DNA from: Streptomyces sp. MRC013
GTDB lineage: Bacteria > Actinomycetota > Actinomycetes > Streptomycetales > Streptomycetaceae
DNA: 64,000 nt
Assembly: GCF_023614235.1 (NCBI RefSeq)
Contig: NZ_CP094264.1
Span: forward strand, 3,038,001-3,102,000
Reading direction: 5' to 3'
Shown: positions 1 to 64,000 of the stretch, piece by piece
Layout of the letters: the number at the start of each line of letters is the position of its first letter
Numbering within the stretch: position 1 is the first letter of the stretch
Made by a program: the position numbers and the translations under genes
The notes under the pieces: model-generated
The model's database searches: none
The model's input: only the letters and a program-made list of their open reading frames with translations
What the model was told of the DNA's origin: nothing

Positions 1-2
1 TC

Positions 3-872
3 ATCGACGAGGTCCACCGCGCCATGCTGGTGGCCGCCAAGGAGATCCTCGACGACCTCGCCAGACCTTCGAGCCCCACGAGCCTCCTCACCGGCGCCAC
101 CTCCGTCATCGGCAAGGGCGTGGGCCTGATCCTCTCGTTCGACGTCAAGACCGTCCTCAACATCAACACGGCGAAGCTCAACCGGATCGTGGACACGTAC
201 ACCGGCATCCTCGACGGGCTGACCACCCGCATGGAGGCGCTGAAGGCACCGCTGGACGAGGCGTACCTGAGCGCCCCCAAGTTCGAGGCCGGCGTCGCCC
301 GCGCCCGGGGCTTCGGCATGCGCGCCCTGGAGGAGTTCAAGGAGTCGCAGGTCTGGCTGAAGGTGGACTCCACCGGGAAGTACGACCTCAACCTCGCCGC
401 CAACGAATACTTCGAGCACGGCCACACCCTGGATCGACACGTCGGCAAGACGGACGAGCAACTGGCGCAGCGCCTGCGCGACCAGCAGACGGCCGGGCCG
501 ACCCAGGCCTGGCCGTACGGCAAGCCGAAGCCCGGTGCCGCTTCGGCCTTCCCGAACTACCAGCGGGCCGAGGAACTGACCGAGTACAACCTCAACCAGA
601 ACAAGGCCGCCATCGAGGCGTGGATCAAGGGCCCGCCGCCGCCGGGGGACGGACAGGTCAAGGACTTTCACTCGACCGCGCCCCACGGCGAGACGAGCGG
701 CCGCAGTGTGTTCAAACAGCCGGTGGACCCGAACGACCCGACGTCCGGGTACAAACAGGGCGGGATGGGCGCCAAGGCATACGACGTGAACGGCATCGAC
801 ACGCGCATCCGGTACGACAGCAGCCGCACCCCGCCGTTCACCGTCATGACGTCGATGCCCTCGAAGTCCTAA
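3..872 (+). CDS. Polymorphic toxin, C-terminal part, RNase A-like domain (5' partial)
   Basis: The reading frame is open to the left window edge, so this is the 3' part of a larger gene; the first internal ATG is at 24. The visible part starts with a helical region typical of the pre-toxin part of secreted WXG/PT-type proteins. It ends in a domain resembling bacterial CdiA-CT RNase A-like toxins: the HGHTLDRH box at about residues 132-139 counted from the ATG at 24, then GKTDEQLAQRL, and a predicted beta-rich tail. Such domains act as secreted ribonucleases in contact-dependent competition. The extreme C-terminus reads TVMTSMP where relatives often carry a His, so full catalytic competence is uncertain. 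The gene directly downstream is the expected place for an immunity gene. Confidence 0.72.
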   Translation: MDEVHRAMLVAAKEILDDLARPSSPTSLLTGATSVIGKGVGLILSFDVKTVLNINTAKLNRIVDTYTGILDGLTTRMEALKAPLDEAYLSAPKFEAGVARARGFGMRALEEFKESQVWLKVDSTGKYDLNLAANEYFEHGHTLDRHVGKTDEQLAQRLRDQQTAGPTQAWPYGKPKPGAASAFPNYQRAEELTEYNLNQNKAAIEAWIKGPPPPGDGQVKDFHSTAPHGETSGRSVFKQPVDPNDPTSGYKQGGMGAKAYDVNGIDTRIRYDSSRTPPFTVMTSMPSKS

Positions 873-896
873 CGCCCCGAGGAAGGCCAGCACCAC

Positions 897-1463
897 ATGT
901 CCGTCGACCAGACGTCCTGGGAAGCCGCTGTACGCCACCTGTTCGAGGACGCGTATCCGTTCGACGCCACGGGTCCGCGCCGTCACGAGGACTGGGTCCT
1001 CGACGTCCTCGCGCTGATGGCGCGGGCCGTGCCGGACCCGCGGGGCTGGGCCGGTCTCGACGACCCGGCGCAGGCCCCGGAACGCGAGTGGAATCCCTCG
1101 TACCCGTTCGCCGTCCATCCCCCGGAGTACATCGCGCGGCGTCTCACCGAGATCGACCGGGCCAGCGCCGAGAACCTGCTGCTGGCCCTCACGGACGACT
1201 GCTGCACTCTGTCCAACCTGCGGCGCTTCACGGAGAGCGAGGAGGAATTGCGGGCGATGGCCCGCACGGTCCTCGCGCGGTACGGAGACGCGGCCACCTA
1301 CCACACCAACGTCAGCAGGCCCGGCCCCGTGCCCGGCACACTCGACTTCACAACATCGCACTGGGGGTACAACCCGCTGAGCGACGTCTACTCGGAGGAC
1401 TGCGGCCTGGTCGTCGTCTCCGACACCGAGGTGGGCATGTTCTGGAACTTCTCCGACTACTGA
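897..1463 (+). CDS. Hypothetical protein, probable immunity protein of the preceding toxin
   Basis: This 188-residue soluble acidic protein starts 24 bp after the stop of the RNase A-like toxin gene, with an AGGAAGG-type ribosome site upstream. It has no signal peptide and no membrane segment. I do not recognise a named family. It is rich in Asp/Glu and Trp and ends in an aromatic acidic tail (MFWNFSDY), as many small immunity proteins do. The immunity role is inferred only from position: polymorphic toxin genes are normally followed at once by their cognate inhibitor gene. Confidence 0.62.
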   Translation: MSVDQTSWEAAVRHLFEDAYPFDATGPRRHEDWVLDVLALMARAVPDPRGWAGLDDPAQAPEREWNPSYPFAVHPPEYIARRLTEIDRASAENLLLALTDDCCTLSNLRRFTESEEELRAMARTVLARYGDAATYHTNVSRPGPVPGTLDFTTSHWGYNPLSDVYSEDCGLVVVSDTEVGMFWNFSDY

Positions 1464-1499
1464 CCCAGCCGCCGACCAGGTGATTTGAGAGGATGCCCC

Positions 1500-1800
1500 G
1501 TGCTGACCCGTTCCGCTTCCTACCCCGACCGGGAGACCGCCCGGTGGGCGACCCAGCAGGTGGTGACCGCCAACGAGCAGGCCATCCACCGCTGGCTGGC
1601 CCAGGGCACCCGGCCCCGGCTCACCATCGAGGCCGCCTGGCCGTCGCGGGAGGAGCCCGTGGGGCGGGTGCAGCTGGAGGGGGGACCTGCTGGCCGGGCG
1701 CGGACCGGTCGATGTCCGGGCGGCGCGCGTGGTGCTGCGCCGGGAGGCGTCCAGCCCGTACGGCTTCGTCGTCCACGCGACCTTTCCGTTCTACCTGTAG
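1500..1800 (+). pseudogene. Orphan RNase A-like toxin C-terminal fragment, frameshifted
   Basis: From the GTG at 1500 the frame encodes a segment like the second half of bacterial RNase A-like toxin domains (SYPDRETARWATQQVV, then WLAQG). At the G6 run 1676-1681 the coding signal moves to another frame, which continues GDLLAGRGPVDV, VVLRREAS and GFVVHATFPFYL and stops at 1798-1800. Removing one G joins the two parts into about 100 residues. The N-terminal half with the first catalytic His is absent, so even repaired this would be an orphan toxin tail, the kind left as a recombination cassette downstream of full-length toxin genes. The indel could also be a base-calling error. Confidence 0.6.
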
Positions 1801-1812
1801 GGGCGTACGCCG

Positions 1813-2469
1813 ATGTCCATGAAGCCGCTCGAACACGACCGCCGGTACGGTGAGCTGGACCAGGTGATGCGCGCGTACCTGGGGCAGCCGGCCGACGACA
1901 CCCCGGAGCGGCGCAGCCGCGCTCTGGACGCGTACCTCCGGCACACCTGGCACACGCGCCCCTCCGCCATCGCGGAGGCGGAGCGCCAGCTGCGTGAGTA
2001 CAGCCGCAATCCTCCGGGCCGCATCCGGCAGGAGCTGGGCGAGTTCTACGCGATCCCGGACGTCGGGCTTCCCCAGTCGGGCATCGGCGACTGGCTGACG
2101 GTCCTGGCCGACCACCTGAAGGAAAGCATCGAGGAGGGCGACGTCCCGGAACCGTCGTCCCCGCAGACGCACTGGGAGTGGCACGCGCGCTTCCCGGAGA
2201 CCGCGCAACTGCTCGGCGGCTGGTTCTCGCAGGACGTCGTCGACGAGTTCCCCGACCACGACGCCGCCCTCGCCGACTACGCCGCCACCACCCATCCCCA
2301 GCTGGTCGCCCGCCTCGTCGGCGAGCTCCACGAGCTGCTCGCCCTCCCCCTGGACGAAGGCGACTACGCCTTGGCCGCCGCCGAACTCGGCATGGAGGTC
2401 GGCCCGCCCGCGCCGTTCTCCTACGGCGCCTGGTTCCAGTCGGCGGCGACGACGCTGTCCGGTGTCTGA
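1813..2469 (+). CDS. Tandem CdiI_2-type immunity protein
   Basis: The protein has 218 residues and two related halves. Residues about 8-105 (ELDQVMRAYLGQ ... IGDWLTVLADHL) and about 125-218 (FPETAQLLGGWFSQD ... FSYGAWFQSAATTL) both match the layout of CdiI_2 immunity domains: an N-terminal aromatic/acidic helix, a DDAxxxY-like region and a C-terminal YxxWL helix. CdiI_2 proteins neutralise contact-dependent toxins, often of the RNase A-like type, which fits the toxin tail ending 12 bp upstream. The ATG at 1813 is chosen because it follows that stop directly. The duplication probably arose by fusion of two immunity genes and could block two toxin variants. Confidence 0.68.
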   Translation: MSMKPLEHDRRYGELDQVMRAYLGQPADDTPERRSRALDAYLRHTWHTRPSAIAEAERQLREYSRNPPGRIRQELGEFYAIPDVGLPQSGIGDWLTVLADHLKESIEEGDVPEPSSPQTHWEWHARFPETAQLLGGWFSQDVVDEFPDHDAALADYAATTHPQLVARLVGELHELLALPLDEGDYALAAAELGMEVGPPAPFSYGAWFQSAATTLSGV

Positions 2470-2646
2470 TCCGGACTTGGTGGCCGGTCCTCGCTCGTCC
2501 CGGACGGAGTCGCGGAACCCGGAAGGCCGACCGTGGGTCGTGGAGGGTTGCCTCACTCGTGCCCCGGCCGCACTGCTTCACCGCGGAGGGCAGCGGTCGA
2601 CACGAGTTTCCAAGGCCGCTTGCCGGCTCTCGCGGAGCCGCCGGAC

Positions 2647-3039
2647 TCAGTAGTCGGAGATCCGGCTGCGCGACGGGGCGGAAGCGTCCGAGTGCGGCGT
2701 GGAGAGGTCACGCGCTTCGGCGGCCACGTCCACATCGGCCTGGACCTGACGGAGCTGCTCCATGACGTCCAGGTCCTGCGCTGAGAAGCCGTCCCGGCTC
2801 AGGCGTACGGCCTGCTCCAGCCGTTGCAGGACCAGCCGGATGCGTACGGCGTCCTCCGCGGCGCCCCGGTGCAGCGACCGGTAGGCCTCGGCCGCCGGTC
2901 CGCGCCAGCCGGCCTCGATGCCGTCGACGATCGCGTCCATGCGTTTGACCTGCCGGTCCAGGTAGACCTGCGTCTCGTCCAGGTCATCGGCGAGCGCGGT
3001 GAGCTTGTCACGTTGCGCTTTGAGCCTGGGCTGGTCCAT
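2647..3039 (-). CDS. WXG100-superfamily-like small helical protein
   Basis: The 130-residue product is almost entirely alpha-helical. Residues about 3-75 form a helical hairpin with heptad-like spacing and a WRGPAAEAYR segment at the turn, which resembles the WxG-AAxAF turn of ESX/type VII (WXG100) substrates. The C-terminal tail is charged and disordered. The ATG at 3039 is chosen over a start six codons upstream because GGGGGA lies at the right distance. Its position beside the toxin/immunity array suggests a chaperone or secretion partner for LXG/WXG-type toxins, but that is inference. It is convergent with the immunity gene. Confidence 0.55.
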   Translation of the reverse strand: MDQPRLKAQRDKLTALADDLDETQVYLDRQVKRMDAIVDGIEAGWRGPAAEAYRSLHRGAAEDAVRIRLVLQRLEQAVRLSRDGFSAQDLDVMEQLRQVQADVDVAAEARDLSTPHSDASAPSRSRISDY

Positions 3040-3478
3040 GCGTCCCCCGGTGTGCATCCGTCGTGGCGGCCTCGGCGAAGGCGACTGGGCAACCCTAACG
3101 AACGCCCGGGACGAGGGCTCTTGCCGGTCCGGAGTGTCAGTACGCCTCGAACCGCCGGAGGCAGGCGGCGCCGGGAGGGTACCGGTCGAGCAGGGTGCGG
3201 GCGGTCCCGCGGTGAAGGGTACGGGGCCCCGAGCGCCGGGTTCGCCGCGATCTCCTGGTCCACCCACCGCAGTGTCGGCCGGCCGCGCGGGTCCCGGACG
3301 GCGCGGGCCGCGGCCGCGAGTGCACCGGTACGCCGCTCCTCGTGGCCGCGCCGGCCCGTGGCCACGGCGGGCCCTGTACCGGAGGCCGCCGGGTGGCGGG
3401 AGGGCGGATCACCCGTAGGGGTGATAATCCGACGAAAAGAGGCGCGGGTGCGGAGCGGGTACCCGGACGCTGGGCGGC
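3040..3478. other. Intergenic region with a possible decayed gene on the minus strand
   Basis: This 439-bp gap has no intact gene I can support. On the minus strand two frames look protein-like. One, from the GTG near 3365, reads AVRDPRGRPTLRWVDQEIAANP. After a frame change near 3240-3255 the other reads ARTLLDRYPPGAACLRRF and stops at 3137. Together they look like a small decayed or mis-sequenced gene. The right part (3400-3478) would hold the promoter of the RHH gene. Confidence 0.35.
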
Positions 3479-3661
3479 ATGGGATCGACAGTGCTGAGCC
3501 TGCGCATGGACGGGGAGCTGCTCGACCGGCTCCGGCAGCACGCCGCGAGAAGCGGGACGAGCGTCCAGGACTACGTCGTCCGGACGCTCGTCCGCGAGGA
3601 CTTCGACGAGCGGTTCAGGGCGGCCGTCTCCGAGACGGAGAAGTTCTACGGCGCCACCTGA
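3479..3661 (+). CDS. Ribbon-helix-helix (CopG/Arc-type) DNA-binding protein
   Basis: This is a 60-residue protein. Residues 3-10 (STVLSLRM) form the DNA-contacting beta strand. It is followed by two amphipathic helices (DGELLDRLRQHAARSG and TSVQDYVVRTLVRED), the classic RHH fold of CopG-like repressors and antitoxins. The tail is short and acidic. No toxin gene lies next to it, so it may be a stand-alone regulator rather than half of a toxin-antitoxin pair. It is followed by a strong hairpin before the convergent permease gene. Confidence 0.72.
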   Translation: MGSTVLSLRMDGELLDRLRQHAARSGTSVQDYVVRTLVREDFDERFRAAVSETEKFYGAT

Positions 3662-3684
3662 GTTCCCGGCGCCCGGCCGGCGCG

Positions 3685-3715
3685 CCCCGGCCCCGACCGC
3701 CTGCCGGGGCCGGGG
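3685..3715. terminator. Bidirectional hairpin terminator
   Basis: A perfect 11-bp inverted repeat (CCCCGGCCCCG at 3685-3695, CGGGGCCGGGG at 3705-3715) with a 9-nt loop lies between two convergent genes, 24 bp after the RHH stop and 26 bp before the NCS2 stop. There is no U tract, as is common in streptomycetes. Confidence 0.6.
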
Positions 3716-3741
3716 CCGCCCGGCGGGGACGCGGGAAAGGG

Positions 3742-5190
3742 CTACGTCAGGCCGAGCGCCGGCATGGCGTAGTAGAAGACGAACACCGCCGACACCGCGT
3801 ACATCGGGACCGGCACCTCGCGGCCGCGGCCCGCGGCCAGGCGCAGGACGCTGAAGGCGATGCAGCCGATGCCGATGCCGTTGGTGATCGAGTACGTGAA
3901 CGGCATCATCACCATCGCGAGGAAGGCCGGCACGGCGATGGTGAAGTCGTCCCAGTCGATGTCCCTGACCGACCCGGCGAGGATCAGGAACCCGACCGCG
4001 ACCAGGGCGGGGGTCGCCGCCTGCGACGGGACCATCGTGGCGAGCGGCGTGAGGAACAGCGCCACGGCGAACAGACCGCCGGTCACCACCGAGGCGAGGC
4101 CCGTGCGGGCGCCCTCGCCGACGCCGGCGGTCGACTCGACGTAGCAGGTGGTCGCGGACGACGAGGTCGCGCCGCCCGCGGCGACGGCGAGGCCGTCCAC
4201 CAGGAGGACCTTGTTGATGCCGGGGAAGTAGCCGTCCTCGTCCGTGAGCTTCGCCTCGTCGCCGACGCCCAGGATCGTGCCCATGGCGTCGAAGAAGCAG
4301 GACAGCAGGACGGTGAAGACGAAGAGGGAGCCGGTGAGCAGCCCGACCTTCTCGAAGCCGCCGAACAGGCTGACCTGCCCGAGCAGCCCGAAGTCCGGGG
4401 TGGAGAGGGGGTTGCCCGGCCAGGTGGGGGCGGTCAGACCCCAGGACGGGACCTCGGCGACGGCGTTCAGGATCATCGCGACGACGGTCATGACGACGAT
4501 CGAGATCAGGATGGCGCCCGGCACCCTGCGGATGAGCAGGGTCAGGGTGAGGAGCGTGCCGAGGGCGAAGACCAGGACCGGCCAGCCGCCGAGGTGGCCG
4601 TCGGCGCCGAGCTGGATCGGGACGGTGGTGTGGGCGGCGTCCGGGATGCGGGAGACGAACCCGGAGTCGACCAGGCCGATCAGCAGGATGAACAGGCCGA
4701 TGCCGATCGCGATGCCCTTGCGCAGGCCCGTCGGGACGGCGTTCATGACGCGTTCGCGCAGGCCGGTCGCGACGAGGAGCATCACGACGACGCCGGCGAG
4801 GACCACCATGCCCATCGCGTCCGCCCACGCCATGCGGGGCGCGAGCTGGAGGGCGACGATCGTGTTGACGCCCAGGCCGGCGGCGAGGGCGATCGGGACG
4901 TTGCCGACGACGCCCATGAGGAGCGTGGCGAACGCCGCGCTCAGCACGGTCGCCGTGACCAGTTCGCCGCCGTCCAGCCGGTGTCCGTACACGTCCTCGG
5001 CGCTGCCGAGGATGATCGGGTTCAGCACGATGATGTAGGCCATCGCGAAGAACGTCGCGAAGCCGCCGCGTATCTCGCGGCCGACGGTGGAGCCACGCTC
5101 CGAGATCTTGAAGAACCGGTCCAGGACGTTGCCGGGGCCGGCCGGCTGCCGTCCGGACGCGGCCGGGGGAGCGGTGACCGTGGAGGGCAT
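3742..5190 (-). CDS. NCS2-family purine/pyrimidine permease (AzgA-like)
   Basis: The 482-residue polytopic membrane protein has about 12-14 hydrophobic segments. It carries hallmarks of the AzgA-type NCS2 branch: an N-terminal LDRFFKISERGSTVGREI segment leading to GGFATFFAMAYIIVLNP, a GLGVNTIVA motif, GLRKGIAIGIGLFI, FFDAMGTILGVGDEA and SSSATTCYVESTAGVGEGARTG. Family members import adenine, guanine, hypoxanthine or xanthine by proton symport. The ATG at 5190 is chosen because GAGG lies seven bases upstream and the product then has normal family length. It is divergently oriented to DUF2530 and probably monocistronic. The exact base specificity cannot be read from the sequence. Confidence 0.88.
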   Translation of the reverse strand: MPSTVTAPPAASGRQPAGPGNVLDRFFKISERGSTVGREIRGGFATFFAMAYIIVLNPIILGSAEDVYGHRLDGGELVTATVLSAAFATLLMGVVGNVPIALAAGLGVNTIVALQLAPRMAWADAMGMVVLAGVVVMLLVATGLRERVMNAVPTGLRKGIAIGIGLFILLIGLVDSGFVSRIPDAAHTTVPIQLGADGHLGGWPVLVFALGTLLTLTLLIRRVPGAILISIVVMTVVAMILNAVAEVPSWGLTAPTWPGNPLSTPDFGLLGQVSLFGGFEKVGLLTGSLFVFTVLLSCFFDAMGTILGVGDEAKLTDEDGYFPGINKVLLVDGLAVAAGGATSSSATTCYVESTAGVGEGARTGLASVVTGGLFAVALFLTPLATMVPSQAATPALVAVGFLILAGSVRDIDWDDFTIAVPAFLAMVMMPFTYSITNGIGIGCIAFSVLRLAAGRGREVPVPMYAVSAVFVFYYAMPALGLT

Positions 5191-5359
5191 GCGGAACCTC
5201 GTGGTGCGGGGGCGGTGGGGGCGGCGTCGGCCGCGCGGAACCCGGTTCGTCTGTTCGTACGAGGGGAACAGGCCAGCGGCAAACGTTTTCAGTATGAACA
5301 TATGGGGCGAAGATCGCCACCCCCGTGCCGGGGGCGGCGGGCCGCTTACGATGAGGAGC

Positions 5360-5644
5360 ATGGCCAAGTGGACCCCCAAGTACGAGGCGCCCGAACCCCT
5401 GGAGGGGCCGGTCGTCGCCACCGTGACCGGCGGCACGATCATCTGGTTCGCCCTCTTCCTGGTGCAGGTCCCCTTCTACGGCTGGTTCGCCGACCGGGAC
5501 CTCGCCTGGTGGGTGTGGACCTGCCTCGCGGGCGCGGGACTGGGCCTGTTCGGGATCTGGTACGTGCGCAGGCGCGACGCCGCGATCAGGCGTGCCGCCG
5601 CCGGGCGCGCCGCCTCCGGGGACGGGTCCCGCCCCGCCGTCTGA
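5360..5644 (+). CDS. DUF2530 family small membrane protein
   Basis: The 94-residue protein starts MAKWTPKYEAPEPLEGP, which I recognise as the actinobacterial DUF2530 opening. Two transmembrane helices follow (about residues 22-42, VTGGTIIWFALFLVQV, and about 50-72, WWVWTCLAGAGLGLFGIW), then a basic, Arg-rich cytoplasmic tail. Function is unknown. An ATG three codons upstream (5351) is an equally possible start; GAGGAG lies between the two. It is divergent from the NCS2 permease with about 170 bp of shared upstream DNA. Confidence 0.8.
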   Translation: MAKWTPKYEAPEPLEGPVVATVTGGTIIWFALFLVQVPFYGWFADRDLAWWVWTCLAGAGLGLFGIWYVRRRDAAIRRAAAGRAASGDGSRPAV

Positions 5645-5645
5645 C

Positions 5646-5702
5646 CCGGCGCCCGCGCCCGTTCCCCGCTCCCGTGGAGGCCGGCGCCCGCGCCCGTTCC
5701 CC
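5646..5702 (+). repeat. 22-bp direct repeat pair
   Basis: Two exact 22-bp copies beginning CCGGCGCCCGCGCCCG lie at 5646-5667 and 5681-5702, between the DUF2530 stop and the convergent ATPase gene. The following 150 bp continue as degenerate CCGGTGCCGGG repeats. Confidence 0.6.
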
Positions 5703-5858
5703 CGTTCCGGCCCGGTGCCGGGCCGGTGCCGGGCCGCGGCCCCGTACCCGTCCTCCCGCCGCGGCGTCCGCCCGCCGGCCGGTCGGCCCGGCGTCCGCCC
5801 CCGCCCGCCGGCCCTCCGGGCGCCCCGCCCGCACGCCCGCCGACCCGGTGTCCGCCCG

Positions 5859-8800
5859 TCAGTCGAACCAGCGGTCCCGCGCCAGCTCCTCCGTCCTCGA
5901 CGGGTCCTCCAGCAGCGCCGCCACCTCGAACCGGCGCGGCCACTGCCCCGCCGCCCAGGCCAGCCCCGCCGCCACGCCCTCCAGCGTCGCCGCGTGCAGC
6001 GTCCCGTCCGGCGTGATCCGCCAGTCCAGCTCCACCCCGCCGGCCACCAGCTCCCCGTGCTCCACGTACGTCGCCGGGGTCGCCGGACCCAGCAGCGCGT
6101 GCACCGGCGCCGGGACCTCGTGCTCCTCGCCCTCGGTCGTCACCTCCGCCGCCACGACCTCGCCCAGCCGCCGCACCTGCAGCAGCTCCGCCAGGTCCGC
6201 CGCCCGCCCCGGTGCCACCGGCAGCAGCGGCCGCCCGCCCGCCAGCGGCAGCAGGTCCGGCGCGTCCGCGATCACCGCGTCCGCCGCGTCGACCACCCGC
6301 ACCTCGCCGTCCACCACGGCCCGCAGCTCGTCCGGGAGCGTCACCTGCTCCGGGTCCAGCCCCGCCAGCGCCGAGTACAGCCCGTGCAGCTGCGCGGCCG
6401 TCACCTCCCGGCCGGGGTCCGCGAGCCGGCCCAGCAGCTCCGCCGCGCCGCCCGGCTCGTCCAGCAGGGCCGCCACCGACGTGCGGACGCCCAGGGCGCG
6501 CAGCACCTGCGCGTCGTCGAAGCCCGTCGTGTCCACCGGCTCGTACAGGCCCTCCAGCAGCGGGTCGGCGCCCGCCGCGCGCAGGCCCGCCGGGCGGCGT
6601 CCGTCCAGCACCGGGTGGTCGCGCAGCCACCACGCCGTGTAGGAGCGGACCGTCTCCGTCGTCCCGTCCGGCAGCAGCACCCGCACCGGCTGGGTCAGCG
6701 CGTCCCGCAGCGGTGGGCGGGACAGCAGCGCCAGCGCGCGCGGCCACGCGTCGTCGTCGACCAGGTCCAGGTCCCGCACGGCGACGATCTCCGCGGCGAC
6801 CGGCGGCAGGGCGGTCCGCCCCCACCCCCCGTCACCGCCGCCGCGCGGCGGCGACTCCAGCCGGTCCAGCACGTCCTCGCACCACACGTCGACGGCGTCC
6901 AGCAGGCCCACGTCGTCCGGCTCGGCGTAGTCGGAGTCGCGGGGCTCCAGCTCGTCCGGGTCGAGCACCACGTCCGACGCCCGTACCAGCGCGAAGTCGG
7001 CCAGCACCCCGCACGCCGCGAGCGGCTGCCCGCCCCAGCGGGCCGCCAGCTCCTCGTCGCACAGCGCCAGCTCGCCCTCCCGCATCACCGACGCGAACGG
7101 GCTTCCCGGCAGCACCAGTTCACCGGCCGGGGCGAGCTCCCCGTCCTCGTCCGGCAGCGCCAGCGCGCCCAGCCACGGCTCGTCGCCCGGCTCCAGGCCC
7201 GCGTCCCGCACCAGCGCGAGGACGGCCTCCGCCAGCTCCTCGGCGTCCACGCCGTCCTCGTCCCACACCTCGTCCGCGTCCAGCGACGCCGCGACCGCCG
7301 CCCGCACCTGCGGGGTCGTCAGCACCGCGCGCGGGGTCGCCGGGAGGGCGCCCAGCTTCTCCAGGACCGGGTGCGCCGCGTCCGGGTGGGCGATCCTCAG
7401 CCCGAGCCGGGCCAGGTCCGCCGGGGTGTCCGGCAACGGCAGCAGGACCTGCCGGGGGCCGGTCGCCGTCCGGCCGTCCACCAGCGGCACGGGCAGGCCG
7501 GTCAGCCGGTCCGGGGCGACGCCCGCCAGCGAGTCGTACAGCCGGCGCCACCACTGCGGGGCCCGCTCCACGCCCGCCAGCCGGTCGATCGCGTCGCCCA
7601 GCGACAGCCGCGCCACCCCCAGCGCCCGCAGCTCGGAGCGCCGCTCCAGGCCGGCGGGAAGCAGTGTCGGCAGCACCTCCGCCAGCACCCGCACGGTGTC
7701 CGCGCCGGCGCCCTCGACGACCTCCGCCTCGAACGGGCGCAGCGCCGTCAGCTCCTCGGACGGCGCCGCCGGGGCGAGGAAGGGGACGCGGGGGAGCAGC
7801 TCCAGGACCGCCCCGCGGATCGCGCCGTCCAGGACGCCCTTGCCGAGCGGGCCGGGCACCAGGTCGATCGTGCCGGTCGACACGGGCCGCCACGCGGCGA
7901 GGAGTTCGGCGTACGCCTCGGCGGCGCGGGCCACCGTGAAGTCGGTGAGGGGGCCGGGCGCGGGGTGGCGGCGCGTGGAGTCCAGCGGGAACGACGCGAT
8001 GAGCAGCGCCGGTACGGTCAGCGGCTCGTCGGTCGGCGTCGGCGCGTGCACGACGGGCGCCGTGTCCGGGCGGACGGGTGCGCCCTCCGCGTCGACCGGG
8101 ACGGCCCAGGTGACCGACCATTGCGGGCGCAGCCGCTCCTCGACGGGGCGGTCCTCCAGCAGCTCGGGCGGGGTCGCCCCGGTGCGGGTGGCGGTCCGCC
8201 AGCGGGTGGTGCCGCGCACGGAGTCCTCGACGACCGTGTACTCCCCGTCCCGGCCGCGGGTGAGGGTGCGCGTGCCGGAGGGGGTCTCCACGACGATCTC
8301 CACGAGCCCCGCCAGGGTGAGCAGGAGCGCGTCCCCCACCCCGGCGAGGAGCCGCTCCACCAGGTCCACGGCCGCCGCGTCGCGCAGCGGGAGGACGACC
8401 ACCGTGTCGTAGCCGGCGGGCGGGGCGCCCTCGGCGGGCAGCGGCAGGCGCAGCAGCGGCACGTGGCCGTCGCGGCGGCGCAGTTCGTCGCCGAGGCCGG
8501 GGCTGACCCTCGCCGCCTCGGCGGCCATGTCGCGGGCCTCCGCGAGGGACCAGCGCACGCCGCCGTACCGGCCGATGACCGCCGGCTCGTCGCTCACCGC
8601 GAGGACCGCGGCGAAACCGACGCCGAACCGGCCGACCGCCCCCTCGTGGCCCTCCCGCTTCGCCGAGGCGCGGAGCGTGGACAGCGACTCGACGCCCGTC
8701 GCGTCCAGCGGCGCGCCCGTGTTGGCCGCGGCGAGCACGGCCGGGCCGTCCGCGCCGGCCGGGTGCAGGGTGAGCCGGAGGCGGCCCGGCACGCCGGCGC

Positions 8801-9002
8801 GGGCGGCGGCGTCGGCGGCGTTCTGCGCCAGCTCCACCACCAGCCGGTCGCGGTAGCCGCCGAGGCTCAGCTCCTCCTCGGCGTTGGCGTCCTCCCGGAA
8901 GCGCGCGGGTCCGGCGCCCCACGCGTCGAGCACTCCGCGCCGCAGCCGCGCGGTCCCGAACGGGTCGGCGCCCTCGCCCGCCGCCGTCGCCCTCACGCTC
9001 AC
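5859..9002 (-). CDS. Sacsin/Hsp90-like GHKL ATPase domain protein
   Basis: A large protein of 1047 residues. The first about 250 residues form a GHKL-type ATP-binding domain as in sacsin repeats and Hsp90: ELAQNAADAA carries the Mg-binding Asn, ANTGAPLD corresponds to the G1 region, and GRFGVGFAAVLAVSD is the lid/G2 loop. The rest is Leu/Ala/Arg-rich and strongly acidic in places, with no other domain I can name. Such actinobacterial proteins are annotated as sacsin N-terminal ATPase-like or molecular chaperone proteins; the cellular role is unclear. The GTG at 9002 is chosen because GGAG lies six bases upstream, though another GTG sits two codons inside. It follows DUF3027 on the same strand, but with a long spacer containing hairpins. 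Confidence 0.8.
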   Translation of the reverse strand: MSVRATAAGEGADPFGTARLRRGVLDAWGAGPARFREDANAEEELSLGGYRDRLVVELAQNAADAAARAGVPGRLRLTLHPAGADGPAVLAAANTGAPLDATGVESLSTLRASAKREGHEGAVGRFGVGFAAVLAVSDEPAVIGRYGGVRWSLAEARDMAAEAARVSPGLGDELRRRDGHVPLLRLPLPAEGAPPAGYDTVVVLPLRDAAAVDLVERLLAGVGDALLLTLAGLVEIVVETPSGTRTLTRGRDGEYTVVEDSVRGTTRWRTATRTGATPPELLEDRPVEERLRPQWSVTWAVPVDAEGAPVRPDTAPVVHAPTPTDEPLTVPALLIASFPLDSTRRHPAPGPLTDFTVARAAEAYAELLAAWRPVSTGTIDLVPGPLGKGVLDGAIRGAVLELLPRVPFLAPAAPSEELTALRPFEAEVVEGAGADTVRVLAEVLPTLLPAGLERRSELRALGVARLSLGDAIDRLAGVERAPQWWRRLYDSLAGVAPDRLTGLPVPLVDGRTATGPRQVLLPLPDTPADLARLGLRIAHPDAAHPVLEKLGALPATPRAVLTTPQVRAAVAASLDADEVWDEDGVDAEELAEAVLALVRDAGLEPGDEPWLGALALPDEDGELAPAGELVLPGSPFASVMREGELALCDEELAARWGGQPLAACGVLADFALVRASDVVLDPDELEPRDSDYAEPDDVGLLDAVDVWCEDVLDRLESPPRGGGDGGWGRTALPPVAAEIVAVRDLDLVDDDAWPRALALLSRPPLRDALTQPVRVLLPDGTTETVRSYTAWWLRDHPVLDGRRPAGLRAAGADPLLEGLYEPVDTTGFDDAQVLRALGVRTSVAALLDEPGGAAELLGRLADPGREVTAAQLHGLYSALAGLDPEQVTLPDELRAVVDGEVRVVDAADAVIADAPDLLPLAGGRPLLPVAPGRAADLAELLQVRRLGEVVAAEVTTEGEEHEVPAPVHALLGPATPATYVEHGELVAGGVELDWRITPDGTLHAATLEGVAAGLAWAAGQWPRRFEVAALLEDPSRTEELARDRWFD

Positions 9003-9153
9003 GATGTGCTCCGCTCTCCTCGACGTACGAAACGGTCTGCGGCCGAAGGTACCGCGCACTCCTCCGCCACCCTGAACGAGCAGGTGGGGAGGGGCGTGCG
9101 GGGTCCCCGGGAGGTCGCCGGAACCTCCCGGGGACCACCGGCGGCCCCGGGAA

Positions 9154-9191
9154 GGCCGCACGTCCGCCCGCGCGGGGGCGGACGTGCGGCC
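9154..9191. terminator. 16-bp perfect hairpin
   Basis: The arms GGCCGCACGTCCGCCC (9154-9169) and GGGCGGACGTGCGGCC (9176-9191) are exact complements around a 6-nt loop. The hairpin lies in the spacer upstream of the sacsin-like gene and may be a second terminator or a regulatory hairpin. Confidence 0.5.
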
Positions 9192-9331
9192 GCCGGGGCC
9201 GGGAAGGGGGCCGGGGGTGGAACGGGGGCCGGGCGGAGCCCGAACGGCCGTCGGGGCCGTGTGCCCCCCGGCGGGAACCCGTCACGCACGAGCGCCTCCC
9301 GTCCTCCCCCGGCGCCCGCCGCGCACGCCGA

Positions 9332-9363
9332 GGGGCCGCGCCGTGACACCACGGCGCGGCCCC
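9332..9363. terminator. 14-bp perfect hairpin downstream of DUF3027
   Basis: GGGGCCGCGCCGTG (9332-9345) pairs exactly with CACGGCGCGGCCCC (9350-9363) around an ACAC tetraloop. It sits about 130 bp beyond the DUF3027 stop on the transcribed side, so it probably ends that transcript. Confidence 0.55.
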
Positions 9364-9495
9364 CGGGGCGTACGCGGTCGGGTACGCGGTCGGCACGTAC
9401 GGCCGGCCCGGATGACCGGACCCGACGGTCGAACCGCGCGGTCGGACCCGGACGGCCGGGCCGCGCGGCCGGACCGCGCGGCCGGCGCGGGCGGG

Positions 9496-10416
9496 CTACG
9501 AGTGGCCCAGGTCCTCCGACGCGGGGTCCGGGACCACCGGGACCGAGCCGGGGGACGGCGTCGGGTGGAGGGGGAAGGCGTCCGCCGCCATCGAGTCCAG
9601 CACGGGCTCCGCGGGGCGCGGAGGCTTCGGCATGACGGCCGCCTCCGAGTGCCCGCCGCACCCGTAGTCCAGCGACACGACCCGTCCGTCCGCGGGCGAG
9701 AACTCGTTCGCGCACACCCCGAAGGCCTGCCCCAGCGACCCGCCGACCGCCATCAGGAAACCGCAGGACACGCAGGACGCCGGCGCCGCCTGGGCCATCG
9801 GGGTCTTCGCCCCGTACGCCTCCTCCCAGCGGTCCGCCGCCATGTGCAGCCCGTACCGGGACAGCACCCGGGCGCGCCGCATCCCGAGCTCCTCCGCGAC
9901 GGCCGCGATCGCGCCCCGCGACGGTGTGCGCGACACGAACTCGGCGTCCTCGGCCTCGGCCCGGTCCGTCAGCTCCTCCGACACCGCGGAGTCCGGCGGC
10001 GGCTCGTCCTCACCGGCGTACCCCGGCTCCAGCCTCGGGTCGTCCGCCTCGGTCGGCAGCAGGTCGCCCGGCCCCATGTCGCCGGGGCGCAGCCGCTCGC
10101 TCCACGGCACCCACTCGGGCGCGAGCAGCGCGTCCGGGCCGGGCAGCAGGACCGTCTCGTCGAGTGTGACGTTCTTCGCGCGCGACGCCCGGGCGACCGT
10201 CACCGCCCAGCGCCAGCCCCGGTACCCGGGCTCGGCGCACTCGAAGAGGTGCGTGACGACCCGGTCGCCCTCGGCCACCGCCCCCACGTGCGCGCCGACG
10301 ACGCCCGGCGCCGCCGCCTCTTCGGCCGCCTCCCGTGCGAGGTCCACCGCCTCGGCGCACAGGCGGTCCAGGGCGGGGGCACGCCGGGCACGGCTTCGCG
10401 TCGTCGCAGCACTCAC
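9496..10416 (-). CDS. DUF3027 domain-containing protein
   Basis: The 306-residue protein matches the actinobacterial DUF3027 family. It has an N-terminal helical part, a VVTHLFECAEPGYRGWRWAVTVARA segment with VTLDETVLLPGPDALLAPEWVPW after it, an acidic linker, then RGAIAAVAEELGMRRARVLSRYGLHMAADRW and a Cys pair in APASCVSCGFLMAV with a later GVCANEFSPADG. The paired Cys residues suggest a metal site. Function is not established. The GTG at 10416 follows a GGAGAGA site. It is divergent from the MFS/menaquinone operon across about 280 bp, a conserved-looking arrangement. Confidence 0.87.
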   Translation of the reverse strand: MSAATTRSRARRAPALDRLCAEAVDLAREAAEEAAAPGVVGAHVGAVAEGDRVVTHLFECAEPGYRGWRWAVTVARASRAKNVTLDETVLLPGPDALLAPEWVPWSERLRPGDMGPGDLLPTEADDPRLEPGYAGEDEPPPDSAVSEELTDRAEAEDAEFVSRTPSRGAIAAVAEELGMRRARVLSRYGLHMAADRWEEAYGAKTPMAQAAPASCVSCGFLMAVGGSLGQAFGVCANEFSPADGRVVSLDYGCGGHSEAAVMPKPPRPAEPVLDSMAADAFPLHPTPSPGSVPVVPDPASEDLGHS

Positions 10417-10694
10417 AGGTTCGCTTCTCTCCTACGCCGTCTTGACGGTGCACCGGCCGACGCGCGACTGCACGGGCGGCGGACGGAGCGGACCGGAGGA
10501 CCGCATCGACGTCCGCGCCCGACGTGCTCGGGCACACCTCACGTCACCCATTCTGCGGGATGCCGAAGAAGCACGCGGCCGAGACCTTTTCCGTCGGTGG
10601 CGCGTTACGCACGCTACCCCTTCCGCAGCCCGCCGCCCACACGGCCGCCCCAAGTGACCCTCCGCGAACGGGGGCGGTGGGGCACTATGACGAC

Positions 10695-12170
10695 GTGGCA
10701 TCCGCGCGGTGGTCCCGGAAACCGTCGCAGCGCGCCGACCGGTACGGACGCGCTGGGCGGGTCCGCGCGGCGGCCCGGCACCTCGGCCGCGCCGCCCGCC
10801 TGCCGTTCGCCTCCACCGCCCGGGGCGTCCGCCGCGTCACCCGCGCCCAGGGCGCCGGGGAGTCCGGCCTGGGCGAACTGATCGAACTGCACGCCGTGAA
10901 CGGCGCGGGCGACGTGATGATCACCGTGGCCCTCGCCGCGACGGTGTTCTTCTCCGTGCCGACCGACGAGGCGCGCGGCCGCGTCGCCCTGTACCTCGCC
11001 GTCACGCTCGCCCCGTTCACGCTCCTCGCCCCCGTCGTCGGCCCGCTCCTCGACCGCGTGCCGCACGGCCGGCGCGCGGCGATGGCGGGCGCCATGCTCG
11101 CCCGCGTGCTCCTCGCGCTCGCCCTGTCGGGCGCGGTCGCCACGGGCGGCCTGGAGCTGTACCCGGCGGCGCTCGGCGTGCTCGTCGCCTCCAAGGCGTA
11201 CGGCGTGGTCCGCTCCGCCGTCGTCCCGCGGCTGCTGCCGCCCCGCTTCTCGCTGGTGAAGGCGAACTCCCGGGTCACCCTCGCGGGACTCCTCGCCACC
11301 GGCGCGGCCGCGCCCGTCGCGGTCGGGCTGCACCGGATCGGGCCGGAGTGGCCGCTGTACGGGGCGTGCGCGCTGTTCGCGGCGGGCGCCTTCCTGGCGT
11401 TCACGCTGCCGCACGGGGTGGACTCCGCCAAGGGCGAGCGCAAGGCGCACATCCTCACCCACGGCGAGCGCAGGCCCGGCCTGCGCACCGTCGGCCCGGC
11501 CGTCCTGCACGCCCTCCAGGCCAACGCGGCCCTGCGGGCGCTCTCCGGGTTCCTCATCTTCTTCCTGGCGTTCCTGCTGCGGGTCCACCCGATCGGCGGG
11601 CAGAGCGCCGCCGTCTCCCTCGCCGCCGTCGGCGTGGCGGCCGGCGCGGGCAACGCCTGCGGCACGGCGGTCGGCGCCTGGCTCAGGGACCGCGCCCCCG
11701 AGGCGATCATCGCCACGATGCTGGCGCTGGTGCTGACCGTGACGATCCTGACGGCGGTCTTCTTCGGCGGGCCGCTCGTCGTCCTGCTGGGCGCCGTCGC
11801 GGGGCTGGCACAGGCCCTGTCGAAGCTGTCCCTCGACGCCCTGATCCAGCGGGACGTGCCCGAGTCCGTCCGCACGTCCGCGTTCGCCCGCTCCGAGACG
11901 CTGCTGCAGGCGGCGTGGGTGGCCGGCGGCGCCGCCGGCATCGTCCTGCCGCTGGACGGCACGCTCGGGACGGCCGCGGCGGCGGCCGTCCTCGCCGCCG
12001 GGTCCGCCGTCGCCGGCCGCGGTCTCCTCCACGCGGCGCGGGACGGCGGACGGGCGCCCCGGGGGGCCGCGCACGGCACGGGACCCCGGGCGCGCCGGGT
12101 GAGCGTGCGCGCGTCGCGCGAGCCCCCCATGCGCCCGCGGCGGCCGAGACCGATACCCTTCGGCCCATGA
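10695..12170 (+). CDS. MFS transporter
   Basis: The product has about 491 residues and 12 predicted transmembrane helices. The cytoplasmic N-terminal stretch is basic. The first helix region is AGDVMITVALAATVFFSVP, and the A-like loop is LLDRVPHGRRAAMAGAM. A hydrophilic central loop (HGVDSAKGERKAHILTHGERRPG) separates the two halves. The substrate is unknown. I place the start at the GTG at 10695, behind a GGTGGGG stretch, but the N-terminus is uncertain because the frame is open far upstream. Its stop overlaps the DUF2771 start (ATGA), so it is the first gene of a four-gene operon that ends in mqnB-mqnD. Confidence 0.8.
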   Translation: MASARWSRKPSQRADRYGRAGRVRAAARHLGRAARLPFASTARGVRRVTRAQGAGESGLGELIELHAVNGAGDVMITVALAATVFFSVPTDEARGRVALYLAVTLAPFTLLAPVVGPLLDRVPHGRRAAMAGAMLARVLLALALSGAVATGGLELYPAALGVLVASKAYGVVRSAVVPRLLPPRFSLVKANSRVTLAGLLATGAAAPVAVGLHRIGPEWPLYGACALFAAGAFLAFTLPHGVDSAKGERKAHILTHGERRPGLRTVGPAVLHALQANAALRALSGFLIFFLAFLLRVHPIGGQSAAVSLAAVGVAAGAGNACGTAVGAWLRDRAPEAIIATMLALVLTVTILTAVFFGGPLVVLLGAVAGLAQALSKLSLDALIQRDVPESVRTSAFARSETLLQAAWVAGGAAGIVLPLDGTLGTAAAAAVLAAGSAVAGRGLLHAARDGGRAPRGAAHGTGPRARRVSVRASREPPMRPRRPRPIPFGP

Positions 12171-12664
12171 CCGTTGCGTTCTTCTCCGGAAAGGCCCGCC
12201 GGGCCGGCGTCGCCCTGGGTGCCGTCTCCGCCGGCCTGATCGTCCTCTCCGCCTGCGGCTGGTCCAAGCCGACACCGATCGCGACCGTGACGGTCGGCTC
12301 CGACTCCTACAACACCGAGGCGGCCGAGAGCTGCTACGACGAGGGCGGCCTGAAGGAGTCCCGCGTCCAGGAGTGCCTCAGCGCCAAGGGCGGCAAGCCC
12401 GTCGAGGTGTCCGTGGACGACCGGATCCGCTTCGGCGTCGACCCGGAGATCGCCGAGAACGGCTGGACGATCTTCCTGGACGGCGAGCGCGCCGAGCAGG
12501 AGCCGTACACGAAGACGTACCGGACGATCAGCGCCAGCTCGTTCTTCGCCGGTCCGGCGATGGGCGGCCAGTCGCCCTCCAGCATCCGCGTGGCGATCCT
12601 GGAGACGGACACGAAGACGAAGAAGGCCATCGGCGTCTACCGCTTCCTCCTCAAGAAGGTGTGA
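12167..12664 (+). CDS. DUF2771 family lipoprotein
   Basis: The protein has 165 residues. A basic n-region (SGKARRAG), a hydrophobic core (VALGAVSAGLIVL) and the lipobox LSAC at about residues 27-30 mark it as a lipoprotein. The mature part (VTVGSDSYNTEAAESCYDEGG ... VEVSVDDRIRFGVDPEIAENGW) is the DUF2771 fold, a small beta-rich extracytoplasmic domain of unknown function. It overlaps the MFS stop by 4 bp and its own stop overlaps the mqnB GTG by 4 bp, so translational coupling is likely. Why a lipoprotein sits between a transporter and menaquinone genes is not clear. Confidence 0.87.
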   Translation: MTVAFFSGKARRAGVALGAVSAGLIVLSACGWSKPTPIATVTVGSDSYNTEAAESCYDEGGLKESRVQECLSAKGGKPVEVSVDDRIRFGVDPEIAENGWTIFLDGERAEQEPYTKTYRTISASSFFAGPAMGGQSPSSIRVAILETDTKTKKAIGVYRFLLKKV

Positions 12665-13419
12665 CCCTGCGCGTCCTGGTGGTGACCGCCGTGGCGGCGG
12701 AGGCGCACTCCGCCGCCGGCGGACTCGTCGGCTGCGCCGCCCGCTCCTCCCGGCCGCTGCCGAGCGGCCACACCGTGACGAGCCACCTGCTCACCGGCCA
12801 CACCCTGGCCCGGCTGACCGGGTCCGCCGCGTCCGCCGTGGACGTCCTCGCGGCCGGTGCCGGGCCCGCCGCCGCGGCGGTCGGCACCGCGACCGCGCTG
12901 GCCACCGCCCCCTACCCGTACGACCTGGTGATCAGCGCCGGGATCGGCGGCGGCTTCGCGCCGCGCGCCCCGCTGGGGTCCCTCGTCGTCTCCGACCGCA
13001 TCGTCGCCGCCGACCTGGGCGCCGACACCCCCGACGGCTACCTGCCGGTGGAGGAGCTGGGCTTCGGCCGCTCCGTCCACACCCCGCCCGCCGCGCTGAC
13101 CGCCCGCATCGCGCGGGCCGTGCGCGACACCGGCCGGCCCTGCCTCGTCGCGCCCGTCCTGACCGTCTCCACCGTCACCGGCACCGCCGCCCGCACCGCC
13201 GAGCTGGCCGCCCGGCACCCGCGGGCCGGGGCGGAGTCCATGGAGGGCTTCGGCGTCGCGGAGGCGGCCGCCGCGCACGGCGTGCCGGCCGTCGAGATCC
13301 GCGCCGTCTCCAACACCGTCGGTCCCCGCGACCGCGCCGCCTGGCGGATCGGCGGGGCGCTGGACGCCCTGCGGTCGGCGTTCGGGCCGCTCAGCACCCG
13401 CGTCTTCAGAGAGGAGTGA
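12661..13419 (+). CDS. mqnB: Futalosine hydrolase MqnB
   Basis: This 252-residue member of the nucleoside phosphorylase superfamily hydrolyses futalosine to dehypoxanthine futalosine and hypoxanthine in the futalosine menaquinone pathway. Visible features are the N-terminal beta strand LRVLVVTAVAAEA, ISAGIGGGFAPRAPLGSLVVSD, which forms the nucleoside phosphorylase ligand loop, and AESMEGFGVAEAAAAHGVP, which holds the purine/ribose-binding Met-Glu pair. The GTG at 12661 overlaps the previous stop. mqnD follows 6 bp downstream, confirming the pathway; mqnA and mqnC are not in this window. Confidence 0.93.
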   Translation: MTLRVLVVTAVAAEAHSAAGGLVGCAARSSRPLPSGHTVTSHLLTGHTLARLTGSAASAVDVLAAGAGPAAAAVGTATALATAPYPYDLVISAGIGGGFAPRAPLGSLVVSDRIVAADLGADTPDGYLPVEELGFGRSVHTPPAALTARIARAVRDTGRPCLVAPVLTVSTVTGTAARTAELAARHPRAGAESMEGFGVAEAAAAHGVPAVEIRAVSNTVGPRDRAAWRIGGALDALRSAFGPLSTRVFREE

Positions 13420-13425
13420 GGGCCA

Positions 13426-14265
13426 GTGGCGACGCGCATCGCGTACTCCCCCTGCCCGAACGACACGTTCGTCTTCCACGCGTGGGCGCACGGGCTGGTG
13501 CCCGGCGCGCCCGAGCTGGACGTCACCTTCGCCGACATCGACGTCACCAACGGCATGGCCGAACGCGGCGAGCTGGACGTCCTGAAAGTGTCGTACGCCG
13601 TGCTGCCGTGGGTCCTCGACGAGTACGCCCTGCTGCCGTGCGGCGGTGCGCTCGGACGCGGCTGCGGACCGCTGGTCCTCACCCGCGAGCCCGGAGCCGA
13701 CCTGTCGAGCGGGACCGTCGCCGTGCCGGGCGAGCGGTCGACGGCGTACCTGCTGTTCCGGCTCTGGGCCGCGCAGGCCGTGCCCGGCGGGGTCGGAGAG
13801 GTCGTGGTGATGCCCTTCCACGAGATCATGCCCGCGGTGCGGGACGGGAAGGTCGACGCGGGGCTCGTCATCCACGAGGCGCGGTTCACCTACCGGGACT
13901 ACGGGCTGCACCGCCTCGCCGACATGGGCGAGCACTGGGAGGCCGCGACCGGGCACCCGATCCCGCTGGGCGCGATCGTCGCGAGGCGGTCGCTGGGCGA
14001 GGAGGCGCTGCGGGGGCTCGCGGACGCGGCGCGGGAGTCGGTGCGGCGGGCGTGGGCGTCGCCGTCGGCGCCGCTGCCGTACGTGCGGGCGCACGCGCAG
14101 GAGATGGACCCCGGGGTGGTGGAGCGCCACATCGGGCTGTACGTGAACGCGTACACGGAGGACCTGGGCCCCGACGGGTACGAGGCGGTCCGCACGCTGC
14201 TGGCCCGCGCGGCCGCCCACGGCCTGGTGCCCGCGGTCCGCGCGGAGGCCCTGGCCTTCCCGTAG
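13426..14265 (+). CDS. mqnD: 1,4-dihydroxy-6-naphthoate synthase MqnD
   Basis: The 279-residue protein opens RIAYSPCPNDTFVFHAW, the signature of MqnD, which converts cyclic dehypoxanthinyl futalosine to 1,4-dihydroxy-6-naphthoate. It has a periplasmic-binding-protein-like fold with two alpha/beta lobes. The NGMAERGELDVLKVSYAVLP region and AGLVIHEARFTY contribute to the substrate pocket; the latter carries the conserved catalytic His in VIHE. The GTG at 13426 follows GAGGAGTGAGGG. It is the last gene of the MFS-DUF2771-mqnB-mqnD operon and is followed by a strong hairpin. Confidence 0.94.
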   Translation: MATRIAYSPCPNDTFVFHAWAHGLVPGAPELDVTFADIDVTNGMAERGELDVLKVSYAVLPWVLDEYALLPCGGALGRGCGPLVLTREPGADLSSGTVAVPGERSTAYLLFRLWAAQAVPGGVGEVVVMPFHEIMPAVRDGKVDAGLVIHEARFTYRDYGLHRLADMGEHWEAATGHPIPLGAIVARRSLGEEALRGLADAARESVRRAWASPSAPLPYVRAHAQEMDPGVVERHIGLYVNAYTEDLGPDGYEAVRTLLARAAAHGLVPAVRAEALAFP

Positions 14266-14308
14266 GACCGGCCCGCGGGACGGCGCGCCCGCCCCGCAGG
14301 ACGGCGAG

Positions 14309-14335
14309 CCCCGCAGGACGGCGTGTCCTGCGGGG
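14309..14335. terminator. Bidirectional hairpin terminator
   Basis: CCCCGCAGGAC (14309-14319) and GTCCTGCGGGG (14325-14335) form a perfect 11-bp stem with the loop GGCGT. The half-site CCGCAGGACGGCG is also repeated just upstream at 14293-14305. It sits between convergent mqnD and the cold-shock gene. Confidence 0.75.
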
Positions 14336-14390
14336 CGGTGTGTCCTGAGGGCGGTGCGGCGCCGCGGGGCGGGTGCGCGGCGCCGGGGGA

Positions 14391-14774
14391 TCAGACGTCG
14401 AGCTGGTCGGCCACCGCGCGCAGCAGTCCGGCGATCTTCCCGCCGTGCGCCTTGTCGGGGTAGCGCCCCCGCTCCAGCATCGGCGTGATGTTCTCCAGCA
14501 GCGTCGTCAGGTCCTGCACGATCGACGCCAGCTCGTCCGGCTTCCGCCGCTGCGCCGCCGCCACCGAGGGGGCCGGTTCGAGGATCGTCACCGACAGCGC
14601 CTGGTCGCCCCGCTGCCCGGCGACCACGCCGAACTCCACGCGCTGGCCCGGCTTCAGGCCGTCGACCCCGGCGGGGAGCACCGACGAGTGCACGAAGACG
14701 TCGCCGCCGTCGTCGCGGGAGAGGAAGCCGAAGCCCTTCTCGTTGTTGAACCACTTGACCTTGCCGGTAGGCAC
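14391..14774 (-). CDS. Cold-shock domain protein with C-terminal extension
   Basis: The protein has 127 residues. Residues 1-66 are a canonical cold-shock/OB domain: MPTGKVKWFNNEKGFGFL with RNP1 (KGFGFL) and DVFVHSS as RNP2. Residues about 75-127 are an extra helical tail (LASIVQDLTTLLENITPML ... IAGLLRAVADQLDV) not found in the usual 67-residue Csp proteins, and it may mediate dimerisation. Such proteins bind single-stranded RNA/DNA and act as RNA chaperones. The upstream region 14775-14902 is shared with a divergent gene. Confidence 0.93.
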   Translation of the reverse strand: MPTGKVKWFNNEKGFGFLSRDDGGDVFVHSSVLPAGVDGLKPGQRVEFGVVAGQRGDQALSVTILEPAPSVAAAQRRKPDELASIVQDLTTLLENITPMLERGRYPDKAHGGKIAGLLRAVADQLDV

Positions 14775-14902
14775 GTCCTCGTCCTCGTCCTCGTACTCGA
14801 TGGGTCCGCGATGAGCGGCTCAAGGCGTTAAGGCTAATGGTCCCGGTTCCCGTGGCAAGACGTCACCGGGTGGTTCCCCCGGCGGGGAACTACCCTGGCC
14901 GG

Positions 14903-15160
14903 ATGCACAGTGAAACCAACGCGAGCGACACCCTGCCGGGGGACGGCCTCATCCGCGTCGGGGGGATCCTCTTCGTCATCGGGGCGATCGCCACGCTCGT
15001 CACCGTCGCCCCGCTCTTCCTGGGGACGGAGCCGTTTCCCACGATCGTGTACCTCGTGGCGATGCTGATGGGCGTCGGCTTCCTCGTCGCCGCCGCCGGA
15101 GTCCTCCGCTCCATCGCGGCCCAGCGGCGTCAGGCCCGGGAGAGCGCGCCCCCCGCGTAG
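14903..15160 (+). CDS. Small two-helix membrane protein
   Basis: The 85-residue protein has two transmembrane helices (about residues 20-42, VGGILFVIGAIATLVTVAPLF, and about 50-70, VYLVAMLMGVGFLVAAAGVL) and an Arg-rich cytoplasmic C-terminus. No family is recognised beyond conserved actinobacterial hypothetical proteins. It starts at the first ATG after the promoter region shared with the cold-shock gene. Its last 31 bp overlap the 3' end of the convergent HAD phosphatase gene. Confidence 0.72.
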   Translation: MHSETNASDTLPGDGLIRVGGILFVIGAIATLVTVAPLFLGTEPFPTIVYLVAMLMGVGFLVAAAGVLRSIAAQRRQARESAPPA

Positions 15161-15753
15161 GTCGCCCACCACGCCGGGAACGCCGTCAGGTCGGCCAGGA
15201 CGACGTCCGCGCCGGCCTCGCGCAGGGCCTCCTCGCCGTACGGCCCCGTCGCCACCGACACGGCCAGCGCGCCGGCCGCGCGGGCGCCGCGTATGTCGCC
15301 CAGGTGGTCCCCGACGTACACGCTGGCGCCGTGCTCCCGCAGCGCCTCCGCCTTCGCCTCGGCCCAGAGCCACCCGATCACCGCGTCGGGCTCCATGCCG
15401 AGGTGCCGCAGGTGCAGTTCGGCGTGCGGCTCGTTCTTCGCCGTGACCACGACGGTCCGCCCGCCGGTCTCGCGAACGGCTTGGATCGCCTCCCTCGCAC
15501 CGGGCAGCGCGAGGGTCGGCTCGATGGCGTACGCGGGGTAGATCTCCCGGTACGCGGCGGCCATCTCCGCCACCCGCTCCTCCGGGAACCAGTTGGCGAG
15601 TTCGTGCTCGAGCGGCGGGCCGAGGCGGGAGACCACCAGATCGGCGTCGATCCACACCCCGGTGCGCGCCGAGAACTCCCGGTACGCCGCGTGGATGCCG
15701 GGACGGGAGTCGATCAGGGTCATGTCGAGGTCGAACCCGACGGTGAGAGGCAT
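15130..15753 (-). CDS. HAD-superfamily phosphatase (phosphoglycolate phosphatase-like)
   Basis: The 207-residue protein has HAD motif I FDLDMTLIDS with the nucleophile and acid Asp residues, motif II TAKNE/VVVT after GGRTVV, and motif IV VGDHLGDIRGARAAG. A helical cap domain lies between residues about 15 and 85, as in PGP/beta-PGM-like HADs. It probably dephosphorylates a small metabolite, but the substrate cannot be told from sequence. Motif I reads DMT rather than the more common DGT. The ATG at 15753 gives the motif its usual position at the very N-terminus. It is convergent with the small membrane protein and overlaps it by 31 bp. Confidence 0.87.
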   Translation of the reverse strand: MPLTVGFDLDMTLIDSRPGIHAAYREFSARTGVWIDADLVVSRLGPPLEHELANWFPEERVAEMAAAYREIYPAYAIEPTLALPGAREAIQAVRETGGRTVVVTAKNEPHAELHLRHLGMEPDAVIGWLWAEAKAEALREHGASVYVGDHLGDIRGARAAGALAVSVATGPYGEEALREAGADVVLADLTAFPAWWATYAGGALSRA

Positions 15754-16052
15754 GGGGGCATTGTGCCCCGAGCCGGCAGACGCGTGCTGTCCACACTCGG
15801 CCTCGCCCGACCGGCCCCGGCCGGTTTTCGTCCCCGTGTCCCGGGCGGACTCCACCCGCGCGTCCCGTGCCCTTCGACCGCCCGCCGCCGGGCGTTCCCG
15901 CCGGGCCTTCCGCCGGGCCGGCCGGCCCGGTCCCGTGCCGGTCCGCCCGGTGCCGCGTCGGCCCGGCCGGACCGCGTGGTCGGTGCCCGTCCCGCCACCC
16001 GCCCGGCGCCGTGCCCTCCGCGGTCGGCGGGGCGCCGCGGCGCCCGCGGCCC

Positions 16053-18089
16053 TCAGCCGAGCTGCTCCGGGAGCGGGGCGGAGTGCAGGACGCTCAGGCC
16101 CGACACGGCGCGGGTCAGCGCCACGTACAGGCGGCGCAGGCCCGTGCGGTCGTCCGGCTCCGCGGCCACCACCGCCGCCGGCTCGTCGAGGACCACGTAG
16201 TCGTACTCCAGGCCCTTCGCCAGGGACGCCGGCACCAGCGTCAGCCGCACGTCCGGCGTCGTCTCGTCACCCGGCGACAGGAACGGCACCCCGGCCTCCC
16301 GCAGCGCCCCCGCCAGGGCCGCGACGCGCGGGTCGGCGGCGATCAGGCCGGTGGAACCCTCCTCGCGGAGGAACGCCGCGCAGGCGGCGACGGCCTCCGC
16401 GTCCCGCCGGCCGGCCTCTACCGCCCGCACCTCCAGCGACCCCCGGTTCTCCCGCACCGACCGGACCGCCGCCAGGCCCGGCGCGATGTGCGGGAGCAGG
16501 CGCGACGCGTACGCGATCACGTCGCCCGGCACGCGGAAGCCGGCCGTCAGCTCCTCCACCACCGCGTCCGGCTTGCCCAGGTGCGCCAGGGCCTCCGCCC
16601 AGCTCCGCGTCGCCCACGGCGTGGTGCCCTGCGCCAGGTCGCCCAGGACCGTCGCCGAGCCGGTCGAGCAGCGCCGCCCCACCGCCCGGTACTGCATGGG
16701 CGACAGGTCCTGCGCCTCGTCCAGCACCACGTGGCCCAGCGAGGGGGTGCGGGCCACCAGGTCCGCCGCCTCGTCGACCAGGACCGCGTCGGCGGGCGAC
16801 CACCGCGCGGACTTGACGCTCCTGGGAGGCTTCGCCCACAGGATCGCCTTCTGCTCGTCCTCGTCCAGGACGCCGTGCGCGTGCTCGGCGAGGAACTCCG
16901 GGTCCGACAGCAGCCGCAGCACCAGCTTCGACGGGTCGACCGGCGGCCAGATCGCCTTGACGGCGGCCTTCACCGCCGCGTTCCGCGCCACCTGCTCCTG
17001 CACCCGGTCGTCCGGCGCCTCCCCGGCGGCCTCCATCCGCACCAGCACCGCGTGCGCGATGCGCTGCGGCAGCGCCTCGCGCGCCGCGCCGTACCGCATG
17101 TCGCGCGCCAGCAGTTCCACGACGATCTCCTCCACCTCGTACGCGGGGATCCGCCACCGCCGCGACCCGCGCACCACCACGACGGGCTCCGTCGGCGGCG
17201 TCACGTGCGACCGCAGCGCCCGGCGCAGCACCTCGGCCATCCGCGCGTCGCCCTTCACCGCGGCCGCCGCCGGGTCGTCGGCGCCCCGCACCTCGACGTG
17301 CGCGCCGACCAGGTCGTCGACGGTGGCCTGCCGCACCTCCAGCTCGCCGAGGGCGGGCAGCACCTGCTCGATGTACCGGAGGAACGACCGGTTCGGCCCG
17401 ACCACCAGCGTGCCGGTGCGGGCCAGCCGCTCCCGGTGCGCGTACAGCAGGTACGCCACCCGGTGCAGGCCCACCGCTGTCTTGCCGGTCCCGGGCCCGC
17501 CCTGCACGCACACCGTCCCCGACAGGCCGCCGCGGACGATCTCGTCCTGCTCGGGCTGGATCGTCGCCACGATGTCCCGCATGGGCCCGACGCGCGGCCG
17601 TTCGATCTCCCGCTGGAGCAGGCGGCTGACCGTCTCCGTCTCCGCCTCGGCCGGGTCGGTGAGGTGCTCGTCCTCGTACGCGGTGAGGTCGCCGCCCGTG
17701 TAGCCGAAGCGGCGCCGCAGCCGCACGTCCTGCGGGTCGCGCCGGGACGCCCGGTAGAACGGCTGCGACACGGGGGCGCGCCAGTCGATCACCATCGGGT
17801 CGCCGTGGCCGTCGTGGACGTGCCGCCGCCCGATGTAGAACCGCTGGCCCTCCTGCACGGTGGGCAGGTAGTCGAGCCGCCCGAAGAACAGGGGGGTGTG
17901 GGCGAGGTCGGCGAGCGCCTTGACGCGCTCCTCGATCTGCCGCTCCAGGACGGCGGCGTTGACCCAGTTGGCGGTGACGTCGCGGATGTCCAGCGCCTCG
18001 ACGTCCTCCCGCATGGCCCGCAGCGCGGCGCGGGACGCGGCGAGGTGGGCCCGCTCGCGGTCGAGGGGGTCCGGGGTGGTTTCGGGCAT
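16053..18089 (-). CDS. helR: HelR/HelD-type RNA polymerase-associated UvrD-like helicase
   Basis: The protein has 678 residues. An N-terminal antiparallel coiled-coil (RERAHLAASRAALRAMREDVEAL) precedes a UvrD-like NTPase: Walker A GGPGTGKTAVGLHRVAYLL, VVGPNRSFLRYI, DEAQDLSPMQY as Walker B, GDLAQGTTPW, and the C-terminal motifs AKGLEYDYVVLDEP and RRLYVALTRAVSGL. This is the HelD family, which binds RNA polymerase and removes it from DNA. The HelR branch of streptomycetes also displaces rifamycins and gives rifampicin tolerance. I see no clear rifamycin-associated element upstream, so the HelR rather than general HelD assignment is tentative. Confidence 0.78.
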   Translation of the reverse strand: MPETTPDPLDRERAHLAASRAALRAMREDVEALDIRDVTANWVNAAVLERQIEERVKALADLAHTPLFFGRLDYLPTVQEGQRFYIGRRHVHDGHGDPMVIDWRAPVSQPFYRASRRDPQDVRLRRRFGYTGGDLTAYEDEHLTDPAEAETETVSRLLQREIERPRVGPMRDIVATIQPEQDEIVRGGLSGTVCVQGGPGTGKTAVGLHRVAYLLYAHRERLARTGTLVVGPNRSFLRYIEQVLPALGELEVRQATVDDLVGAHVEVRGADDPAAAAVKGDARMAEVLRRALRSHVTPPTEPVVVVRGSRRWRIPAYEVEEIVVELLARDMRYGAAREALPQRIAHAVLVRMEAAGEAPDDRVQEQVARNAAVKAAVKAIWPPVDPSKLVLRLLSDPEFLAEHAHGVLDEDEQKAILWAKPPRSVKSARWSPADAVLVDEAADLVARTPSLGHVVLDEAQDLSPMQYRAVGRRCSTGSATVLGDLAQGTTPWATRSWAEALAHLGKPDAVVEELTAGFRVPGDVIAYASRLLPHIAPGLAAVRSVRENRGSLEVRAVEAGRRDAEAVAACAAFLREEGSTGLIAADPRVAALAGALREAGVPFLSPGDETTPDVRLTLVPASLAKGLEYDYVVLDEPAAVVAAEPDDRTGLRRLYVALTRAVSGLSVLHSAPLPEQLG

Positions 18090-18641
18090 GGCGGTGCCTC
18101 CGGCGCAGGTGCGGAACGGGTCGATGACGGCCGTCCGGTTTCCGACCGGAGGGCGGCGCTCCCGACGGGGAGGCGGGCGAGCGGGAGATTGTAGTGAGGG
18201 TGAGGGGATGGGCGCGAACGGTTTTCCGGAAGGGGCCGGGTGTTCGGACGCCCTGCCCCTTCCGCAATCTCCCCGGACGGAGGGGCCGCCACGCCGCGCC
18301 CCCGGTCACCGCCGTCCTCCCGAGTACCCGAACCCGCACCGCACCGCCGGTCGGAGACGGGGGCGGACGGTCAGAGCGGTGGCGGGTGCTCCACGGAGCG
18401 GTGGAGGTGCCGACGCCCGGCAGTGCTCCGAAGGCCGAGCGCTGTTCGCCGTCCCGGCGGCGCTGGACCGACCCCAGTCCACGGCGTCCCGCACCCGGAC
18501 CGGCACGCGTCAGCCGCCACTCCTTGTTCGAGGTCGTACGACCCGTAGGGGAACCCGTATGCCCGGAGTCGTATGCGGGCGGGGTGCGGGTTCAGTCCGC
18601 CGGGCGATGTCCCCCGATGGCCTGGAACCCACCATGGAGAC
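18090..18641. other. Intergenic region, no gene seen
   Basis: These 552 bp lie between the divergent helicase and small membrane protein genes. I see no convincing ORF. A large inverted repeat is at 18228-18263 and a near-duplicated CGTATG/CGTACGACC stretch at 18535-18585, the latter possibly part of the promoter of the 18642 gene. Confidence 0.6.
18228..18263. promoter_or_regulatory. 13-bp inverted repeat upstream of the helicase gene
   Basis: GGAAGGGGCCGGG (18228-18240) and CCCTGCCCCTTCC (18251-18263) pair with one mismatch around TGTTCGGACG, itself a partial palindrome. It lies about 140 bp upstream of the helR-like start. It could be a terminator-like hairpin, an attenuator in the leader or an operator. 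Confidence 0.4.
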
Positions 18642-18830
18642 ATGAGTGCAACGACCTTCACCTCCACGGCCGGTGCGTCCCGCACCCCGCAGGCGCCCGG
18701 TGCCGCGACGCGCCCCGCCTCCCGGCTCGGCGGCGCGCTGCGCGCGGTACGGGTCTTCGCGACCGCGGCGTTCGGCGTCGTGGTCCTCGGCGACTACGAC
18801 GCGGACGCGGCGGGCGTTCGGCGCCACTGA
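18642..18830 (+). CDS. Small hypothetical protein
   Basis: The 62-residue product has a Thr/Ala/Pro-rich N-terminus and one hydrophobic stretch (residues about 35-49, VRVFATAAFGVVVLG), then an acidic end (DYDADAAGVRRH). It resembles short streptomycete proteins of the RLGGALRA...VVLGEYD type often encoded near DUF397/XRE modules. Function is unknown. GGAG lies just before the ATG at 18642. Confidence 0.58.
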   Translation: MSATTFTSTAGASRTPQAPGAATRPASRLGGALRAVRVFATAAFGVVVLGDYDADAAGVRRH

Positions 18831-18958
18831 CCCGACGGGCGCCGACCGCCTGGAGGGACGCCCTAGAGGGCGGCTGGCCCGGGACCCGCTCACACCCAGG
18901 TGTGGAGAGGCGCCCCACTCGGCCGGGACCGGGCGGGGCGCCTCGCTCGGGCCGTGGC

Positions 18959-19171
18959 TCAGCCGTGCAGCCTGGCGAGTTCCACCAAGCCGGTGAAGGC
19001 GTGACGGCCGAGGGTCAGCCGGGGGCCGTCGGGGTTCTTGCTGTCGCGGACCAGGAACTCACCCGTCGCGCGCGCGTGGCCGGGCGCCCATTCGAGGCAC
19101 TGGCCCCCGTCGCCGCCGCTGTAGGTGCTCTTGACCCATTGCAGGGGCTGAGGGGTGGACGTGCTGTTCAT
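18959..19171 (-). CDS. DUF397 domain-containing protein
   Basis: The 70-residue protein has the DUF397 signature WVKSTYSGGDGGQCLEWAP and then FLVRDSKNPDGPRLTL. DUF397 proteins are small partners of XRE/DUF5753 regulators in streptomycetes; WhiJ-like and BldB-like systems use such pairs in developmental control. The start (19171) overlaps the stop of the upstream XRE gene by 4 bp, so the two are translationally coupled. Confidence 0.92.
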   Translation of the reverse strand: MNSTSTPQPLQWVKSTYSGGDGGQCLEWAPGHARATGEFLVRDSKNPDGPRLTLGRHAFTGLVELARLHG

Positions 19172-19998
19172 GTGGCGTGGTCCTCCGTGATCTGGCGAAG
19201 CAGGGTCAGCGACGCGTCCTCCGACAGCGCCGCCATGCGGAGCCGGTCGAACATACCGACGGCTCTCGTGACCACGCTAGAGGTGTCGTCCACCTGACCA
19301 CCATGTGTGGCGCTCTCGGTGTAGACGGCATGGGGCGTCCCGCCCGACGAGAGCAGCGTGAACGGCAGATGACTGGGAGCCGCACCAGCCGAGTACGGCA
19401 GCACCTGGACCGTGATGTGCGGTGACGTCATATGCGCGGCCAGGTGTTCCAACTGTCCGACCATGACGGCCGGGCCACCGACGCGGGTGCGTAGAACCGC
19501 CTCATGGACTACGACCCATAGGAGCGGGGGTTCCTGGCGGTCCATGACCGCTTGACGTCGCATGCGTAGTTCCACGCGTTCTTTGAGGACGTCCTCCGGC
19601 TCACGAGGGTGAGCGGCACGGAAGACCGCCGTGGCGTACTCCTGCGTCTGCAACAACCCCATGAGGAACGTGCACGAGTAGTCCGTGATGCCACTCGCGG
19701 ACTCCTCCAGGGTGATGTACGGCACGAACCACTCCGGGTGCCCCTGCTTGCTCAGTCTGGCCCGGAGGCGCGCGTACACGCCCGGTGTCCCCGCCACCCG
19801 GTCCATGGCCTCCGCGAAGGCCGCGGAGGCGAGCACGGCGCCGTTCTCCACCTTGCTGACCTGTGCCTGCCGGTAGTGCAGCCGGTCCGCGAACTTCTCC
19901 TGGGAGAGCCCGAGGGCCTCCCGCAGCGCCCTGGTCTCCTCGCCGAAGTACGCGGCGCCGTTCGCGGGTCCCCGGGCCTGGTCGGCGGCTTCGCTCAC
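19168..19998 (-). CDS. XRE-family regulator with DUF5753 domain
   Basis: The protein has 276 residues. Residues about 14-70 are a helix-turn-helix of the XRE type (LREALGLSQEKFADRLHYRQAQVSKVENG). The remainder is the DUF5753 domain (MGLLQTQEYATAVFRAA, RMRRQAVMDRQEPPLLWVVVHEAVL, ITVQVLPYSAG). The GTG at 19998 is chosen because GGGAG lies eight bases upstream; an ATG 12 codons earlier (20034) is possible but lacks a ribosome site. The adjacent DUF397 gene is its likely partner or target of interaction. It probably autoregulates from the divergent promoter region 19999-20136. Confidence 0.9.
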   Translation of the reverse strand: MSEAADQARGPANGAAYFGEETRALREALGLSQEKFADRLHYRQAQVSKVENGAVLASAAFAEAMDRVAGTPGVYARLRARLSKQGHPEWFVPYITLEESASGITDYSCTFLMGLLQTQEYATAVFRAAHPREPEDVLKERVELRMRRQAVMDRQEPPLLWVVVHEAVLRTRVGGPAVMVGQLEHLAAHMTSPHITVQVLPYSAGAAPSHLPFTLLSSGGTPHAVYTESATHGGQVDDTSSVVTRAVGMFDRLRMAALSEDASLTLLRQITEDHAT

Positions 19999-20136
19999 CT
20001 GTTCAACTCCCTCGCATTCCAGCTGCGTTGGCATGGCTCCAGACCTGGCGAGCGTATGCACTCGCCCGTCATCGTGTGAGCGGAAGGTCACGCGGAGCAC
20101 GCGGACGAGCGACCAACGGTGTACGGAGCGGCAGGC

Positions 20137-20379
20137 ATGGCGAGGACGGGCCGACAGCGGCGAACGGACGACAGGGTGCGGGAGGCCGAGCGGGCGTGCG
20201 GGGAGCTGGGCGAGGCGCTGGAGGCGGCCGGGGTGCGCCTGCCGTCCCTCGGGCTGGACCCCGTCTCGTGCGCGGGTTCCGCCCCGCTCGGGCTGATCGA
20301 GCTGGGGCGCTGCAACGTGGAGACGGCCCGCGCGCTCGCCGCCGCGCTCCGGTCGCGGACGGCAGGAGGCACCTCGTGA
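20137..20379 (+). CDS. Small hypothetical protein divergent from the XRE regulator
   Basis: The product has 80 residues, mostly helical and without a membrane segment. It begins basic (MARTGRQRRTDDR), continues AERACGELGEALEAAGVRLPSLGLD and ends in GRCNVETARALAAALRS. No family is recognised, but genes like this often face XRE/DUF397 modules in streptomycetes. An in-frame GTG at 20119 is an alternative start. Its stop overlaps the next gene by 4 bp. Confidence 0.62.
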   Translation: MARTGRQRRTDDRVREAERACGELGEALEAAGVRLPSLGLDPVSCAGSAPLGLIELGRCNVETARALAAALRSRTAGGTS

Positions 20380-20831
20380 TGTTTACCCCGGCCGTGGAGC
20401 GCCCGTGGCGCGACGCGTGGCCGCTGGCCGCGCGGTCGGGCGACGGGAACCCGTGGACCACGGGAGTGTGCTGGCTGTTCTGCCGCCGCACCGGTGTGGC
20501 CGTGCTGTGGGTGGGATCGGTGACGACGCCGGGCGCGACGGGCGACGTCTACGCGTGCGGCCCGTGCCTCGCCGAGCTGGACCACATGGTCCGCGCCCAG
20601 GCGCACGACCGGGAGAGGGACGGGGAGAGGGACGGGGACCACGGCGACCGGACTGCGCGGGCCGCCGGGCTCACCGTACGCGCGCACGTACCCCCGTCGC
20701 CCCCGTCGCCCCCGCCGTCCCCGCTGCCGTCGCCCTCCGTGAGCAGGTCCGGCACGTGCGAGCACCGGCGGACCGAGCACCGCGTCGGGAAGACGTACTG
20801 CCGTGGCTGCGGACGGCAGCTCTACCTGTGA
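20376..20831 (+). CDS. Hypothetical protein with putative zinc-binding cysteines
   Basis: The protein has about 151 residues. A Trp-rich N-terminal part (ERPWRDAWPLAAR, GVCWLFCRRTGVAVLWVG) is followed by YACGPCLAELDH, a charged repeat (RERDGERDGD), a Pro/Ser linker, and a C-terminal CEHRRTEHRVGKTYCRGCG group that could bind zinc. The GTG at 20376 overlaps the previous stop (GTGA) and GGAGG lies six bases upstream; an ATG one codon later is equally possible. Function is unknown. It forms a two-gene operon divergent from the XRE/DUF397 pair. Confidence 0.62.
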   Translation: MMFTPAVERPWRDAWPLAARSGDGNPWTTGVCWLFCRRTGVAVLWVGSVTTPGATGDVYACGPCLAELDHMVRAQAHDRERDGERDGDHGDRTARAAGLTVRAHVPPSPPSPPPSPLPSPSVSRSGTCEHRRTEHRVGKTYCRGCGRQLYL

Positions 20832-20850
20832 GCACCACCCTCGGGACCTC

Positions 20851-20874
20851 GCCCCGGCCGGATCGTTCCGGGGC
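20851..20874. terminator. Short hairpin between convergent genes
   Basis: GCCCCGG (20851-20857) and CCGGGGC (20868-20874) flank a 10-nt loop. It is placed between the Cys-rich gene stop and the convergent XPB helicase stop. Confidence 0.45.
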
Positions 20875-20878
20875 GGGC

Positions 20879-22522
20879 TCACGCCCCGTTCAGCAGTTCG
20901 CCCGCGTCCATGATCCGGTACGCGTAGCCCTGCTCCGCCAGGAACCGCTGCCGGTGCGCGGCGAAGTCCTGGTCGATCGTGTCGCGTGCGACCACGGAGT
21001 AGAAGTGCGCCTGGTGGCCGTCGGACTTGGGCCGCAGCACCCGCCCCAGCCGCTGCGCCTCCTCCTGGCGGGACCCGAACGTCCCCGACACCTGGATCGC
21101 GACCGTCGCCTCCGGCAGGTCGATGGAGAAGTTCGCGACCTTCGAGACGACCAGCACGCCGATCTCCCCGTTCCGGAACGCCTCGAACAGCTTCTCCCGC
21201 TGCGCGTTCGGCGTCTCGCCCTTGATGACGGGTGCCCCGAGGTGCTCGCCGAGCTCGTCCAGCTGGTCGATGTACTGCCCGATGACGAGGATCTGCTGCC
21301 CCGCGAACTTCCGGACGATCGCCTCGGTCACCCGCCGCTTCGTGTCCGTCGTCGCGCAGAACCGGTACTTCTCCTCCGCCTCCGCCGTGGCGTACGCGAG
21401 CCGTTCCGACTCGGTCAGGTCGACGCGGACCTCCACGCAGTCGGCGGGCGCGATGTACCCCTGCGCCTCGATCTCCTTCCACGGGGCGTCGAACCGCTTC
21501 GGCCCGATGAGGGAGAACACGTCCGACTCGCGGCCGTCCTCCCGCACCAGCGTCGCCGTCAGGCCGAGGCGCCGCCGGGCCTGGAGGTCGGCGGTGAACT
21601 TGAACACCGGCGCGGGCAGCAGGTGCACCTCGTCGTAGACGATGAGGCCCCAGTCCCGGGAGTCGAACAGCTCCAGGTGCGGGTAGACGCCCTTCCGCCT
21701 GGTCGTCAGCACCTGGTACGTGGCGATGGTCACCGGGCGGATCTCCTTGCGGGTTCCGCTGTACTCGCCGATCTCGTCCTCGGTGAGCGAGGTCCGCTTC
21801 ACCAGTTCGTGCTTCCACTGCCGGGCGGAGACGGTGTTGGTGACGAGGATCAGCGTCGTCGCCTTCGCCATCGCCATGGCGCCCGCGCCGACCAGCGTCT
21901 TGCCCGCGCCGCACGGCAGCACCACGACGCCCGAACCGCCGTGCCAGAACCCCTCGACGGCCTGCCGCTGGTACGGGCGCAGCGCCCAGCCCGACTCGTC
22001 CAGGTCGATGCGGTGCGCCTCGCCGTCCACGTACCCGGCGAGGTCCTCGGCGGGCCAGCCCAGCTTCAGGAGGGTCTGCTTGATCTGGCCGCGCTCGGAG
22101 GGGTGGACGGCGACCGTGTCCGGGTCGATGCGCTCCCCGACCAGCGGCTTGATCCGCTTCGACCGCAGCACCTCCTCCAGGACGGGCCGGTCGGTGGTGG
22201 CGAGGACCAGGCCGTGCACGGGGTGCTTGTGGAGGGTGAGCCGCCCGTACCGGGCCATCGTCTCGGCCACGTCGACGAGCAGCGCGTGCGGCACCGGGTA
22301 CCGGGAGAACTCGACCAGCGCGTCGACGACCTGCTCCGCGTCGTGCCCGGCGGCCCGTGCGTTCCACAGGCCGAGCGGGGTCACGCGGTAGGTGTGGATG
22401 TGCTCGGGCGCCCGCTCCAGCTCCGCGAAGGGCGCGACGGCGCGGCGGCAGGCGTCGGCCCGCTCGTGGTCGACCTCGAGCAGGAGCGTCTTGTCGCTCT
22501 GAACGATCAGCGGTCCGTGCAC
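20879..22522 (-). CDS. XPB-family DNA repair helicase
   Basis: This 547-residue SF2 helicase is of the bacterial XPB type. The N-terminal part (residues about 1-170) is the XPB damage-recognition-like domain (LLLEVDHERADACRRAVAPF ... RYGRLTLHKHPVHGLVLAT). The helicase core has LRPYQRQAVEGF (Q motif), LPCGAGKTLVGAGAM (Walker A), YDEVHLLPA (DEVH box), LGLTATLVREDGRE (motif III with the RED motif), and QRLGRVLRPKSDGHQA (motif VI). XPB unwinds or translocates on dsDNA in repair. The GTG at 22522 is the start. The helicase-associated gene follows upstream on the same strand, the usual actinobacterial pairing. Confidence 0.93.
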   Translation of the reverse strand: MHGPLIVQSDKTLLLEVDHERADACRRAVAPFAELERAPEHIHTYRVTPLGLWNARAAGHDAEQVVDALVEFSRYPVPHALLVDVAETMARYGRLTLHKHPVHGLVLATTDRPVLEEVLRSKRIKPLVGERIDPDTVAVHPSERGQIKQTLLKLGWPAEDLAGYVDGEAHRIDLDESGWALRPYQRQAVEGFWHGGSGVVVLPCGAGKTLVGAGAMAMAKATTLILVTNTVSARQWKHELVKRTSLTEDEIGEYSGTRKEIRPVTIATYQVLTTRRKGVYPHLELFDSRDWGLIVYDEVHLLPAPVFKFTADLQARRRLGLTATLVREDGRESDVFSLIGPKRFDAPWKEIEAQGYIAPADCVEVRVDLTESERLAYATAEAEEKYRFCATTDTKRRVTEAIVRKFAGQQILVIGQYIDQLDELGEHLGAPVIKGETPNAQREKLFEAFRNGEIGVLVVSKVANFSIDLPEATVAIQVSGTFGSRQEEAQRLGRVLRPKSDGHQAHFYSVVARDTIDQDFAAHRQRFLAEQGYAYRIMDAGELLNGA

Positions 22523-22636
22523 GCCTCACCCTTTCCGTACGGCCTCGGGACGCGGCCAGCTCTCCAGTCTGCCGCATCGCTCCCGGAAGGGATGCCGCTC
22601 AGGGGCGGGGAGCGCGGGGGCCCCGGGCGCGGCCGG

Positions 22637-25144
22637 TCACTCCTCCGCCAGCTCCGCGACGCCCGTGATGCGGTGCAGGGGGAAGGTGCGCACCCCGTCG
22701 GCCGTGTGGTCGTAGGCGGTGACGTGGCCGCCCTCGACGCGGACCGGTGCGATGACGTGCTGGCTGGCGGCGCCGTCGGCGTTGACGTAGCCGATCCAGA
22801 CCGCCGAGCCGGTCAGCGCGGCGGCCTGGACGGTGGCCAGGGTCTCGGCGGGGGAGGTGCGCGGCGGGGGGCCGCCGGCGCGGGCGTCCGCCGTCCCCGG
22901 CTCCTTGCGGGGGACGGTGGCGGCGAGGTCCCCGGCGCGGATGGCGCGGACGGCCGCTTCGAGCAGGGCGTCGTCGGGTGACGGCGGGCCGTCCGGGACG
23001 GGGACGGGCGGGGTGCGCGGCGGGGTGCGGTGGGCGCGGGCGCGGGTGACCAGCACGTCGCCCCCGGCGGACTCGGCGGCCGGGGCGAACCCCATGGACC
23101 GCAGTCCCTCCAGCAGGGCCGCCGGGTCGGCGCCGGCGGCCAGGACGGTCGGGGCGAGACGGCGCAGGCCCAGGGAGGCAGACCGCCGGTCGGCGAGGAT
23201 CTCCCCGAGGACGGCGTCGTCGTCGCAGCGGACGTACGAGGAGGCGGCGCCCACCCGGAGGTGGCCGTGGCGACGGGCCACGTCGTCGACCAGGTACGCC
23301 AGCGGCTGCGGCACGGGCGTGCGGGAGTGCGCCGCGAGGAAGGCGTGGAGGTCGGCGGCGGTCCGCCCGGCGTCCAGCGCACGGCGCACGGAGGCGGGCG
23401 TGAAGCGGTACACGGTCGCGCCGCCCTTGGACTCGACGTCCGCGAGGACCGCCAGGGCGTCGGCGAGGGGACGGCGCAGCGGACCGGGGGCGACGGCGGT
23501 CAGGTCGGCCTGGAGCAGGACGTGGTCGACCGGTTCGGGCAGCAGCGGCGCCAGCAGCGCGACGGCGGCGTCCTCGCCGACCCCCTCCGCCGGGGCGCGG
23601 TCGTGCGCGGGCTCCGCCGGGGCGCGGCCGTGTGCGGACTCCACCAGGGCGCGGCCGTGTGCGGAGAGGGCGCCCCGGCCGGTGACGCCGAGCAGTTCGG
23701 CCTCGGCGAGCGCCCAGGTGGCGAGGCGGGCGCGCAGGTCGGTGCCGCCGCCGCGCAGGGGCCGCTCCCAGCGCAGCCGGGCCAGCACGGCCTCCGGTTC
23801 CGGTGCGGCGCCCGGCGGCAGCGCGGCGAGCAGTTCCAGTACCCGGCGGCGGACCTCGGGGGCGGCGCCCCGGTCCAGGTCGGGGCCGAGTGCGGACAGG
23901 GTGCGGCCCTTGGCGTCCTGGCCGCCGACCAGGCCCGGTGTGCGGGTGGCGGCGAGCCAGGCGGCGGCGAGGCGGACCCAGCGGCGGGGGGCCGGCAGGT
24001 CGAGCCACTCGTCGTACGCGGGGGTCGGCGCGTACCGCTCTTCGGCGGCGCCGTCCGGGGCGAGCAGCCCGGAGGCGTACAGCAGCTCCAGCCAGAACGC
24101 GGCGACCGGTTCGGTCACGCCGAGGAGGGCGGCGGTCCGCTTCAGGTCGCGGACGGACAGGCCGCCGGCGCGCAGGACGGCGGGCCCGCCCTCGTCCCAC
24201 TGCTTCAGCAGGTCCTCGGCGGTGGCGAGCGCCGTGTACGCCTGGCCGGCCGCCGTGGTGTCCACCACCCGCGGAGGGTGTTCGCGGGCCGCCTCCACGG
24301 CCGGCGGCACCGGTTCCGGCGCGCGGTGCGCCCGCCCGGCCCGCAGGTGCAGCGCCACCTCGCGGGGGAGCGCGACGGTGCGGGCGGTGGTCGGCAGGAG
24401 CAGGCCGCGGTCGCGGAGCCAGCGCACCGGCGGCGTCGGGTTGGCGGTCACCTCGCCGTACGGCGGCCCCCACACGAGCCGGTCCAGTACGCCGAGGGCG
24501 TCCGCCGGGGCCTCGTCGAGGAGGGCGTCCATCCGGGGGCGGTCGGTGAACAGGCCGGTCAGCGCGGCGACCGCCGAGACGGAGTCGTGGGTGGTGGGCA
24601 GTCCCAGGGTCCGGAGGATCTCCTGGAGGCGGCCCGGTGACATCCCGGCGGTGGCCTCGGCGACGGTCGGGCCGAGGCCGGTGGGGGAGGGGTGCCGCGG
24701 GGACGGGGCGAGTACCTCGCGCGCGGTGCGCACCAGCCGGAGCCGGTCGTCGCCGCCCCACACGAGGGCCCGGTCGCGCAGGGCGCCGACGGCGGCCGGC
24801 AGCGCGGCCTCGACGGCCGGGTCGCCGCCGTCGCCGGCCATGAGCCGGAGCAGCACCGGGTACGGCGCCGGGTCGGGCGCCACGGCCAGCGCCTCGGCGG
24901 TCTGGAGGGTGAACCGGTCCAGCCGTTCCAGGGCGCGGACGACGGAGGTCCGGGTGCCGGCCCTGGTCGCGAGCTGGGTCAGGTCGTTCGGTACGGGGAC
25001 GAGCAGGTCGGGCCGGGCGCGCAGCAGCACCGCCAGTCCTCCGTCGCCCCGGGCCCGCAGCGCCTCCGCGAGGGTGCGGGGCGCCGCCGTACCGCCGTGG
25101 TCCTCGGGCACGTGCGCCTCCCACTCGGTCTCGCCGGTCGCCAT
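22637..25144 (-). CDS. Helicase-associated (Helicase_C_3 type) protein with WYL-like end
   Basis: The protein has 835 residues and lacks Walker motifs. The N-terminal two thirds are helical and Leu/Ala/Arg-rich (LAEALRARGDGGLAVLLRARPDL, a typical opening of this family). Residues about 590-700 hold an XPB/Ssl2 N-terminal-like domain (VLLQADLTAVAPGPL, FLAAHSRTPVPQPLAYLVDDVARRHG). The end (VWIGYVNADGAASQHVIAP ... FPLHRITGV) is a WYL-like beta domain. Streptomycetes encode it next to XPB, and it probably cooperates in DNA repair. Tandem copies of HGRA/PAEPAH (about 23585-23665) form an acidic/basic linker repeat. Confidence 0.86.
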   Translation of the reverse strand: MATGETEWEAHVPEDHGGTAAPRTLAEALRARGDGGLAVLLRARPDLLVPVPNDLTQLATRAGTRTSVVRALERLDRFTLQTAEALAVAPDPAPYPVLLRLMAGDGGDPAVEAALPAAVGALRDRALVWGGDDRLRLVRTAREVLAPSPRHPSPTGLGPTVAEATAGMSPGRLQEILRTLGLPTTHDSVSAVAALTGLFTDRPRMDALLDEAPADALGVLDRLVWGPPYGEVTANPTPPVRWLRDRGLLLPTTARTVALPREVALHLRAGRAHRAPEPVPPAVEAAREHPPRVVDTTAAGQAYTALATAEDLLKQWDEGGPAVLRAGGLSVRDLKRTAALLGVTEPVAAFWLELLYASGLLAPDGAAEERYAPTPAYDEWLDLPAPRRWVRLAAAWLAATRTPGLVGGQDAKGRTLSALGPDLDRGAAPEVRRRVLELLAALPPGAAPEPEAVLARLRWERPLRGGGTDLRARLATWALAEAELLGVTGRGALSAHGRALVESAHGRAPAEPAHDRAPAEGVGEDAAVALLAPLLPEPVDHVLLQADLTAVAPGPLRRPLADALAVLADVESKGGATVYRFTPASVRRALDAGRTAADLHAFLAAHSRTPVPQPLAYLVDDVARRHGHLRVGAASSYVRCDDDAVLGEILADRRSASLGLRRLAPTVLAAGADPAALLEGLRSMGFAPAAESAGGDVLVTRARAHRTPPRTPPVPVPDGPPSPDDALLEAAVRAIRAGDLAATVPRKEPGTADARAGGPPPRTSPAETLATVQAAALTGSAVWIGYVNADGAASQHVIAPVRVEGGHVTAYDHTADGVRTFPLHRITGVAELAEE

Positions 25145-25228
25145 CCGCACCACGTTAGCCCCATGCCGCCCGTCCCAGGCGCTAACGTCGGGGCGTCGGC
25201 CAGGTGGCGGGCGGCATGGAGGGGCGCG

Positions 25229-26413
25229 GTGGGCATCGAGAGCGACCAGCTGGTCTTCGACTACCTGAGCAGGGTCGGGGACCTGGCCCAGCAGCGGAAG
25301 CTGCCGTCGAAGGCGCGGATGGGCCTGGTGGCGTCGCTGCGCGACGAGATCGCCCGGCAGCGGAAGGACGGCGGCGGCGCGGACAGCCCGGCCGCGGTCC
25401 GCCGCATCCTGGCCCGCCTGGGCACGCCGGACGCGGTGGTGTCGGCGGTGGAGGACGGCGGGCCGGCCGTGCCGGGCCAGCGCGCCGCCGAGGACCCGGA
25501 GCCGCGGGGGGCGGAGGACTGGGGGGCCGAGGTCTGGGAGGCGGAGGCCAGAGGAGCCGTGACCCGGGAGGCGGAGGCCCGGGACCCGGAGGGTCGGGGA
25601 CCGGAGGGACTGGGCGCGGAGGGTCGGGGACCGGAGGGACTGGGCGCGGAGGAGGACCCGGAGGCCCGGGGTCCGGGGTCCCGGAAGGCGGGGGCCCGGG
25701 GCGCGGAGAGGGATCCGGGGCCCCGGGGCGCGGAGGTCCGGGATGCGGAGGTCCGGGGGTCCGGGTTCCGGGACCCGGAGGAAGACGCGGGGTCCCGAGA
25801 TTCGGGGGAGGCCCGCGGTCCGGGATCCCGGGGGAGGGGCGGAGGTCCCGGGGGGCCCGGGCAGGCGGCGGAACCGGACTGGTGGAGCGTGGTGCCCGGG
25901 TTCACGGGCGGGGTGGAGGTCCCGGAGCTGCTGGCGCCGCCCGAGCCCGCGCAGGACCCGGCCGAGGCCCCGGAGGCGAAGGCGGGGAAGCCCCCGGGCC
26001 GGGGCCTGCGCGGGCTCCTCCGCCGGAGAGGAGGGGGCCGGTCGGAGGCGGTGGGGACGGCGGCGGCCCCGGCGGCCCCGGCGGCCGGTTCGGGCGCGGT
26101 ACGGGGACGGCGGTTCCCCCTCCGCGGGCGGAAGGCGGCCCCCGCCCCGGCCGCCGCCCCCGCGCGGGGGCTCGGCGACCCGGTGCTGCTGCTGGCGGCG
26201 GGGTGCCTGGTGGTCGGTACGGTCACCGGCTCGTGGGTCGCGCTGGCGGCGGGCTGGCTCCTGGCGTACACGACGCGCCGCCTCAGCCGGGGCGAGGCGA
26301 AGTGGGGCGTGCTGGGCCTGCCGGGCGCGATGGCGGCGGGCGCCGCGGCCTGGCTGTGGGGCCGCCTGGACGGCCGCTGGGGGAGCCGCTCGCGCCGGAC
26401 GGCCCGGCCCTGA
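25229..26413 (+). CDS. Repeat-bearing membrane protein, 3' end probably frameshifted
   Basis: As read it has 394 residues. Residues 1-70 form a helical cytoplasmic domain (SDQLVFDYLSRVGDLAQQ ... IRRILARLGTP-like). A long Gly/Glu/Arg/Pro low-complexity stretch follows (about residues 85-210), then two or three hydrophobic helices (DPVLLLAAGCLVVGTVTG, WVALAAGWLLAYTT, LGVLGLPGAMAAGAAAWLWG). The frame ends abruptly after DGRWGSRSRRTARP, but another frame continues with a sensible C-terminal helix to 26505. One G missing from the run 26379-26383 explains this. The GTG at 25229 follows GGAGGGG. The function is unknown. Confidence 0.72.
   Translation: MGIESDQLVFDYLSRVGDLAQQRKLPSKARMGLVASLRDEIARQRKDGGGADSPAAVRRILARLGTPDAVVSAVEDGGPAVPGQRAAEDPEPRGAEDWGAEVWEAEARGAVTREAEARDPEGRGPEGLGAEGRGPEGLGAEEDPEARGPGSRKAGARGAERDPGPRGAEVRDAEVRGSGFRDPEEDAGSRDSGEARGPGSRGRGGGPGGPGQAAEPDWWSVVPGFTGGVEVPELLAPPEPAQDPAEAPEAKAGKPPGRGLRGLLRRRGGGRSEAVGTAAAPAAPAAGSGAVRGRRFPLRGRKAAPAPAAAPARGLGDPVLLLAAGCLVVGTVTGSWVALAAGWLLAYTTRRLSRGEAKWGVLGLPGAMAAGAAAWLWGRLDGRWGSRSRRTARP
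25591..25650 (+). repeat. 30-bp exact tandem duplication inside a coding region
   Basis: Two exact 30-bp copies (25591-25620 and 25621-25650) encode the ten-residue unit GRGPEGLGAE twice. They sit in a wider 350-bp stretch of degenerate GGAGGCCCGGG-type repeats, all read in frame. Confidence 0.85.
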
Positions 26414-26505
26414 CGCAGGCCCTGCGGGAGGCCTGGCCGTGGACGCTGCGTGCGGCGGCCCTGGCGACGGCCGCGTACCTGGTCTGGCGGGCCCGCCGCC
26501 GCTGA
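26384..26505 (+). other. Out-of-frame C-terminal coding tail of the preceding membrane protein
   Basis: In the +1 phase relative to the upstream gene this segment reads GEPLAPDGPALTQAL, then WPWTLRAAALATAAYLVWRARRR and stops at 26503-26505. It gives a final transmembrane helix with a positive-inside tail, which the in-frame reading lacks. Confidence 0.6.
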
Positions 26506-26646
26506 CCCACGGGGGCGCCGGGGCCCCGGCCGCCGGGCCCCCGGGGCGGACGCCGGTGCGCGGTCCGTACGGGCGGGCCGCCCCGCCCCGAGGCGGCGGC
26601 CTGCGGCGGCTGCCCGGGGCGGAGGACTGGGGCGGAGACCTGGGGC

Positions 26647-26691
26647 GCGTCGGGTGTGTCGGGTGTGTTGGGCGCGTCGGGCGTGTCGGGG
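26647..26691 (+). repeat. Five 9-bp tandem repeats
   Basis: Consensus GYGTCGGGT, five adjacent units with one to three differences each (26647-26655 through 26683-26691). Confidence 0.7.
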
Positions 26692-26774
26692 TGGTGTCCG
26701 CGGGCCGTCGTTCCCCGGCCGGGTCGGGGCGTTCAGCGAGCGGACGGCGACGCGGTCCCGGGGGTGCGAAAAAC

Positions 26775-26818
26775 CGCAAAGACTCCTTCGCAAAGAGGCT
26801 TTCGCAAAGAATTCTTTG
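26775..26818. promoter_or_regulatory. Operator-like array: three CGCAAAGA direct repeats plus a 14-bp palindrome
   Basis: CGCAAAGA occurs exactly at 26775-26782, 26789-26796 and 26803-26810, a strict 14-bp period. The last copy merges into the perfect palindrome CAAAGAATTCTTTG (26805-26818). This AT-rich patch stands out in very GC-rich DNA and lies directly upstream of an ArsR-family gene, the usual place for its own operator. Confidence 0.7.
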
Positions 26819-26836
26819 TGGTCTAGTGTGCGCGGG

Positions 26837-27502
26837 ATGACCCAGGAACCGAAGGGGCCGGACGGCCCGCACGGCGAAGAGGACTCCGTCGTACTGGACG
26901 CCAAGGGGCTGCGCGCCATGGCGCATCCGGTACGCGTACAACTGGTCGGGCTGCTGCGGAAGCACGGGCCGTCGACGGCCACCCGCCTCGCCGAGCGGCT
27001 GGGCGTGAACTCCGGGACGGCCAGTTACCACCTGCGCCAGCTCGGCGCGGCCGGCTTCGTCGAGGAGGACGCGGAACGCGGCAACGCGCGGGAACGCTGG
27101 TGGCGTGCGGTGCACCGGACGACCGAGCTCAACGACCGGGGCCTGGCCGACCGGGAGCCCGAGGCCACCCTGGCCTTCCTGCAGTCCGTCGCCACCGCCT
27201 ACACCCTGCGCACCCAGCAGACGCTGAACGAGCTGCAGACGATGCCCCGCGCGTGGCGGGACACCCTCGACATGAGCGACTGGCTCCTGCGGCTCACGCC
27301 CGAGGAGGCCGTCGCCCTGCGCCGGGAGCTGAGAGACGTGATCGCCCGCTACCGCAGGGACACCCCCGAGGCGGCGGCGACCGCCCCGGAGGGGGCCGAG
27401 CGGGTGGGCCTCGTCGTCCACCTCCTGCCGGAACCGGACGCACCCGCCCGGCCGGAGGCGCGCTCCGGCCCCGAGGCCGCGGCAGGGACGGAGGCGTCGT
27501 GA
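26837..27502 (+). CDS. ArsR-family winged-helix regulator
   Basis: The protein has 221 residues. Residues about 20-100 form the ArsR-type winged helix (LDAKGLRAMAHPVRVQLVGLL, PSTATRLAERLGVNSGTASYHLRQLGAAGFV, with the wing RGNARERWWRAV). The C-terminal half is helical (LAFLQSVATAYTLRTQQTLNEL) and ends in an acidic, Pro/Ala-rich tail. No metal-binding CxC motif is visible, so it probably senses a small ligand. Its GTGA overlap with the MFS gene and the operator-like repeats just upstream suggest it represses its own operon, giving inducible export. Confidence 0.9.
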   Translation: MTQEPKGPDGPHGEEDSVVLDAKGLRAMAHPVRVQLVGLLRKHGPSTATRLAERLGVNSGTASYHLRQLGAAGFVEEDAERGNARERWWRAVHRTTELNDRGLADREPEATLAFLQSVATAYTLRTQQTLNELQTMPRAWRDTLDMSDWLLRLTPEEAVALRRELRDVIARYRRDTPEAAATAPEGAERVGLVVHLLPEPDAPARPEARSGPEAAAGTEAS

Positions 27503-28863
27503 CGGGGCGTGACCCGGGTGCCGACGGCGCGCCCGGGAAGCGGTCCTTACGGCCCCTGGGAGGGGTGCTCGCGGCCATGGCCGTGTCGCTGGCCGGTACG
27601 CGGGTGTCGGCCGTGGCGCTGCCCTGGTTCGTGCTCGTCACGACCGGCAGCGCCACCCGGACCGGACTGGTCGCCTTCTGCGAGATGGCCCCCTACGTGG
27701 TGGTCAAGGCGCTCAGCGGGCCGCTGGTGGACCGGATCGGCCCGCGGGCCGTCTCCTGGACCACCGACCTGGCGAGTGCGGGCGCGGCCGCCGCGATCCC
27801 CCTGCTCCACGCCCTGGACCTGCTCTCCTTCCCGCTCCTGCTGGCCCTGGTCGTACTGATCGGCGCGGCCCGCGGCCCCGGCGACCTGGCCAAGGAGGTC
27901 ATGGTGCCGGAGGCGGCCGAGCGCGGCCGGGTGCCGCTGGAGCGGGCCGCCGGCCTGTCCGGGGTGGTCGAGCGGCTCGCCTCCACCGCCGGCCCGGTGG
28001 CCGGTGGCTCCCTGGTGGCACTGCTCGGCCCGCTGACGGGACTCGCCGTCAACGCGGGCTGCTTCGCGCTCGGTTCGGTGATCATCGCGTTCGCGCTGCC
28101 CCGCGGCACGGGGCGGGCCGTCGAGGAGGCGCCACCGCGGCCCGGAGAGGCGGGGGCGGGCTACTGGCGGCGGTTCGCGGAGGGCTTCGCCTTCCTGCGC
28201 GGCGACCCGCTGCTGCTGACGGTCATCGTCATGGTGGGGATCACCAACCTGCTGGACGCGGCGTTCGCCGCGGTGCTCGTGCCCGTCTGGGCCGAGGAGT
28301 CCGGCGGCGGGCCGGTCGCGATCGGCCTGATGGGCGGCGCCATGGGGGCCGCGGCGGTCGCGGGAAGCCTGATCGCCGCGGCGGCCGCGCACCGGCTGCG
28401 GCGCCGGGTGGTGTTCTTCGCCGGCTTCCTGCTGGCCGGCGCGCCGAGGTTCCTGGTCCTCGCCTCCGACGCCCCGCTGGGGACGGTACTGGCGGTGTTC
28501 GCGGTCAGCGGGTTCGGCGCGGGTTTCGTCAACCCGATCCTGGGGGCCGTCTTCTTCGAGCGGGTCCCGCGCCGGATGCTGGGCCGGGTCAAGGCGCTCG
28601 GCGCCTCGCTCGCCTGGTGCGGCATCCCCTTCGGCGGGCTGATCGCCGGGGCGGCGGTGACCACGGCCGGGCTGCTGCCGGTGCTGCTCGCCTGCGGGGC
28701 CGCGTACTTCCTCACCACGAGTCTGGCCGCAGTGCGCCCGGAGTGGCGCGCGATGGACGGCGCGGGCGGACCGGAGGGACCGGACGGACCGGGCGGACCG
28801 GGCGGACCGGAGCCGGGTGCCGGTGAAGGCGTCTCGCGGAAGGACGCCAGCACCGCGGCGTGA
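27499..28863 (+). CDS. MFS efflux transporter
   Basis: The product has 454 residues with about 10-12 transmembrane helices. The start is GVLAAMAVSLAGTRVSAVALPWFVL, typical of MFS_3-like (enterobactin exporter/macrolide efflux type) carriers. The loop between helices 2 and 3 reads GPLVDRIGPRAVSW, and the second half opens FAFLRGDPLLLTVIVMVGITNLLDAAF. A hydrophilic GGPEGPDGPGG tail ends the protein. The GTG at 27499 overlaps the ArsR stop by 4 bp. It is likely to export a toxic compound sensed by the ArsR regulator, but the substrate is unknown. Confidence 0.87.
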   Translation: MTGRDPGADGAPGKRSLRPLGGVLAAMAVSLAGTRVSAVALPWFVLVTTGSATRTGLVAFCEMAPYVVVKALSGPLVDRIGPRAVSWTTDLASAGAAAAIPLLHALDLLSFPLLLALVVLIGAARGPGDLAKEVMVPEAAERGRVPLERAAGLSGVVERLASTAGPVAGGSLVALLGPLTGLAVNAGCFALGSVIIAFALPRGTGRAVEEAPPRPGEAGAGYWRRFAEGFAFLRGDPLLLTVIVMVGITNLLDAAFAAVLVPVWAEESGGGPVAIGLMGGAMGAAAVAGSLIAAAAAHRLRRRVVFFAGFLLAGAPRFLVLASDAPLGTVLAVFAVSGFGAGFVNPILGAVFFERVPRRMLGRVKALGASLAWCGIPFGGLIAGAAVTTAGLLPVLLACGAAYFLTTSLAAVRPEWRAMDGAGGPEGPDGPGGPGGPEPGAGEGVSRKDASTAA

Positions 28864-28902
28864 CCCCCGCCGGAGGCGGACCGTACGACGGTTCCCCGCA
28901 CA

Positions 28903-28978
28903 CCTTCCGGGCGGCGGTTCCTCCCGCGTTCTTCGAACGGAGGCCGCTCCCGTGCCTTCCTGGCGGCGGTTCCTCCCG
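28903..28978 (+). repeat. 24-bp imperfect direct repeats downstream of the MFS gene
   Basis: CCTTCCGGGCGGCGGTTCC followed by TCCCG occurs at 28903-28926 and, with one mismatch, at 28955-28978. A third, shorter copy starts at 28980. This 156-bp spacer between convergent MFS and APH genes has no ORF. Confidence 0.6.
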
Positions 28979-29019
28979 TACTTCCGGGCGGCGGCCGTCC
29001 CCGCGGTCCTCGGGCGGGG

Positions 29020-29934
29020 TCAGCCGCCCGCCAGGGAGAGCAGGAAACGGGTCTCCGCGTCGTCCCGCCGCGCGCGGACCGCGGGGAGCGCGCTGAGGAC
29101 GGCCAGGGCCCGGCACCAGCCCCGTAGCCGCTCGGAGGACAGACCGGGCACCGACGCCGCCAGTTCCCCGATCCTCTCCTCCAGCACGGGAAGGGCCGTG
29201 GCTCCCCCGAGCGCCCAGTCCACCGCGTCGAAGTCGGGGTCGCCCCACGCGGGCCGCGGGTCGATCGCCACCAGGCGGGCGCCCGGACCGGACAGCACGT
29301 TGGCCGGGTGGAGGTCGCCGTGCACCAGCCCCACGGGTCCGCCGGCCGCGAGTTCCAGGGCCGCGGCCCTGGACCGGCCGAGCACCGCCGGGCCGACCGG
29401 GTGGCCCGTGCCGGCCGCCGCCAGGCGCCGCCCGGCCAGGTCGAAGAGGAGACCGACCCGGTGCGACAGGGGCCGCACCGCCGTGAGCTCCCCCGGCGCG
29501 GGAGAGGCGGCCCGCAGGTCCCGCAGCAGCGCCGCCACCTCGGGCAGCCGCGAGGAGGCCCCTCTCACCGGCACTCCCGGCGCCACGTCCTCCAGCAGCA
29601 GGGCCCCGGCCCGCGGCTCGTACGCCAGCAGGGCGACGACCGAGGACGTACCCGACCAGGCGCACAGGGCCTCGGCCTCCTCGCGGGCGATGGCCGGCTC
29701 CGGCGTGAGCTTCAGCCACACCGGGGCGCCGGTGTCCCGCCGCAGGCAGCGGAAGACCCGCGAGGTGCCCCCGCCGCCCGCCTCGACCGGATCCAGGTGC
29801 CAGCGGTCGGCGAGTTCGCCGACGAGAGCCGGCAGCGCGTCGCACCAGGCGAGGGCCTGGGCCCCGAACCGGGCGACGAGCCGGTCCCGGATCTCCGGAG
29901 CGACGACGGCGGACTCCCCCAACTCCCCTCCCAC
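29020..29934 (-). CDS. Aminoglycoside/hydroxyurea-type phosphotransferase (APH(6)-like)
   Basis: This 304-residue protein has a kinase-like fold. VWLKLTPEPAIAREEAEAL carries the ATP-binding Lys and Glu, LVHGDLHPANVL is the catalytic loop with the Asp base, and IDPRPAWGDPDFDAVDW holds the metal-binding Asp (DFG equivalent). It matches the APH_6_hur family, which contains streptomycin 6-kinases and hydroxyurea phosphotransferases. Many streptomycete homologues are of unknown substrate, so resistance is not proven. The GTG at 29934 is the start. It is convergent with the MFS efflux gene. Confidence 0.87.
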   Translation of the reverse strand: MGGELGESAVVAPEIRDRLVARFGAQALAWCDALPALVGELADRWHLDPVEAGGGGTSRVFRCLRRDTGAPVWLKLTPEPAIAREEAEALCAWSGTSSVVALLAYEPRAGALLLEDVAPGVPVRGASSRLPEVAALLRDLRAASPAPGELTAVRPLSHRVGLLFDLAGRRLAAAGTGHPVGPAVLGRSRAAALELAAGGPVGLVHGDLHPANVLSGPGARLVAIDPRPAWGDPDFDAVDWALGGATALPVLEERIGELAASVPGLSSERLRGWCRALAVLSALPAVRARRDDAETRFLLSLAGG

Positions 29935-29964
29935 GGCTGTTCGACGGCCCCCTGCCGCATCTTA

Positions 29965-30011
29965 GGAGGACGACCGGGGCGGTCCCTGCGCGCCGGAGGA
30001 CGACCGGGGCG
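29965..30011 (+). repeat. 17-bp direct repeat, two exact copies
   Basis: GGAGGACGACCGGGGCG occurs at 29965-29981 and again at 29995-30011, a 30-bp period, just upstream of the APH gene start. Confidence 0.75.
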
Positions 30012-30639
30012 CCCATGCCCCTTCCGCCGCCACGAAGCACCCGGGGAGGCCGGGGCACCCGAAGGACCCGAAGTGCCGGAGGTGCCCGAAGCGCCTGAGA
30101 CGAGCCGCCCCACCGAACCGCCCCGCCGAACCGCCCCGTCTGTCCGGCCATGCCGTCCGCCTGCCCGGCCCGGCCGCCCCGCACCACCCCGCCGGACCGT
30201 CCCGCCCGGTCCGGCCCCGGCGGGCGGCTGCCTGCGGGCCGTGCCGGGCCGGGACCGACATCGGTGTCGACCCCGGCCCCGGGCCCCGCCCCGGTGTCGG
30301 GGCCGACGCCGCCGCCGTCCCACGTCACGGCAACACCCTGTCCACCGTGGGACACGGAGGGGGAGCGGGCGGGCACCCCCTGCCGCGGCGGAGGACGAGA
30401 CGGCCGGCCCCGTGGCCGCGTCCGGCACCGCCGAGGCGGAGCCGGCGGCCGGCGGTATGACCTGAGCCGCCCTCCCGCGCCGCGCGCGTCGAGAGGAAGC
30501 CCAGCCGCATGGGCGGCGTCGAGACCACCGCCGACCGCGCCGTCGGGAAGGCGAAGGTACGCCACCGGGGCGCCGGCGTCCCCGTGGAGGGCCCCGTCAC
30601 CGCCGTCGAGGCCACCGGTGCGCGGCCCGGCCGCCCGCC

Positions 30640-30815
30640 GTGCGGACACGGGAGGAGCCCGGGAAGAGGCTCCCGACGGCGGAACGGTCCAGGAGTCCGG
30701 GGAGAAAGGGGCCTCCGCCAGGCGGGAAACGGTCCGGAAGCCGGGAGGGGCCCTCCGGCGGCGGCACGGTCCGGAAGCCGGGAGGGGGTTCTCCGACGGG
30801 GGAACGGGTCTGGAG
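30640..30815 (+). repeat. Degenerate ~37-44 bp tandem repeats upstream of the HD gene
   Basis: About four to five units share the pattern GGGAACGGTCYGGAAGCCGG followed by GAGGGG...CTCCG(R)CGG. The clearest are at about 30740-30777 and 30769-30806. The last unit runs into the ribosome site of the HD-domain gene. Confidence 0.55.
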
Positions 30816-30825
30816 AATGGCCCCC

Positions 30826-31521
30826 ATGACCGCCCCGCCGACCCCGCACCCCGCCCACGGCGAACTGCGCCGCCGCTGGGCGCGGACCGTCCACCACGCA
30901 CGGGACGGGCGCCCCGCCGACCCCGGCGCCCCGCCGGACGACCGGTACGCCGACGACCTCCTGTGCCGCTGGGCCGAGCCGCAGCGCCGCTACCACACCA
31001 CCGACCACCTCCTCGCCGTCCTGCGCCGCGTCGACGACCTCGCCGGTCACGCCGGGGACCCCTCCGCCGTACAGCTCGCCGCCTGGTTCCACGACGCGGT
31101 GTACCTGCCCGACCGGGACACCAACGAGGAGCGCAGCGCCCGGCTCGCCGAACGGGCCCTGCCCGAACTGGGGGTGGACCCGGCCCGCACGGCGGAGGTC
31201 GCCCGGCTCGTCCGGCTCACCGCCACCCACGACCCGGCGCCCGGCGACCGCGACGGGGAGGTGCTGTGCGACGCGGACCTGGCCGTGCTCGCCGGTGGGT
31301 CGGAGGAGTACGAGGCGTACGCGGCGGCCGTGCGCGAGGAGTACGGGTTCGTACCCGACGACGCCTACCGGGAGGGCCGCGCCGCCGTCCTCGGGCAGCT
31401 CCTCGCCCTGCCGCGCCTGTTCCGCACCCCCTACGGCGCCGAGCGCTGGGAGGACGCCGCACGCCGCAACGCGACCGCCGAACTGGAGCGGCTGGGCGGC
31501 CGGAACGCGTCGCGGGGGTAG
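30826..31521 (+). CDS. HD-domain metal-dependent phosphohydrolase
   Basis: The 231-residue protein belongs to the predicted metal-dependent HD superfamily. The metal ligands are seen in RRYHTTDHLLAVLRRVDDL (His), LAAWFHDAVYLP (His-Asp), and further on in DADLAVLAGG (Asp). The layout of the family, YHNxxHI then WFHDxVYD then DxDLxxLG, is preserved. The substrate is unknown, probably a nucleotide or phosphorylated metabolite. The ATG at 30826 is preferred over the one at 30817, because GGAG then has normal spacing. It is followed by a hairpin before the convergent DUF4031 pair. Confidence 0.85.
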   Translation: MTAPPTPHPAHGELRRRWARTVHHARDGRPADPGAPPDDRYADDLLCRWAEPQRRYHTTDHLLAVLRRVDDLAGHAGDPSAVQLAAWFHDAVYLPDRDTNEERSARLAERALPELGVDPARTAEVARLVRLTATHDPAPGDRDGEVLCDADLAVLAGGSEEYEAYAAAVREEYGFVPDDAYREGRAAVLGQLLALPRLFRTPYGAERWEDAARRNATAELERLGGRNASRG

Positions 31522-31585
31522 ACCTCGACCGTGAAACGACCGGCCTTCCCGGCCTGACCGGTCATGTGCTCACCGGGAGACGGCC

Positions 31586-31606
31586 GACGCCCGTCCCTCG
31601 GGCGTC
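31586..31606. terminator. Hairpin terminator between convergent genes
   Basis: GACGCCCG (31586-31593) and CGGGCGTC (31599-31606) pair perfectly around TCCCT. It lies 65 bp after the HD gene stop and 50 bp before the DUF4031 stop. Confidence 0.6.
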
Positions 31607-31655
31607 ATCCGCCACGAACAGCAGGCGCGGGCGCCGCGCGGCCCGGCGGCGGTCA

Positions 31656-31931
31656 TCACGCGGAAGGCGCCGGGCGCCGCTTGGGGCGGCGGAGGCCGGC
31701 CTCGGTGAGCCGCCGCACCAGTTCCTTCGACCCGACCTCCACGGCGCCCGCCGCCACCGCGTCCGCGTACCGGTCGGACGGGATGTCGTAGTGGTCGCCG
31801 TCGAAGGCGCGCGGCGGGCAGCCGATCGCGGCGGCCGCCGCGTGCAGCTCCTCGAAGGACTCGTCGCTGACCAGGTGGGACCACATGCGGCCGTGCCCCG
31901 GCCAGTTCGGCGGATCGATGTAGAGGGTCAC
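31656..31931 (-). CDS. DUF4031 domain-containing protein
   Basis: The 91-residue protein opens VTLYIDPPNWPGHGRMWSHL and continues DESFEELHAAAAAIG, FDGDHYDIPSDRY and GSKELVRRL, which is the DUF4031 pattern. The conserved His and Asp residues resemble a small metal or nucleotide-binding fold, but the function is not known. The GTG at 31931 overlaps the stop of the upstream gene (GTGA), so the pair is co-translated. Confidence 0.88.
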   Translation of the reverse strand: MTLYIDPPNWPGHGRMWSHLVSDESFEELHAAAAAIGCPPRAFDGDHYDIPSDRYADAVAAGAVEVGSKELVRRLTEAGLRRPKRRPAPSA

Positions 31932-32284
31932 GTGAGGCCGCCGACCGGCGCGACCACCACACCGGCCCGCCCGCACACCCAGTGCGGGTCCGGGCCGAGT
32001 TCCGGCTCCACGTCCAGGGCGTGCGGGTCGCCCGAGGCGCAGACGGGACACAGCGGCCAGCGCCCGTACCGCTCCAGCAGCGCGTCCTGCACGTCCTGCG
32101 CGACCAGCCCGGCGACGTACGCGAGACCCTCCGGCCACTGCGCGGCCCACCACCGGCGGCCCGCGACCGCGTCCTCGACCAGCGAAACGATCTCCGCCTC
32201 GGCGACGTCCCGGGCGGCCAGGTCGGCGAGGACCAGAGCGCGTGCGGCGTGCAGTGCCCGCTCCACGGGGTCCGGTCGGCTCAT
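31928..32284 (-). CDS. Hypothetical protein coupled to DUF4031
   Basis: This 118-residue protein is largely helical at the N-terminus (DPVERALHAARALVLADLAARDVAEAEIVSLVEDA). A Trp cluster follows (RRWWAAQWPEG). The C-terminal part has CPVCASGDPHALDVEPELGPDPHWVC, in which three Cys and two His could form a zinc site. No named family is recognised. The ATG at 32284 is chosen because further upstream the frame runs into the promoter region of the divergent RpiR gene. Its stop overlaps DUF4031 by 4 bp. Confidence 0.7.
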   Translation of the reverse strand: MSRPDPVERALHAARALVLADLAARDVAEAEIVSLVEDAVAGRRWWAAQWPEGLAYVAGLVAQDVQDALLERYGRWPLCPVCASGDPHALDVEPELGPDPHWVCGRAGVVVAPVGGLT

Positions 32285-32341
32285 ACGGCCATTCTGACGT
32301 GCGAATTTGACGGCCACCAGCACGGAAAATAGGTTTCACGC

Positions 32342-33280
32342 GTGAACGCGGACCTGAAGGGGACTTTCATCGACGGGGTGGCGGTGGGCGGCGCCGTCCC
32401 CGACCCGCTCGCCGCGAAGGTGCGCACCCTGGCCCCGTCGATGACGCGGTCCATGCAGCGCGTCGCCGAGGCGGTCACCGCCGATCCGGCGGCCTGTGCC
32501 GCCCTCACCGTCACCGGCCTCGCCGAGCGGACCGGCACCAGCGAGGCGACCGTCGTCCGCACGGCCCGCCTCCTCGGCTACCCCGGCTACCGCGACCTGC
32601 GGCTCGCCCTCGCCGCGCTGGCCGCCCGGCGTGCCTCCGGCCGCTCCCCCTCGCTCACCTCCGACATCGCCGTCGACGACCCGGTCGAGGCCGTCGTCGC
32701 CAAGCTCGCCCGCGACGAGCAGCAGACCCTCGCCGACACGGCCGCCGCGCTCGACACCGCACAGCTCGCCGCGGCCGTCGCCGCCGTCGCCGCCGCCCGC
32801 CGCACCGACGTGTACGGCATCGGCGCCTCCGGCCTCGTCGCCCAGGACCTGGCGCAGAAGCTGCTCCGCATAGGGTTCGTCGCGCACGCCCACAGCGACC
32901 CGCACGTCGCCGTCACCGGCGCCGTGCAGCTCCGCTCCGGCGACGTGGCCGTCGCCATCACCCATTCGGGCGCCACCGCCGACGTCATCGAACCCTTGCG
33001 CGTCGCCTTCGAGCGGGGCGCCACCACCATCGCCGTCACCGGCCGCCCCGACGGGCCGGTGACCCGGTACGCCGACCACGTCCTGACCACGTCCACCGCC
33101 CGGGAGAGCGACCTGCGCCCGGCCGCCATGTCGTCCCGGACGAGCCAGCTCCTCGTCGTGGACTGCCTGTTCACCTGTGTCACCCAACGCACCTACGAGA
33201 CGGCCGCGCCCGCGCTGTCCGCGTCGTACGAGGCGCTCGCCCACCGCCGGGCGCCCCGGCAGCGCACGGGCCCCCGCTGA
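32342..33280 (+). CDS. RpiR/MurR-family transcriptional regulator
   Basis: The protein has 312 residues. Residues about 30-105 form the RpiR-type HTH_6 (MTRSMQRVAEAVTADPAACAALTVTGLAERTGTSEATVVRTARLLGYPGY contains the helix-turn-helix). Residues about 125-270 form a SIS sugar-phosphate-binding domain (RTDVYGIGASGLVAQDLAQKLLRIG, VAVAITHSGATADVIEPL). It precedes murQ and murP, so it is the likely sensor of MurNAc-6-phosphate controlling this recycling cluster. The GTG at 32342 is the start. It is divergent from the DUF4031 pair. Confidence 0.9.
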   Translation: MNADLKGTFIDGVAVGGAVPDPLAAKVRTLAPSMTRSMQRVAEAVTADPAACAALTVTGLAERTGTSEATVVRTARLLGYPGYRDLRLALAALAARRASGRSPSLTSDIAVDDPVEAVVAKLARDEQQTLADTAAALDTAQLAAAVAAVAAARRTDVYGIGASGLVAQDLAQKLLRIGFVAHAHSDPHVAVTGAVQLRSGDVAVAITHSGATADVIEPLRVAFERGATTIAVTGRPDGPVTRYADHVLTTSTARESDLRPAAMSSRTSQLLVVDCLFTCVTQRTYETAAPALSASYEALAHRRAPRQRTGPR

Positions 33281-33343
33281 CCCGACGGCCCCGCTGACCC
33301 GACGGCCCCGCTGACCCGACGGCCCCGCTGACCCGACGGCCCT
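33276..33343 (+). repeat. Four 17-bp tandem repeats starting over a stop codon
   Basis: The unit GCTGACCCGACGGCCCC is repeated at 33276-33292, 33293-33309, 33310-33326 and 33327-33343 (last base differs). The TGA stop of the RpiR gene lies within the first unit. Degenerate copies continue to about 33380. Confidence 0.85.
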
Positions 33344-33724
33344 GCCGACCCGGACGGCCCCGACGAACCCGGACGTCCCTCCCCCCGCCCGACGGCCTCT
33401 CCCGGCCCTGACAGCCCCGACGGACCTCGCCCCCGACCCCCCGCTCCCCGGCCCCGACGACTCCGACGACTCCGACGACTCCGACGACTCCGACGGCCTC
33501 TCCCGGACCCGACGGACCCCGCCCCCGCCCTCCGACCTCGACGGACCTCCCCCCGGCCCCGACCGGCCCCGACCGACCCCGTACGACCCGCAACCTCGCC
33601 GACTCGCAGTACTCCACCGTCCTCACCGCCACCGCCGCCCCGCAGCTGCACCGCCACCGCCGCCCCGCAGCTCCACCGCCCCCACCGCCCCCACCGCCCC
33701 GCCGAGCACCGAGGGAGCCGCGCC
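33281..33724 (+). other. Repeat-filled spacer between the RpiR gene and murQ
   Basis: No gene is seen in these 444 bp. Besides the two repeat arrays it has CCGCAGCT-CCACCGCC-rich DNA at 33645-33705. GAGGGAG just before 33725 is the murQ ribosome site. The spacer is long for an operon, so murQ probably has its own promoter here. Confidence 0.6.
33456..33491 (+). repeat. Four 9-bp tandem repeats
   Basis: GACGACTCC repeated exactly at 33456-33464, 33465-33473, 33474-33482 and 33483-33491, within the spacer between the RpiR gene and murQ. Confidence 0.85.
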
Positions 33725-34684
33725 GTGAACGACCCCGCCCCGGAGTCCGCCGCCCGCCGCCCGGAGCCCGCCGCCCTCCGGACCCAGTTGGGCGCCCTCA
33801 CCACCGAGGAGTTCCGTCCCGACCTCGCGGACGTCGACACGCGGTCCACCCTCGACATCGCCCGCGCCATGAACGCCGGGGACCGGGCCGTCCCCGACGC
33901 GGTCGCCGCGCAACTGCCCCGCATCGCCGCGGCCGTCGACGCCATCGCGCCCCGCATGGCGCGCGGCGGGCGCCTCGTCTACGCGGGCGCGGGCACCGCC
34001 GGGCGGCTCGGCGTGCTCGACGCCAGCGAGTGCCCACCCACCTTCAACACCGACCCGTCGCAGGTCGTCGGCCTCGTCGCGGGCGGCCCCGACGCGCTCG
34101 TGCGGTCCGTGGAGAACGCGGAGGACTCGGCGGCCCTCGCCCACGGCGACCTCACGGCCCTCCGCCTCACCCCGGACGACACGGTCGTCGGCGTGTCCGC
34201 GTCCGGCCGCACCCCGTACGCGGTCGGCGCCGTCGAGTACGGGCGTGACACGGGCGCCCTCACCGTCGGCCTCGCCTGCAACGCGGGCAGCGCCCTCGCG
34301 GCCGCCGCCGACCACGCGATCGAGGTGGTCGTCGGTCCCGAGTTCATCACCGGCTCGACGCGGCTGAAGTCGGGCACCGCCCAGAAGCTCGTCCTCAACA
34401 TGATCTCGACGATCACCATGATCCGCCTCGGCAAGACCTACGGGAACCTCATGGTCGACGTGCGGGCCACCAACGCCAAGCTCCGCGCCCGCTCGCACCG
34501 CATCGTCGCGCAGGTGACGGGCGCCGCCGACGGGGAGATAGCCCGGGCCCTGGAGGCGACGGGCGGCGAGGTGAAGCACGCCATCCTCGTCCTGCTGGGC
34601 GGGGTGGACGCCCCGGCCGCCGCGCGCCTCCTCAGGGAGCACCACGGTCACCTGCGCGCCGCGCTGGCAGCGGCGTCCCCCTGA
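33725..34684 (+). CDS. murQ: N-acetylmuramic acid 6-phosphate etherase MurQ
   Basis: The 319-residue protein has a SIS fold. The enzyme cleaves the lactyl ether of MurNAc-6-P to give GlcNAc-6-P and D-lactate in cell-wall recycling. Visible signatures are VYAGAGTAGRLGVLDASECPPTF, with the catalytic Glu in DASECPPTF, VVGVSASGRTPYAVGAVEYGR, and GPEFITGSTRLKSGTAQKLVLNMIST. The product is family length. It is followed 26 bp later by the PTS gene that would supply its substrate and preceded by an RpiR-type regulator. Confidence 0.96.
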   Translation: MNDPAPESAARRPEPAALRTQLGALTTEEFRPDLADVDTRSTLDIARAMNAGDRAVPDAVAAQLPRIAAAVDAIAPRMARGGRLVYAGAGTAGRLGVLDASECPPTFNTDPSQVVGLVAGGPDALVRSVENAEDSAALAHGDLTALRLTPDDTVVGVSASGRTPYAVGAVEYGRDTGALTVGLACNAGSALAAAADHAIEVVVGPEFITGSTRLKSGTAQKLVLNMISTITMIRLGKTYGNLMVDVRATNAKLRARSHRIVAQVTGAADGEIARALEATGGEVKHAILVLLGGVDAPAAARLLREHHGHLRAALAAASP

Positions 34685-34710
34685 CGCACCCCGTATGCGA
34701 GGCCCCCCAC

Positions 34711-36207
34711 ATGACGACAACCGAAGACCCCCGCCCGTCGGACCACCGCTCCACGGCGGCCGCGCTGCTGCCGCTCGTCGGCGGCGCCGCCAACGTCGCG
34801 TCCGTCACCCACTGCATGACCCGCCTGCGCCTCGCCCTGCGCGACCGCGCCCTCGTCCGCGACGCGGAACTGCGCGCCCTTCCGGCGGTGCTGGGCGTGG
34901 TGGAGGACGAGCGGACGTACCAGATCGTGCTGGGGCCGGGGACGGTGGCGCGGGTCACCCCGGAGTTCCAGGCCCTCGTCGCCGCGGAGGCGCCCGCAGA
35001 CCCCGCACTCGCCGAGCCCTCCGGCCCCGGCCCCGCGCCCGCCGGCCCCGGGGATCCCGTAGGGCCGGGCACCGCCCCCACCGGTTGCGGAGGTCCGACC
35101 GGTCCCGGAGGTCCTGCCGGGGAGGCGCGCCCGGTCCGCCGCGCCCTGCGCCGCGTCGCGAACGTCTTCATCCCCCTCATCCCCGCCCTCATCGGCTGCG
35201 GCGTCATCGCCGGACTGGGCGGCCTCCTCGTCAACCTCGGCGCACTGCCCTCCCTCACCCCCGCCCTGACCGCGATCGCGTCCGGCTTCATGGCGCTGAT
35301 CGCCGTCTTCGTCGGCCACAACACGGCGCAGGAGTTCGGCGGCACCCCGATCCTCGGCGGCGCGGTCGCCGCGATCGTCGTCTACGCGGGCGTCGCCCGG
35401 ATCGAGGTGTTCGGGCAGCAGCTCTCGCCCGGCCAGGGCGGGGTGCTGGGGGCGCTCGCCGCGGCGTTCCTCGCGACGCGCGTCGAGAAGTGGTGCCGCC
35501 GCCGCGTCCCCGAAGCCCTCGACGTCCTCGTCACGCCCACGCTGACCGTCCTCGTCGCGGGACTGGCGACGGTGTACGGGCTGATGTACGCGGCCGGGAA
35601 GGTCGCCTCGGCCATCGGCACCGCCGCCGACGGGCTCCTCACCCACGGCGGCGCGGCGGCCGGGCTCCTCCTCGGCGGGCTGTTCCTGCCGCTGGTCATG
35701 CTCGGCCTGCACCAGGCGCTGATCCCGCTGCACGCCACGCTGATCGAGCAGCAGGGGTACACGGTCCTGCTGCCGGTCCTCGCCATGGCGGGCGCCGGCC
35801 AGGTGGGCGCCGCGCTCGCCGTGTACGTACGGCTCCGCCGGGCCGAGGCCCTGCGCCGCACGATCCGGTCGGCGCTGCCCGCCGGACTGCTGGGCGTGGG
35901 CGAACCGCTCATCTACGGCGTGACGCTGCCGCTGGGCCGCCCGTTCGCGACGGCCTGCGTGGGCGGGGCGGTCGGCGGGGGAGTGATCGGCCTGTTCGGG
36001 ATGGCGGGCGACAAGGTCGGCTCGACGGCGATCGGCCCGTCGGGCTGGGCGCTGTTCCCCCTGCTGGACGGTCCCGGCGGTGCCCTCGCCACGGTCGGCG
36101 CCTACGCGGCCGGTCTCTTCGCGGGGTACGCGGCGGGCTTCGTCGCCACGTACTTCTTCGGCCTGCGCGGCGTCACGGCGCCCCCGGACGCCCCGCCCGC
36201 CCCGTGA
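34711..36207 (+). CDS. murP: PTS EIIBC permease, MurNAc-type (MurP)
   Basis: The protein has 498 residues. Residues about 13-95 form an EIIB domain of the glucose superfamily, with the phosphorylated Cys at about residue 35 (NVASVTHCMTRLRLALRD). A Gly/Pro linker (about 95-145) leads into an EIIC membrane domain with about ten helices: RVANVFIPLIPALIGCGVIAG, HNTAQEFGGTPILGG, and GVGEPLIYGVTLPLGRPF, the sugar-binding GEP motif. No EIIA domain is present, so phosphate must come from a separate Crr-type EIIA, as for MurP. Its position after murQ makes MurNAc the likely sugar. Confidence 0.87.
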   Translation: MTTTEDPRPSDHRSTAAALLPLVGGAANVASVTHCMTRLRLALRDRALVRDAELRALPAVLGVVEDERTYQIVLGPGTVARVTPEFQALVAAEAPADPALAEPSGPGPAPAGPGDPVGPGTAPTGCGGPTGPGGPAGEARPVRRALRRVANVFIPLIPALIGCGVIAGLGGLLVNLGALPSLTPALTAIASGFMALIAVFVGHNTAQEFGGTPILGGAVAAIVVYAGVARIEVFGQQLSPGQGGVLGALAAAFLATRVEKWCRRRVPEALDVLVTPTLTVLVAGLATVYGLMYAAGKVASAIGTAADGLLTHGGAAAGLLLGGLFLPLVMLGLHQALIPLHATLIEQQGYTVLLPVLAMAGAGQVGAALAVYVRLRRAEALRRTIRSALPAGLLGVGEPLIYGVTLPLGRPFATACVGGAVGGGVIGLFGMAGDKVGSTAIGPSGWALFPLLDGPGGALATVGAYAAGLFAGYAAGFVATYFFGLRGVTAPPDAPPAP

Positions 36208-36259
36208 CGCCGAGGAGCCCCGCGGCGTCGACGCGGCCCGCGGCGCCGGAGCAACCCGC

Positions 36260-36280
36260 GGCGCCGGTACCACCGGCGCC
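36260..36280 (+). terminator. Hairpin terminator downstream of murP
   Basis: GGCGCCGGT (36260-36268) and ACCGGCGCC (36272-36280) form a perfect 9-bp stem around ACC, 50 bp after the murP stop; a second GGCGCC pair follows at 36287-36306. Confidence 0.55.
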
Positions 36281-36410
36281 TCCGGTGGCGCCATCGGAGG
36301 CGCCGTCAGCCCTGCGGTACCGGCGCGGCCTCCGCCACGGGTGCGGCCCGCGGCGCCGGCCTGCCCCGGGGCGCCGGCGCGGTCCGCCGCCCTCGCGGGG
36401 CCCGGTCCCC

Positions 36411-36758
36411 TCAGGGGACGATGTTCCACGTCTGATCGGCGGCGCCGTCGACGTTGAACAGGAACATGTTGGCCTGGAAGGCGTCGGAGCTGCTGGTCCA
36501 CTCGCACCAGCGGAACCTCCTCAGCGTCAGGTACCTGTAGATCCCCGAGCCGGGCCAGACCCTGCCGCCTCCCATGACGTAGTCGCACCACCACGGGTAC
36601 ACGGCGCCCAGGTCACCGCCGTACGCGATCGCGGACCCTCCCGCGGGGATGTTCCACCAGCCTTCTTTCGTCCAGTCGCCTCCGTCCGGGCAGTTGGGCG
36701 TGTAGCGCATGATCGCCACCGACACCGTGAAGGGACAGCTGTTCAGGTACTGCAACAT
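36411..36758 (-). CDS. Small DUF1036-like protein
   Basis: The 115-residue Trp- and Tyr-rich protein has a single beta-sandwich-like domain: CPFTVSVAIMRY, DWTKEGWWNIPAGGSAIAYGG, VYPWWCDYVMGGG, RFRWCEWTSSSDAF. The TEGWWxIxPG element is what I associate with DUF1036, usually found in exported proteins of unknown function. No signal peptide is visible on this copy. The ATG at 36758 has GGAAGGGG upstream. It follows the small ORF ending at 36778 by 19 bp on the same strand, so the two are probably one transcript. Confidence 0.65.
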   Translation of the reverse strand: MLQYLNSCPFTVSVAIMRYTPNCPDGGDWTKEGWWNIPAGGSAIAYGGDLGAVYPWWCDYVMGGGRVWPGSGIYRYLTLRRFRWCEWTSSSDAFQANMFLFNVDGAADQTWNIVP

Positions 36759-36777
36759 CGCGTGGCCCCTTCCGGCG

Positions 36778-36984
36778 TCAGGGCTCTTCGGGGTTGGTGG
36801 AACGGCCCGAGGCGGGACGCGGAGCCGGGCGGCCCTCGTGTTCGACGAGGGCGTCGGGGGGCTGTTCCGTCTGGTACGGCCGGCGTACCGAGAAGTTGGA
36901 CTTGCGGCCCTTCGCCTGGTCGGGCAGGACGCCGAAGTCGTTGGTCTCGGTGACCGGCACGGTGAAGTGTTCTTCTTCCGGCAC
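36778..36984 (-). CDS. Small hypothetical protein, first gene of a two-gene unit
   Basis: This 68-residue hydrophilic protein starts at a GTG (36984) behind a strong AAGGAG site. The N-terminus is acidic (MPEEEHFTVPVTETNDFGVLPD), the middle basic (QAKGRKSNFSVRRPY), and the end Pro/Arg-rich (GRPAPRPASGRSTNPEEP). It has no Cys and no membrane segment. The layout, an acidic leader-like part then a low-complexity tail, is compatible with a disordered effector, a partner protein or a RiPP-like precursor, but no modifying enzyme lies nearby. It was chosen as real because of the ribosome site and its tight link to the DUF1036-like gene. Confidence 0.6.
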   Translation of the reverse strand: MPEEEHFTVPVTETNDFGVLPDQAKGRKSNFSVRRPYQTEQPPDALVEHEGRPAPRPASGRSTNPEEP

Positions 36985-37284
36985 GGTTCTCTCCTTGGGG
37001 CGGAGTGCCGAGGATCCGAGGGCTGGGAAGTCGCCTCGTCGGTGATCCGGAACGGGGACGCGATCGTCCCCGGGAGCGGCGCCGGCCCCACAGGCCCGGG
37101 TCCCGGCCGGCTCTGCTCGGATTCCTCCGCGGCGGGCGGGCGCCGAATCGTTCGTGCAGCGCCGAATGGCGCAAAAACCATCGTTTCACCGCGTTTGGGC
37201 GGTTTCAACCCCCTTGGGTTGCCGGAACACCGCCGGAGCGTTCCCTGGTGGGCACCGGAGGGCGGCACCGACCCCAAGGCCACG
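36985..37284. other. Intergenic region with probable minus-strand promoter
   Basis: Three hundred bases without an intact gene. The stretch 37150-37225 is AT-richer than its surroundings and contains AACCC-CCTT-GGGTT and repeated GCGCCGAAT/GGCGCAAAAACC elements. It probably holds the promoter for the 36984 gene. The right part may be the lost 5' end of the dioxygenase pseudogene. Confidence 0.45.
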
Positions 37285-37775
37285 CCCCACCGGCCGCACC
37301 ACCGGACCGTCGACTACAACCACCTCGACGGCGAATCGCCCGCCACCGCGAGCCGATCGAGGACCGCGTCCGCAGGGGCGGCGCCTTCGGGAGCCCGCTG
37401 ACCCCGGGCGCCCGGGTCTCCGGCGCCCCCGCCCCGTTCTCGCGCCGGCACATCGGGGCGCACCGGTTCCGCGTCACCGCCGACGGAGCCCGGAGCGGTC
37501 AGCCGACACCGGAAGGCGCCCACCGCGACGGCGTCACCTTCGTCCTCATGGCGCTGGTCGGCCGCGAGGACGTCGTCGGCGGCGAGACGACCGTCCACGA
37601 CCTCGGGAAGCAGCCGCTGGCCCCCTTCACCCTCACGGAGCCGCGCGAGCCGGTCCCCGTCAACGGCGAACGCGTCTTCCACGGCGTCAGCCCCGTCCTG
37701 CAGGACGGCCCGTCCTGCAGGACGACCCGTCCCACCCCGGCCGTCGGGACGTCCTGGTGATCACCTACCGTCACA
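37285..37775 (+). pseudogene. 2OG-Fe dioxygenase family gene, decayed by frameshift and a 17-bp duplication
   Basis: Pieces of a 2OG-Fe dioxygenase (Pfam PF10014-like) occur in three frames. PHRPHHRTVDYNHLDG runs to about 37343. RHREPIEDRVRRGGAF, HRFRVTADG, PTPEGAHRDGVTFVLMALVGRE, GGETTVHDL and FTLTEPREP, ending in RVFHGVSPVLQD, form the main body with the iron-binding HRD and later His. DPSHPGRRDVLVITYRHKA is the end. The first break is explained by one lost G near 37343. The second is a 17-bp tandem duplication (37694-37710 and 37711-37727); deleting one copy restores the frame exactly. The N-terminal half of the family domain is also short. Relatives hydroxylate amino acids and often sit beside a LysE exporter, as here. 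Confidence 0.75.
37694..37727 (+). repeat. 17-bp tandem duplication inside the dioxygenase remnant
   Basis: CGTCCTGCAGGACGGCC (37694-37710) is followed at once by a copy with one change, CGTCCTGCAGGACGACC (37711-37727). Because 17 is not a multiple of three it breaks the frame. Each unit also contains the palindrome GTCCTGCAGGAC. Confidence 0.9.
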
Positions 37776-37819
37776 AGGCCCGATCCCCGCCACCGCACAA
37801 CAGTCAGGGAGCCGGTCCC

Positions 37820-38440
37820 GTGGCCGAGACCGCCGTCGCCGCCATCACGGTTCTGGCCGTCATCGGCCCCGGGGCCGACTTCGCCGTGATCGTCCGCAAC
37901 AGCCACCTCTACGGTCGCACCGCGGGCCTGCTCGCAGCCGTGGGCATCAGCCTGGGCGTCCTGGTCCACGTCGCGTACACCATGCTCGGTGTGGGCCTGC
38001 TGTTGTCCGGGATCCCCGTCCTGTTCACCGTCGTCAGGATCGTCGGCGCCTGCTCCCTGGTCTGGATCGGCTACAGGACCTTCTCGACCCGTGCCGGGGA
38101 GATCGACGCCGCGACAGGGGACGCCGACGCGGAACCGCGCGCCTCCCGCCTGCAGTCCCTGCGCACCGGGTTCCTCACCAACGCCCTCAACCCGAAGACC
38201 ACGCTCTTCGTCGTCAGCACCTACACCCAGGTCGTGCACCGCGACGCGCCCCCCGCACAACAGGCCGGCTACGGGCTCTTCACGGCCTTCGCCCACCTGG
38301 TCCGGTTCGGTCTCGCCGCCGGCCTCTTCCCCGCCCCCGTCCTCCGCAGCCGCGTGCTCCGCCGCCGGAAGGCCCTCGACCGGAGCATCGGCGCCGTCCT
38401 CATGGCACCCGGCGTCTCCCTCGTCCTCGCCTCCGCCTGA
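37820..38440 (+). CDS. LysE/RhtB-family amino-acid exporter
   Basis: The protein has 206 residues and about five to six transmembrane helices. It carries the LysE signature early: VLAVIGPGADFAVIVRNSHLYGR, then GRTAGLLAAVGISLGVLVHVAY, IVGACSLVWIGYRTF and GFLTNALNPKTTLFVVSTYTQV. The family exports amino acids or their derivatives. The GTG at 37820 follows GGGAG at eight bases. The upstream dioxygenase remnant, a family that hydroxylates amino acids, suggests the ancestral pair made and exported a hydroxy-amino acid; the exporter now appears to stand alone. Confidence 0.87.
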   Translation: MAETAVAAITVLAVIGPGADFAVIVRNSHLYGRTAGLLAAVGISLGVLVHVAYTMLGVGLLLSGIPVLFTVVRIVGACSLVWIGYRTFSTRAGEIDAATGDADAEPRASRLQSLRTGFLTNALNPKTTLFVVSTYTQVVHRDAPPAQQAGYGLFTAFAHLVRFGLAAGLFPAPVLRSRVLRRRKALDRSIGAVLMAPGVSLVLASA

Positions 38441-38601
38441 GCCGCCATCCCGTACGGGCAGAGCCGGTGCCCCGTGCCCGGCACGCCGGACGTACGGCCA
38501 CGACGCCTGCGCCGACGGCTCCGCACGTGCGTCACTCCACCTCCGGACCGCCCCCGGCCCGGCACCCGTCCCGGCCCGGTCCTGCCGGGCGCCCGGCGGG
38601 G

Positions 38602-39198
38602 TCAGTCCCGGCCGGCCGGTTCGAGGGCGGCGCGCAGCAGCGCGGCCATGGACCGGCCGGCCACCCGCAGCGGCTCCGGGTCGCGGGCGGCCCGGGAGAG
38701 TACGAACGCCCCTTCCAGGAGCATGATCAACGACTGGGCGAGCGAACGCGCCGCGTCCCGGTCGGGCACCCAGCGGCCGAACCACCCCGCACCGGCGTCG
38801 ATCCACCCGGCGAAGACGTCCGCCGTCGCGACCCGCAGGACCTCGTCGGTGCTCGCGACCTCCAGCGCCACCGTCGCGATCGGGCAGGCGTCGGCGTAGT
38901 CGGCCGCGGCGAGGTTCTCCGCGGCCGCCCCGAAGGCGCGCTCGACGGACTCGACCGGGTCCGCGACGCTCTCCAGCAGGGCCAGCACCGTCCGGCCGTA
39001 CTCGGCGCCGGCCGTGCGGACCGTCACCTCGGCGAGCTGCTGCTTGCCGCCGGGGAAGAAGTGGTAGATCGAGCCGAAGGGCGCGTTCGCCTCCACCGCG
39101 ATCCGCTTCAAGCCGGTGCCCGGGTAACCGTTGCGGCGGAACAGCGTCGTGGCCGCCTCCTGGATCCGGGTCCGCGTGTCCGGCTGCTCGTGTCCCAT
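38602..39198 (-). CDS. TetR-family regulator
   Basis: The protein has 198 residues. Residues about 8-55 form the TetR helix-turn-helix (TRTRIQEAATTLFRRNGYPGTGLKRIAVEANAPFGSIYHFFPGGK, of which LKRIAVEANAPFGSIYHFF contains the recognition helix). The C-terminal part is like the YxaF/LmrA-type ligand-binding domain (CPIATVALEVASTDEVLR, IMLLEGAFVLSRAARDPEPL). It is divergent from an alpha/beta hydrolase gene across 94 bp holding an AT-rich partly palindromic patch, so it probably represses that gene and itself. Confidence 0.9.
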   Translation of the reverse strand: MGHEQPDTRTRIQEAATTLFRRNGYPGTGLKRIAVEANAPFGSIYHFFPGGKQQLAEVTVRTAGAEYGRTVLALLESVADPVESVERAFGAAAENLAAADYADACPIATVALEVASTDEVLRVATADVFAGWIDAGAGWFGRWVPDRDAARSLAQSLIMLLEGAFVLSRAARDPEPLRVAGRSMAALLRAALEPAGRD

Positions 39199-39233
39199 GG
39201 TCCTCCGCCCTCCGCCCTCCTGGCGGCGCGGTC

Positions 39234-39285
39234 TTGCGCACCCCGCCGCACTCGCTAGACTACAGTAGAACGATCTATCAAATGG
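39234..39285. promoter_or_regulatory. Promoter and candidate TetR operator
   Basis: TTGCGC (39234-39239) and TAGACT (39256-39261), 16 bp apart, form a promoter towards the hydrolase gene. Overlapping its downstream edge are CTACAGTAG (39260-39268, palindromic) and TAGA-4-TCTA (39266-39277), the only AT-rich sequence in the area and a likely binding site of the divergent TetR protein. Confidence 0.55.
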
Positions 39286-39292
39286 GGGCATC

Positions 39293-40150
39293 ATGCCGGG
39301 GATCGAGCTGTCGGCCGGACCGATCGACTACGAGGACACCGGCGGCGCGGGGCCGGTGCTGGTGTTCGGGCACGGCGTGCCGATGGACGGGAGGCAGTGG
39401 CGCAAGGTGGTGCCGCTGCTGGACGGGTACCGCTGCGTCCTGCCCACGCTGCCCTTCGGGGGGCACCGCCGGCCGATGCGCCCGGACGCCGACCTGTCCC
39501 ACCGGGGGGTCGCGCGGCTGCTGGGCGAGTTCGTCGAACGGCTCGGCCTGGACGACGTGACCCTCGTCCTCAACGACTGGGGCGGCGGCCAGTTCCTGGT
39601 GCTGGAGGAGGAGGGCCGCAGGGTCGCGCGGATGGTACTGGTGGCCTGCGAGGCGTTCGACAACTTCCCCCCGGGGCCGGCCAGGGCGCTGGCCGCCGTG
39701 TGCAGGGTCCCCGGCGGCGTCCGGCTGCTGGAGCGGCTGATGCGCGTCCCGGCGATCCGGCACAGCCGCAAGGGGTACGGCGGGATGAGCCTGCGCGGGG
39801 TCCCGGACGACATCATGGACGGCTGGTTCGCCCCGGTGGCCGGGAGCCGGGCCGTCCGCAGGGACTTCGCCAAGTTCGCCACCTCGGCGCCCGGACGGGA
39901 GACCCTGCTGGCCTGGAGCAGGCGACTGGGCGGGTTCGACCGCCCCGTACTGGTGGTCTGGGCGACCGAGGACCCGCTGATGCCGCGGGAGCACGGCCCC
40001 CGGCTGGCGGAGCTGTACCCGCAGGGCCGGCTGGTCGAGATCGCCGACTCCTCCACCCTCGTCCCCGAGGACCAGCCCGAACGGCTCGCCGAGGTGATCA
40101 CCGACTTCCTGGTCCGCACCGGCGCGGAACCGGTCCGCCGCACCGGCTGA
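39293..40150 (+). CDS. Alpha/beta hydrolase, haloalkane dehalogenase/epoxide hydrolase-like
   Basis: The 285-residue alpha/beta hydrolase has an oxyanion-hole HGVP (VLVFGHGVPMDGRQW). The nucleophile elbow NDWGGGQ has Asp in place of Ser, as in haloalkane dehalogenases and epoxide hydrolases. The acid is in VVWATEDPLMP. At the place of the catalytic His the sequence reads DSSTLVPEDQPERLAEVI, with Thr instead of His, so normal hydrolase turnover is doubtful unless another His serves. The ATG at 39293 lies next to the divergent TetR gene, which probably controls it. Substrate unknown. Confidence 0.82.
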   Translation: MPGIELSAGPIDYEDTGGAGPVLVFGHGVPMDGRQWRKVVPLLDGYRCVLPTLPFGGHRRPMRPDADLSHRGVARLLGEFVERLGLDDVTLVLNDWGGGQFLVLEEEGRRVARMVLVACEAFDNFPPGPARALAAVCRVPGGVRLLERLMRVPAIRHSRKGYGGMSLRGVPDDIMDGWFAPVAGSRAVRRDFAKFATSAPGRETLLAWSRRLGGFDRPVLVVWATEDPLMPREHGPRLAELYPQGRLVEIADSSTLVPEDQPERLAEVITDFLVRTGAEPVRRTG

Positions 40151-40239
40151 ACGGCCGACGGCCGCCCGGTCGGCGGCCGGACGGCGGCTGTGCCCGGGGC
40201 GTACGCGGGGCTCGCGGTGCACCGGGTCCGGCCCCGAGC

Positions 40240-40327
40240 GGTCGTGGGGCGGTGACCCGGTGGTCGTGGGGCGGTGACCCGGTGGTCGTGGAGCGATCAC
40301 CCGGTGGTCGTGGGGCGGTCACCCGGT
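40240..40327 (+). repeat. Four 22-bp tandem repeats overlapping a gene end
   Basis: The unit GGTCGTGGGGCGGTGACCCG plus GT occurs at 40240-40261 and 40262-40283 exactly, and with a few changes at 40284-40305 and 40306-40327. Each unit carries GGTGACC or TCACC half-palindromes. The last unit covers the stop codon of the minus-strand gene at 40319. Confidence 0.85.
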
Positions 40328-40660
40328 GGTGCCGTGCTGGAACGCGCCGTCCCGCAGCCACCGGGCACCCTGACGGCTCAGCACCACCCAGTCGCCCTCC
40401 GCGTCGACGCCGAGGTCGTCGACCAGGATCATCCGCTGCCGCAGCCACGCCACGGCCTCGCTGATCGCGCGCATCGCCTCGGGGTCCCCCCGGAGGTCGC
40501 GGCGGATCCGGCGCACCCAGTTGTGGATGCTCGGCGGGCCGCCTCCCGGTGCGAGCAGATCGGCCGCGACGCTGCGGGCGAGGGTTTCCAGCGGGAGCGC
40601 CGCCACCTGCTCGGCGGGGAGTGAGGAGAGGACGGGCGCGCGGCCCTGGGTGCCTGTCAT
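40319..40660 (-). CDS. Hypothetical protein
   Basis: This is a 113-residue mixed-charge soluble protein. The N-terminal half has amphipathic helices (LPAEQVAALPLETLARSVAADLLAPGGG), then IHNWVRRIRRDLRGDPEAMRAISEAVAWLRQR. A short beta-rich end (ILVDDLGVDAEGDWVVLSRQG) looks like a winged-helix wing. I do not recognise the family; a small DNA-binding protein is possible. The ATG at 40660 lacks a strong ribosome site, and a large hairpin begins 13 bp upstream of it. Confidence 0.58.
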   Translation of the reverse strand: MTGTQGRAPVLSSLPAEQVAALPLETLARSVAADLLAPGGGPPSIHNWVRRIRRDLRGDPEAMRAISEAVAWLRQRMILVDDLGVDAEGDWVVLSRQGARWLRDGAFQHGTTG

Positions 40661-41010
40661 GGGTGGAAGGTAACCCGGAAGCCCGGCGCCCCGGGACGTG
40701 CGGCACGCCCCGGGCGCCGGGCTTCCGGGTCCCGGGTCCCGTAGGGGGCGTGTCCCGGACGCCGGGACCCCCGCGCGGTGACCGGGACGCGCCCCCGCAC
40801 GGCTGTCGCCCGGGTGCCCGTGGACCGCACCGGTCCCGCGGGAGCCCGAAGTCCGCGAGGCCGCGAGCCCGTGGACCCGCGGACGTGCGGACCTGCGCAC
40901 CCACGGACCTGCGGACCCGCGAGCCCACGGACCTGCGGGCCTGCGGGTACACCGGGGAGGCCGCCTCGAAATGGGTGGAAGGGACGGGGCCGACTCGTCA
41001 GGATCGGTCC
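40661..41010. other. Intergenic region with a giant hairpin and CGGACCTG repeats
   Basis: These 350 bp separate divergent genes. A 19-bp perfect inverted repeat is at 40673-40730. From 40868 to 40955 the DNA is a degenerate tandem array of CGGACCTGCG/CCCACGGAC units with an approximate 24-bp higher-order period. No ORF is supported. Confidence 0.65.
40673..40730. promoter_or_regulatory. 19-bp perfect inverted repeat immediately upstream of a start codon
   Basis: ACCCGGAAGCCCGGCGCCC (40673-40691) and GGGCGCCGGGCTTCCGGGT (40712-40730) are exact complements. The 20-nt centre can pair further through CGTG-CGG-CACG. Transcribed towards the gene starting at 40660, it would form a very stable 5'-UTR hairpin. 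Confidence 0.6.
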
Positions 41011-41607
41011 ATGGACACCGTGGAGCCCTTCCTCACCACCGAGCGCCTCGAACTGCGTCCCTTCACCGCACGCGACGAGGACCTCCTCGTCGAACTGGAC
41101 GCCGACCCGGAGGTGATGCGGTACCTCACCGGGGGGCGGCCGACCCCGCCCGAGACCGTACGGAAAGAGATCCTTCCGGGGATGCTGCGCCGGTACCCGT
41201 GCACCGGACTGCCCGGTTACTGGGCGGCGCGCGAGCGGGGGACGGGGGAGTTCCTCGGGTGGTTCGAGCTGCGGCCGCTGAGGGAGGACGGCGCGGAGGC
41301 CGTCGAACTCGGTTACCGGCTGCGCCGGGCGGCGTGGGGGCGCGGGTACGCCACGGAGGGCTCCCGGGCCCTGGTCGAACGGGCCTTCACGAAGCTGGGG
41401 GTGGAGCGGATCGCGGCCTACACCATGGCGGTGAACCGCGGTTCGCGCCGCGTGATGGAGAAGGCCGGCCTGGAGTACGTCCGCACCTTCTTCGAGGACT
41501 GGCCGGAGACGATCGAGGGCTTCGAGCACGGGGAGGTCGAGTACGCCCTGACGAGGACCGGGTGGGAGCGGCGCCGGACCGACGGCGGGCCAGCACTCCC
41601 GGCCTGA
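41011..41607 (+). CDS. GNAT-family N-acetyltransferase (RimJ/RimL type)
   Basis: The 198-residue protein has the Acetyltransf_3 layout. The start is FLTTERLELRPFTARDEDLLVELDADPEVMRYL. Motif A is ELGYRLRRAAWGRGYATEGSRALVERAF, with the acetyl-CoA-binding RxxGxG/A equivalent. Motif B is IAAYTMAVNRGSRRVMEKAGLEYV. Relatives acetylate protein N-termini or small molecules; the substrate is unknown. The ATG at 41011 has GGATCGGTCC just upstream, a weak site. It is divergent from the small unknown gene ending at 40319. Confidence 0.9.
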   Translation: MDTVEPFLTTERLELRPFTARDEDLLVELDADPEVMRYLTGGRPTPPETVRKEILPGMLRRYPCTGLPGYWAARERGTGEFLGWFELRPLREDGAEAVELGYRLRRAAWGRGYATEGSRALVERAFTKLGVERIAAYTMAVNRGSRRVMEKAGLEYVRTFFEDWPETIEGFEHGEVEYALTRTGWERRRTDGGPALPA

Positions 41608-42003
41608 CCGACCGGCCGCACGGCCCCCGCCGCCGAGAGCGCACCGACTCCCGCGCGCGTCCCGGCGACAGTGCACCCGAGAGTGCGCGGCACCGCGCGG
41701 GAACCCGGCGAGCGACGGGTACGACAACCGAGTCACGACAACCGAGTGCGACGCGGCCGGGGCCGACGGCCGGGAACGGCGCGGCCGGGGACCGCAGGGA
41801 CCGCCACCCCCGCGGACCGCGTCCGCGCCGCCCTCGCGGTGGTGCTCGGCGGGGCTTTCCCCGAGGACGCCGGCACCGGGGCGCCGGGCGTCCCGTGCGG
41901 CGGCCCCGCCGAAGGTCCCGGGAATCGCGGAACGGCCCCCACGCGGCGCCCGCCCGCCGTACGATCCTGCCCCAAGGGGGAGCCGAGGGCTTCGGGGGGT
42001 CGC
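41608..42003 (+). other. Intergenic region upstream of the kinase operon
   Basis: These 396 bp have no gene I can support. CGCGGCCGGGG is repeated near 41754-41790, and AAGGGGGAG with a GGGGGG run precedes the ATG at 42004. The promoter of the lipoprotein-kinase operon must lie here. Confidence 0.5.
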
Positions 42004-42038
42004 ATGCCAGGCGTCAAAAAGCTTGTGTGCAAGGGTAG

Positions 42039-42815
42039 TTGGAAGTACCGGGGGTCGCCGTCTGGACGGCTGCGGCCCTGCTCTCCGGCTGCTCGGCCGG
42101 TGCGCCGGAAGGCGGCGGGAACCCCGCGCCGCCCTCCCCGTCACCGGCCTCGCCGGAGCCCGCCGGTCCCTCCGCCACACCGTTCACGGCGGACCCCGCC
42201 CGGGTGCCGAGGAACGCCGCGCAGGCCGAGGAACTGGTGGACCAGGTCGTCCTGCGCCCCACGGACTGGGGACCGGACTTCGTGCCCCAGGCGGTCGCCG
42301 AGAGCAGGCCGCGCACCGTGGCCGTGCTGGACGAGGAGTGCCGGTGGCAGCGAGAGCCGTTGCCCGCGTCGGCCCTGGCGTCGCTCTCCCGGTACGCCGA
42401 ACTGCCCGGCCGGGGCGAGAAGGGCACGGTCCGGGTGACCGCCGTGGCGACCGTCCACACCTCCGAGGCGGACGCCGACGAGCAGTTGGCGACCACGCTC
42501 GAGGAGGCGCAGCGCTGCCGGGAGCAGGAGATCCGGCCCGGTGAACGTCTGACGGGGCTGCGCTCGGCCGGAACCGCCTTCGGCACGAGACGCCAGCAGT
42601 GGGCGAACGACGAAGCCCACGAGATGGGGACGTACGTCACCCGCGAAGGAGCCCACCCCTACCTCTGGAGCGTCGCTCGGGTCGGGGCCGTCACCATCGG
42701 CGTGTCGGTGAAGGGCGCCAGGGGCCATACGGACGAGGAACTGCAACACTGGTTCACCAACTCGTCCGTCCAGATGATCGAGTCCGTCGAAACCCGGACC
42801 GGGCGGGAGGGATGA
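42039..42815 (+). CDS. Putative lipoprotein preceding the kinase pair (5' end uncertain)
   Basis: The 258-residue product has a hydrophobic start and lipobox (VAVWTAAALLSGC), then a Pro/Ser linker (about residues 22-45) and an extracytoplasmic domain (LVDQVVLRPTDWGPDFVPQ, TVRVTAVATVHTSEADADEQLATTLEEAQRC). In the given frame the only start is a weak TTG at 42039 right after a stop codon. If one G were missing from the run 42050-42054, translation from the ATG at 42004 would add a normal basic n-region (MPGVKKLVCKGSWKYRG). Its stop overlaps the kinase ATG by 4 bp, so it may act with the kinase sensor outside the cell. Confidence 0.72.
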   Translation: MEVPGVAVWTAAALLSGCSAGAPEGGGNPAPPSPSPASPEPAGPSATPFTADPARVPRNAAQAEELVDQVVLRPTDWGPDFVPQAVAESRPRTVAVLDEECRWQREPLPASALASLSRYAELPGRGEKGTVRVTAVATVHTSEADADEQLATTLEEAQRCREQEIRPGERLTGLRSAGTAFGTRRQQWANDEAHEMGTYVTREGAHPYLWSVARVGAVTIGVSVKGARGHTDEELQHWFTNSSVQMIESVETRTGREG

Positions 42816-45052
42816 TGGACCCGCTGCGTGGATCCGACCCCGCACGCATCGCGGGGCACCGGCTGCTCGGACGGCTCGGTGAGGGCGGCATGGGCGTCGT
42901 CTACCTGGCGCGCACGCCCGGCGGCGGCCTGGTCGCGGTCAAGGTCGTGCAGGAGGAGTACGCCGACGACGCGGCCTTCCGGGAGCGGTTCCGGCGCGAG
43001 GTGGAGGCGGCCCGGCGGGTCTCCAGCCGCTGGGCGGTGCGCCTGGTCGACGCGGGGCCGGACGACGCCGCGCCGTGGCTGGCCACCGAGTTCCTGCCGG
43101 GACCCTCCCTCGCGGAGGCCGTCGCGCTCCACGGACCGCTGCCGCCGTGGGGGCTGAGGGTGCTCGGGGCCCGCCTCGCCGAAGCGCTCGACGACATCCA
43201 CACCGCCGGACTGGTGCACCGGGACGTCAAGCCCGGCAACGTCCTCCTCGCCCCCGACGGGCCCCGGCTGATCGACTTCGGGATCGCCCGTACCCCCGAG
43301 GACACCTCGCTCACGGCCACCGGGATCGTGGTCGGCACGCCCGGCTACCTCGCACCCGAGCAGGCGGGCGCCGGAGACGTGGCGCGGGTCGGTCCGGCCG
43401 GTGACGTGTTCTCCCTCGGCTGCGTCCTCGTGTACGCGGCGACCGGCCGGCCCCCCTTCGGCACCGGACCGGTCGACGCGCTGCTCTACCGGACGGTGCA
43501 CGACGCCGCCGACGCCGACGGCTTACCGGAGGAGACGGCCGGCGTGGTCGGCAGGTGCCTGGAGAAGGATCCGCGGCTCCGCCCGACCGCCGCAGGGGTG
43601 CACCGCGCCCTGGCGGGGGACGGGACGGACGCGGAGGAGCCCGTCCGGTGGCTCCCGGAACCGGTGCTCCGGCTCATCGCCGAACGTTCCACCGCCGCTC
43701 TCGACCTGCCCGGGATCGACGACACCGAGGTCTCGGGGGAGCCCGTCGGCGGTGACGCCGACGGCACGCGGGGCGAACGCGGTCAGCGTGGCCCCGAGCA
43801 TCCCGACCCGGCCGGCGCGAACACCGCCGACGGGCCCGGTGCCACGACGGGCCGACGGCGGTTCCTGGCCCTGTCGGGAGGGGCGGTCCTGGTGGCGGCG
43901 GGGGGCGGGACGGCGTTGTGGGCGGTCGCGGGCCGCAAGGAGGCCGCACCGGCGGTGAGGCCGCGCCGCCCGCGGTACGCGCTCGCCCTGCACGCCGACC
44001 TGAGCGGCGCCGACGAGGCGGCCGGCCTGGCCCAGGAGCGCGGGCTGCGCCTCGCCGTGGAACAGTTCAACGCCCGCCGCGGCCGCCCGTACACGCTCGC
44101 CGTCAGGGTGGAGGACGACGGCGGTGATCCGCTGATCGCGCCCCGCGTCGCGAAGGCGCTGGCGGCGGACCCCGCGGTGCTCGCCGTCGTGGGCCCCACC
44201 ACCGACGCCACCGCGGCAGCCTGCCTGACGACGTACGACACGGCCCTGGTGCCCGTGGTCGCCGTCTCCCCCGGATCGATGTCCCTCACCATCCAGGGGT
44301 ACCGCTCCTTCCTGCAGGCCCGCGTCGTCGACAGCAGCCTGGCGGTTTTCCTGGACATCTACTTGCGTGAGGTCGTCGGATCGCGACGAATCGGCATCGT
44401 CGAGGACCGCGCGACCGACGAACACGCCTGGGAAATCGGTGACTCCCTCAGCAATGTGCTGTATGAGGAAGGACACCCGCAGGTGCCCAAAGTCGTCAGT
44501 GCCCGGCGCGACGACTTCCGCCCGGTCGTGGACGCCCTGCTGGCGGGGGACGTCGACTCCGTCGTCTTCGCCGGTCCCCCCGAGCGGGCGGCACGGATCG
44601 CCAAGATCCTCCACGCCCGCCGCTTCACCGGCACATGCGTCTCTGCCCACCCGTTCTTCGACGAACGGTTCCTCACCGCCGCGGGAGAGGCCGCCGAGGG
44701 CTGGCTCGCGATCGCTCCGGCCGCCGACCCCGCGCTCCTCCCGGCCGGAGCGGCGTTCACCGCCGCCCACAGGCGGCGCTTCGGGACCGCGCCCGCGCGG
44801 TACTCCGTCGAGGCGTACGACACCGCGAACACGCTCCTCGCGGGACTGGCGAGGCTGGGAACCGCCCGCCCCACCCGTGCCGCCCTGCTGACCGCGGTAC
44901 GCGGCACGCCGTACCGGGGCATCACCAAGAAGTTCGCCTTCGACAAGAGAGGCGATCTCCTCTTGAGTCCCAACAACGGCGTGTTCCTCTGGCGCGTCGA
45001 ACGGGGTGGGTTCCGGTGCGAGGGCCCGGCCCCGATCGGGGTCCCCTCCTGA
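42812..45052 (+). CDS. Ser/Thr protein kinase fused to a periplasmic-binding-protein sensor (copy 1)
   Basis: The protein has 746 residues. Residues about 15-270 are a Hanks-type kinase: LGEGGMGVVYLA (P loop), VAVKVV (Lys), HRDVKPGNVLL (catalytic loop), DFGIART, and GTPGYLAPEQ (activation segment). A linker with TGRRRFLALSGGAVLVAAGGG gives one transmembrane helix at about residues 350-370. The outer part (about 385-745) is a type-1 substrate-binding fold like branched-chain amino-acid receptors (LHADLSGADEAAGLAQERGLRLAVEQFNARRG, VVGPTTDATAAACL, GIVEDRATDEHAW). It should signal an outside ligand to an inside kinase. It overlaps its neighbours on both sides. Confidence 0.92.
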   Translation: MMDPLRGSDPARIAGHRLLGRLGEGGMGVVYLARTPGGGLVAVKVVQEEYADDAAFRERFRREVEAARRVSSRWAVRLVDAGPDDAAPWLATEFLPGPSLAEAVALHGPLPPWGLRVLGARLAEALDDIHTAGLVHRDVKPGNVLLAPDGPRLIDFGIARTPEDTSLTATGIVVGTPGYLAPEQAGAGDVARVGPAGDVFSLGCVLVYAATGRPPFGTGPVDALLYRTVHDAADADGLPEETAGVVGRCLEKDPRLRPTAAGVHRALAGDGTDAEEPVRWLPEPVLRLIAERSTAALDLPGIDDTEVSGEPVGGDADGTRGERGQRGPEHPDPAGANTADGPGATTGRRRFLALSGGAVLVAAGGGTALWAVAGRKEAAPAVRPRRPRYALALHADLSGADEAAGLAQERGLRLAVEQFNARRGRPYTLAVRVEDDGGDPLIAPRVAKALAADPAVLAVVGPTTDATAAACLTTYDTALVPVVAVSPGSMSLTIQGYRSFLQARVVDSSLAVFLDIYLREVVGSRRIGIVEDRATDEHAWEIGDSLSNVLYEEGHPQVPKVVSARRDDFRPVVDALLAGDVDSVVFAGPPERAARIAKILHARRFTGTCVSAHPFFDERFLTAAGEAAEGWLAIAPAADPALLPAGAAFTAAHRRRFGTAPARYSVEAYDTANTLLAGLARLGTARPTRAALLTAVRGTPYRGITKKFAFDKRGDLLLSPNNGVFLWRVERGGFRCEGPAPIGVPS

Positions 45053-47343
45053 TGCGCCCGCTGCGCCCGGGCGACCCGGCCGGAGTGGGTCCGTTCCGCG
45101 TCCTCGCCCGGCTCGGGGCGGGCGGCATGGGGGTCGTGTACCTGGCCCGGTCGCCGTCCGGCACCGTGGCGGCGGTCAAGGTCATCCACAACGCCCGTGT
45201 CGGTGACGAGGGCTTCCGGGCGCGGTTCCGCCGCGAGGCCGAGGCGGCCCGGGGCGTGACCAGCCGCTGGGTCGCGCCGCTGCTCGACGCGGACCCGGAC
45301 GCCCGGGAGCCGTGGCTGGCGACCGCCTTCGTACCGGGCCCCTCCCTCGCCGAGGCCGTCGAACTGCACGGGCCCCTGCCACACCCCACCGTCCGGGTCC
45401 TGGGGGCGCGGCTGGCCGAGGCGCTGGAAGCGGTCCACCGGGCCGGCCTGGTCCACCGCGACGTCAAACCGGGCAACATCCTGCTCGGCGTGGACGGACC
45501 CCGTCTGATCGACTTCGGCATCGCCCACACTCCCGGCGGTACGGTCCTCACCTCCAGCGGCGTGGTCGTCGGTTCACCGGGGTTCCTCTCCCCCGAGCAG
45601 GCCCGGGCCCGGCGCGCGGAGATCGGCCCGCCCAGCGACGTGTTCTCGCTGGGGTGCGTCCTGGCCTACGCGGCCGCCGGTGTACGTCCCTTCGGCGGCG
45701 GTCTCGCCGCCGCCGCGCTGCTGCGCACGGTGACCGAGGAACCCGACCTCGACGGCGTACCGGCGGAACTGGCGCCCCTGGTCAGGGCCTGCCTGGCCAA
45801 GCAACCGCAGGAGCGGCCCGACCCGGCGGCCGTACGCACGGTCCTCGGCGGAAGCCGGGACGGCGCCGGGCCGTGGCTGCCCGAACCGGTGATCCGCCTC
45901 GTCGCGGACCGGTCGGCGCAGGCCCTGCGCGTCACCGCCGCCGGGACGGCTGAAGTCCCGCCCCCGTCCCCGCGGACCGCCCTCCCCGACGCGGAGACCG
46001 TGACCGCGGCGCCGGCCGGCACCGGGGCGACGGCCGCCACCACCCGCCGACGCTTCCTCGTCCTCGGCTCGACCGCGGGCGTCGTCGCGGCGGGCGCCGG
46101 CGCTCTGTGGTGGGCCCGGACGCGGCCGGACCCGTTCGCGACGGGCGACGGCGGGACGCGGGACCGGCCGGTGCTGACCCTGGCCTTCCACGGGGACCTG
46201 TCGGGAGGGACCGGAGCCACCGGGCAGGCCCAGCGGAACGGCGCGCTCATCGCCGTCGACCACGTCAACGGCCAGAACTCCAGGCCGTTCCGGCTCCGTC
46301 TGGCCGTCCACGACGACGGAGGCGTGCCGTCGCGCGCGCTCACCGTCGCCGAACGGGTCGCCGCCGACTCCTCGGTACGGGCGGTGGTGGGGCCGACGGC
46401 CGACGCCTGCGCGCTGACCGCCGTGCCCGTGTACCAGGCGGCGCCGCTGTCCACGGTGGCCGTGTCACCGGATGTGGACGTACGGCCTGGGGCCCCCGAA
46501 ACCGCCGCTCGCCAGGCGTACGTCCTGGGCCGTCCCGATGACCGGCTGATGGCGATCCCCTGTGTCACCTATGTGCGTCACGCCCCCGGCGTCCACCGGG
46601 TGGTGCTCTTCGACGACCGGACGCAGGGCGACCTGAGCTGGTATTTGTGCCGGCAGATCGCCACGAGTCTGCGGGAGGCCGGCCGCACCGTCACCATCCG
46701 GGCCGTCGGACGGGTGATGGACGCCGGGGCCCTCGCCACCGAGGTGAGGGCCGACCGCGCCGACGCCCTGGTGTTCACCGGTGACGAGCAGCGCACCGCC
46801 GCCCTCGCCCGGGCCCTCGCGTCGACGGGGTACACGGGCGTGCGCATGGGCATCCGCCAGGGCTTCGGCACGCGGTTCCTGCGGGCGGCGGGCGCCGCCG
46901 CGGAGGGGTGGGTGTTCACGACCCCCTTCGTCGACGCCACCCGTGTCCCCGCCGCGAGGGCGTTCACCGCCGCCTACCGCGAGAAGTTCGGGACGGCACC
47001 CCCCTGGTGGGCCGCCGAGGCGTACGACGCGGTCCTCTTCCTCGCCGAGGCCATGACACACGGCCGGACGCCCGTGACGGACCGGGGTTCCATCGTCTGG
47101 CGCGTACGGGACGTCCACTACCGCGGCATCACCCGCACGCTCTCCCACCCCGCGACCGGCGGAGGGCTCTACGACGGCGAGGGCCTCTTCCTCCACCGGG
47201 TGAGCGGTGGGGCCTTCACGTTCCTCGGACGGCACGATGCGGTCGGCGCGGCGGCGGCCGGACCCGGCTCCGGGGGCACCGAAGCCGCCCGTCCCTCCGG
47301 GACACCGTCGCACGGGCGCCGGGAGCCTCCGCGGGGCCGTTGA
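45052..47343 (+). CDS. Ser/Thr protein kinase fused to a periplasmic-binding-protein sensor (copy 2)
   Basis: A 763-residue paralogue of the preceding gene, sharing a one-base TGATG overlap with it. The kinase motifs are LGAGGMGVVYLA, AAVKVI, HRDVKPGNILL, DFGIAHT and GSPGFLSPEQ. The membrane segment is TTRRRFLVLGSTAGVVAAGAGALWW. The outer sensor domain reads LAFHGDLSGGTGATGQAQRNGALIAVDHVNGQNSRP-like at its start, and VVGPTADACALTAVPVYQ. The two copies have diverged mostly in the sensor half, so they may bind different ligands. A hydrophilic Gly/Arg tail ends the protein. It is the last gene of the lipoprotein-kinase-kinase operon. Confidence 0.92.
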   Translation: MRPLRPGDPAGVGPFRVLARLGAGGMGVVYLARSPSGTVAAVKVIHNARVGDEGFRARFRREAEAARGVTSRWVAPLLDADPDAREPWLATAFVPGPSLAEAVELHGPLPHPTVRVLGARLAEALEAVHRAGLVHRDVKPGNILLGVDGPRLIDFGIAHTPGGTVLTSSGVVVGSPGFLSPEQARARRAEIGPPSDVFSLGCVLAYAAAGVRPFGGGLAAAALLRTVTEEPDLDGVPAELAPLVRACLAKQPQERPDPAAVRTVLGGSRDGAGPWLPEPVIRLVADRSAQALRVTAAGTAEVPPPSPRTALPDAETVTAAPAGTGATAATTRRRFLVLGSTAGVVAAGAGALWWARTRPDPFATGDGGTRDRPVLTLAFHGDLSGGTGATGQAQRNGALIAVDHVNGQNSRPFRLRLAVHDDGGVPSRALTVAERVAADSSVRAVVGPTADACALTAVPVYQAAPLSTVAVSPDVDVRPGAPETAARQAYVLGRPDDRLMAIPCVTYVRHAPGVHRVVLFDDRTQGDLSWYLCRQIATSLREAGRTVTIRAVGRVMDAGALATEVRADRADALVFTGDEQRTAALARALASTGYTGVRMGIRQGFGTRFLRAAGAAAEGWVFTTPFVDATRVPAARAFTAAYREKFGTAPPWWAAEAYDAVLFLAEAMTHGRTPVTDRGSIVWRVRDVHYRGITRTLSHPATGGGLYDGEGLFLHRVSGGAFTFLGRHDAVGAAAAGPGSGGTEAARPSGTPSHGRREPPRGR

Positions 47344-47437
47344 CGACCGCGGTGGAAGCGCCGCCGGGCACGGGGCCGACGGGCGGCGGCGCACCCCTCC
47401 GGGGTTCCCGGAGGGGTCTTCCTGACACACTTCGACG

Positions 47438-47989
47438 ATGCGCGTGTTCGTCAGAATCGCCGGGACCGCCGCGGTCACGGTCCTGCTCTGCTACCCGCTG
47501 TGGGCTCCGCACTGGGGACGCGGCGTCCTGGGGGAGACCGCCGCGCTGGGAACGGTGGCGGCATCGGCCGTCACCGTGGTGTTCCTGGGGCTGGTCGCGC
47601 TGTACTGCCGCGCCCTCCAGCGGACGTTGGACCTCGTCCGGCCGGAGGCCAGGACGGGGTCCCCGGCGTCCGTCTGGTGGATGTTCGCGATCCCCTACAA
47701 CTTCACCGAGGACTTCTTCATCGTCCGCACCGTCGCCACCTCGCTGGCCGGGGACGGCCGGATGTCCGGCCGGTTCATCCGGTGGTGGGCGGCGCTCGGG
47801 TACGGCTGGGGCGGGTTCCAGATCCTCTCGCTCTTCCCCGGAGCGGCCGGTCACGCGGGCGGAGCACTCGCCGTCCCCCCTGTGGGGGGCGCACTGGGCC
47901 ATGACGGTCCGCGCCAACCGCGCGCTCGCCCCCCGGCTTCGCGCCGAGCCGTGTGCGGACAGCCGTTGACACCGCGACCGCGACCGTGA
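47438..47989 (+). CDS. Membrane protein, 3' end probably frameshifted
   Basis: As read it has 183 residues. It starts with VRIAGTAAVTVLLCYPLWAP and has a second helix SAVTVVFLGLVALYC. The next part (VWWMFAIPYNFTEDFFIVRTVATSL, FIRWWAALGYGWGGFQILSLFPG) is well conserved in look. After GGALAV the given frame degenerates into Pro/Arg-rich sequence. In the other frame the protein continues PLWGAHWAMTVRANRALAPRLR and stops at about 47969, a natural ending. One extra C in the run 47875-47880 accounts for this. Function unknown. Confidence 0.68.
   Translation: MRVFVRIAGTAAVTVLLCYPLWAPHWGRGVLGETAALGTVAASAVTVVFLGLVALYCRALQRTLDLVRPEARTGSPASVWWMFAIPYNFTEDFFIVRTVATSLAGDGRMSGRFIRWWAALGYGWGGFQILSLFPGAAGHAGGALAVPPVGGALGHDGPRQPRARPPASRRAVCGQPLTPRPRP
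47881..47969 (+). other. Out-of-frame C-terminal tail of the preceding membrane protein
   Basis: In the shifted frame these bases read LWGAHWAMTVRANRALAPRL then RAEPCADSR and a stop. This matches the aromatic helix and basic tail expected at the end of this kind of membrane protein. Confidence 0.55.
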
Positions 47990-48182
47990 CCACGACCGGA
48001 GGGGCTCCGGGCCCCGGCGGCCGGAGGGCCGTACCGCGAGGTCCCGGCCTGGAGCGCGGCGCGGTCGGCCCGGCGGCGGTCGCCGCGAGGAGGCGGTCGG
48101 AGCGGGCGCGCTCCGCCGCGAAGGGCGGGTCTCCTCACCGGTGACGGGCTCCCGCACCGCGTGACCGTGGACACTGGACGGC

Positions 48183-49250
48183 ATGCCACGCCTCCGCGTC
48201 CCGATCCTCCGCGTCCCGATCCTCCGCGCCCCGATCCTCCGCACCCCGGCCCTCCTCGCCGCGGCGCTCCTCCTCGTGGCGGGCGCCTCCGGGCCGGCCG
48301 CCGCGGCCGGCGACGACGACGGGTTCACGCTCGCCGACCCCCGCATCACCGAGTCCAGCGGGCTCGCCGCGAGCCGCGCCCACCCCGGGGTGTACTGGAC
48401 GCACAACGACCAGGACGAGCCGCGGGTCTTCGCCGTCGACGGGCGCACCGGAGAGACGGTCGCGACGGTCACCCTGCGCGGCGTCGGGAAGCCCCGCGAC
48501 ATGGAGGCGGTCTCCGTCGGCCCCGACGGGTACGTGTACGTCGGCGACATAGGCGACAACCTCGACGGCTCCTGGAGCCACGTGTGGGTCTACCGCTTCC
48601 GCGAGCCGGAGCGGCTGCGCGACACGGCCGTGGACGCCACCCAGTACACGGTGCGGTACGAGGACGGGCCGCGCGACGCGGAGGCGCTGATGGTGCACCC
48701 GCGCACCGGGCGGGTCTACATCGCGTCGAAGAACGAGGAGGGCGGCGGCCTGTACGAGGGCCCGGCGAAGCTCTCCGCGAAGGGCGTCAACGTGTTCCGG
48801 CGCATCGGGGAGGTGCCGTGGGTGACGGACGGCGCGTTCTCCCCGGACGGCACGCGGCTGGTGCTGCGCGGCTACTTCAGCGCCCGCGGCTACGCCTGGC
48901 GGGACGGGCGGCTCGGTGCCGACGACCGGGTGCGGGCGCCGGTCCTGGGCCAGTCGGAGTCGGTGACGTACACGGCGGACGGGTCGGCGCTGATGTTCGG
49001 CACGGAGGGCGAGCGGAGCCAGGTCGTGCGGGTGCCGGTGGAGGGGACGGCCGCGGCGCCGTCGCCGGGACCCTCGGCCCGCCCGTCCGGGCCGGAGGGG
49101 GGAGCGGCGGGCGGGGCGTCCGGCGGCGGGGCGCCGTCCGGCGGCTCGGCCCACGTCGTGGGCCTGGCCGCCCTGGGCGCGGTGCTGCTGCTCGGCCTGC
49201 GGAGGCTGCGCGGTCGGCGCGGCGGCGACGGCGGGGGCGGGACGTCGTGA
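48183..49250 (+). CDS. Secreted beta-propeller-like protein with C-terminal membrane anchor
   Basis: The protein has 355 residues. Its signal peptide is unusual: the n-region is four LRVPI-type pentapeptide repeats before TPALLAAALLLVAGASGPAAAA. The mature part has repeated propeller-like strands (SSGLAASRAHPGVYWTHNDQ, MEAVSVGPDGYVYVGDIGDN, AEALMVHPRTGRVYIASK, TDGAFSPDGTRLVLRGY). A Gly/Ser/Pro linker and one hydrophobic helix (VVGLAALGAVLLLGL) with a basic tail end the protein, so it is probably anchored in the membrane and faces outward. The ligand or enzyme activity is unknown. Confidence 0.82.
   Translation: MPRLRVPILRVPILRAPILRTPALLAAALLLVAGASGPAAAAGDDDGFTLADPRITESSGLAASRAHPGVYWTHNDQDEPRVFAVDGRTGETVATVTLRGVGKPRDMEAVSVGPDGYVYVGDIGDNLDGSWSHVWVYRFREPERLRDTAVDATQYTVRYEDGPRDAEALMVHPRTGRVYIASKNEEGGGLYEGPAKLSAKGVNVFRRIGEVPWVTDGAFSPDGTRLVLRGYFSARGYAWRDGRLGADDRVRAPVLGQSESVTYTADGSALMFGTEGERSQVVRVPVEGTAAAPSPGPSARPSGPEGGAAGGASGGGAPSGGSAHVVGLAALGAVLLLGLRRLRGRRGGDGGGGTS
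48193..48246 (+). repeat. 15-bp tandem repeats inside a signal peptide
   Basis: Units of the type CGCGTCCCGATCCTC are repeated about four times in frame and encode LRVPI, LRVPI, LRAPI, LRTPA. The expansion lengthens the n-region of the signal peptide. Confidence 0.75.
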
Positions 49251-49376
49251 GCGGCGGCCCCGCCGTCCCCGCCGTCGCCCTCCGCCGTGTCGCCGCCCTC
49301 CGCAGCGGGCTGCGGGCGGCCGGCCGGGCGCGGGGACGCGCCGGGCGCGGGCGGCCGGCCGGGCGCGGGCGGTGCG

Positions 49377-50225
49377 TCAAGCACACTTGACGGTGGGCCC
49401 GTTGAGCATCGCGCCCGCCACCTGCTGGCCCTTCGGCGTCCAGTAGCCCAGTTTGGACACGACCGTCGAGCAGGTGTCCGGAGGCAGCGTGACGTGGACG
49501 GTCACGCTGGCGGGGCGGCCGGGCTGGAGGTCGGTGAGCGCGCAGTCCAGGGCGTGCGCGCTGCGGGTGGTCGCCGGGTAGCGGCCGGTCAGCGGGTTGA
49601 CGCAGCGGACGTCCGTGGAGGCCAGCTCGATTCCGGTGCCGGGCTCGCCGATGAGCCCGAAGCGCGCGCTGCCGTCCCCGTCGTCGCTGGTCCGCTTCAC
49701 CGTGTAGGTGAGGGTCGTCGTCCTGCCGGGGGCGAGCGCGGCCGGGGGCGCGACCTCGATCGTGTGCGAGGGCGCGGGCTTCGGCGCGGTGAGGGTGAAC
49801 GTCGCGGTGGCGGTGCCCGACAGGGGCAGGCGCGCGGTCCGGTCCGTGCCGCTGACGGCGACGGCCGCCGTGATCGCGTACGTGCCGGGGCCCGGGTAGT
49901 CGGCTCGGGTCCCCAGCGTGCCGGAGGCCGCGCCGTCCTCCTCGCCCCGGCGGGCGGTCCACGTGCCGGAGACGGAGCAGGCGCAGTCGGCGGCGGCGGT
50001 CACGGTCATGGACGCCCCGGTGACGGTGACGCACACCCCGACGGCCGGCCCGGCGGGACGCTCGACGCCCCGCTGGGCCAGGGGCGCGGCGGGGGCGCAG
50101 TGGGAGACGGACGCCGGCGGGGCGGCGGCCCGGGGCCCGGGCTCGGCGGCGGCGGGGACGGCGCCCGCGAGGACGGTCAGGGCCGCCGCGGTGAGGGCGG
50201 CCGGCAGGGGGGTTCCGAGACGCAC
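49377..50225 (-). CDS. Secreted hypothetical protein
   Basis: The protein has 282 residues. A clear Sec signal peptide (RLGTPLPAALTAAALTVLAGAVPAAAEP) precedes a beta-rich mature protein with four or more Cys (SHCAPAAPL, VGVCVTVTG, ADCACSVSG, DVRCVNPLTG, ALDCALTDL) likely forming disulfides. The segments TATATFTLTAPKPAP and TTTLTYTVKRTSDDG look like immunoglobulin/DUF11-type repeats of cell-surface proteins. The GTG at 50225 is the start. Function unknown; it is convergent with the anchored propeller gene. Confidence 0.75.
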   Translation of the reverse strand: MRLGTPLPAALTAAALTVLAGAVPAAAEPGPRAAAPPASVSHCAPAAPLAQRGVERPAGPAVGVCVTVTGASMTVTAAADCACSVSGTWTARRGEEDGAASGTLGTRADYPGPGTYAITAAVAVSGTDRTARLPLSGTATATFTLTAPKPAPSHTIEVAPPAALAPGRTTTLTYTVKRTSDDGDGSARFGLIGEPGTGIELASTDVRCVNPLTGRYPATTRSAHALDCALTDLQPGRPASVTVHVTLPPDTCSTVVSKLGYWTPKGQQVAGAMLNGPTVKCA

Positions 50226-50312
50226 TGCGTGCCTCCTGGTCTGTGCGGCTGGGTCGGCTGTACCCCACCGATGCTGCGGGAGGGGCCGGTTCCCCGCGCG
50301 CCGACTGGTCCA

Positions 50313-51134
50313 TCAGGAGTGCGCCGCGCCGCCCCCCGGGCGTACCGGAGCGGCCGACGGGCCGTCACCCCGCCCCGCCCGCGCCTCCGCGACCTTCGCC
50401 TCGAAACCCCGCAGCAGGCACCGCAGCCCGAACTCGAAGTGGTCGAACCCCGCCGAGAACGTGTCCTCGGACAGCTGCGCCAGCAAGGGGAACTCCCCGC
50501 TCCCCATGGCCCGTGTGAGGATCGGCTCCTGGCTGCGCCAGAACTCCTCGTCGGTGACGCCGGTCTCCCGCGCCGCCTCCGCCGCCTCGATCTCCATCCG
50601 GGCGACGCCACCGGCGAAGCTCTGCACGGCGATGACCACCGACAGGGTCTCGGGGTCGCTCAGCCCCATGCCCCGCAGCCCCGCCAGGGCGGCCTCCAGC
50701 GCGCGCAGGGCACCCGGTCCGAGGACGCTGCGGCTCTGGTTGACCTTCAGCAGCCAGGGGTGGCGCCGGTACAGGGCGAGGCGGCCGCGCGCCAGCGCCT
50801 CGACGCCGTCGCGCCAGTCCTCCGGGGCCCCCGGTGCACCGGGCGGCAGGCCCTGCACCCGGTCGAGCATCAGGTCCAGCAGTTCGGCCTTGCCGGGGAC
50901 GTACCGGTACAGCGACATCGTGCCGACGCCCAGCTCGGTCGACAGGCGGCGCATCGACACGGCGCCGAGCCCCTCGGCGTCGGCCAGCCCGACGGCCGCG
51001 GTGACGATCCGGTCCAGGGTCAGCCCGCGCTTCGGACCGCGGCTGGGCGGTCCGCCCGTGCCCCACAGGAGCTCCAGGCTGCGGTGGACGTCGCCGCTGC
51101 CGCTCGTGGTCGTGTTGCCTCCGCCGCCGGTCAT
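50313..51134 (-). CDS. TetR-family regulator (TetR_C type)
   Basis: The protein has 273 residues. Residues about 36-85 form the TetR DNA-binding domain (TLDRIVTAAVGLADAEGLGAVSMRRLSTELGVGTMSLYRYVPGK is the core region; the recognition part is LGVGTMSLYRYV). The rest is a TetR_C-like ligand domain (LLDLMLDRVQGLPPG, HPWLLKVNQSRSVLGPGALRALEAAL). The N-terminal 35 residues are a Gly/Ser-rich extension. It is divergent from a DrrA-type ABC transporter gene with a long inverted repeat between them, which fits drug-responsive repression of efflux. The ATG at 51134 is chosen over one eight codons upstream. Confidence 0.9.
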   Translation of the reverse strand: MTGGGGNTTTSGSGDVHRSLELLWGTGGPPSRGPKRGLTLDRIVTAAVGLADAEGLGAVSMRRLSTELGVGTMSLYRYVPGKAELLDLMLDRVQGLPPGAPGAPEDWRDGVEALARGRLALYRRHPWLLKVNQSRSVLGPGALRALEAALAGLRGMGLSDPETLSVVIAVQSFAGGVARMEIEAAEAARETGVTDEEFWRSQEPILTRAMGSGEFPLLAQLSEDTFSAGFDHFEFGLRCLLRGFEAKVAEARAGRGDGPSAAPVRPGGGAAHS

Positions 51135-51174
51135 GGCGCCAGCGTACGGGCCCGGCACACCCGGCCGGAAAACT

Positions 51175-51210
51175 GAGTACGATGTACGCTAGATTGGGTA
51201 CGCCGTACTC
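51175..51210. promoter_or_regulatory. TetR operator-like 36-bp inverted repeat
   Basis: GAGTACGATGTACGC (51175-51189) and GGGTACGCCGTACTC (51196-51210) are inverted copies sharing GAGTACGnnGTAC around a 6-bp centre. It covers the promoter region between the divergent TetR gene and the ABC ATPase gene and stands out by its repeated GTAC steps. Confidence 0.75.
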
Positions 51211-51244
51211 GGTTTCGGTGCGGGAACTCGCGACGGAGGGCTGC

Positions 51245-52240
51245 ATGGACACGACCCACGCGATCAGGGCCGAGGGGCTGCGGAAGGGGTACGGCGGCAG
51301 ACCCGCCCTGGACGGACTCCACCTCGCCGTGCGCTCCGGCACGATCCACGGCCTGCTCGGGCCCAACGGCGCGGGGAAGACCACCGCCGTGCGGGTGCTC
51401 GCCACCCTGCGGCGGTTCGACGGCGGGCGGGCCGAGGTGGCCGGGGTCGACGTGGCCCGCCACCCCGGCCGGGTGCGGGCGCTGATCGGTCTCACCGGCC
51501 AGTACGCCGCCCTGGACGAAGTGCTGACGGGACGGCAGAACCTGGAGCTGTTCGGCCGCCTCTTCCATCTCGGCGGCCGCGGCGCCCGCCGGCGCGCCGC
51601 CGAGCTGCTGGAGCGGTTCGGCCTGGCCGAGGCCGCCGACAGGGGCGTCGAGGAGTACAGCGGCGGCATGCGGCGCCGCCTCGACCTGGCCGTGTCGATG
51701 ATCCTCGCGCCCCGCGTGCTGTTCCTCGACGAGCCGACGACCGGCCTCGACCCGCGCGCCCGGGGCGAGGTGTGGGAGGCGGTGCGGGGCCTGGTGGCGG
51801 AGGGGACGACGGTGCTGCTCACCACCCGGTACCTCGACGAGGCCGACCGGCTCGCCTCGCGCGTCACCGTCGTCGACCGGGGCCGGGCCGTCGCCGACGA
51901 CACGCCCGGGGCGCTCAAGGACCGGGTCGGCGGCGACCGCCTCGAGGTCGTCGCCGCCGACCCGGCCGACCTGCCCCGCGTCACGGCGGCCGTGGCCCGC
52001 GTCGGCGACGGCGAACCGCACGTCGCGCACGCCGAACGGCGCGTCCACGCCCGGGTGCGCGACCGGATCGAGGCGCTCACGGAGGTCGCGCGCACCCTGC
52101 GCGACGACGACGTGAGGGTCGAGGACATCGGTCTGCGCAGGCCGACCCTGGACGACGTGTTCCTGCACCTGACCGGCGAGGGCGCGCACCGTACGGCGGA
52201 CGCGTCCGCCCCCCGCGCCCCGGAAGGAGCCGCCGCGTGA
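51245..52240 (+). CDS. ABC transporter ATPase, daunorubicin-resistance (DrrA) type
   Basis: The protein has 331 residues. Walker A is [16 protein letters not shown]. The Q loop is in [20 protein letters not shown], typical of the DrrA family. The signature is [12 protein letters not shown], Walker [15 protein letters not shown], and the H loop [14 protein letters not shown] has Arg/Tyr in place of the usual His-containing TTH, as in many DrrA proteins. The C-terminal domain ([14 protein letters not shown]) is the DrrA extension that stabilises the pair. It would power export of a drug by the adjoining permease. The ATG at 51245 is used; the upstream TetR gene probably represses it. Confidence 0.93.
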
Positions 52241-53099
52241 CCACCGCCGCACCCCACCCCCACGCCCGCCCCGGTCCCCGCCCCGTGCCCGGCCGGGGCG
52301 CGCCTACTGGGCGGTCGCGGACTGCTGGAACATCGTCCGCCGCACCCTCACCCGCTACCGCCGCAAGCCCTCCCACCTCGTCTGGCAGCTGGGCTTCCCG
52401 ATCGTCTCCGTCCTGCTGTACGGCTACGTCTTCGGCGGCGCGATGCGGCCGCCCGGAGGCGGCGGGGGCGCGGCCGCGGAGTACCGGGAGTACCTGATGC
52501 CCGGCATGTTCGTGACGACGATGGCCTTCGGCTTCATGAACACCGCGACGGCCGTCGTGACGGACGTGCAGAAAGGCGTCACCGACCGGTTCCGCTCCAT
52601 GCCGACGGCCCCGTCCGCGGTGGTCACGGGCCGCGGGGTGACCGACCTGCTGGTCGCCTGCGCGGAGTTGGCCGTCCTCGCCGCGGCGGCGCTCGCGACG
52701 GGCTGGCGCGCGGAGGGCGGGGCGGCGGCGACGGCCGGGGCCTTCGCCCTCCTGCTGTGGCTGCGCCTCGCCCTCGTCTGGCCGGGGGTGTGGCTGGGGC
52801 TGCGGCTGCCGGGCGCGGAGGCGGCCGGTTCGCTGTTCGCCGTGGCGTTCCCGCTGACGATGATCTCCAGCGTCTTCGTCCCGCCGTCGACGATGCCGGA
52901 CTGGCTGGGCACCGTCGCCGCGTGGAACCCGATCTCCTCGACCGCGTCGGCGGCCCGCGAGCTGTTCGGCGACGAGGTGGCGTCGGACGGCAGCTGGGTC
53001 CAGGAACACGCCCTGCTGATGGCGGTGGTGTGGCCGCTGGCGATCACGGCGGTCTGCCTGCCTCCGGCCGTGCGCCGCTTCCGGAACCTCGGGGCGTAG
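52237..53099 (+). CDS. ABC-2 type permease (DrrB-like), N-terminal frameshift
   Basis: The partner of the ATPase gene, with which its GTG overlaps (GTGA at 52237-52240). From that GTG the given frame soon fails. The conserved DrrB sequence ([22 protein letters not shown], then [22 protein letters not shown] and [22 protein letters not shown]) is in the next frame and runs to 53099. One G missing from the run 52295-52298 restores a single 286-residue ORF. The intact frame has six transmembrane helices and the ABC2_membrane motif [16 protein letters not shown]. As it stands translation would give a truncated peptide, unless the change is a sequencing error. Confidence 0.8.
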
Positions 53100-53107
53100 G
53101 GCGCTCC

Positions 53108-53138
53108 TTGACCTCGACCGCGGTCGAGGTTCTACGGT
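53108..53138 (+). promoter_or_regulatory. MerR-type promoter with 20-bp palindromic operator
   Basis: TTGACC (53108-53113) and TACGGT (53133-53138) are 19 bp apart, the stretched spacer used by MerR/SoxR activators. The spacer is filled by the perfect palindrome ACCTCGACCGCGGTCGAGGT (53111-53130). It reads towards the MarR-like remnant. Confidence 0.65.
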
Positions 53139-53182
53139 CGCGGTGACCGGAGCACGGGTGGAAACGGGTGGGGGGCGGCCTC

Positions 53183-53394
53183 ATGGAGTACTCGCACGAC
53201 GACGCGGAGCTGGTGAACCAGCCGATCGGCTACTGGACGTGGGCCGCGAACTGCACCGGCGCGCCGCCGAGACGCAGCGCGCCGGCCGGGTCCGCGTGCA
53301 CGGGGGCGTCAGTGACGAGGAGTACCTGACGGCGCTGAAGGTCCTCCAGCGCATGATCGTGAACGCGGGCGGGGATCTGCCCCGGGGAGCCTGA
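53183..53394 (+). pseudogene. MarR-family regulator remnant
   Basis: From the ATG at 53183 the frame reads HDDAELVNQPIGYWTW, the typical N-terminus of a streptomycete MarR protein. The match then stops, and about 21 codons in a different frame takes over with RELHRRAAETQRAG and VSDEEYLTALKVLQRMIVNAGG, the usual MarR C-terminal helix. The entire winged-helix core is missing. This is an internal deletion plus frame change. It follows the ABC exporter genes and a MerR-type promoter. Confidence 0.65.
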
Positions 53395-53408
53395 GGGGCG
53401 GGGGAAGG

Positions 53409-53454
53409 GCGGGGGGACGGCCCGGCCGTCCGGACGGCCGGGCCGTCCCCCCGC
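53409..53454. terminator. 46-bp perfect palindrome
   Basis: The left arm 53409-53431 begins GCGGGGGGACGGCCC and ends CGTCC; the right arm 53432-53454 is its exact complement, with no loop bases. It lies 15 bp after the MarR remnant stop and probably acts as a bidirectional terminator. Confidence 0.65.
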
Positions 53455-53505
53455 GACCGGCCCCCGGCCGGTCGGGCTGCTGCTCGACCGGCCGCCGGGC
53501 CGACC

Positions 53506-53535
53506 ACCGGGCGGGGTCCCGGGGCCCCGCCCGGT
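53506..53535. terminator. 11-bp hairpin in the same intergenic region
   Basis: ACCGGGCGGGG (53506-53516) pairs with CCCCGCCCGGT (53525-53535). It belongs to a cluster of CCGG-rich inverted repeats that fills 53455-53595 before the convergent DUF4360 gene. Confidence 0.55.
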
Positions 53536-53604
53536 CCGAGCCGGTCGTCGGGCCGGTCCCGGTCCCGGCCGGTCGGAGCGGCCGGGACCGGGGTCATCCG
53601 GAGG

Positions 53605-54294
53605 TCAGTTGCCGGGGCACTCCTTCCACGCCAGCCGGTAGATCGTCTGGATGTCCCCGTCGGTGGAGTCCATGGCGATGAAGCTGTTCGTCTTCGTCGT
53701 GTCGGACGTGCCCTTGTCGACCCGCAGCTCCGTGTTGATGTTGAAGTTGCGCTTCACGCCGCAGGGCGCCCAGACCAGCTGCGCCCAGTCGGTCCGGTCG
53801 TTGACCTGCCAGTTGTTGTCCAGCGGGCCGCGGAGGGAGTGGGCGCGCGCCGCGGTGTCCCGCGAGCCCTGGAAGTAGTACGACGCCCTCTGCGTCGCCG
53901 ACGCGCCGCGCTCGAGATGGGCGTAGCCGCGGTAGTCGGCGTTGGCCACGGCGTACGTGAAGCCGTGCGGGACGTGGACGATCAGGCTGAGCTGGCAGTT
54001 CTTGCGGAAGTCCGTCGGCTTGGCGCCGACGCCGACCTGTGCCAGGTAGTCGCTGTACGTGACGGTGAAGGCCGTGTTGTCGGGGGCGACGGCGACGGCG
54101 GCCGTACCGGCGGGGCAGCCTGAACCGTTGACCGTCGCGACCTCGATGGCGATCTTGTCGGGCGGCGAGACGATGCCGGTGCCGGCGGCGCCGGCCGACT
54201 GGGGCGCGAGGAGCGTCGACCCGACGAGCGCGGCGGTCGCACCGCCGGTCATCAGCGCGCGGGCCGCGGTCCTTGTGGATCGTGATCCGGACAT
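53605..54294 (-). CDS. DUF4360 domain-containing secreted protein
   Basis: The protein has 229 residues. A Sec/Tat-like signal peptide (RSTRTAARALMTGGATAALVGSTLLAPQSAGA) leads into the DUF4360 domain: VNGSGCPAGTAAVAVAPDNTAFTVTYSDY, then FRKNCQLSLIVHVPHGFTYAVANADYRGYA, WAPCGVKRNFNINTELRV and the C-terminal WKECPGN. Conserved Cys pairs should form disulfides. DUF4360 proteins are secreted by actinobacteria and fungi and their role is not established. The ATG at 54294 is the start; a perfect GTCATGGCCATGAC palindrome lies 47 bp upstream. Confidence 0.9.
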   Translation of the reverse strand: MSGSRSTRTAARALMTGGATAALVGSTLLAPQSAGAAGTGIVSPPDKIAIEVATVNGSGCPAGTAAVAVAPDNTAFTVTYSDYLAQVGVGAKPTDFRKNCQLSLIVHVPHGFTYAVANADYRGYAHLERGASATQRASYYFQGSRDTAARAHSLRGPLDNNWQVNDRTDWAQLVWAPCGVKRNFNINTELRVDKGTSDTTKTNSFIAMDSTDGDIQTIYRLAWKECPGN

Positions 54295-54340
54295 GGGAAC
54301 TCCGTTCGGTTGCCGTTACGAGGCAGGGGGTTCAACCGAT

Positions 54341-54354
54341 GTCATGGCCATGAC
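54341..54354. promoter_or_regulatory. 14-bp perfect palindrome upstream of the DUF4360 gene
   Basis: GTCATGGCCATGAC is self-complementary and lies in an AT-richer patch (54335-54365) 47-60 bp before the start codon, a good place for an operator overlapping the promoter. Confidence 0.55.
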
Positions 54355-54454
54355 AAGTATTCAAACGGTCGGGCCACCGTGACCCGCTCCGTCCGAATGG
54401 TGGGATCGTAGGGATGTCCAAGAGCCGGAGATAGGGCGAGTTTCAGCCGTCTAC

Positions 54455-54510
54455 GCCGCGGGGCCCGGCGCCGCCGTGTCCTGGGACACGGCGGCGCCGG
54501 GCCCCGCGGC
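54455..54510. terminator. Very strong hairpin, 27-bp perfect stem
   Basis: The arms 54455-54481 and 54484-54510 are exact complements, separated only by TG. The stem begins GCCGCGGGGCCCGGCGCC and ends GTGTCC. It lies 15 bp beyond the serC stop and surely ends that transcript. Confidence 0.85.
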
Positions 54511-54525
54511 GGATCCGCGGACGCC

Positions 54526-56334
<1,809 letters not shown>

Positions 56335-57261
56335 GTGGACGACGCCCATACCGCAGACACGTCGGCGGTCACCCTCCCCGAGACGAACGCCGCCCGCCCG
56401 GCCGGCCGGGCGGCGGCTCCCGCCCGCACGGTCGCCGGGCCGGTCGCCCTGGTGGTGGGCGGCGCGCTGTCCGTGCAGTTCGGCGCGGCCATCGCCGTTC
56501 TGCTCATCCCGCGCGCGGGCGCCCTCGGCGTGGTGACGCTGCGGCTGGCGCTCGCCGCGCTGGTCCTGCTCGTGGCGTGCCGCCCCGGGGTGCGCGGCTA
56601 CAGCCGGTCCGACTGGGGGACCGTCGTGGCGTTCGGCACCGCGATGGCCGTCATGAACATCAGCTTCTACCAGGCCATCGAGCGCATCCCGCTCGGCGCG
56701 GCCGTCACCCTGGAGGTCCTCGGCCCCCTCGCGCTGTCGGTCGTCGCGTCCCGGCGGGCCGTGAGCCTGCTGTGGGCGGGGTTCGCCCTGGCGGGCGTGG
56801 TGCTGCTGAACGGCGGCGGCTTCGACCGGCTGGATCCGGTCGGCGCGGGCTTCGCGCTCGCGGCGGGCACGATGTGGGCGGCGTACATCGTGTTCAGCGC
56901 CCGCACCGGGCGGCGCTTCCCGCAGGCCGACGGCCTCGCGCTGGCCATGGCGGTGGGCGCGGTGCTCAGCCTTCCCCTGGGTGTCGCGCAGACCGGGGCG
57001 GGACTGGTCGTGCCGTCGACGCTGGCGCTGGGACTGGCGGTGGCGGTGCTGTCGTCGGTGCTGCCCTACACGCTGGAGCTGATCGCGCTGCGGCGGCTTC
57101 CGGCGGGGACGTTCGCGGTGCTGATGAGCCTGGAGCCGGCGGTGGCGGCACTGGCCGGGCTGCTGGTGCTGCGGCAGGCCCTGTCGGGGACGGACGCGGC
57201 GGCCATCGCCCTGGTGATAGCGGCGAGCATCGGCGCGGTCCGCTCCCGCACCGCCCGCTAG
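56335..57261 (+). CDS. EamA-family (RhtA-like) metabolite exporter
   Basis: The protein has 308 residues with ten predicted helices in two EamA repeats. The first repeat begins GPVALVVGGALSVQFGAAIAVLL and contains ITLRLALAALVLL-like and GTAMAVMNISFYQAIERIPLGAAVTLEVLGPL. The second has AAGTMWAAYIVFSARTGRRFP and ends VLPYTLELIALRRLPAGTFAVLMSLEPAVAALAGLLVLRQ (one helix pair). The pattern resembles RhtA, the threonine/homoserine exporter. The GTG at 56335 has GAGGAGG five bases upstream, which fixes the start. Confidence 0.9.
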   Translation: MDDAHTADTSAVTLPETNAARPAGRAAAPARTVAGPVALVVGGALSVQFGAAIAVLLIPRAGALGVVTLRLALAALVLLVACRPGVRGYSRSDWGTVVAFGTAMAVMNISFYQAIERIPLGAAVTLEVLGPLALSVVASRRAVSLLWAGFALAGVVLLNGGGFDRLDPVGAGFALAAGTMWAAYIVFSARTGRRFPQADGLALAMAVGAVLSLPLGVAQTGAGLVVPSTLALGLAVAVLSSVLPYTLELIALRRLPAGTFAVLMSLEPAVAALAGLLVLRQALSGTDAAAIALVIAASIGAVRSRTAR

Positions 57262-57319
57262 CCGCGGACGCCCCGGGGGACGGCGCCCCGCCGGCACGCG
57301 CCGGGTCCCGCGTGGGGGG

Positions 57320-58054
57320 TCACACCGCCCACGCGGGGTCCCGCCGTTCCAGGAAGGCCGCCATGCCCTCGCGGGCCTCCGCCGAGGCGAAGAGCGACGC
57401 CGAACGCTGGACGAGGTCCTCCGCGTCCCGCTCGAAGGACTCCAGCACCCGGGCCGTCACCAGCCGCTTCGACGCGGCCAGACCCCGCGGCGACCCCTTC
57501 CGCAGGGCGTCGAGCAGCGGTGCGAGCGCCTCGTCCGCGTCCGGCGCGGCGGTCGTCACCAGCCCGATCCGCGCCGCCTCCGCCGCGCCGAAGCACTCGC
57601 CGGTCAGGTAGTACCGGGCCGCCGCCCGCTGGTCGAGGCGCGGCAGCAGCGTCAGCGACACGAGCGCGGGCGCCGCCCCGACGCGCACCTCCGTCAGGGC
57701 GAAGTCCGACTCCTCCGACGCCACCACCAGGTCGCACGCCGCCACCAGCCCCACACCGCCCGCCCGCACCCGCCCCGCCACCCGAGCCACGACGGGTTTG
57801 GGCAGTTCCACGACCCGCCGCAGCAGCGTCACGAAGGCGTACGGGCTCGGCGGGGCCTTCAGGTCGGCGCCGGTGCTGAAGTCGGAGCCGGTGTGGGTGA
57901 GCACCACCGCCCGTACCGCCGGGTCCTTCGCGCAGTCGTCCAGCGCCTCCGTCAACTCCGCGACCAGCCGGGCGGAGAGGGCGTTGCGGGAGTCGGGGGC
58001 GTTCAGGGTGAGCGTGGCGACGGCGCGGTCGCGGGCGGTGGTGACCAGGGACAT
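57320..58054 (-). CDS. Enoyl-CoA hydratase/isomerase family protein
   Basis: The 244-residue crotonase-fold protein has LNAPDSRNALSARLVAELTEAL at its start, an oxyanion region in SDFSTGADLKAP, and a second in VRAGGVGLVAACDLVVASEESDFALTEVRVGAAP. One catalytic Glu position is filled (FALTEVRVG). The other reads differently from mitochondrial hydratase, so hydratase or isomerase activity cannot be told apart. It could act in fatty-acid or polyketide acyl-CoA metabolism. The ATG at 58054 has GGAGGCGAG upstream. It is convergent with the EamA gene. Confidence 0.88.
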   Translation of the reverse strand: MSLVTTARDRAVATLTLNAPDSRNALSARLVAELTEALDDCAKDPAVRAVVLTHTGSDFSTGADLKAPPSPYAFVTLLRRVVELPKPVVARVAGRVRAGGVGLVAACDLVVASEESDFALTEVRVGAAPALVSLTLLPRLDQRAAARYYLTGECFGAAEAARIGLVTTAAPDADEALAPLLDALRKGSPRGLAASKRLVTARVLESFERDAEDLVQRSASLFASAEAREGMAAFLERRDPAWAV

Positions 58055-58662
58055 GGGGCTCGCCTCCGATGGGGTCGGTCCGGCGGAGTGGTCCGGCGGA
58101 GTCGGTCGGTACGACGCGGTGGTCACGGGGACCGGCGCGGGACGTAGTTCGAAATCATTTCCCGACTCACCGCCGCTATGCGGGCCGCCCCGGCGGGGGC
58201 CGTGCGGTGCGCCGCTCCCCGGGGACGGTGCGGGGCGCCCCGGGCCACCGCGCACCCACGGCACACGCCCACGCGCCCACCGCCCCGCCCGCAGTCCGGC
58301 GACCCCACGCCCCGGCGCCCCGGCGAACGCCGGGTCGGCGTCGGATCACCGGCCGGGCGGGCGGGGCGTGCCCGCCGGACGGACGGCACCGCGGGTTCGG
58401 GCGGTACGGCGGCGCCCGGACCGGCCGACCGGGGCGGGACGCGACGGGGGGTCCACCCGGTCCGGCCTCTCCGGCCTCTCCGGCCTCTCCGGCCTCTCCG
58501 GCCTCTCCGGCCTCTCCGGCCTCTCCGGCCTCTCCGGCCTCTCCGGCCTCTCCGGCCTCTCCGGCCTCTCCGGCCTCTCCGGCCTCACCGGGCGGCCGAT
58601 GCGGCCGGACCGGCTGATCCGGCCGGGCGGGACCGCGACGGCCCCGCCCGCCCGGCCGGGGA
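58055..58662. other. Intergenic region containing a 9-bp minisatellite
   Basis: About 610 bp without a gene. The 126-bp tandem array at 58462-58587 dominates its right part; the left part is GC-rich unique DNA that includes the enoyl-CoA hydratase promoter region. Confidence 0.65.
58462..58587 (+). repeat. 14-copy 9-bp tandem repeat
   Basis: CCGGCCTCT is repeated 13 times without change from 58462 to 58578, then once as CCGGCCTCA (58579-58587). A reading through it gives Ser-Gly-Leu repeats, but no gene frame continues on both sides. Only 75 bp separate it from the stop of the citrate synthase gene. Confidence 0.95.
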
Positions 58663-59763
58663 TCAGGAGACGATGTCCTCGTGGCCGGCGATCTCGCGGG
58701 GGTCGCGGGGACCCGGGCCGATGTAGCGGGCCGACGGGCGGACCAGGCGGCCCGTGCGCTTCTGCTCCAGGATGTGGGCCGACCAGCCGGCGGTGCGGGC
58801 GCAGGTGAACATGGATGTGAACATGTGCGCCGGGACCTCCGCGAAGTCCAGGACGATCGCCGCCCAGAACTCCACGTTCGTCGCCAGGACCCGGTCCGGG
58901 CGGCGGTTGTGCAGCTCCTCCAGGGCGGCCCTCTCCAGGGCCTCCGCCACCTCGAAGCGCGGCGCGGCCAGCTCGCGGGCCGTGCGGCGCAGGACCCGGG
59001 CGCGCGGGTCCTCGGCGCGGTACACGCGGTGGCCGAAACCCATCAGCCGCTCGCCCCCGTCCAGGGCGCGCTTCACGTACGCGACGGCGTCACCGGTCCG
59101 CTCGATCTCCTCGATCATGCCGAGCACCCGCGACGGCGCGCCGCCGTGCAGCGGCCCCGACATGGCGCCGACCGCGCCGGACAGCGCCGCCGCCACGTCC
59201 GCGCCGGTCGACGCGATCACGCGCGCGGTGAACGTCGAGGCGTTCATGCCGTGCTCGGCGGCCGACGTCCAGTACGCGTCGACGGCCTTCACGTGCTTCG
59301 GGTCCGGCTCGCCGCGCCAGCGGATCATGAACCGCTCGACCACCGACTGCGCCTTGTCGATCTCGCGCTGCGGCACCATCGGCAGCCCTTGCCCGCGCGC
59401 GCTCTGCGCCACGTACGACAGTGCCATGACCGCCGCCCGCGCCAGGTCGTCGCGGGCCTGTTCCTCGCCGATGTCGAGCAGCGGCCTCAGCCCCCAGACG
59501 GGGGCGAGCATCGCCAGCGCGGACTGCACGTCCACGCGGACGTCGCCGGAGTGGATCGGGATCGGGAAGGGCTCGGCCGGGGGCAGGCCGGGGTTGAACG
59601 CGCCGTCGACGAGCAGGCCCCACACGTTCCCGAAGGACACGTGGCCCACCAGGTCCTCGATGTCGACGCCCCGGTACCGGAGGGCGCCGCCCTCCTTGTC
59701 CGGTTCGGCGATCTCCGTCTCGAACGCGACGACTCCCTCGAGCCCGGGTACGAAGTCGGACAT
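58663..59763 (-). CDS. Citrate synthase 2
   Basis: The 366-residue type-I/II citrate synthase condenses oxaloacetate with acetyl-CoA. The start is [19 protein letters not shown] with [13 protein letters not shown]. The catalytic residues are found in [18 protein letters not shown] (His), [18 protein letters not shown] (His and Arg), and the C-terminal [23 protein letters not shown] (Asp). The C-terminal end [18 protein letters not shown] is usual for the short actinobacterial citrate synthase 2. It is divergent from pdxH. Confidence 0.94.
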
Positions 59764-59945
59764 CTGGCGGCTCCTCGTGGTGGCGTGTGCGGGGAGGGAA
59801 CGAACAGGTGACCCAGCCGTCGAGTCTGTCGGGTCCCCCCGAAGCGGGGAAGCGTGACATCGGGCACAGTGCGCCGTTCGACCGGGCGGGGCCGGGGCCG
59901 CGGCGTGCGGGGCGGACTGGGAAGGCCGCAGCGCCCTGGTGCAGG

Positions 59946-60650
59946 ATGGACGCCGTGACCGACGCCCTCCACCCAGCCGTGGACCCCGCCCTCGACCCGG
60001 CGCCCATGCGCGAGCAGTACCACACCCGCGAGCTCGCGGAGCGCGACCTGGCCGCGCACCCCATGGAGCAGTTCGCGCGCTGGTTCGCGGACGCGGCGTC
60101 CCGCGGCGACGTCCACGAGCCGAACGCCATGGTCGTGGCGACGGCCACCCCCGACGGCCGCCCCTCGGCGCGCACCGTGCTGCTGAAGCACTTCGACGCG
60201 CGCGGCTTCGTCTTCTTCACCAACTACGACTCCCGCAAGGGTGCCGAACTGACCGCCAACCCGTACGCCTCGCTCCTCTTCCCCTGGCACCCGATCGCCC
60301 GCCAGGTCGTCGTCACCGGCTCGGTCGCGCGCGTCGGCCGCGACGAGACGGCCGCGTACTTCCGCACCCGCCCGCACGGCTCCCAGCTCGGTGCCTGGGC
60401 CAGCGCGCAGTCGTCCGTCATCGGCTCCCGCGCCGAGCTGCTCGCCCGGTACGAGGAGCTGGCGGCCCGCTACCCGCAGGACGAGCGGGTGCCCGTACCG
60501 CCGCACTGGGGCGGGTTCCTGGTCGCGCCGGAGACCGTCGAGTTCTGGCAGGGGCACGAGAACCGGCTCCACGACCGGCTCCGGTACGTGCGGCGGCCGG
60601 AGTCGGAGGGCGACGGCGTGGGCTGGCGGGTGGAGCGGCTCGCGCCGTAG
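59946..60650 (+). CDS. pdxH: Pyridoxamine 5'-phosphate oxidase PdxH
   Basis: The 234-residue FMN enzyme oxidises pyridoxamine- or pyridoxine-phosphate to PLP. The sequence has [57 protein letters not shown], which contacts FMN phosphate, [16 protein letters not shown] and, at the end, [19 protein letters not shown] with RLHDRLRY for the PLP ring. The ATG at 59946 and a GTG three codons later are both possible starts. It provides the cofactor used by SerC nearby, though the two are not an operon. It is divergent from citrate synthase 2. Confidence 0.95.
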
Positions 60651-60804
60651 CGCCCCGGGCGCTTCCCCCTCCGGGCGTCCCCGGCCGCCGGCCTCTCCAG
60701 GCGCCTTCGAGCCCCTACGGGTCCCCCGGGCCCCCGGGTCTCCGGACCCCTGGGTCTACGGGCCCCCGGGTCCCTGGGTCCCCCGGGTCTCCGGGTCCCC
60801 CGGG

Positions 60805-61003
60805 GTACGAGAAAGCCCGCGGGCTCTGCTCCCTCCTCCGGTGAGGAGAGGAGGGGTCGGCCGGATGTGCCGACGAGCCCGCGGGCCGGTGACTGCTCGG
60901 TGTACGGCAGGGGGCCTGCCGCCGTGTGACGGCAGGCCTCAGCCCGCAGTCACCTCACGCATCCGAAAAGAAACCACTTCCGGATCACCTCCCTTCTCGT
61001 GTG
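60805..61003 (-). ncRNA. Putative structured small RNA/leader with mini-ORF and terminator
   Basis: Read on the minus strand, the region behind a near-consensus promoter gives about 200 nt: a short leader, an SD perfectly complementary to 16S rRNA, a 12-codon ORF, a 9-bp hairpin (60913-60921 with 60930-60938) that starts at its stop codon, then a 12-bp closing stem GCCCGCGGGCTC (60815-60826) with GAGCCCGCGGGC (60875-60886). That stem encloses two smaller hairpins (GTCGGC/GCCGAC and CCCTCCTC/GAGGAGGG arms), and UUUC follows. No coding gene follows on this strand before the antisense of pdxH, so it is a free-standing unit rather than the leader of a neighbour. Its function and name are unknown to me. 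Confidence 0.62.
60939..60977 (-). CDS. 12-residue leader-type mini-ORF
   Basis: GTG at 60977 to TGA ending at 60939 encodes a 12-residue peptide (VVSFRMREVTAG). GGAGGTGATCC at 60992-60982, an 11-base perfect match to the 16S rRNA 3' end, sits ten bases upstream, far stronger than most ribosome sites in the window. An internal ATG would give MREVTAG. No run of a single amino acid suggests a classical attenuation sensor. Confidence 0.5.
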   Translation of the reverse strand: MVSFRMREVTAG

Positions 61004-61008
61004 CTCCC

Positions 61009-61037
61009 ACGCTAGGAACCCGTCCCGCGGCGTTCAA
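61009..61037 (-). promoter_or_regulatory. HrdB-type promoter of the small-RNA unit
   Basis: On the minus strand TTGAAC (61037-61032) and TAGCGT (61014-61009) are separated by exactly 17 bp, close to the housekeeping consensus. The start of transcription should be near 61001-61003, giving a leader of about ten bases before the SD. Confidence 0.7.
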
Positions 61038-61137
61038 CCGAATTTCCCGAACCCCGTGTGCCCTGCGTCACGTTCCAGTTGAATGGCCGGGCGCGTCGCG
61101 AGGGCACGCGCGTACACGTCCTGTGAGGGGTGCCGGG

Positions 61138-62457
61138 ATGAGCGCGTCCGGGAGCGGAACGGCGCGGGCCGACGGCGACCTGCTCGGTGCGCTGCTGGAG
61201 GGGATGGACGCCGCGCTGTGCGCGTTCGACGCGGACGGCGTGGTCACCCACTGGAATCCCGGCGCCGAACGGGTCCTCGGCTGGTCCGCCGCCGAGGCCG
61301 TCGGCCGTCGCGGCCTCGGCGGATGGGCCGCGCGGCCCGCGGACGCCGCCGCGATCGAGGCCCGGCTGGCGGCCGCGGCGGACGGCCCCGGTCGCGTCGT
61401 CCACGAGTTCGCGCTGCTCCGCAAGGACGGCGGCCGGGTCCTCGTCCGCGCCCAGACGTGCGGCGTCCCGGGCGTGGACGGGCGCCCGGCCGGGACGTAC
61501 TGCGCCTTCCACGAGGTCCACGCGCAGCTGGGCTTCGAGCGCTCGGTCGCGCTCGGCGAGGCCCTGTTCGGGGAGGCGCCGTACGGGCTCGTCGTCGTCG
61601 ACGCCGACCTGCGCCCCGCCGTCGTGAACGCCCGGGCCGCCCGGGCGTTCGGCGTCCCCCGCGCGGACCTGCTCGGCCGGCCCCTCGGCGACCTCCTGGC
61701 CCAGGGCGCCGACCGGCTGGAGGCGGCCCTGGAGCACGTGCTGGCGGAGGGCGACCCCCGCTCGTCGGCCGAGTTGTGGGCGACGGCCCGCACCCCGGAG
61801 GGGGAGCGGCGGCGCTGCTGGCGCGGCGCCTTCCTGCGGCTCTCGTCACCGCTGTCGCGGAAGCCCGCGCCACTGGGCGTGGCCTGGCTGTTCGAGGACG
61901 TCACCGAGGCGCGGCTCGCCGAGCAGAACGCGGACCGGCTGCGGTTCCGGGCCAGCCAGCTGCACCGGGCCGGTACCGCCGCGGCCGAGTGCGAGGACCC
62001 GGCGGAGGCGGCGATCGTGTACCTCGACTTCGCGCTCGCCGGGTTCGCCGACGACGCCCTGCTCGACCTGGTCCGCGACGACGGCAAGCGGCTCGTGCGG
62101 GTCGCGGCCACGCCCGTCCGGGCGCCCGGTCCGGTGGGGTTCGCCGCGGGCGCGGGGTTCCCCGTGCCCTACGCCCCCGGGCACCCGGCGCTGCGTGCGC
62201 TGGACCGGGCGGGCACGGTGCGGGCCGGCACCCGGCCCCCGGAGGGCGGGCCCGGGTGGCCGGCGGAGCGCCACTGGCCGGCCGGCACGGCCCACGCCCT
62301 GTGCGCGGCGCTGCGCAGCCGGGGGCGGACCCTGGGTGTGGTGACGTTCCTCCGCTCGTCGGGCCGCCCGTCCTTCGAACGCGCGGACGTCGCGTACGCG
62401 GAGAGCGTCGCCGTACGGGTCGCGGCCTCCCTGGACCTGGCGGGGCCGGTGGGGTGA
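61138..62457 (+). CDS. PAS/GAF-domain sensory protein
   Basis: The protein has 439 residues. Residues about 15-125 form a first PAS domain (LEGMDAALCAFDADGVVTHWNPGAERVLGWSAAEAVGRRG). Residues about 140-260 form a second (APYGLVVVDADLRPAVVNARAARAFGVPRADLLGRPL, with a PAC-like WRGAFLRLSSPLSR). The end (about 290-435) looks like a GAF domain (LHRAGTAAAECEDPAEAAIVYLDFAL ... TLGVVTFLRSSGRPSFERADVAYAESVAVRVAASL). No SpoIIE phosphatase or kinase domain is attached, unlike most streptomycete PAS/GAF proteins. It may be a truncated relative or a protein-protein switch. The ATG at 61138 follows GAGGGGTGCCGG. Confidence 0.85.
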   Translation: MSASGSGTARADGDLLGALLEGMDAALCAFDADGVVTHWNPGAERVLGWSAAEAVGRRGLGGWAARPADAAAIEARLAAAADGPGRVVHEFALLRKDGGRVLVRAQTCGVPGVDGRPAGTYCAFHEVHAQLGFERSVALGEALFGEAPYGLVVVDADLRPAVVNARAARAFGVPRADLLGRPLGDLLAQGADRLEAALEHVLAEGDPRSSAELWATARTPEGERRRCWRGAFLRLSSPLSRKPAPLGVAWLFEDVTEARLAEQNADRLRFRASQLHRAGTAAAECEDPAEAAIVYLDFALAGFADDALLDLVRDDGKRLVRVAATPVRAPGPVGFAAGAGFPVPYAPGHPALRALDRAGTVRAGTRPPEGGPGWPAERHWPAGTAHALCAALRSRGRTLGVVTFLRSSGRPSFERADVAYAESVAVRVAASLDLAGPVG

Positions 62458-62500
62458 GGCCCCGCCCGCGCGTGCGCCGGGCGGGAGGACCCGCCGTCCG

Positions 62501-62520
62501 GCGCCGGCCGCGGCCGGCGC
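62501..62520. terminator. 20-bp perfect palindrome between convergent genes
   Basis: GCGCCGGCCGCGGCCGGCGC is self-complementary, and a weaker GCGGG-AGGA-CCCGC hairpin precedes it at 62481-62494. It lies between the PAS gene stop and the SIS gene stop (62524). Confidence 0.6.
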
Positions 62521-62523
62521 GGA

Positions 62524-63285
62524 CTACCGGCGGTAGAAGATCCGGTCCGCGTGCTCCGCCATCACGCGGTCGTTCCACTCGCGGCCCCCGTCGACGTTGG
62601 CGGAGCGCAGCAGCGGGGGCTCGATGCCGCGGCGCACCAGTTCCCCGGCCGCCGCGGCCACGACGGCCTGCATGAGCGCCCCGGCCACGAGGGTGGAGGC
62701 GGGTGCGAACGGCGCCCCGACGCCCTCGTGCGCGAGCTCCGCGTCCCCGACGGCGACCTTGGAGTCGAGGACGATGTCGCAGTGGTCCCTGAGGAAGGTC
62801 CCCGAGGCGTTTCGGGGGCGGGTCCCCTCCGCGTACGCCGCGGACGTGACGCCGACGACCTTCAGGCCCCGCTCGCGGGCGCCGGCGGCCATCTCGACGG
62901 GCAGGGCGTTGCGCCCGGACAGCGAGACGACCACCAGCAGGTCCCCGGCGCGCGCGGGCGACGAGTCGAGGACCGCGGCGGCGAGGCCCGCCACATGCTC
63001 CAGGGCGGAGCCGAGCGTCACGGGCGTCACGTCGACGCCGGCCGCGCCGGGGACGGCGAGCAGGTTCATCAGGGCGAGGCCGCCCGCCCGGTACACGACG
63101 TCCTGCGCGGGCAGCGACGAGTGGCCGGCGCCGAAGGCGAAGAGGCGGCCGCCGGCCGCGACCGTGTCGGCGACGGCGGCTCCCGCGGCGGCGATGGGCG
63201 CGGCCTCCTCGTCCCGGACCCGCCGGAGCAGGCCGATCGCGGCGTCGAGGAACCGATCGGCCAGCGTGTCGTCGTCCATCGGCAC
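62524..63285 (-). CDS. SIS-domain sugar-phosphate-binding protein
   Basis: The protein has about 253 residues with a SIS fold: [24 protein letters not shown] forms the first phosphate loop, and [33 protein letters not shown] the second. The C-terminal part is helical ([22 protein letters not shown]). Such proteins isomerise or bind phosphosugars, and many actinobacterial copies carry the DUF2529-like end seen here. The GTG at 63285 has AGGAAGG upstream; an ATG two codons later is an alternative. It is divergent from the dmdR gene, the conserved streptomycete order. Confidence 0.85.
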
Positions 63286-63444
63286 GGCCTTCCTGTCGGG
63301 TGTCGCGGATCACGGTGCTGTCCGGTCCGCCCCCTGTCAACGCGGTGGTCGGCCCCGCCCTCCGGGACGGCACGGCGGCCCACGGGATGCGCAACAATTG
63401 AGCGGGGGCCGCGCACACTGGAAGTCACGCATCGAGGGGCACGT

Positions 63445-63999
63445 ATGTCCGGACTGATCGACACCACGGAGATGTATCTCCGCACCATCCTCGAGCTGGA
63501 GGAGGAGAGCGTGGTGCCCATGCGCGCCCGTATCGCGGAGCGGCTCGACCAGAGTGGTCCCACGGTCAGCCAGACGGTCGCCCGGATGGAGCGCGACGGA
63601 CTGGTGACCGTCGCCGGGGACCGCCACCTGGAGCTGACGGAGGAGGGCCGCCGGCTCGCCACGCGCGTGATGCGCAAGCACCGGCTCGCGGAGTGTCTCC
63701 TGGTGGACGTGATCGGCCTGGAGTGGGAGCAGGTCCACGCCGAGGCGTGCCGCTGGGAGCACGTGATGAGCGAGGCCGTCGAACGCCGCGTCCTGGAGCT
63801 GCTGCGCCATCCGACGGAGTCGCCGTACGGGAACCCGATCCCGGGCCTGGAGGAGCTGGGCGAGCAGGCGGAGGCCGACCCGTTCCCCGACGAGGAGATG
63901 GTGGCCCTGTCCGAGCTGGACGCGGGCGCGGAGGGCAAGACCGTGGTGGTGCGCCGGATCGGCGAGCCCATCCAGACGGACGCCCAGCTGATGCACACG
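63445..63999 (+). CDS. dmdR1: Iron-dependent repressor DmdR1 (DtxR/IdeR family), 3' partial
   Basis: The first 185 codons of a DtxR/IdeR-type regulator; the frame is open at the right window edge. Residues 1-73 are the winged helix ([43 protein letters not shown]). The dimerisation domain carries the metal ligands in KHRLAECLL (His, Glu), [18 protein letters not shown] (His, Cys, Glu, His) and the Met at residue 10. The linker and start of the SH3-like domain follow ([18 protein letters not shown]). With Fe(II) it represses siderophore genes. No iron box is evident directly upstream. Confidence 0.95.
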
Positions 64000-64000
64000 C

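Follow-up and report, generated by a model that had tools for sequence, protein, structure and literature searches.

An Ms_IGR-5 small RNA of Streptomyces sp. MRC013 with a 12-codon reading frame and a match to the 16S rRNA tail

The locus and its RNA family

The window, that is, the whole stretch of 64,000 nucleotides analysed, contains an intergenic gap near 61 kb. By Pfam, a citrate synthase gene (58663-59763, minus strand) is followed by the pyridoxamine 5'-phosphate oxidase gene pdxH (59787-60650, plus strand), a gene for a PAS/GAF protein (from 61138, plus strand) and a gene for a SIS-domain protein (62524-63285, minus strand). On the minus strand between pdxH and the PAS/GAF gene, positions 60807-61002 match Rfam family RF02471 (Ms_IGR-5) with 72.2 bits against a curated cut-off of 45 (E = 4.9e-14), over the full length of the model (positions 1-184 of 184). 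This was the sole match to Rfam 15 at curated cut-offs across the whole window, and the 5.33 Mb genome contains one RF02471 match in all. As a family member the locus is ordinary, and the family itself is already known. The 5' end is placed near 61002 on the combined basis of the model and the promoter described below. The predicted fold is more stable than expected by chance (z-score -6.56; none of 200 shuffles was equally stable).

The earlier note had described this region as a free-standing small-RNA unit with a mini-ORF. The unit is real and the elements listed for it can all be read on the minus strand, but it is not new, being a member of RF02471. Comparison with relatives bears the description out: the promoter box, the Shine-Dalgarno (SD) segment and the stems are conserved, and some of the pairs show compensatory changes (in the helices P1 and P4 and in the loop contact, see below).

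RF02471 was matched in 120 of the 121 genomes of a genus sample, in 249 of 394 genomes of a class sample (247 above the cut-off) and in 70 of 396 genomes of a phylum sample (35 above the cut-off), each sample including the genome under study. The 145 class genomes without a match are not proven losses; six candidates were scored per genome. A sequence pattern independent of the model gave matches in 220/394 genomes of the class and 77/396 of the phylum, and among the matches listed for these two samples the reversed pattern gave 0. When named genomes were scanned for the form found in other classes, at least 119 stretches were obtained; the 80 that were listed came, according to their titles, mainly from Acidimicrobiia, Solirubrobacterales/Thermoleophilaceae, Nitriliruptoraceae, Nakamurella and unranked Actinomycetota. 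Among the matches listed, two loci carry the title Acidobacteriota/Acidobacteria (L243, L283) and one Chlamydiae (L297), which points either to misnamed or mixed metagenome bins or to a wider spread of the motif. Two genomes (G069 and G078) have, besides the main match, a weaker one to RF02471, of 27.8 and 44.3 bits respectively, below the cut-off in either case.

For the comparison of members, 228 loci were oriented and 9 duplicates removed, leaving 219 distinct members; locus L175 is missing from this set, having been lost to a contig end. All 219 were anchored on GGAGGTG and the subsequent GAGGTG, and the invariance of these two words is therefore partly by construction.

The family was originally described by Li et al. 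(2013, RNA; in the reference list of PMC10454040). For S. lividans TK24, Ms_IGR-5 is flagged as transcribed (SLIV_16488; PMC8079986), and in S. avermitilis, where two of 139 small-RNA transcription units were matched to Rfam, it is one of the two (PMC8780764). A small RNA detected in M. smegmatis overlaps IGR-5 (PMC10454040). In M. abscessus and M. smegmatis, members of the family have ribosome-protected reads; the authors caution that many non-coding RNAs are ribosome-protected without clear evidence of translation (PMC4974804). From these members in other Streptomyces and in M. smegmatis, expression as a separate small RNA is predicted by homology for the locus studied here. In the available excerpts of these four papers, the accounts of this widespread family give detection and ribosome-protected reads, not a fixed-length ORF and not a mechanism. 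The novelty of the ORF and of the loop contact described below is judged against these later accounts, the description by Li et al. lying outside the comparison.

Transcription signals, 3' end and neighbouring genes

A -35-like TTGAAC (61032-61037) and a -10-like TAGCGT (61009-61014) lie 17 nt apart on the minus strand, exactly as previously noted. A TANNNT box 12-13 nt upstream of the 5' end is present in 209/219 members, against 2/504 upstream control windows. Of the 209 members having the -10 box, 181 also carry TTG at an appropriate spacing, a figure without a control set.

The 3' domain (60807-60887, minus strand) is predicted to fold into a long closing stem of about 12 bp that encloses two hairpins and ends in a short U-containing tail. 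It is a probable terminator. The U-containing terminator claimed earlier has its weak points: only a short T-run follows the final stem (UUUCUCGU), and generic scans of 60600-61200 detected neither a promoter nor a terminator. On the family counts and the predicted fold, the unit would have its own promoter and, probably, its own terminator. The predicted fold of 60807-61002 also joins the two ends of the RNA, ACGAGAA with UUUCUCG. As a family feature this end-to-end pairing was rejected: the longest contiguous pairing is 3-4 in 166/219 members and 8 in only 1/219.

The next gene past the 3' end, pdxH, is convergent, which agrees with the view that the RNA is not the leader of a downstream gene: the same-strand target that a leader would have is missing here. 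A further proposal, that the RNA represses pdxH read-through by antisense, found no support; the RNA ends about 157 bp past the pdxH stop codon, and the neighbours differ in relatives. Three relatives (L072, L079 and L081) carry pdxH upstream of the RNA and in the same orientation. Flanks, at most 1.5 or 2.5 kb long, were compared at 126 loci: 51 have pdxH or citrate synthase nearby, 2 have the PAS gene alone, and 73 have none of the pdxH, citrate synthase, PAS and SIS genes. At ten loci examined closely, the genes past the 3' end (Pfam, six proteins) encode a heme-binding beta-barrel protein, DNA ligase or PNPOx and, L104 excepted (see below), lie on the opposite strand. Across the loci compared (126 flanks, ten of them examined closely) no common cis target is apparent.

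These neighbour data disfavour both an antisense to pdxH and a cis leader. That the RNA serves as a leader or antisense regulator of a neighbour, pdxH or another, is in our opinion highly improbable. Such a role would suit the attenuator-like anatomy, the proximity of pdxH or citrate synthase in the 51 loci and one locus (L104) at which a histidine-phosphatase family gene lies on the same strand about 52 nt past the RNA; against it stand the convergent gene found here, the 3' genes that differ between clades and the 73 loci lacking all four window neighbours. By gene order, a local cis role may exist in some relatives, L104 for example.

Two repeat arrays lie in the same region. Directly downstream of the citrate synthase gene, positions 58457-58625 hold a tandem array of the 9-bp unit TCCGGCCTC (14.6 copies with 99% match in 58461-58591), and a GC-rich array of 16/17-bp repeats (60718-60804) takes up a large part of the interval separating the pdxH stop codon from the small RNA's 3' end.

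Complementarity to the 16S rRNA tail and the mini-ORF

The earlier note had credited the SD segment (GGAGGTGATCC, 60992-60982 on the minus strand) with 11 bases complementary to the 16S rRNA tail. These are present, but the extent was understated: AGAAGGGAGGTGATCC (60982-60997, minus strand) can pair with all of the last 16 bases of 16S rRNA, by 15 Watson-Crick pairs and one G-U. The six 16S genes of the genome terminate in GGATCACCTCCTTTCT. With G-U allowed, the full 16-base pairing pattern occurs at 7 genome sites, namely the antisense strands of the six 16S ends and this RNA; the reversed pattern occurs once and the shorter GGAGGTGATCC 19 times. When the window was scanned in 20-nt pieces at 4-nt steps, the duplex of the RNA with the 16S tail was the best in the window at -30.2 kcal/mol, the best elsewhere reaching -22.4 kcal/mol. 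The family mean is -28.5 kcal/mol. All 16 tail positions are pairable in 183 of the 219 members, 15 in 27, 14 in 8 and 13 in 1.

Such a site could make the RNA a decoy, which would occupy the 16S tails of 30S subunits and slow initiation elsewhere, the ORF merely releasing captured ribosomes. The strongest 16S-tail duplex of the window and the sole full 16-base site outside the rDNA speak for this; a decoy would require a high copy number and, taken alone, leaves the fixed length of the ORF and the loop contact unexplained. We consider it unlikely, with perhaps one chance in five.

The mini-ORF runs from a GTG at 60977 to a TGA ending at 60939 (minus strand) and has 12 sense codons (MVSFRMREVTAG), as had been claimed. 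Among the 219 members the start codon is ATG in 115, TTG in 54, GTG in 37 and none of these in 13; the stop codon is TAG in 179, TGA in 27 and TAA in 13. The number of sense codons is 12 in 195 members, 13 in 3, 14 in 7 and 17 in 1. A start trimer lies 21 nt upstream of GAGGTG in 197/219 members (the next best offset gives 66), and a stop lies 15 nt downstream of the first base of GAGGTG in 217/219. In the other two frames, 141/219 and 172/219 members are without any start in the loop. By eye, the 13 members lacking ATG, GTG and TTG have an in-frame ATT, ATC, CTG or ACG near the expected position, which we infer to be near-cognate starts. Among loci from a later pattern search, 20/20 have an in-frame ATG, GTG or TTG 21, 24, 27 or 30 nt upstream of GAGGTG.

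In codon 1 the first base is variable and the other two are fixed; codons 2-4 are variable at all three bases. The mini-ORF thus looks to be selected for its start, stop and length and not for residues 2-4. As the length is constrained and the first residues are not, selection probably acts on translation itself. Two further readings are weakened by these data. One is an ordinary base-pairing small RNA acting in trans, in which the ORF is incidental. Its own promoter, its own 3' end, the lack of a common cis gene at the examined loci and the description of the family as small RNAs would all suit it, but an incidental ORF would not need an exactly conserved start, stop and length, and we rate this reading a little below the decoy. 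The other is a tiny mRNA encoding a functional 12-residue peptide, for which the conserved start and stop and the E-V at codons 8-9 in 219/219 members could be cited. Codons 8-9, however, include one alignment anchor, which affects their conservation, the bases of codons 5-11 are constrained by helices, and codons 2-4 vary at three bases. The codon entropies disfavour a functional peptide product, and we think it improbable.

Helices, loop contact and a proposed ribosome-dependent fold

Four helices, P1 to P4, and a loop contact can be described. P1 (60996-61001 with 60956-60961, minus strand) is an imperfect helix around the SD and the start codon. Of its six pairs, three are retained in 152, 174 and 173 of 214 rows; the corresponding shuffle means are 116, 150 and 133, and 0/500 shuffles were equally high. 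Pair i-5/j-4 forms in 62/214 rows, below the shuffles (82), which gives P1 an internal mismatch; a further two pairs carry no information, as one or both of their sides hardly vary. Slid controls were mostly without excess, one slid pair (i-9/j-1) being reached by 2/500 shuffles. P3 (60913-60941) is the hairpin, seen in the sequence and in the predicted fold, which the earlier note had placed at the stop codon of the ORF. P4 joins GGUGACUGC (60946-60954, codons 9-11) to GCAGUCACC (60888-60896), with 9/9 pairs here. Among the 219 members 9/9 pairs form in 166, 8 in 25, 7 in 21 and fewer in 7, counts that are biased upward because the 3' strand was selected for the best complementarity among stretches that end in a word resembling CACC. 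Three P4 pairs surpass all 500 shuffles. As the shuffles ignore relatedness, the covariation in P1 and P4 is to be taken as support and not as probabilities.

The GGAU in codons 5-6 (60961-60964) has two possible partners, the AUCC at 60982-60985 directly after the SD (forming P2) and the AUCC at 60863-60866 in the loop of a 3'-domain hairpin (60856-60874; stem GUCGGC/GCCGAC, loop ACAUCCG). Since the same GGAY pairs with either RUCC, P2 and the loop contact are mutually exclusive. GGAY covaries with the RUCC in the apical loop, and the window is a changed case: the combination is GGAC/GUCC in 198 of the 219 members, GGAU/AUCC in 9 (the window included), GGAU/GUCC in 5 and GGAC/AUCC in 2, with no call in 5. 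For these counts only loops with [AG]TCC were accepted, two earlier automatic choices having been noisy. By eye, the apparent exceptions L074 and L227 and the no-calls L039, L058 and L064 have GUCC in a plausible loop, and the no-calls L055 and L057 have UCGACC or UCGAUC opposite GGUCGA. The nine GGAU/AUCC members are spread over two sample families, f1 and f7, and at least two separate changes are therefore likely.

As a control with stems of at least 5 pairs, GTCC was found in a loop in 188 of 203 GGAC rows, and non-overlapping permutations in 12 to 46; of the overlapping permutations, TCCG was in a loop in 121 and CGTC in 104. In the 14 GGAU rows, ATCC was in a loop in 10, GTCC in 6 and CTCC in 5. 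Among held-out loci, GTCC was in a loop (stem of at least 4 pairs) in 18 of 19 GGAC rows, L409 being the exception; this test covers GGAC rows, and L393 (GGAU) was left out. The outer pair of P2 is broken in 26/219 members (A faces C in 17, T faces C in 8 and C faces C in 1). In the 17 A-C members the A still pairs with 16S rRNA, so P2 seems to be the weaker constraint. The structure line of the RF02471 model shows neither P4 nor the loop contact; both are described from the comparison of the 219 members.

By comparison, the reading frame runs across P1 (its 3' strand), the GGAY side of the loop contact and P4 (its 5' strand), and a ribosome using the frame must therefore open all three. The reading we prefer, although we give it an even chance of being right, is that of a self-standing RNA whose fold is opened or closed by ribosomes binding and translating the mini-ORF. 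30S subunits would bind the RNA through its 16S-tail match and translate the mini-ORF; initiation would open P1 and P2, a ribosome reading on as far as the stop codon would disrupt P4 and the loop contact, and ribosome traffic would in this way set the fold of the RNA. The positions at which ribosomes start and stop would be relevant, and not the identity of the peptide. The output would likelier be a change in which parts of the RNA are accessible to partners in trans, or a setting of the RNA's own lifetime, than control of a neighbour. If ribosome traffic does set the fold, the RNA would be a translation sensor without need of a cis gene. A bolder form, a ribosome sensor throughout the phylum in which the 16-base hook reads free 16S tails, the fixed-length ORF acts as a ruler and the GGAY-RUCC contact reports, is doubtful, and we give it about one chance in four. 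With an ORF of fixed length, an almost complete 16S match and a covarying contact, Ms_IGR-5, which is annotated without a function, becomes testable by a few mutants, and the anatomy obtained by comparison appears unusual enough to merit experiments.

In a translated leader peptide or attenuator, a short ORF overlaps mutually exclusive pairings and is followed by a terminator-like stem. The RNA resembles such a system in having a short ORF over exclusive pairings (GGAY with the RUCC after the SD or in the 3' loop) and a terminator-like stem; it differs in lacking a codirectional downstream gene at this locus, and its residues 2-4 are not conserved. The earlier image of an attenuator cut loose from any target fits as to anatomy, with the same-strand downstream gene absent here.

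There is also a likeness to CC2171 (RF01867), a Caulobacter small RNA, whose model too begins with GAAAGGAGGUGAUCC followed by an in-line GUG. Membership in RF01867 was rejected (20.2 bits against a cut-off of 75, alignment 60913-61004). Literature searches for CC2171 with Caulobacter, and for small RNAs pairing with the anti-SD, gave no match. The start of the CC2171 model is itself a near-complete match to the 16S tail, and it is possibly an analogue in another phylum.
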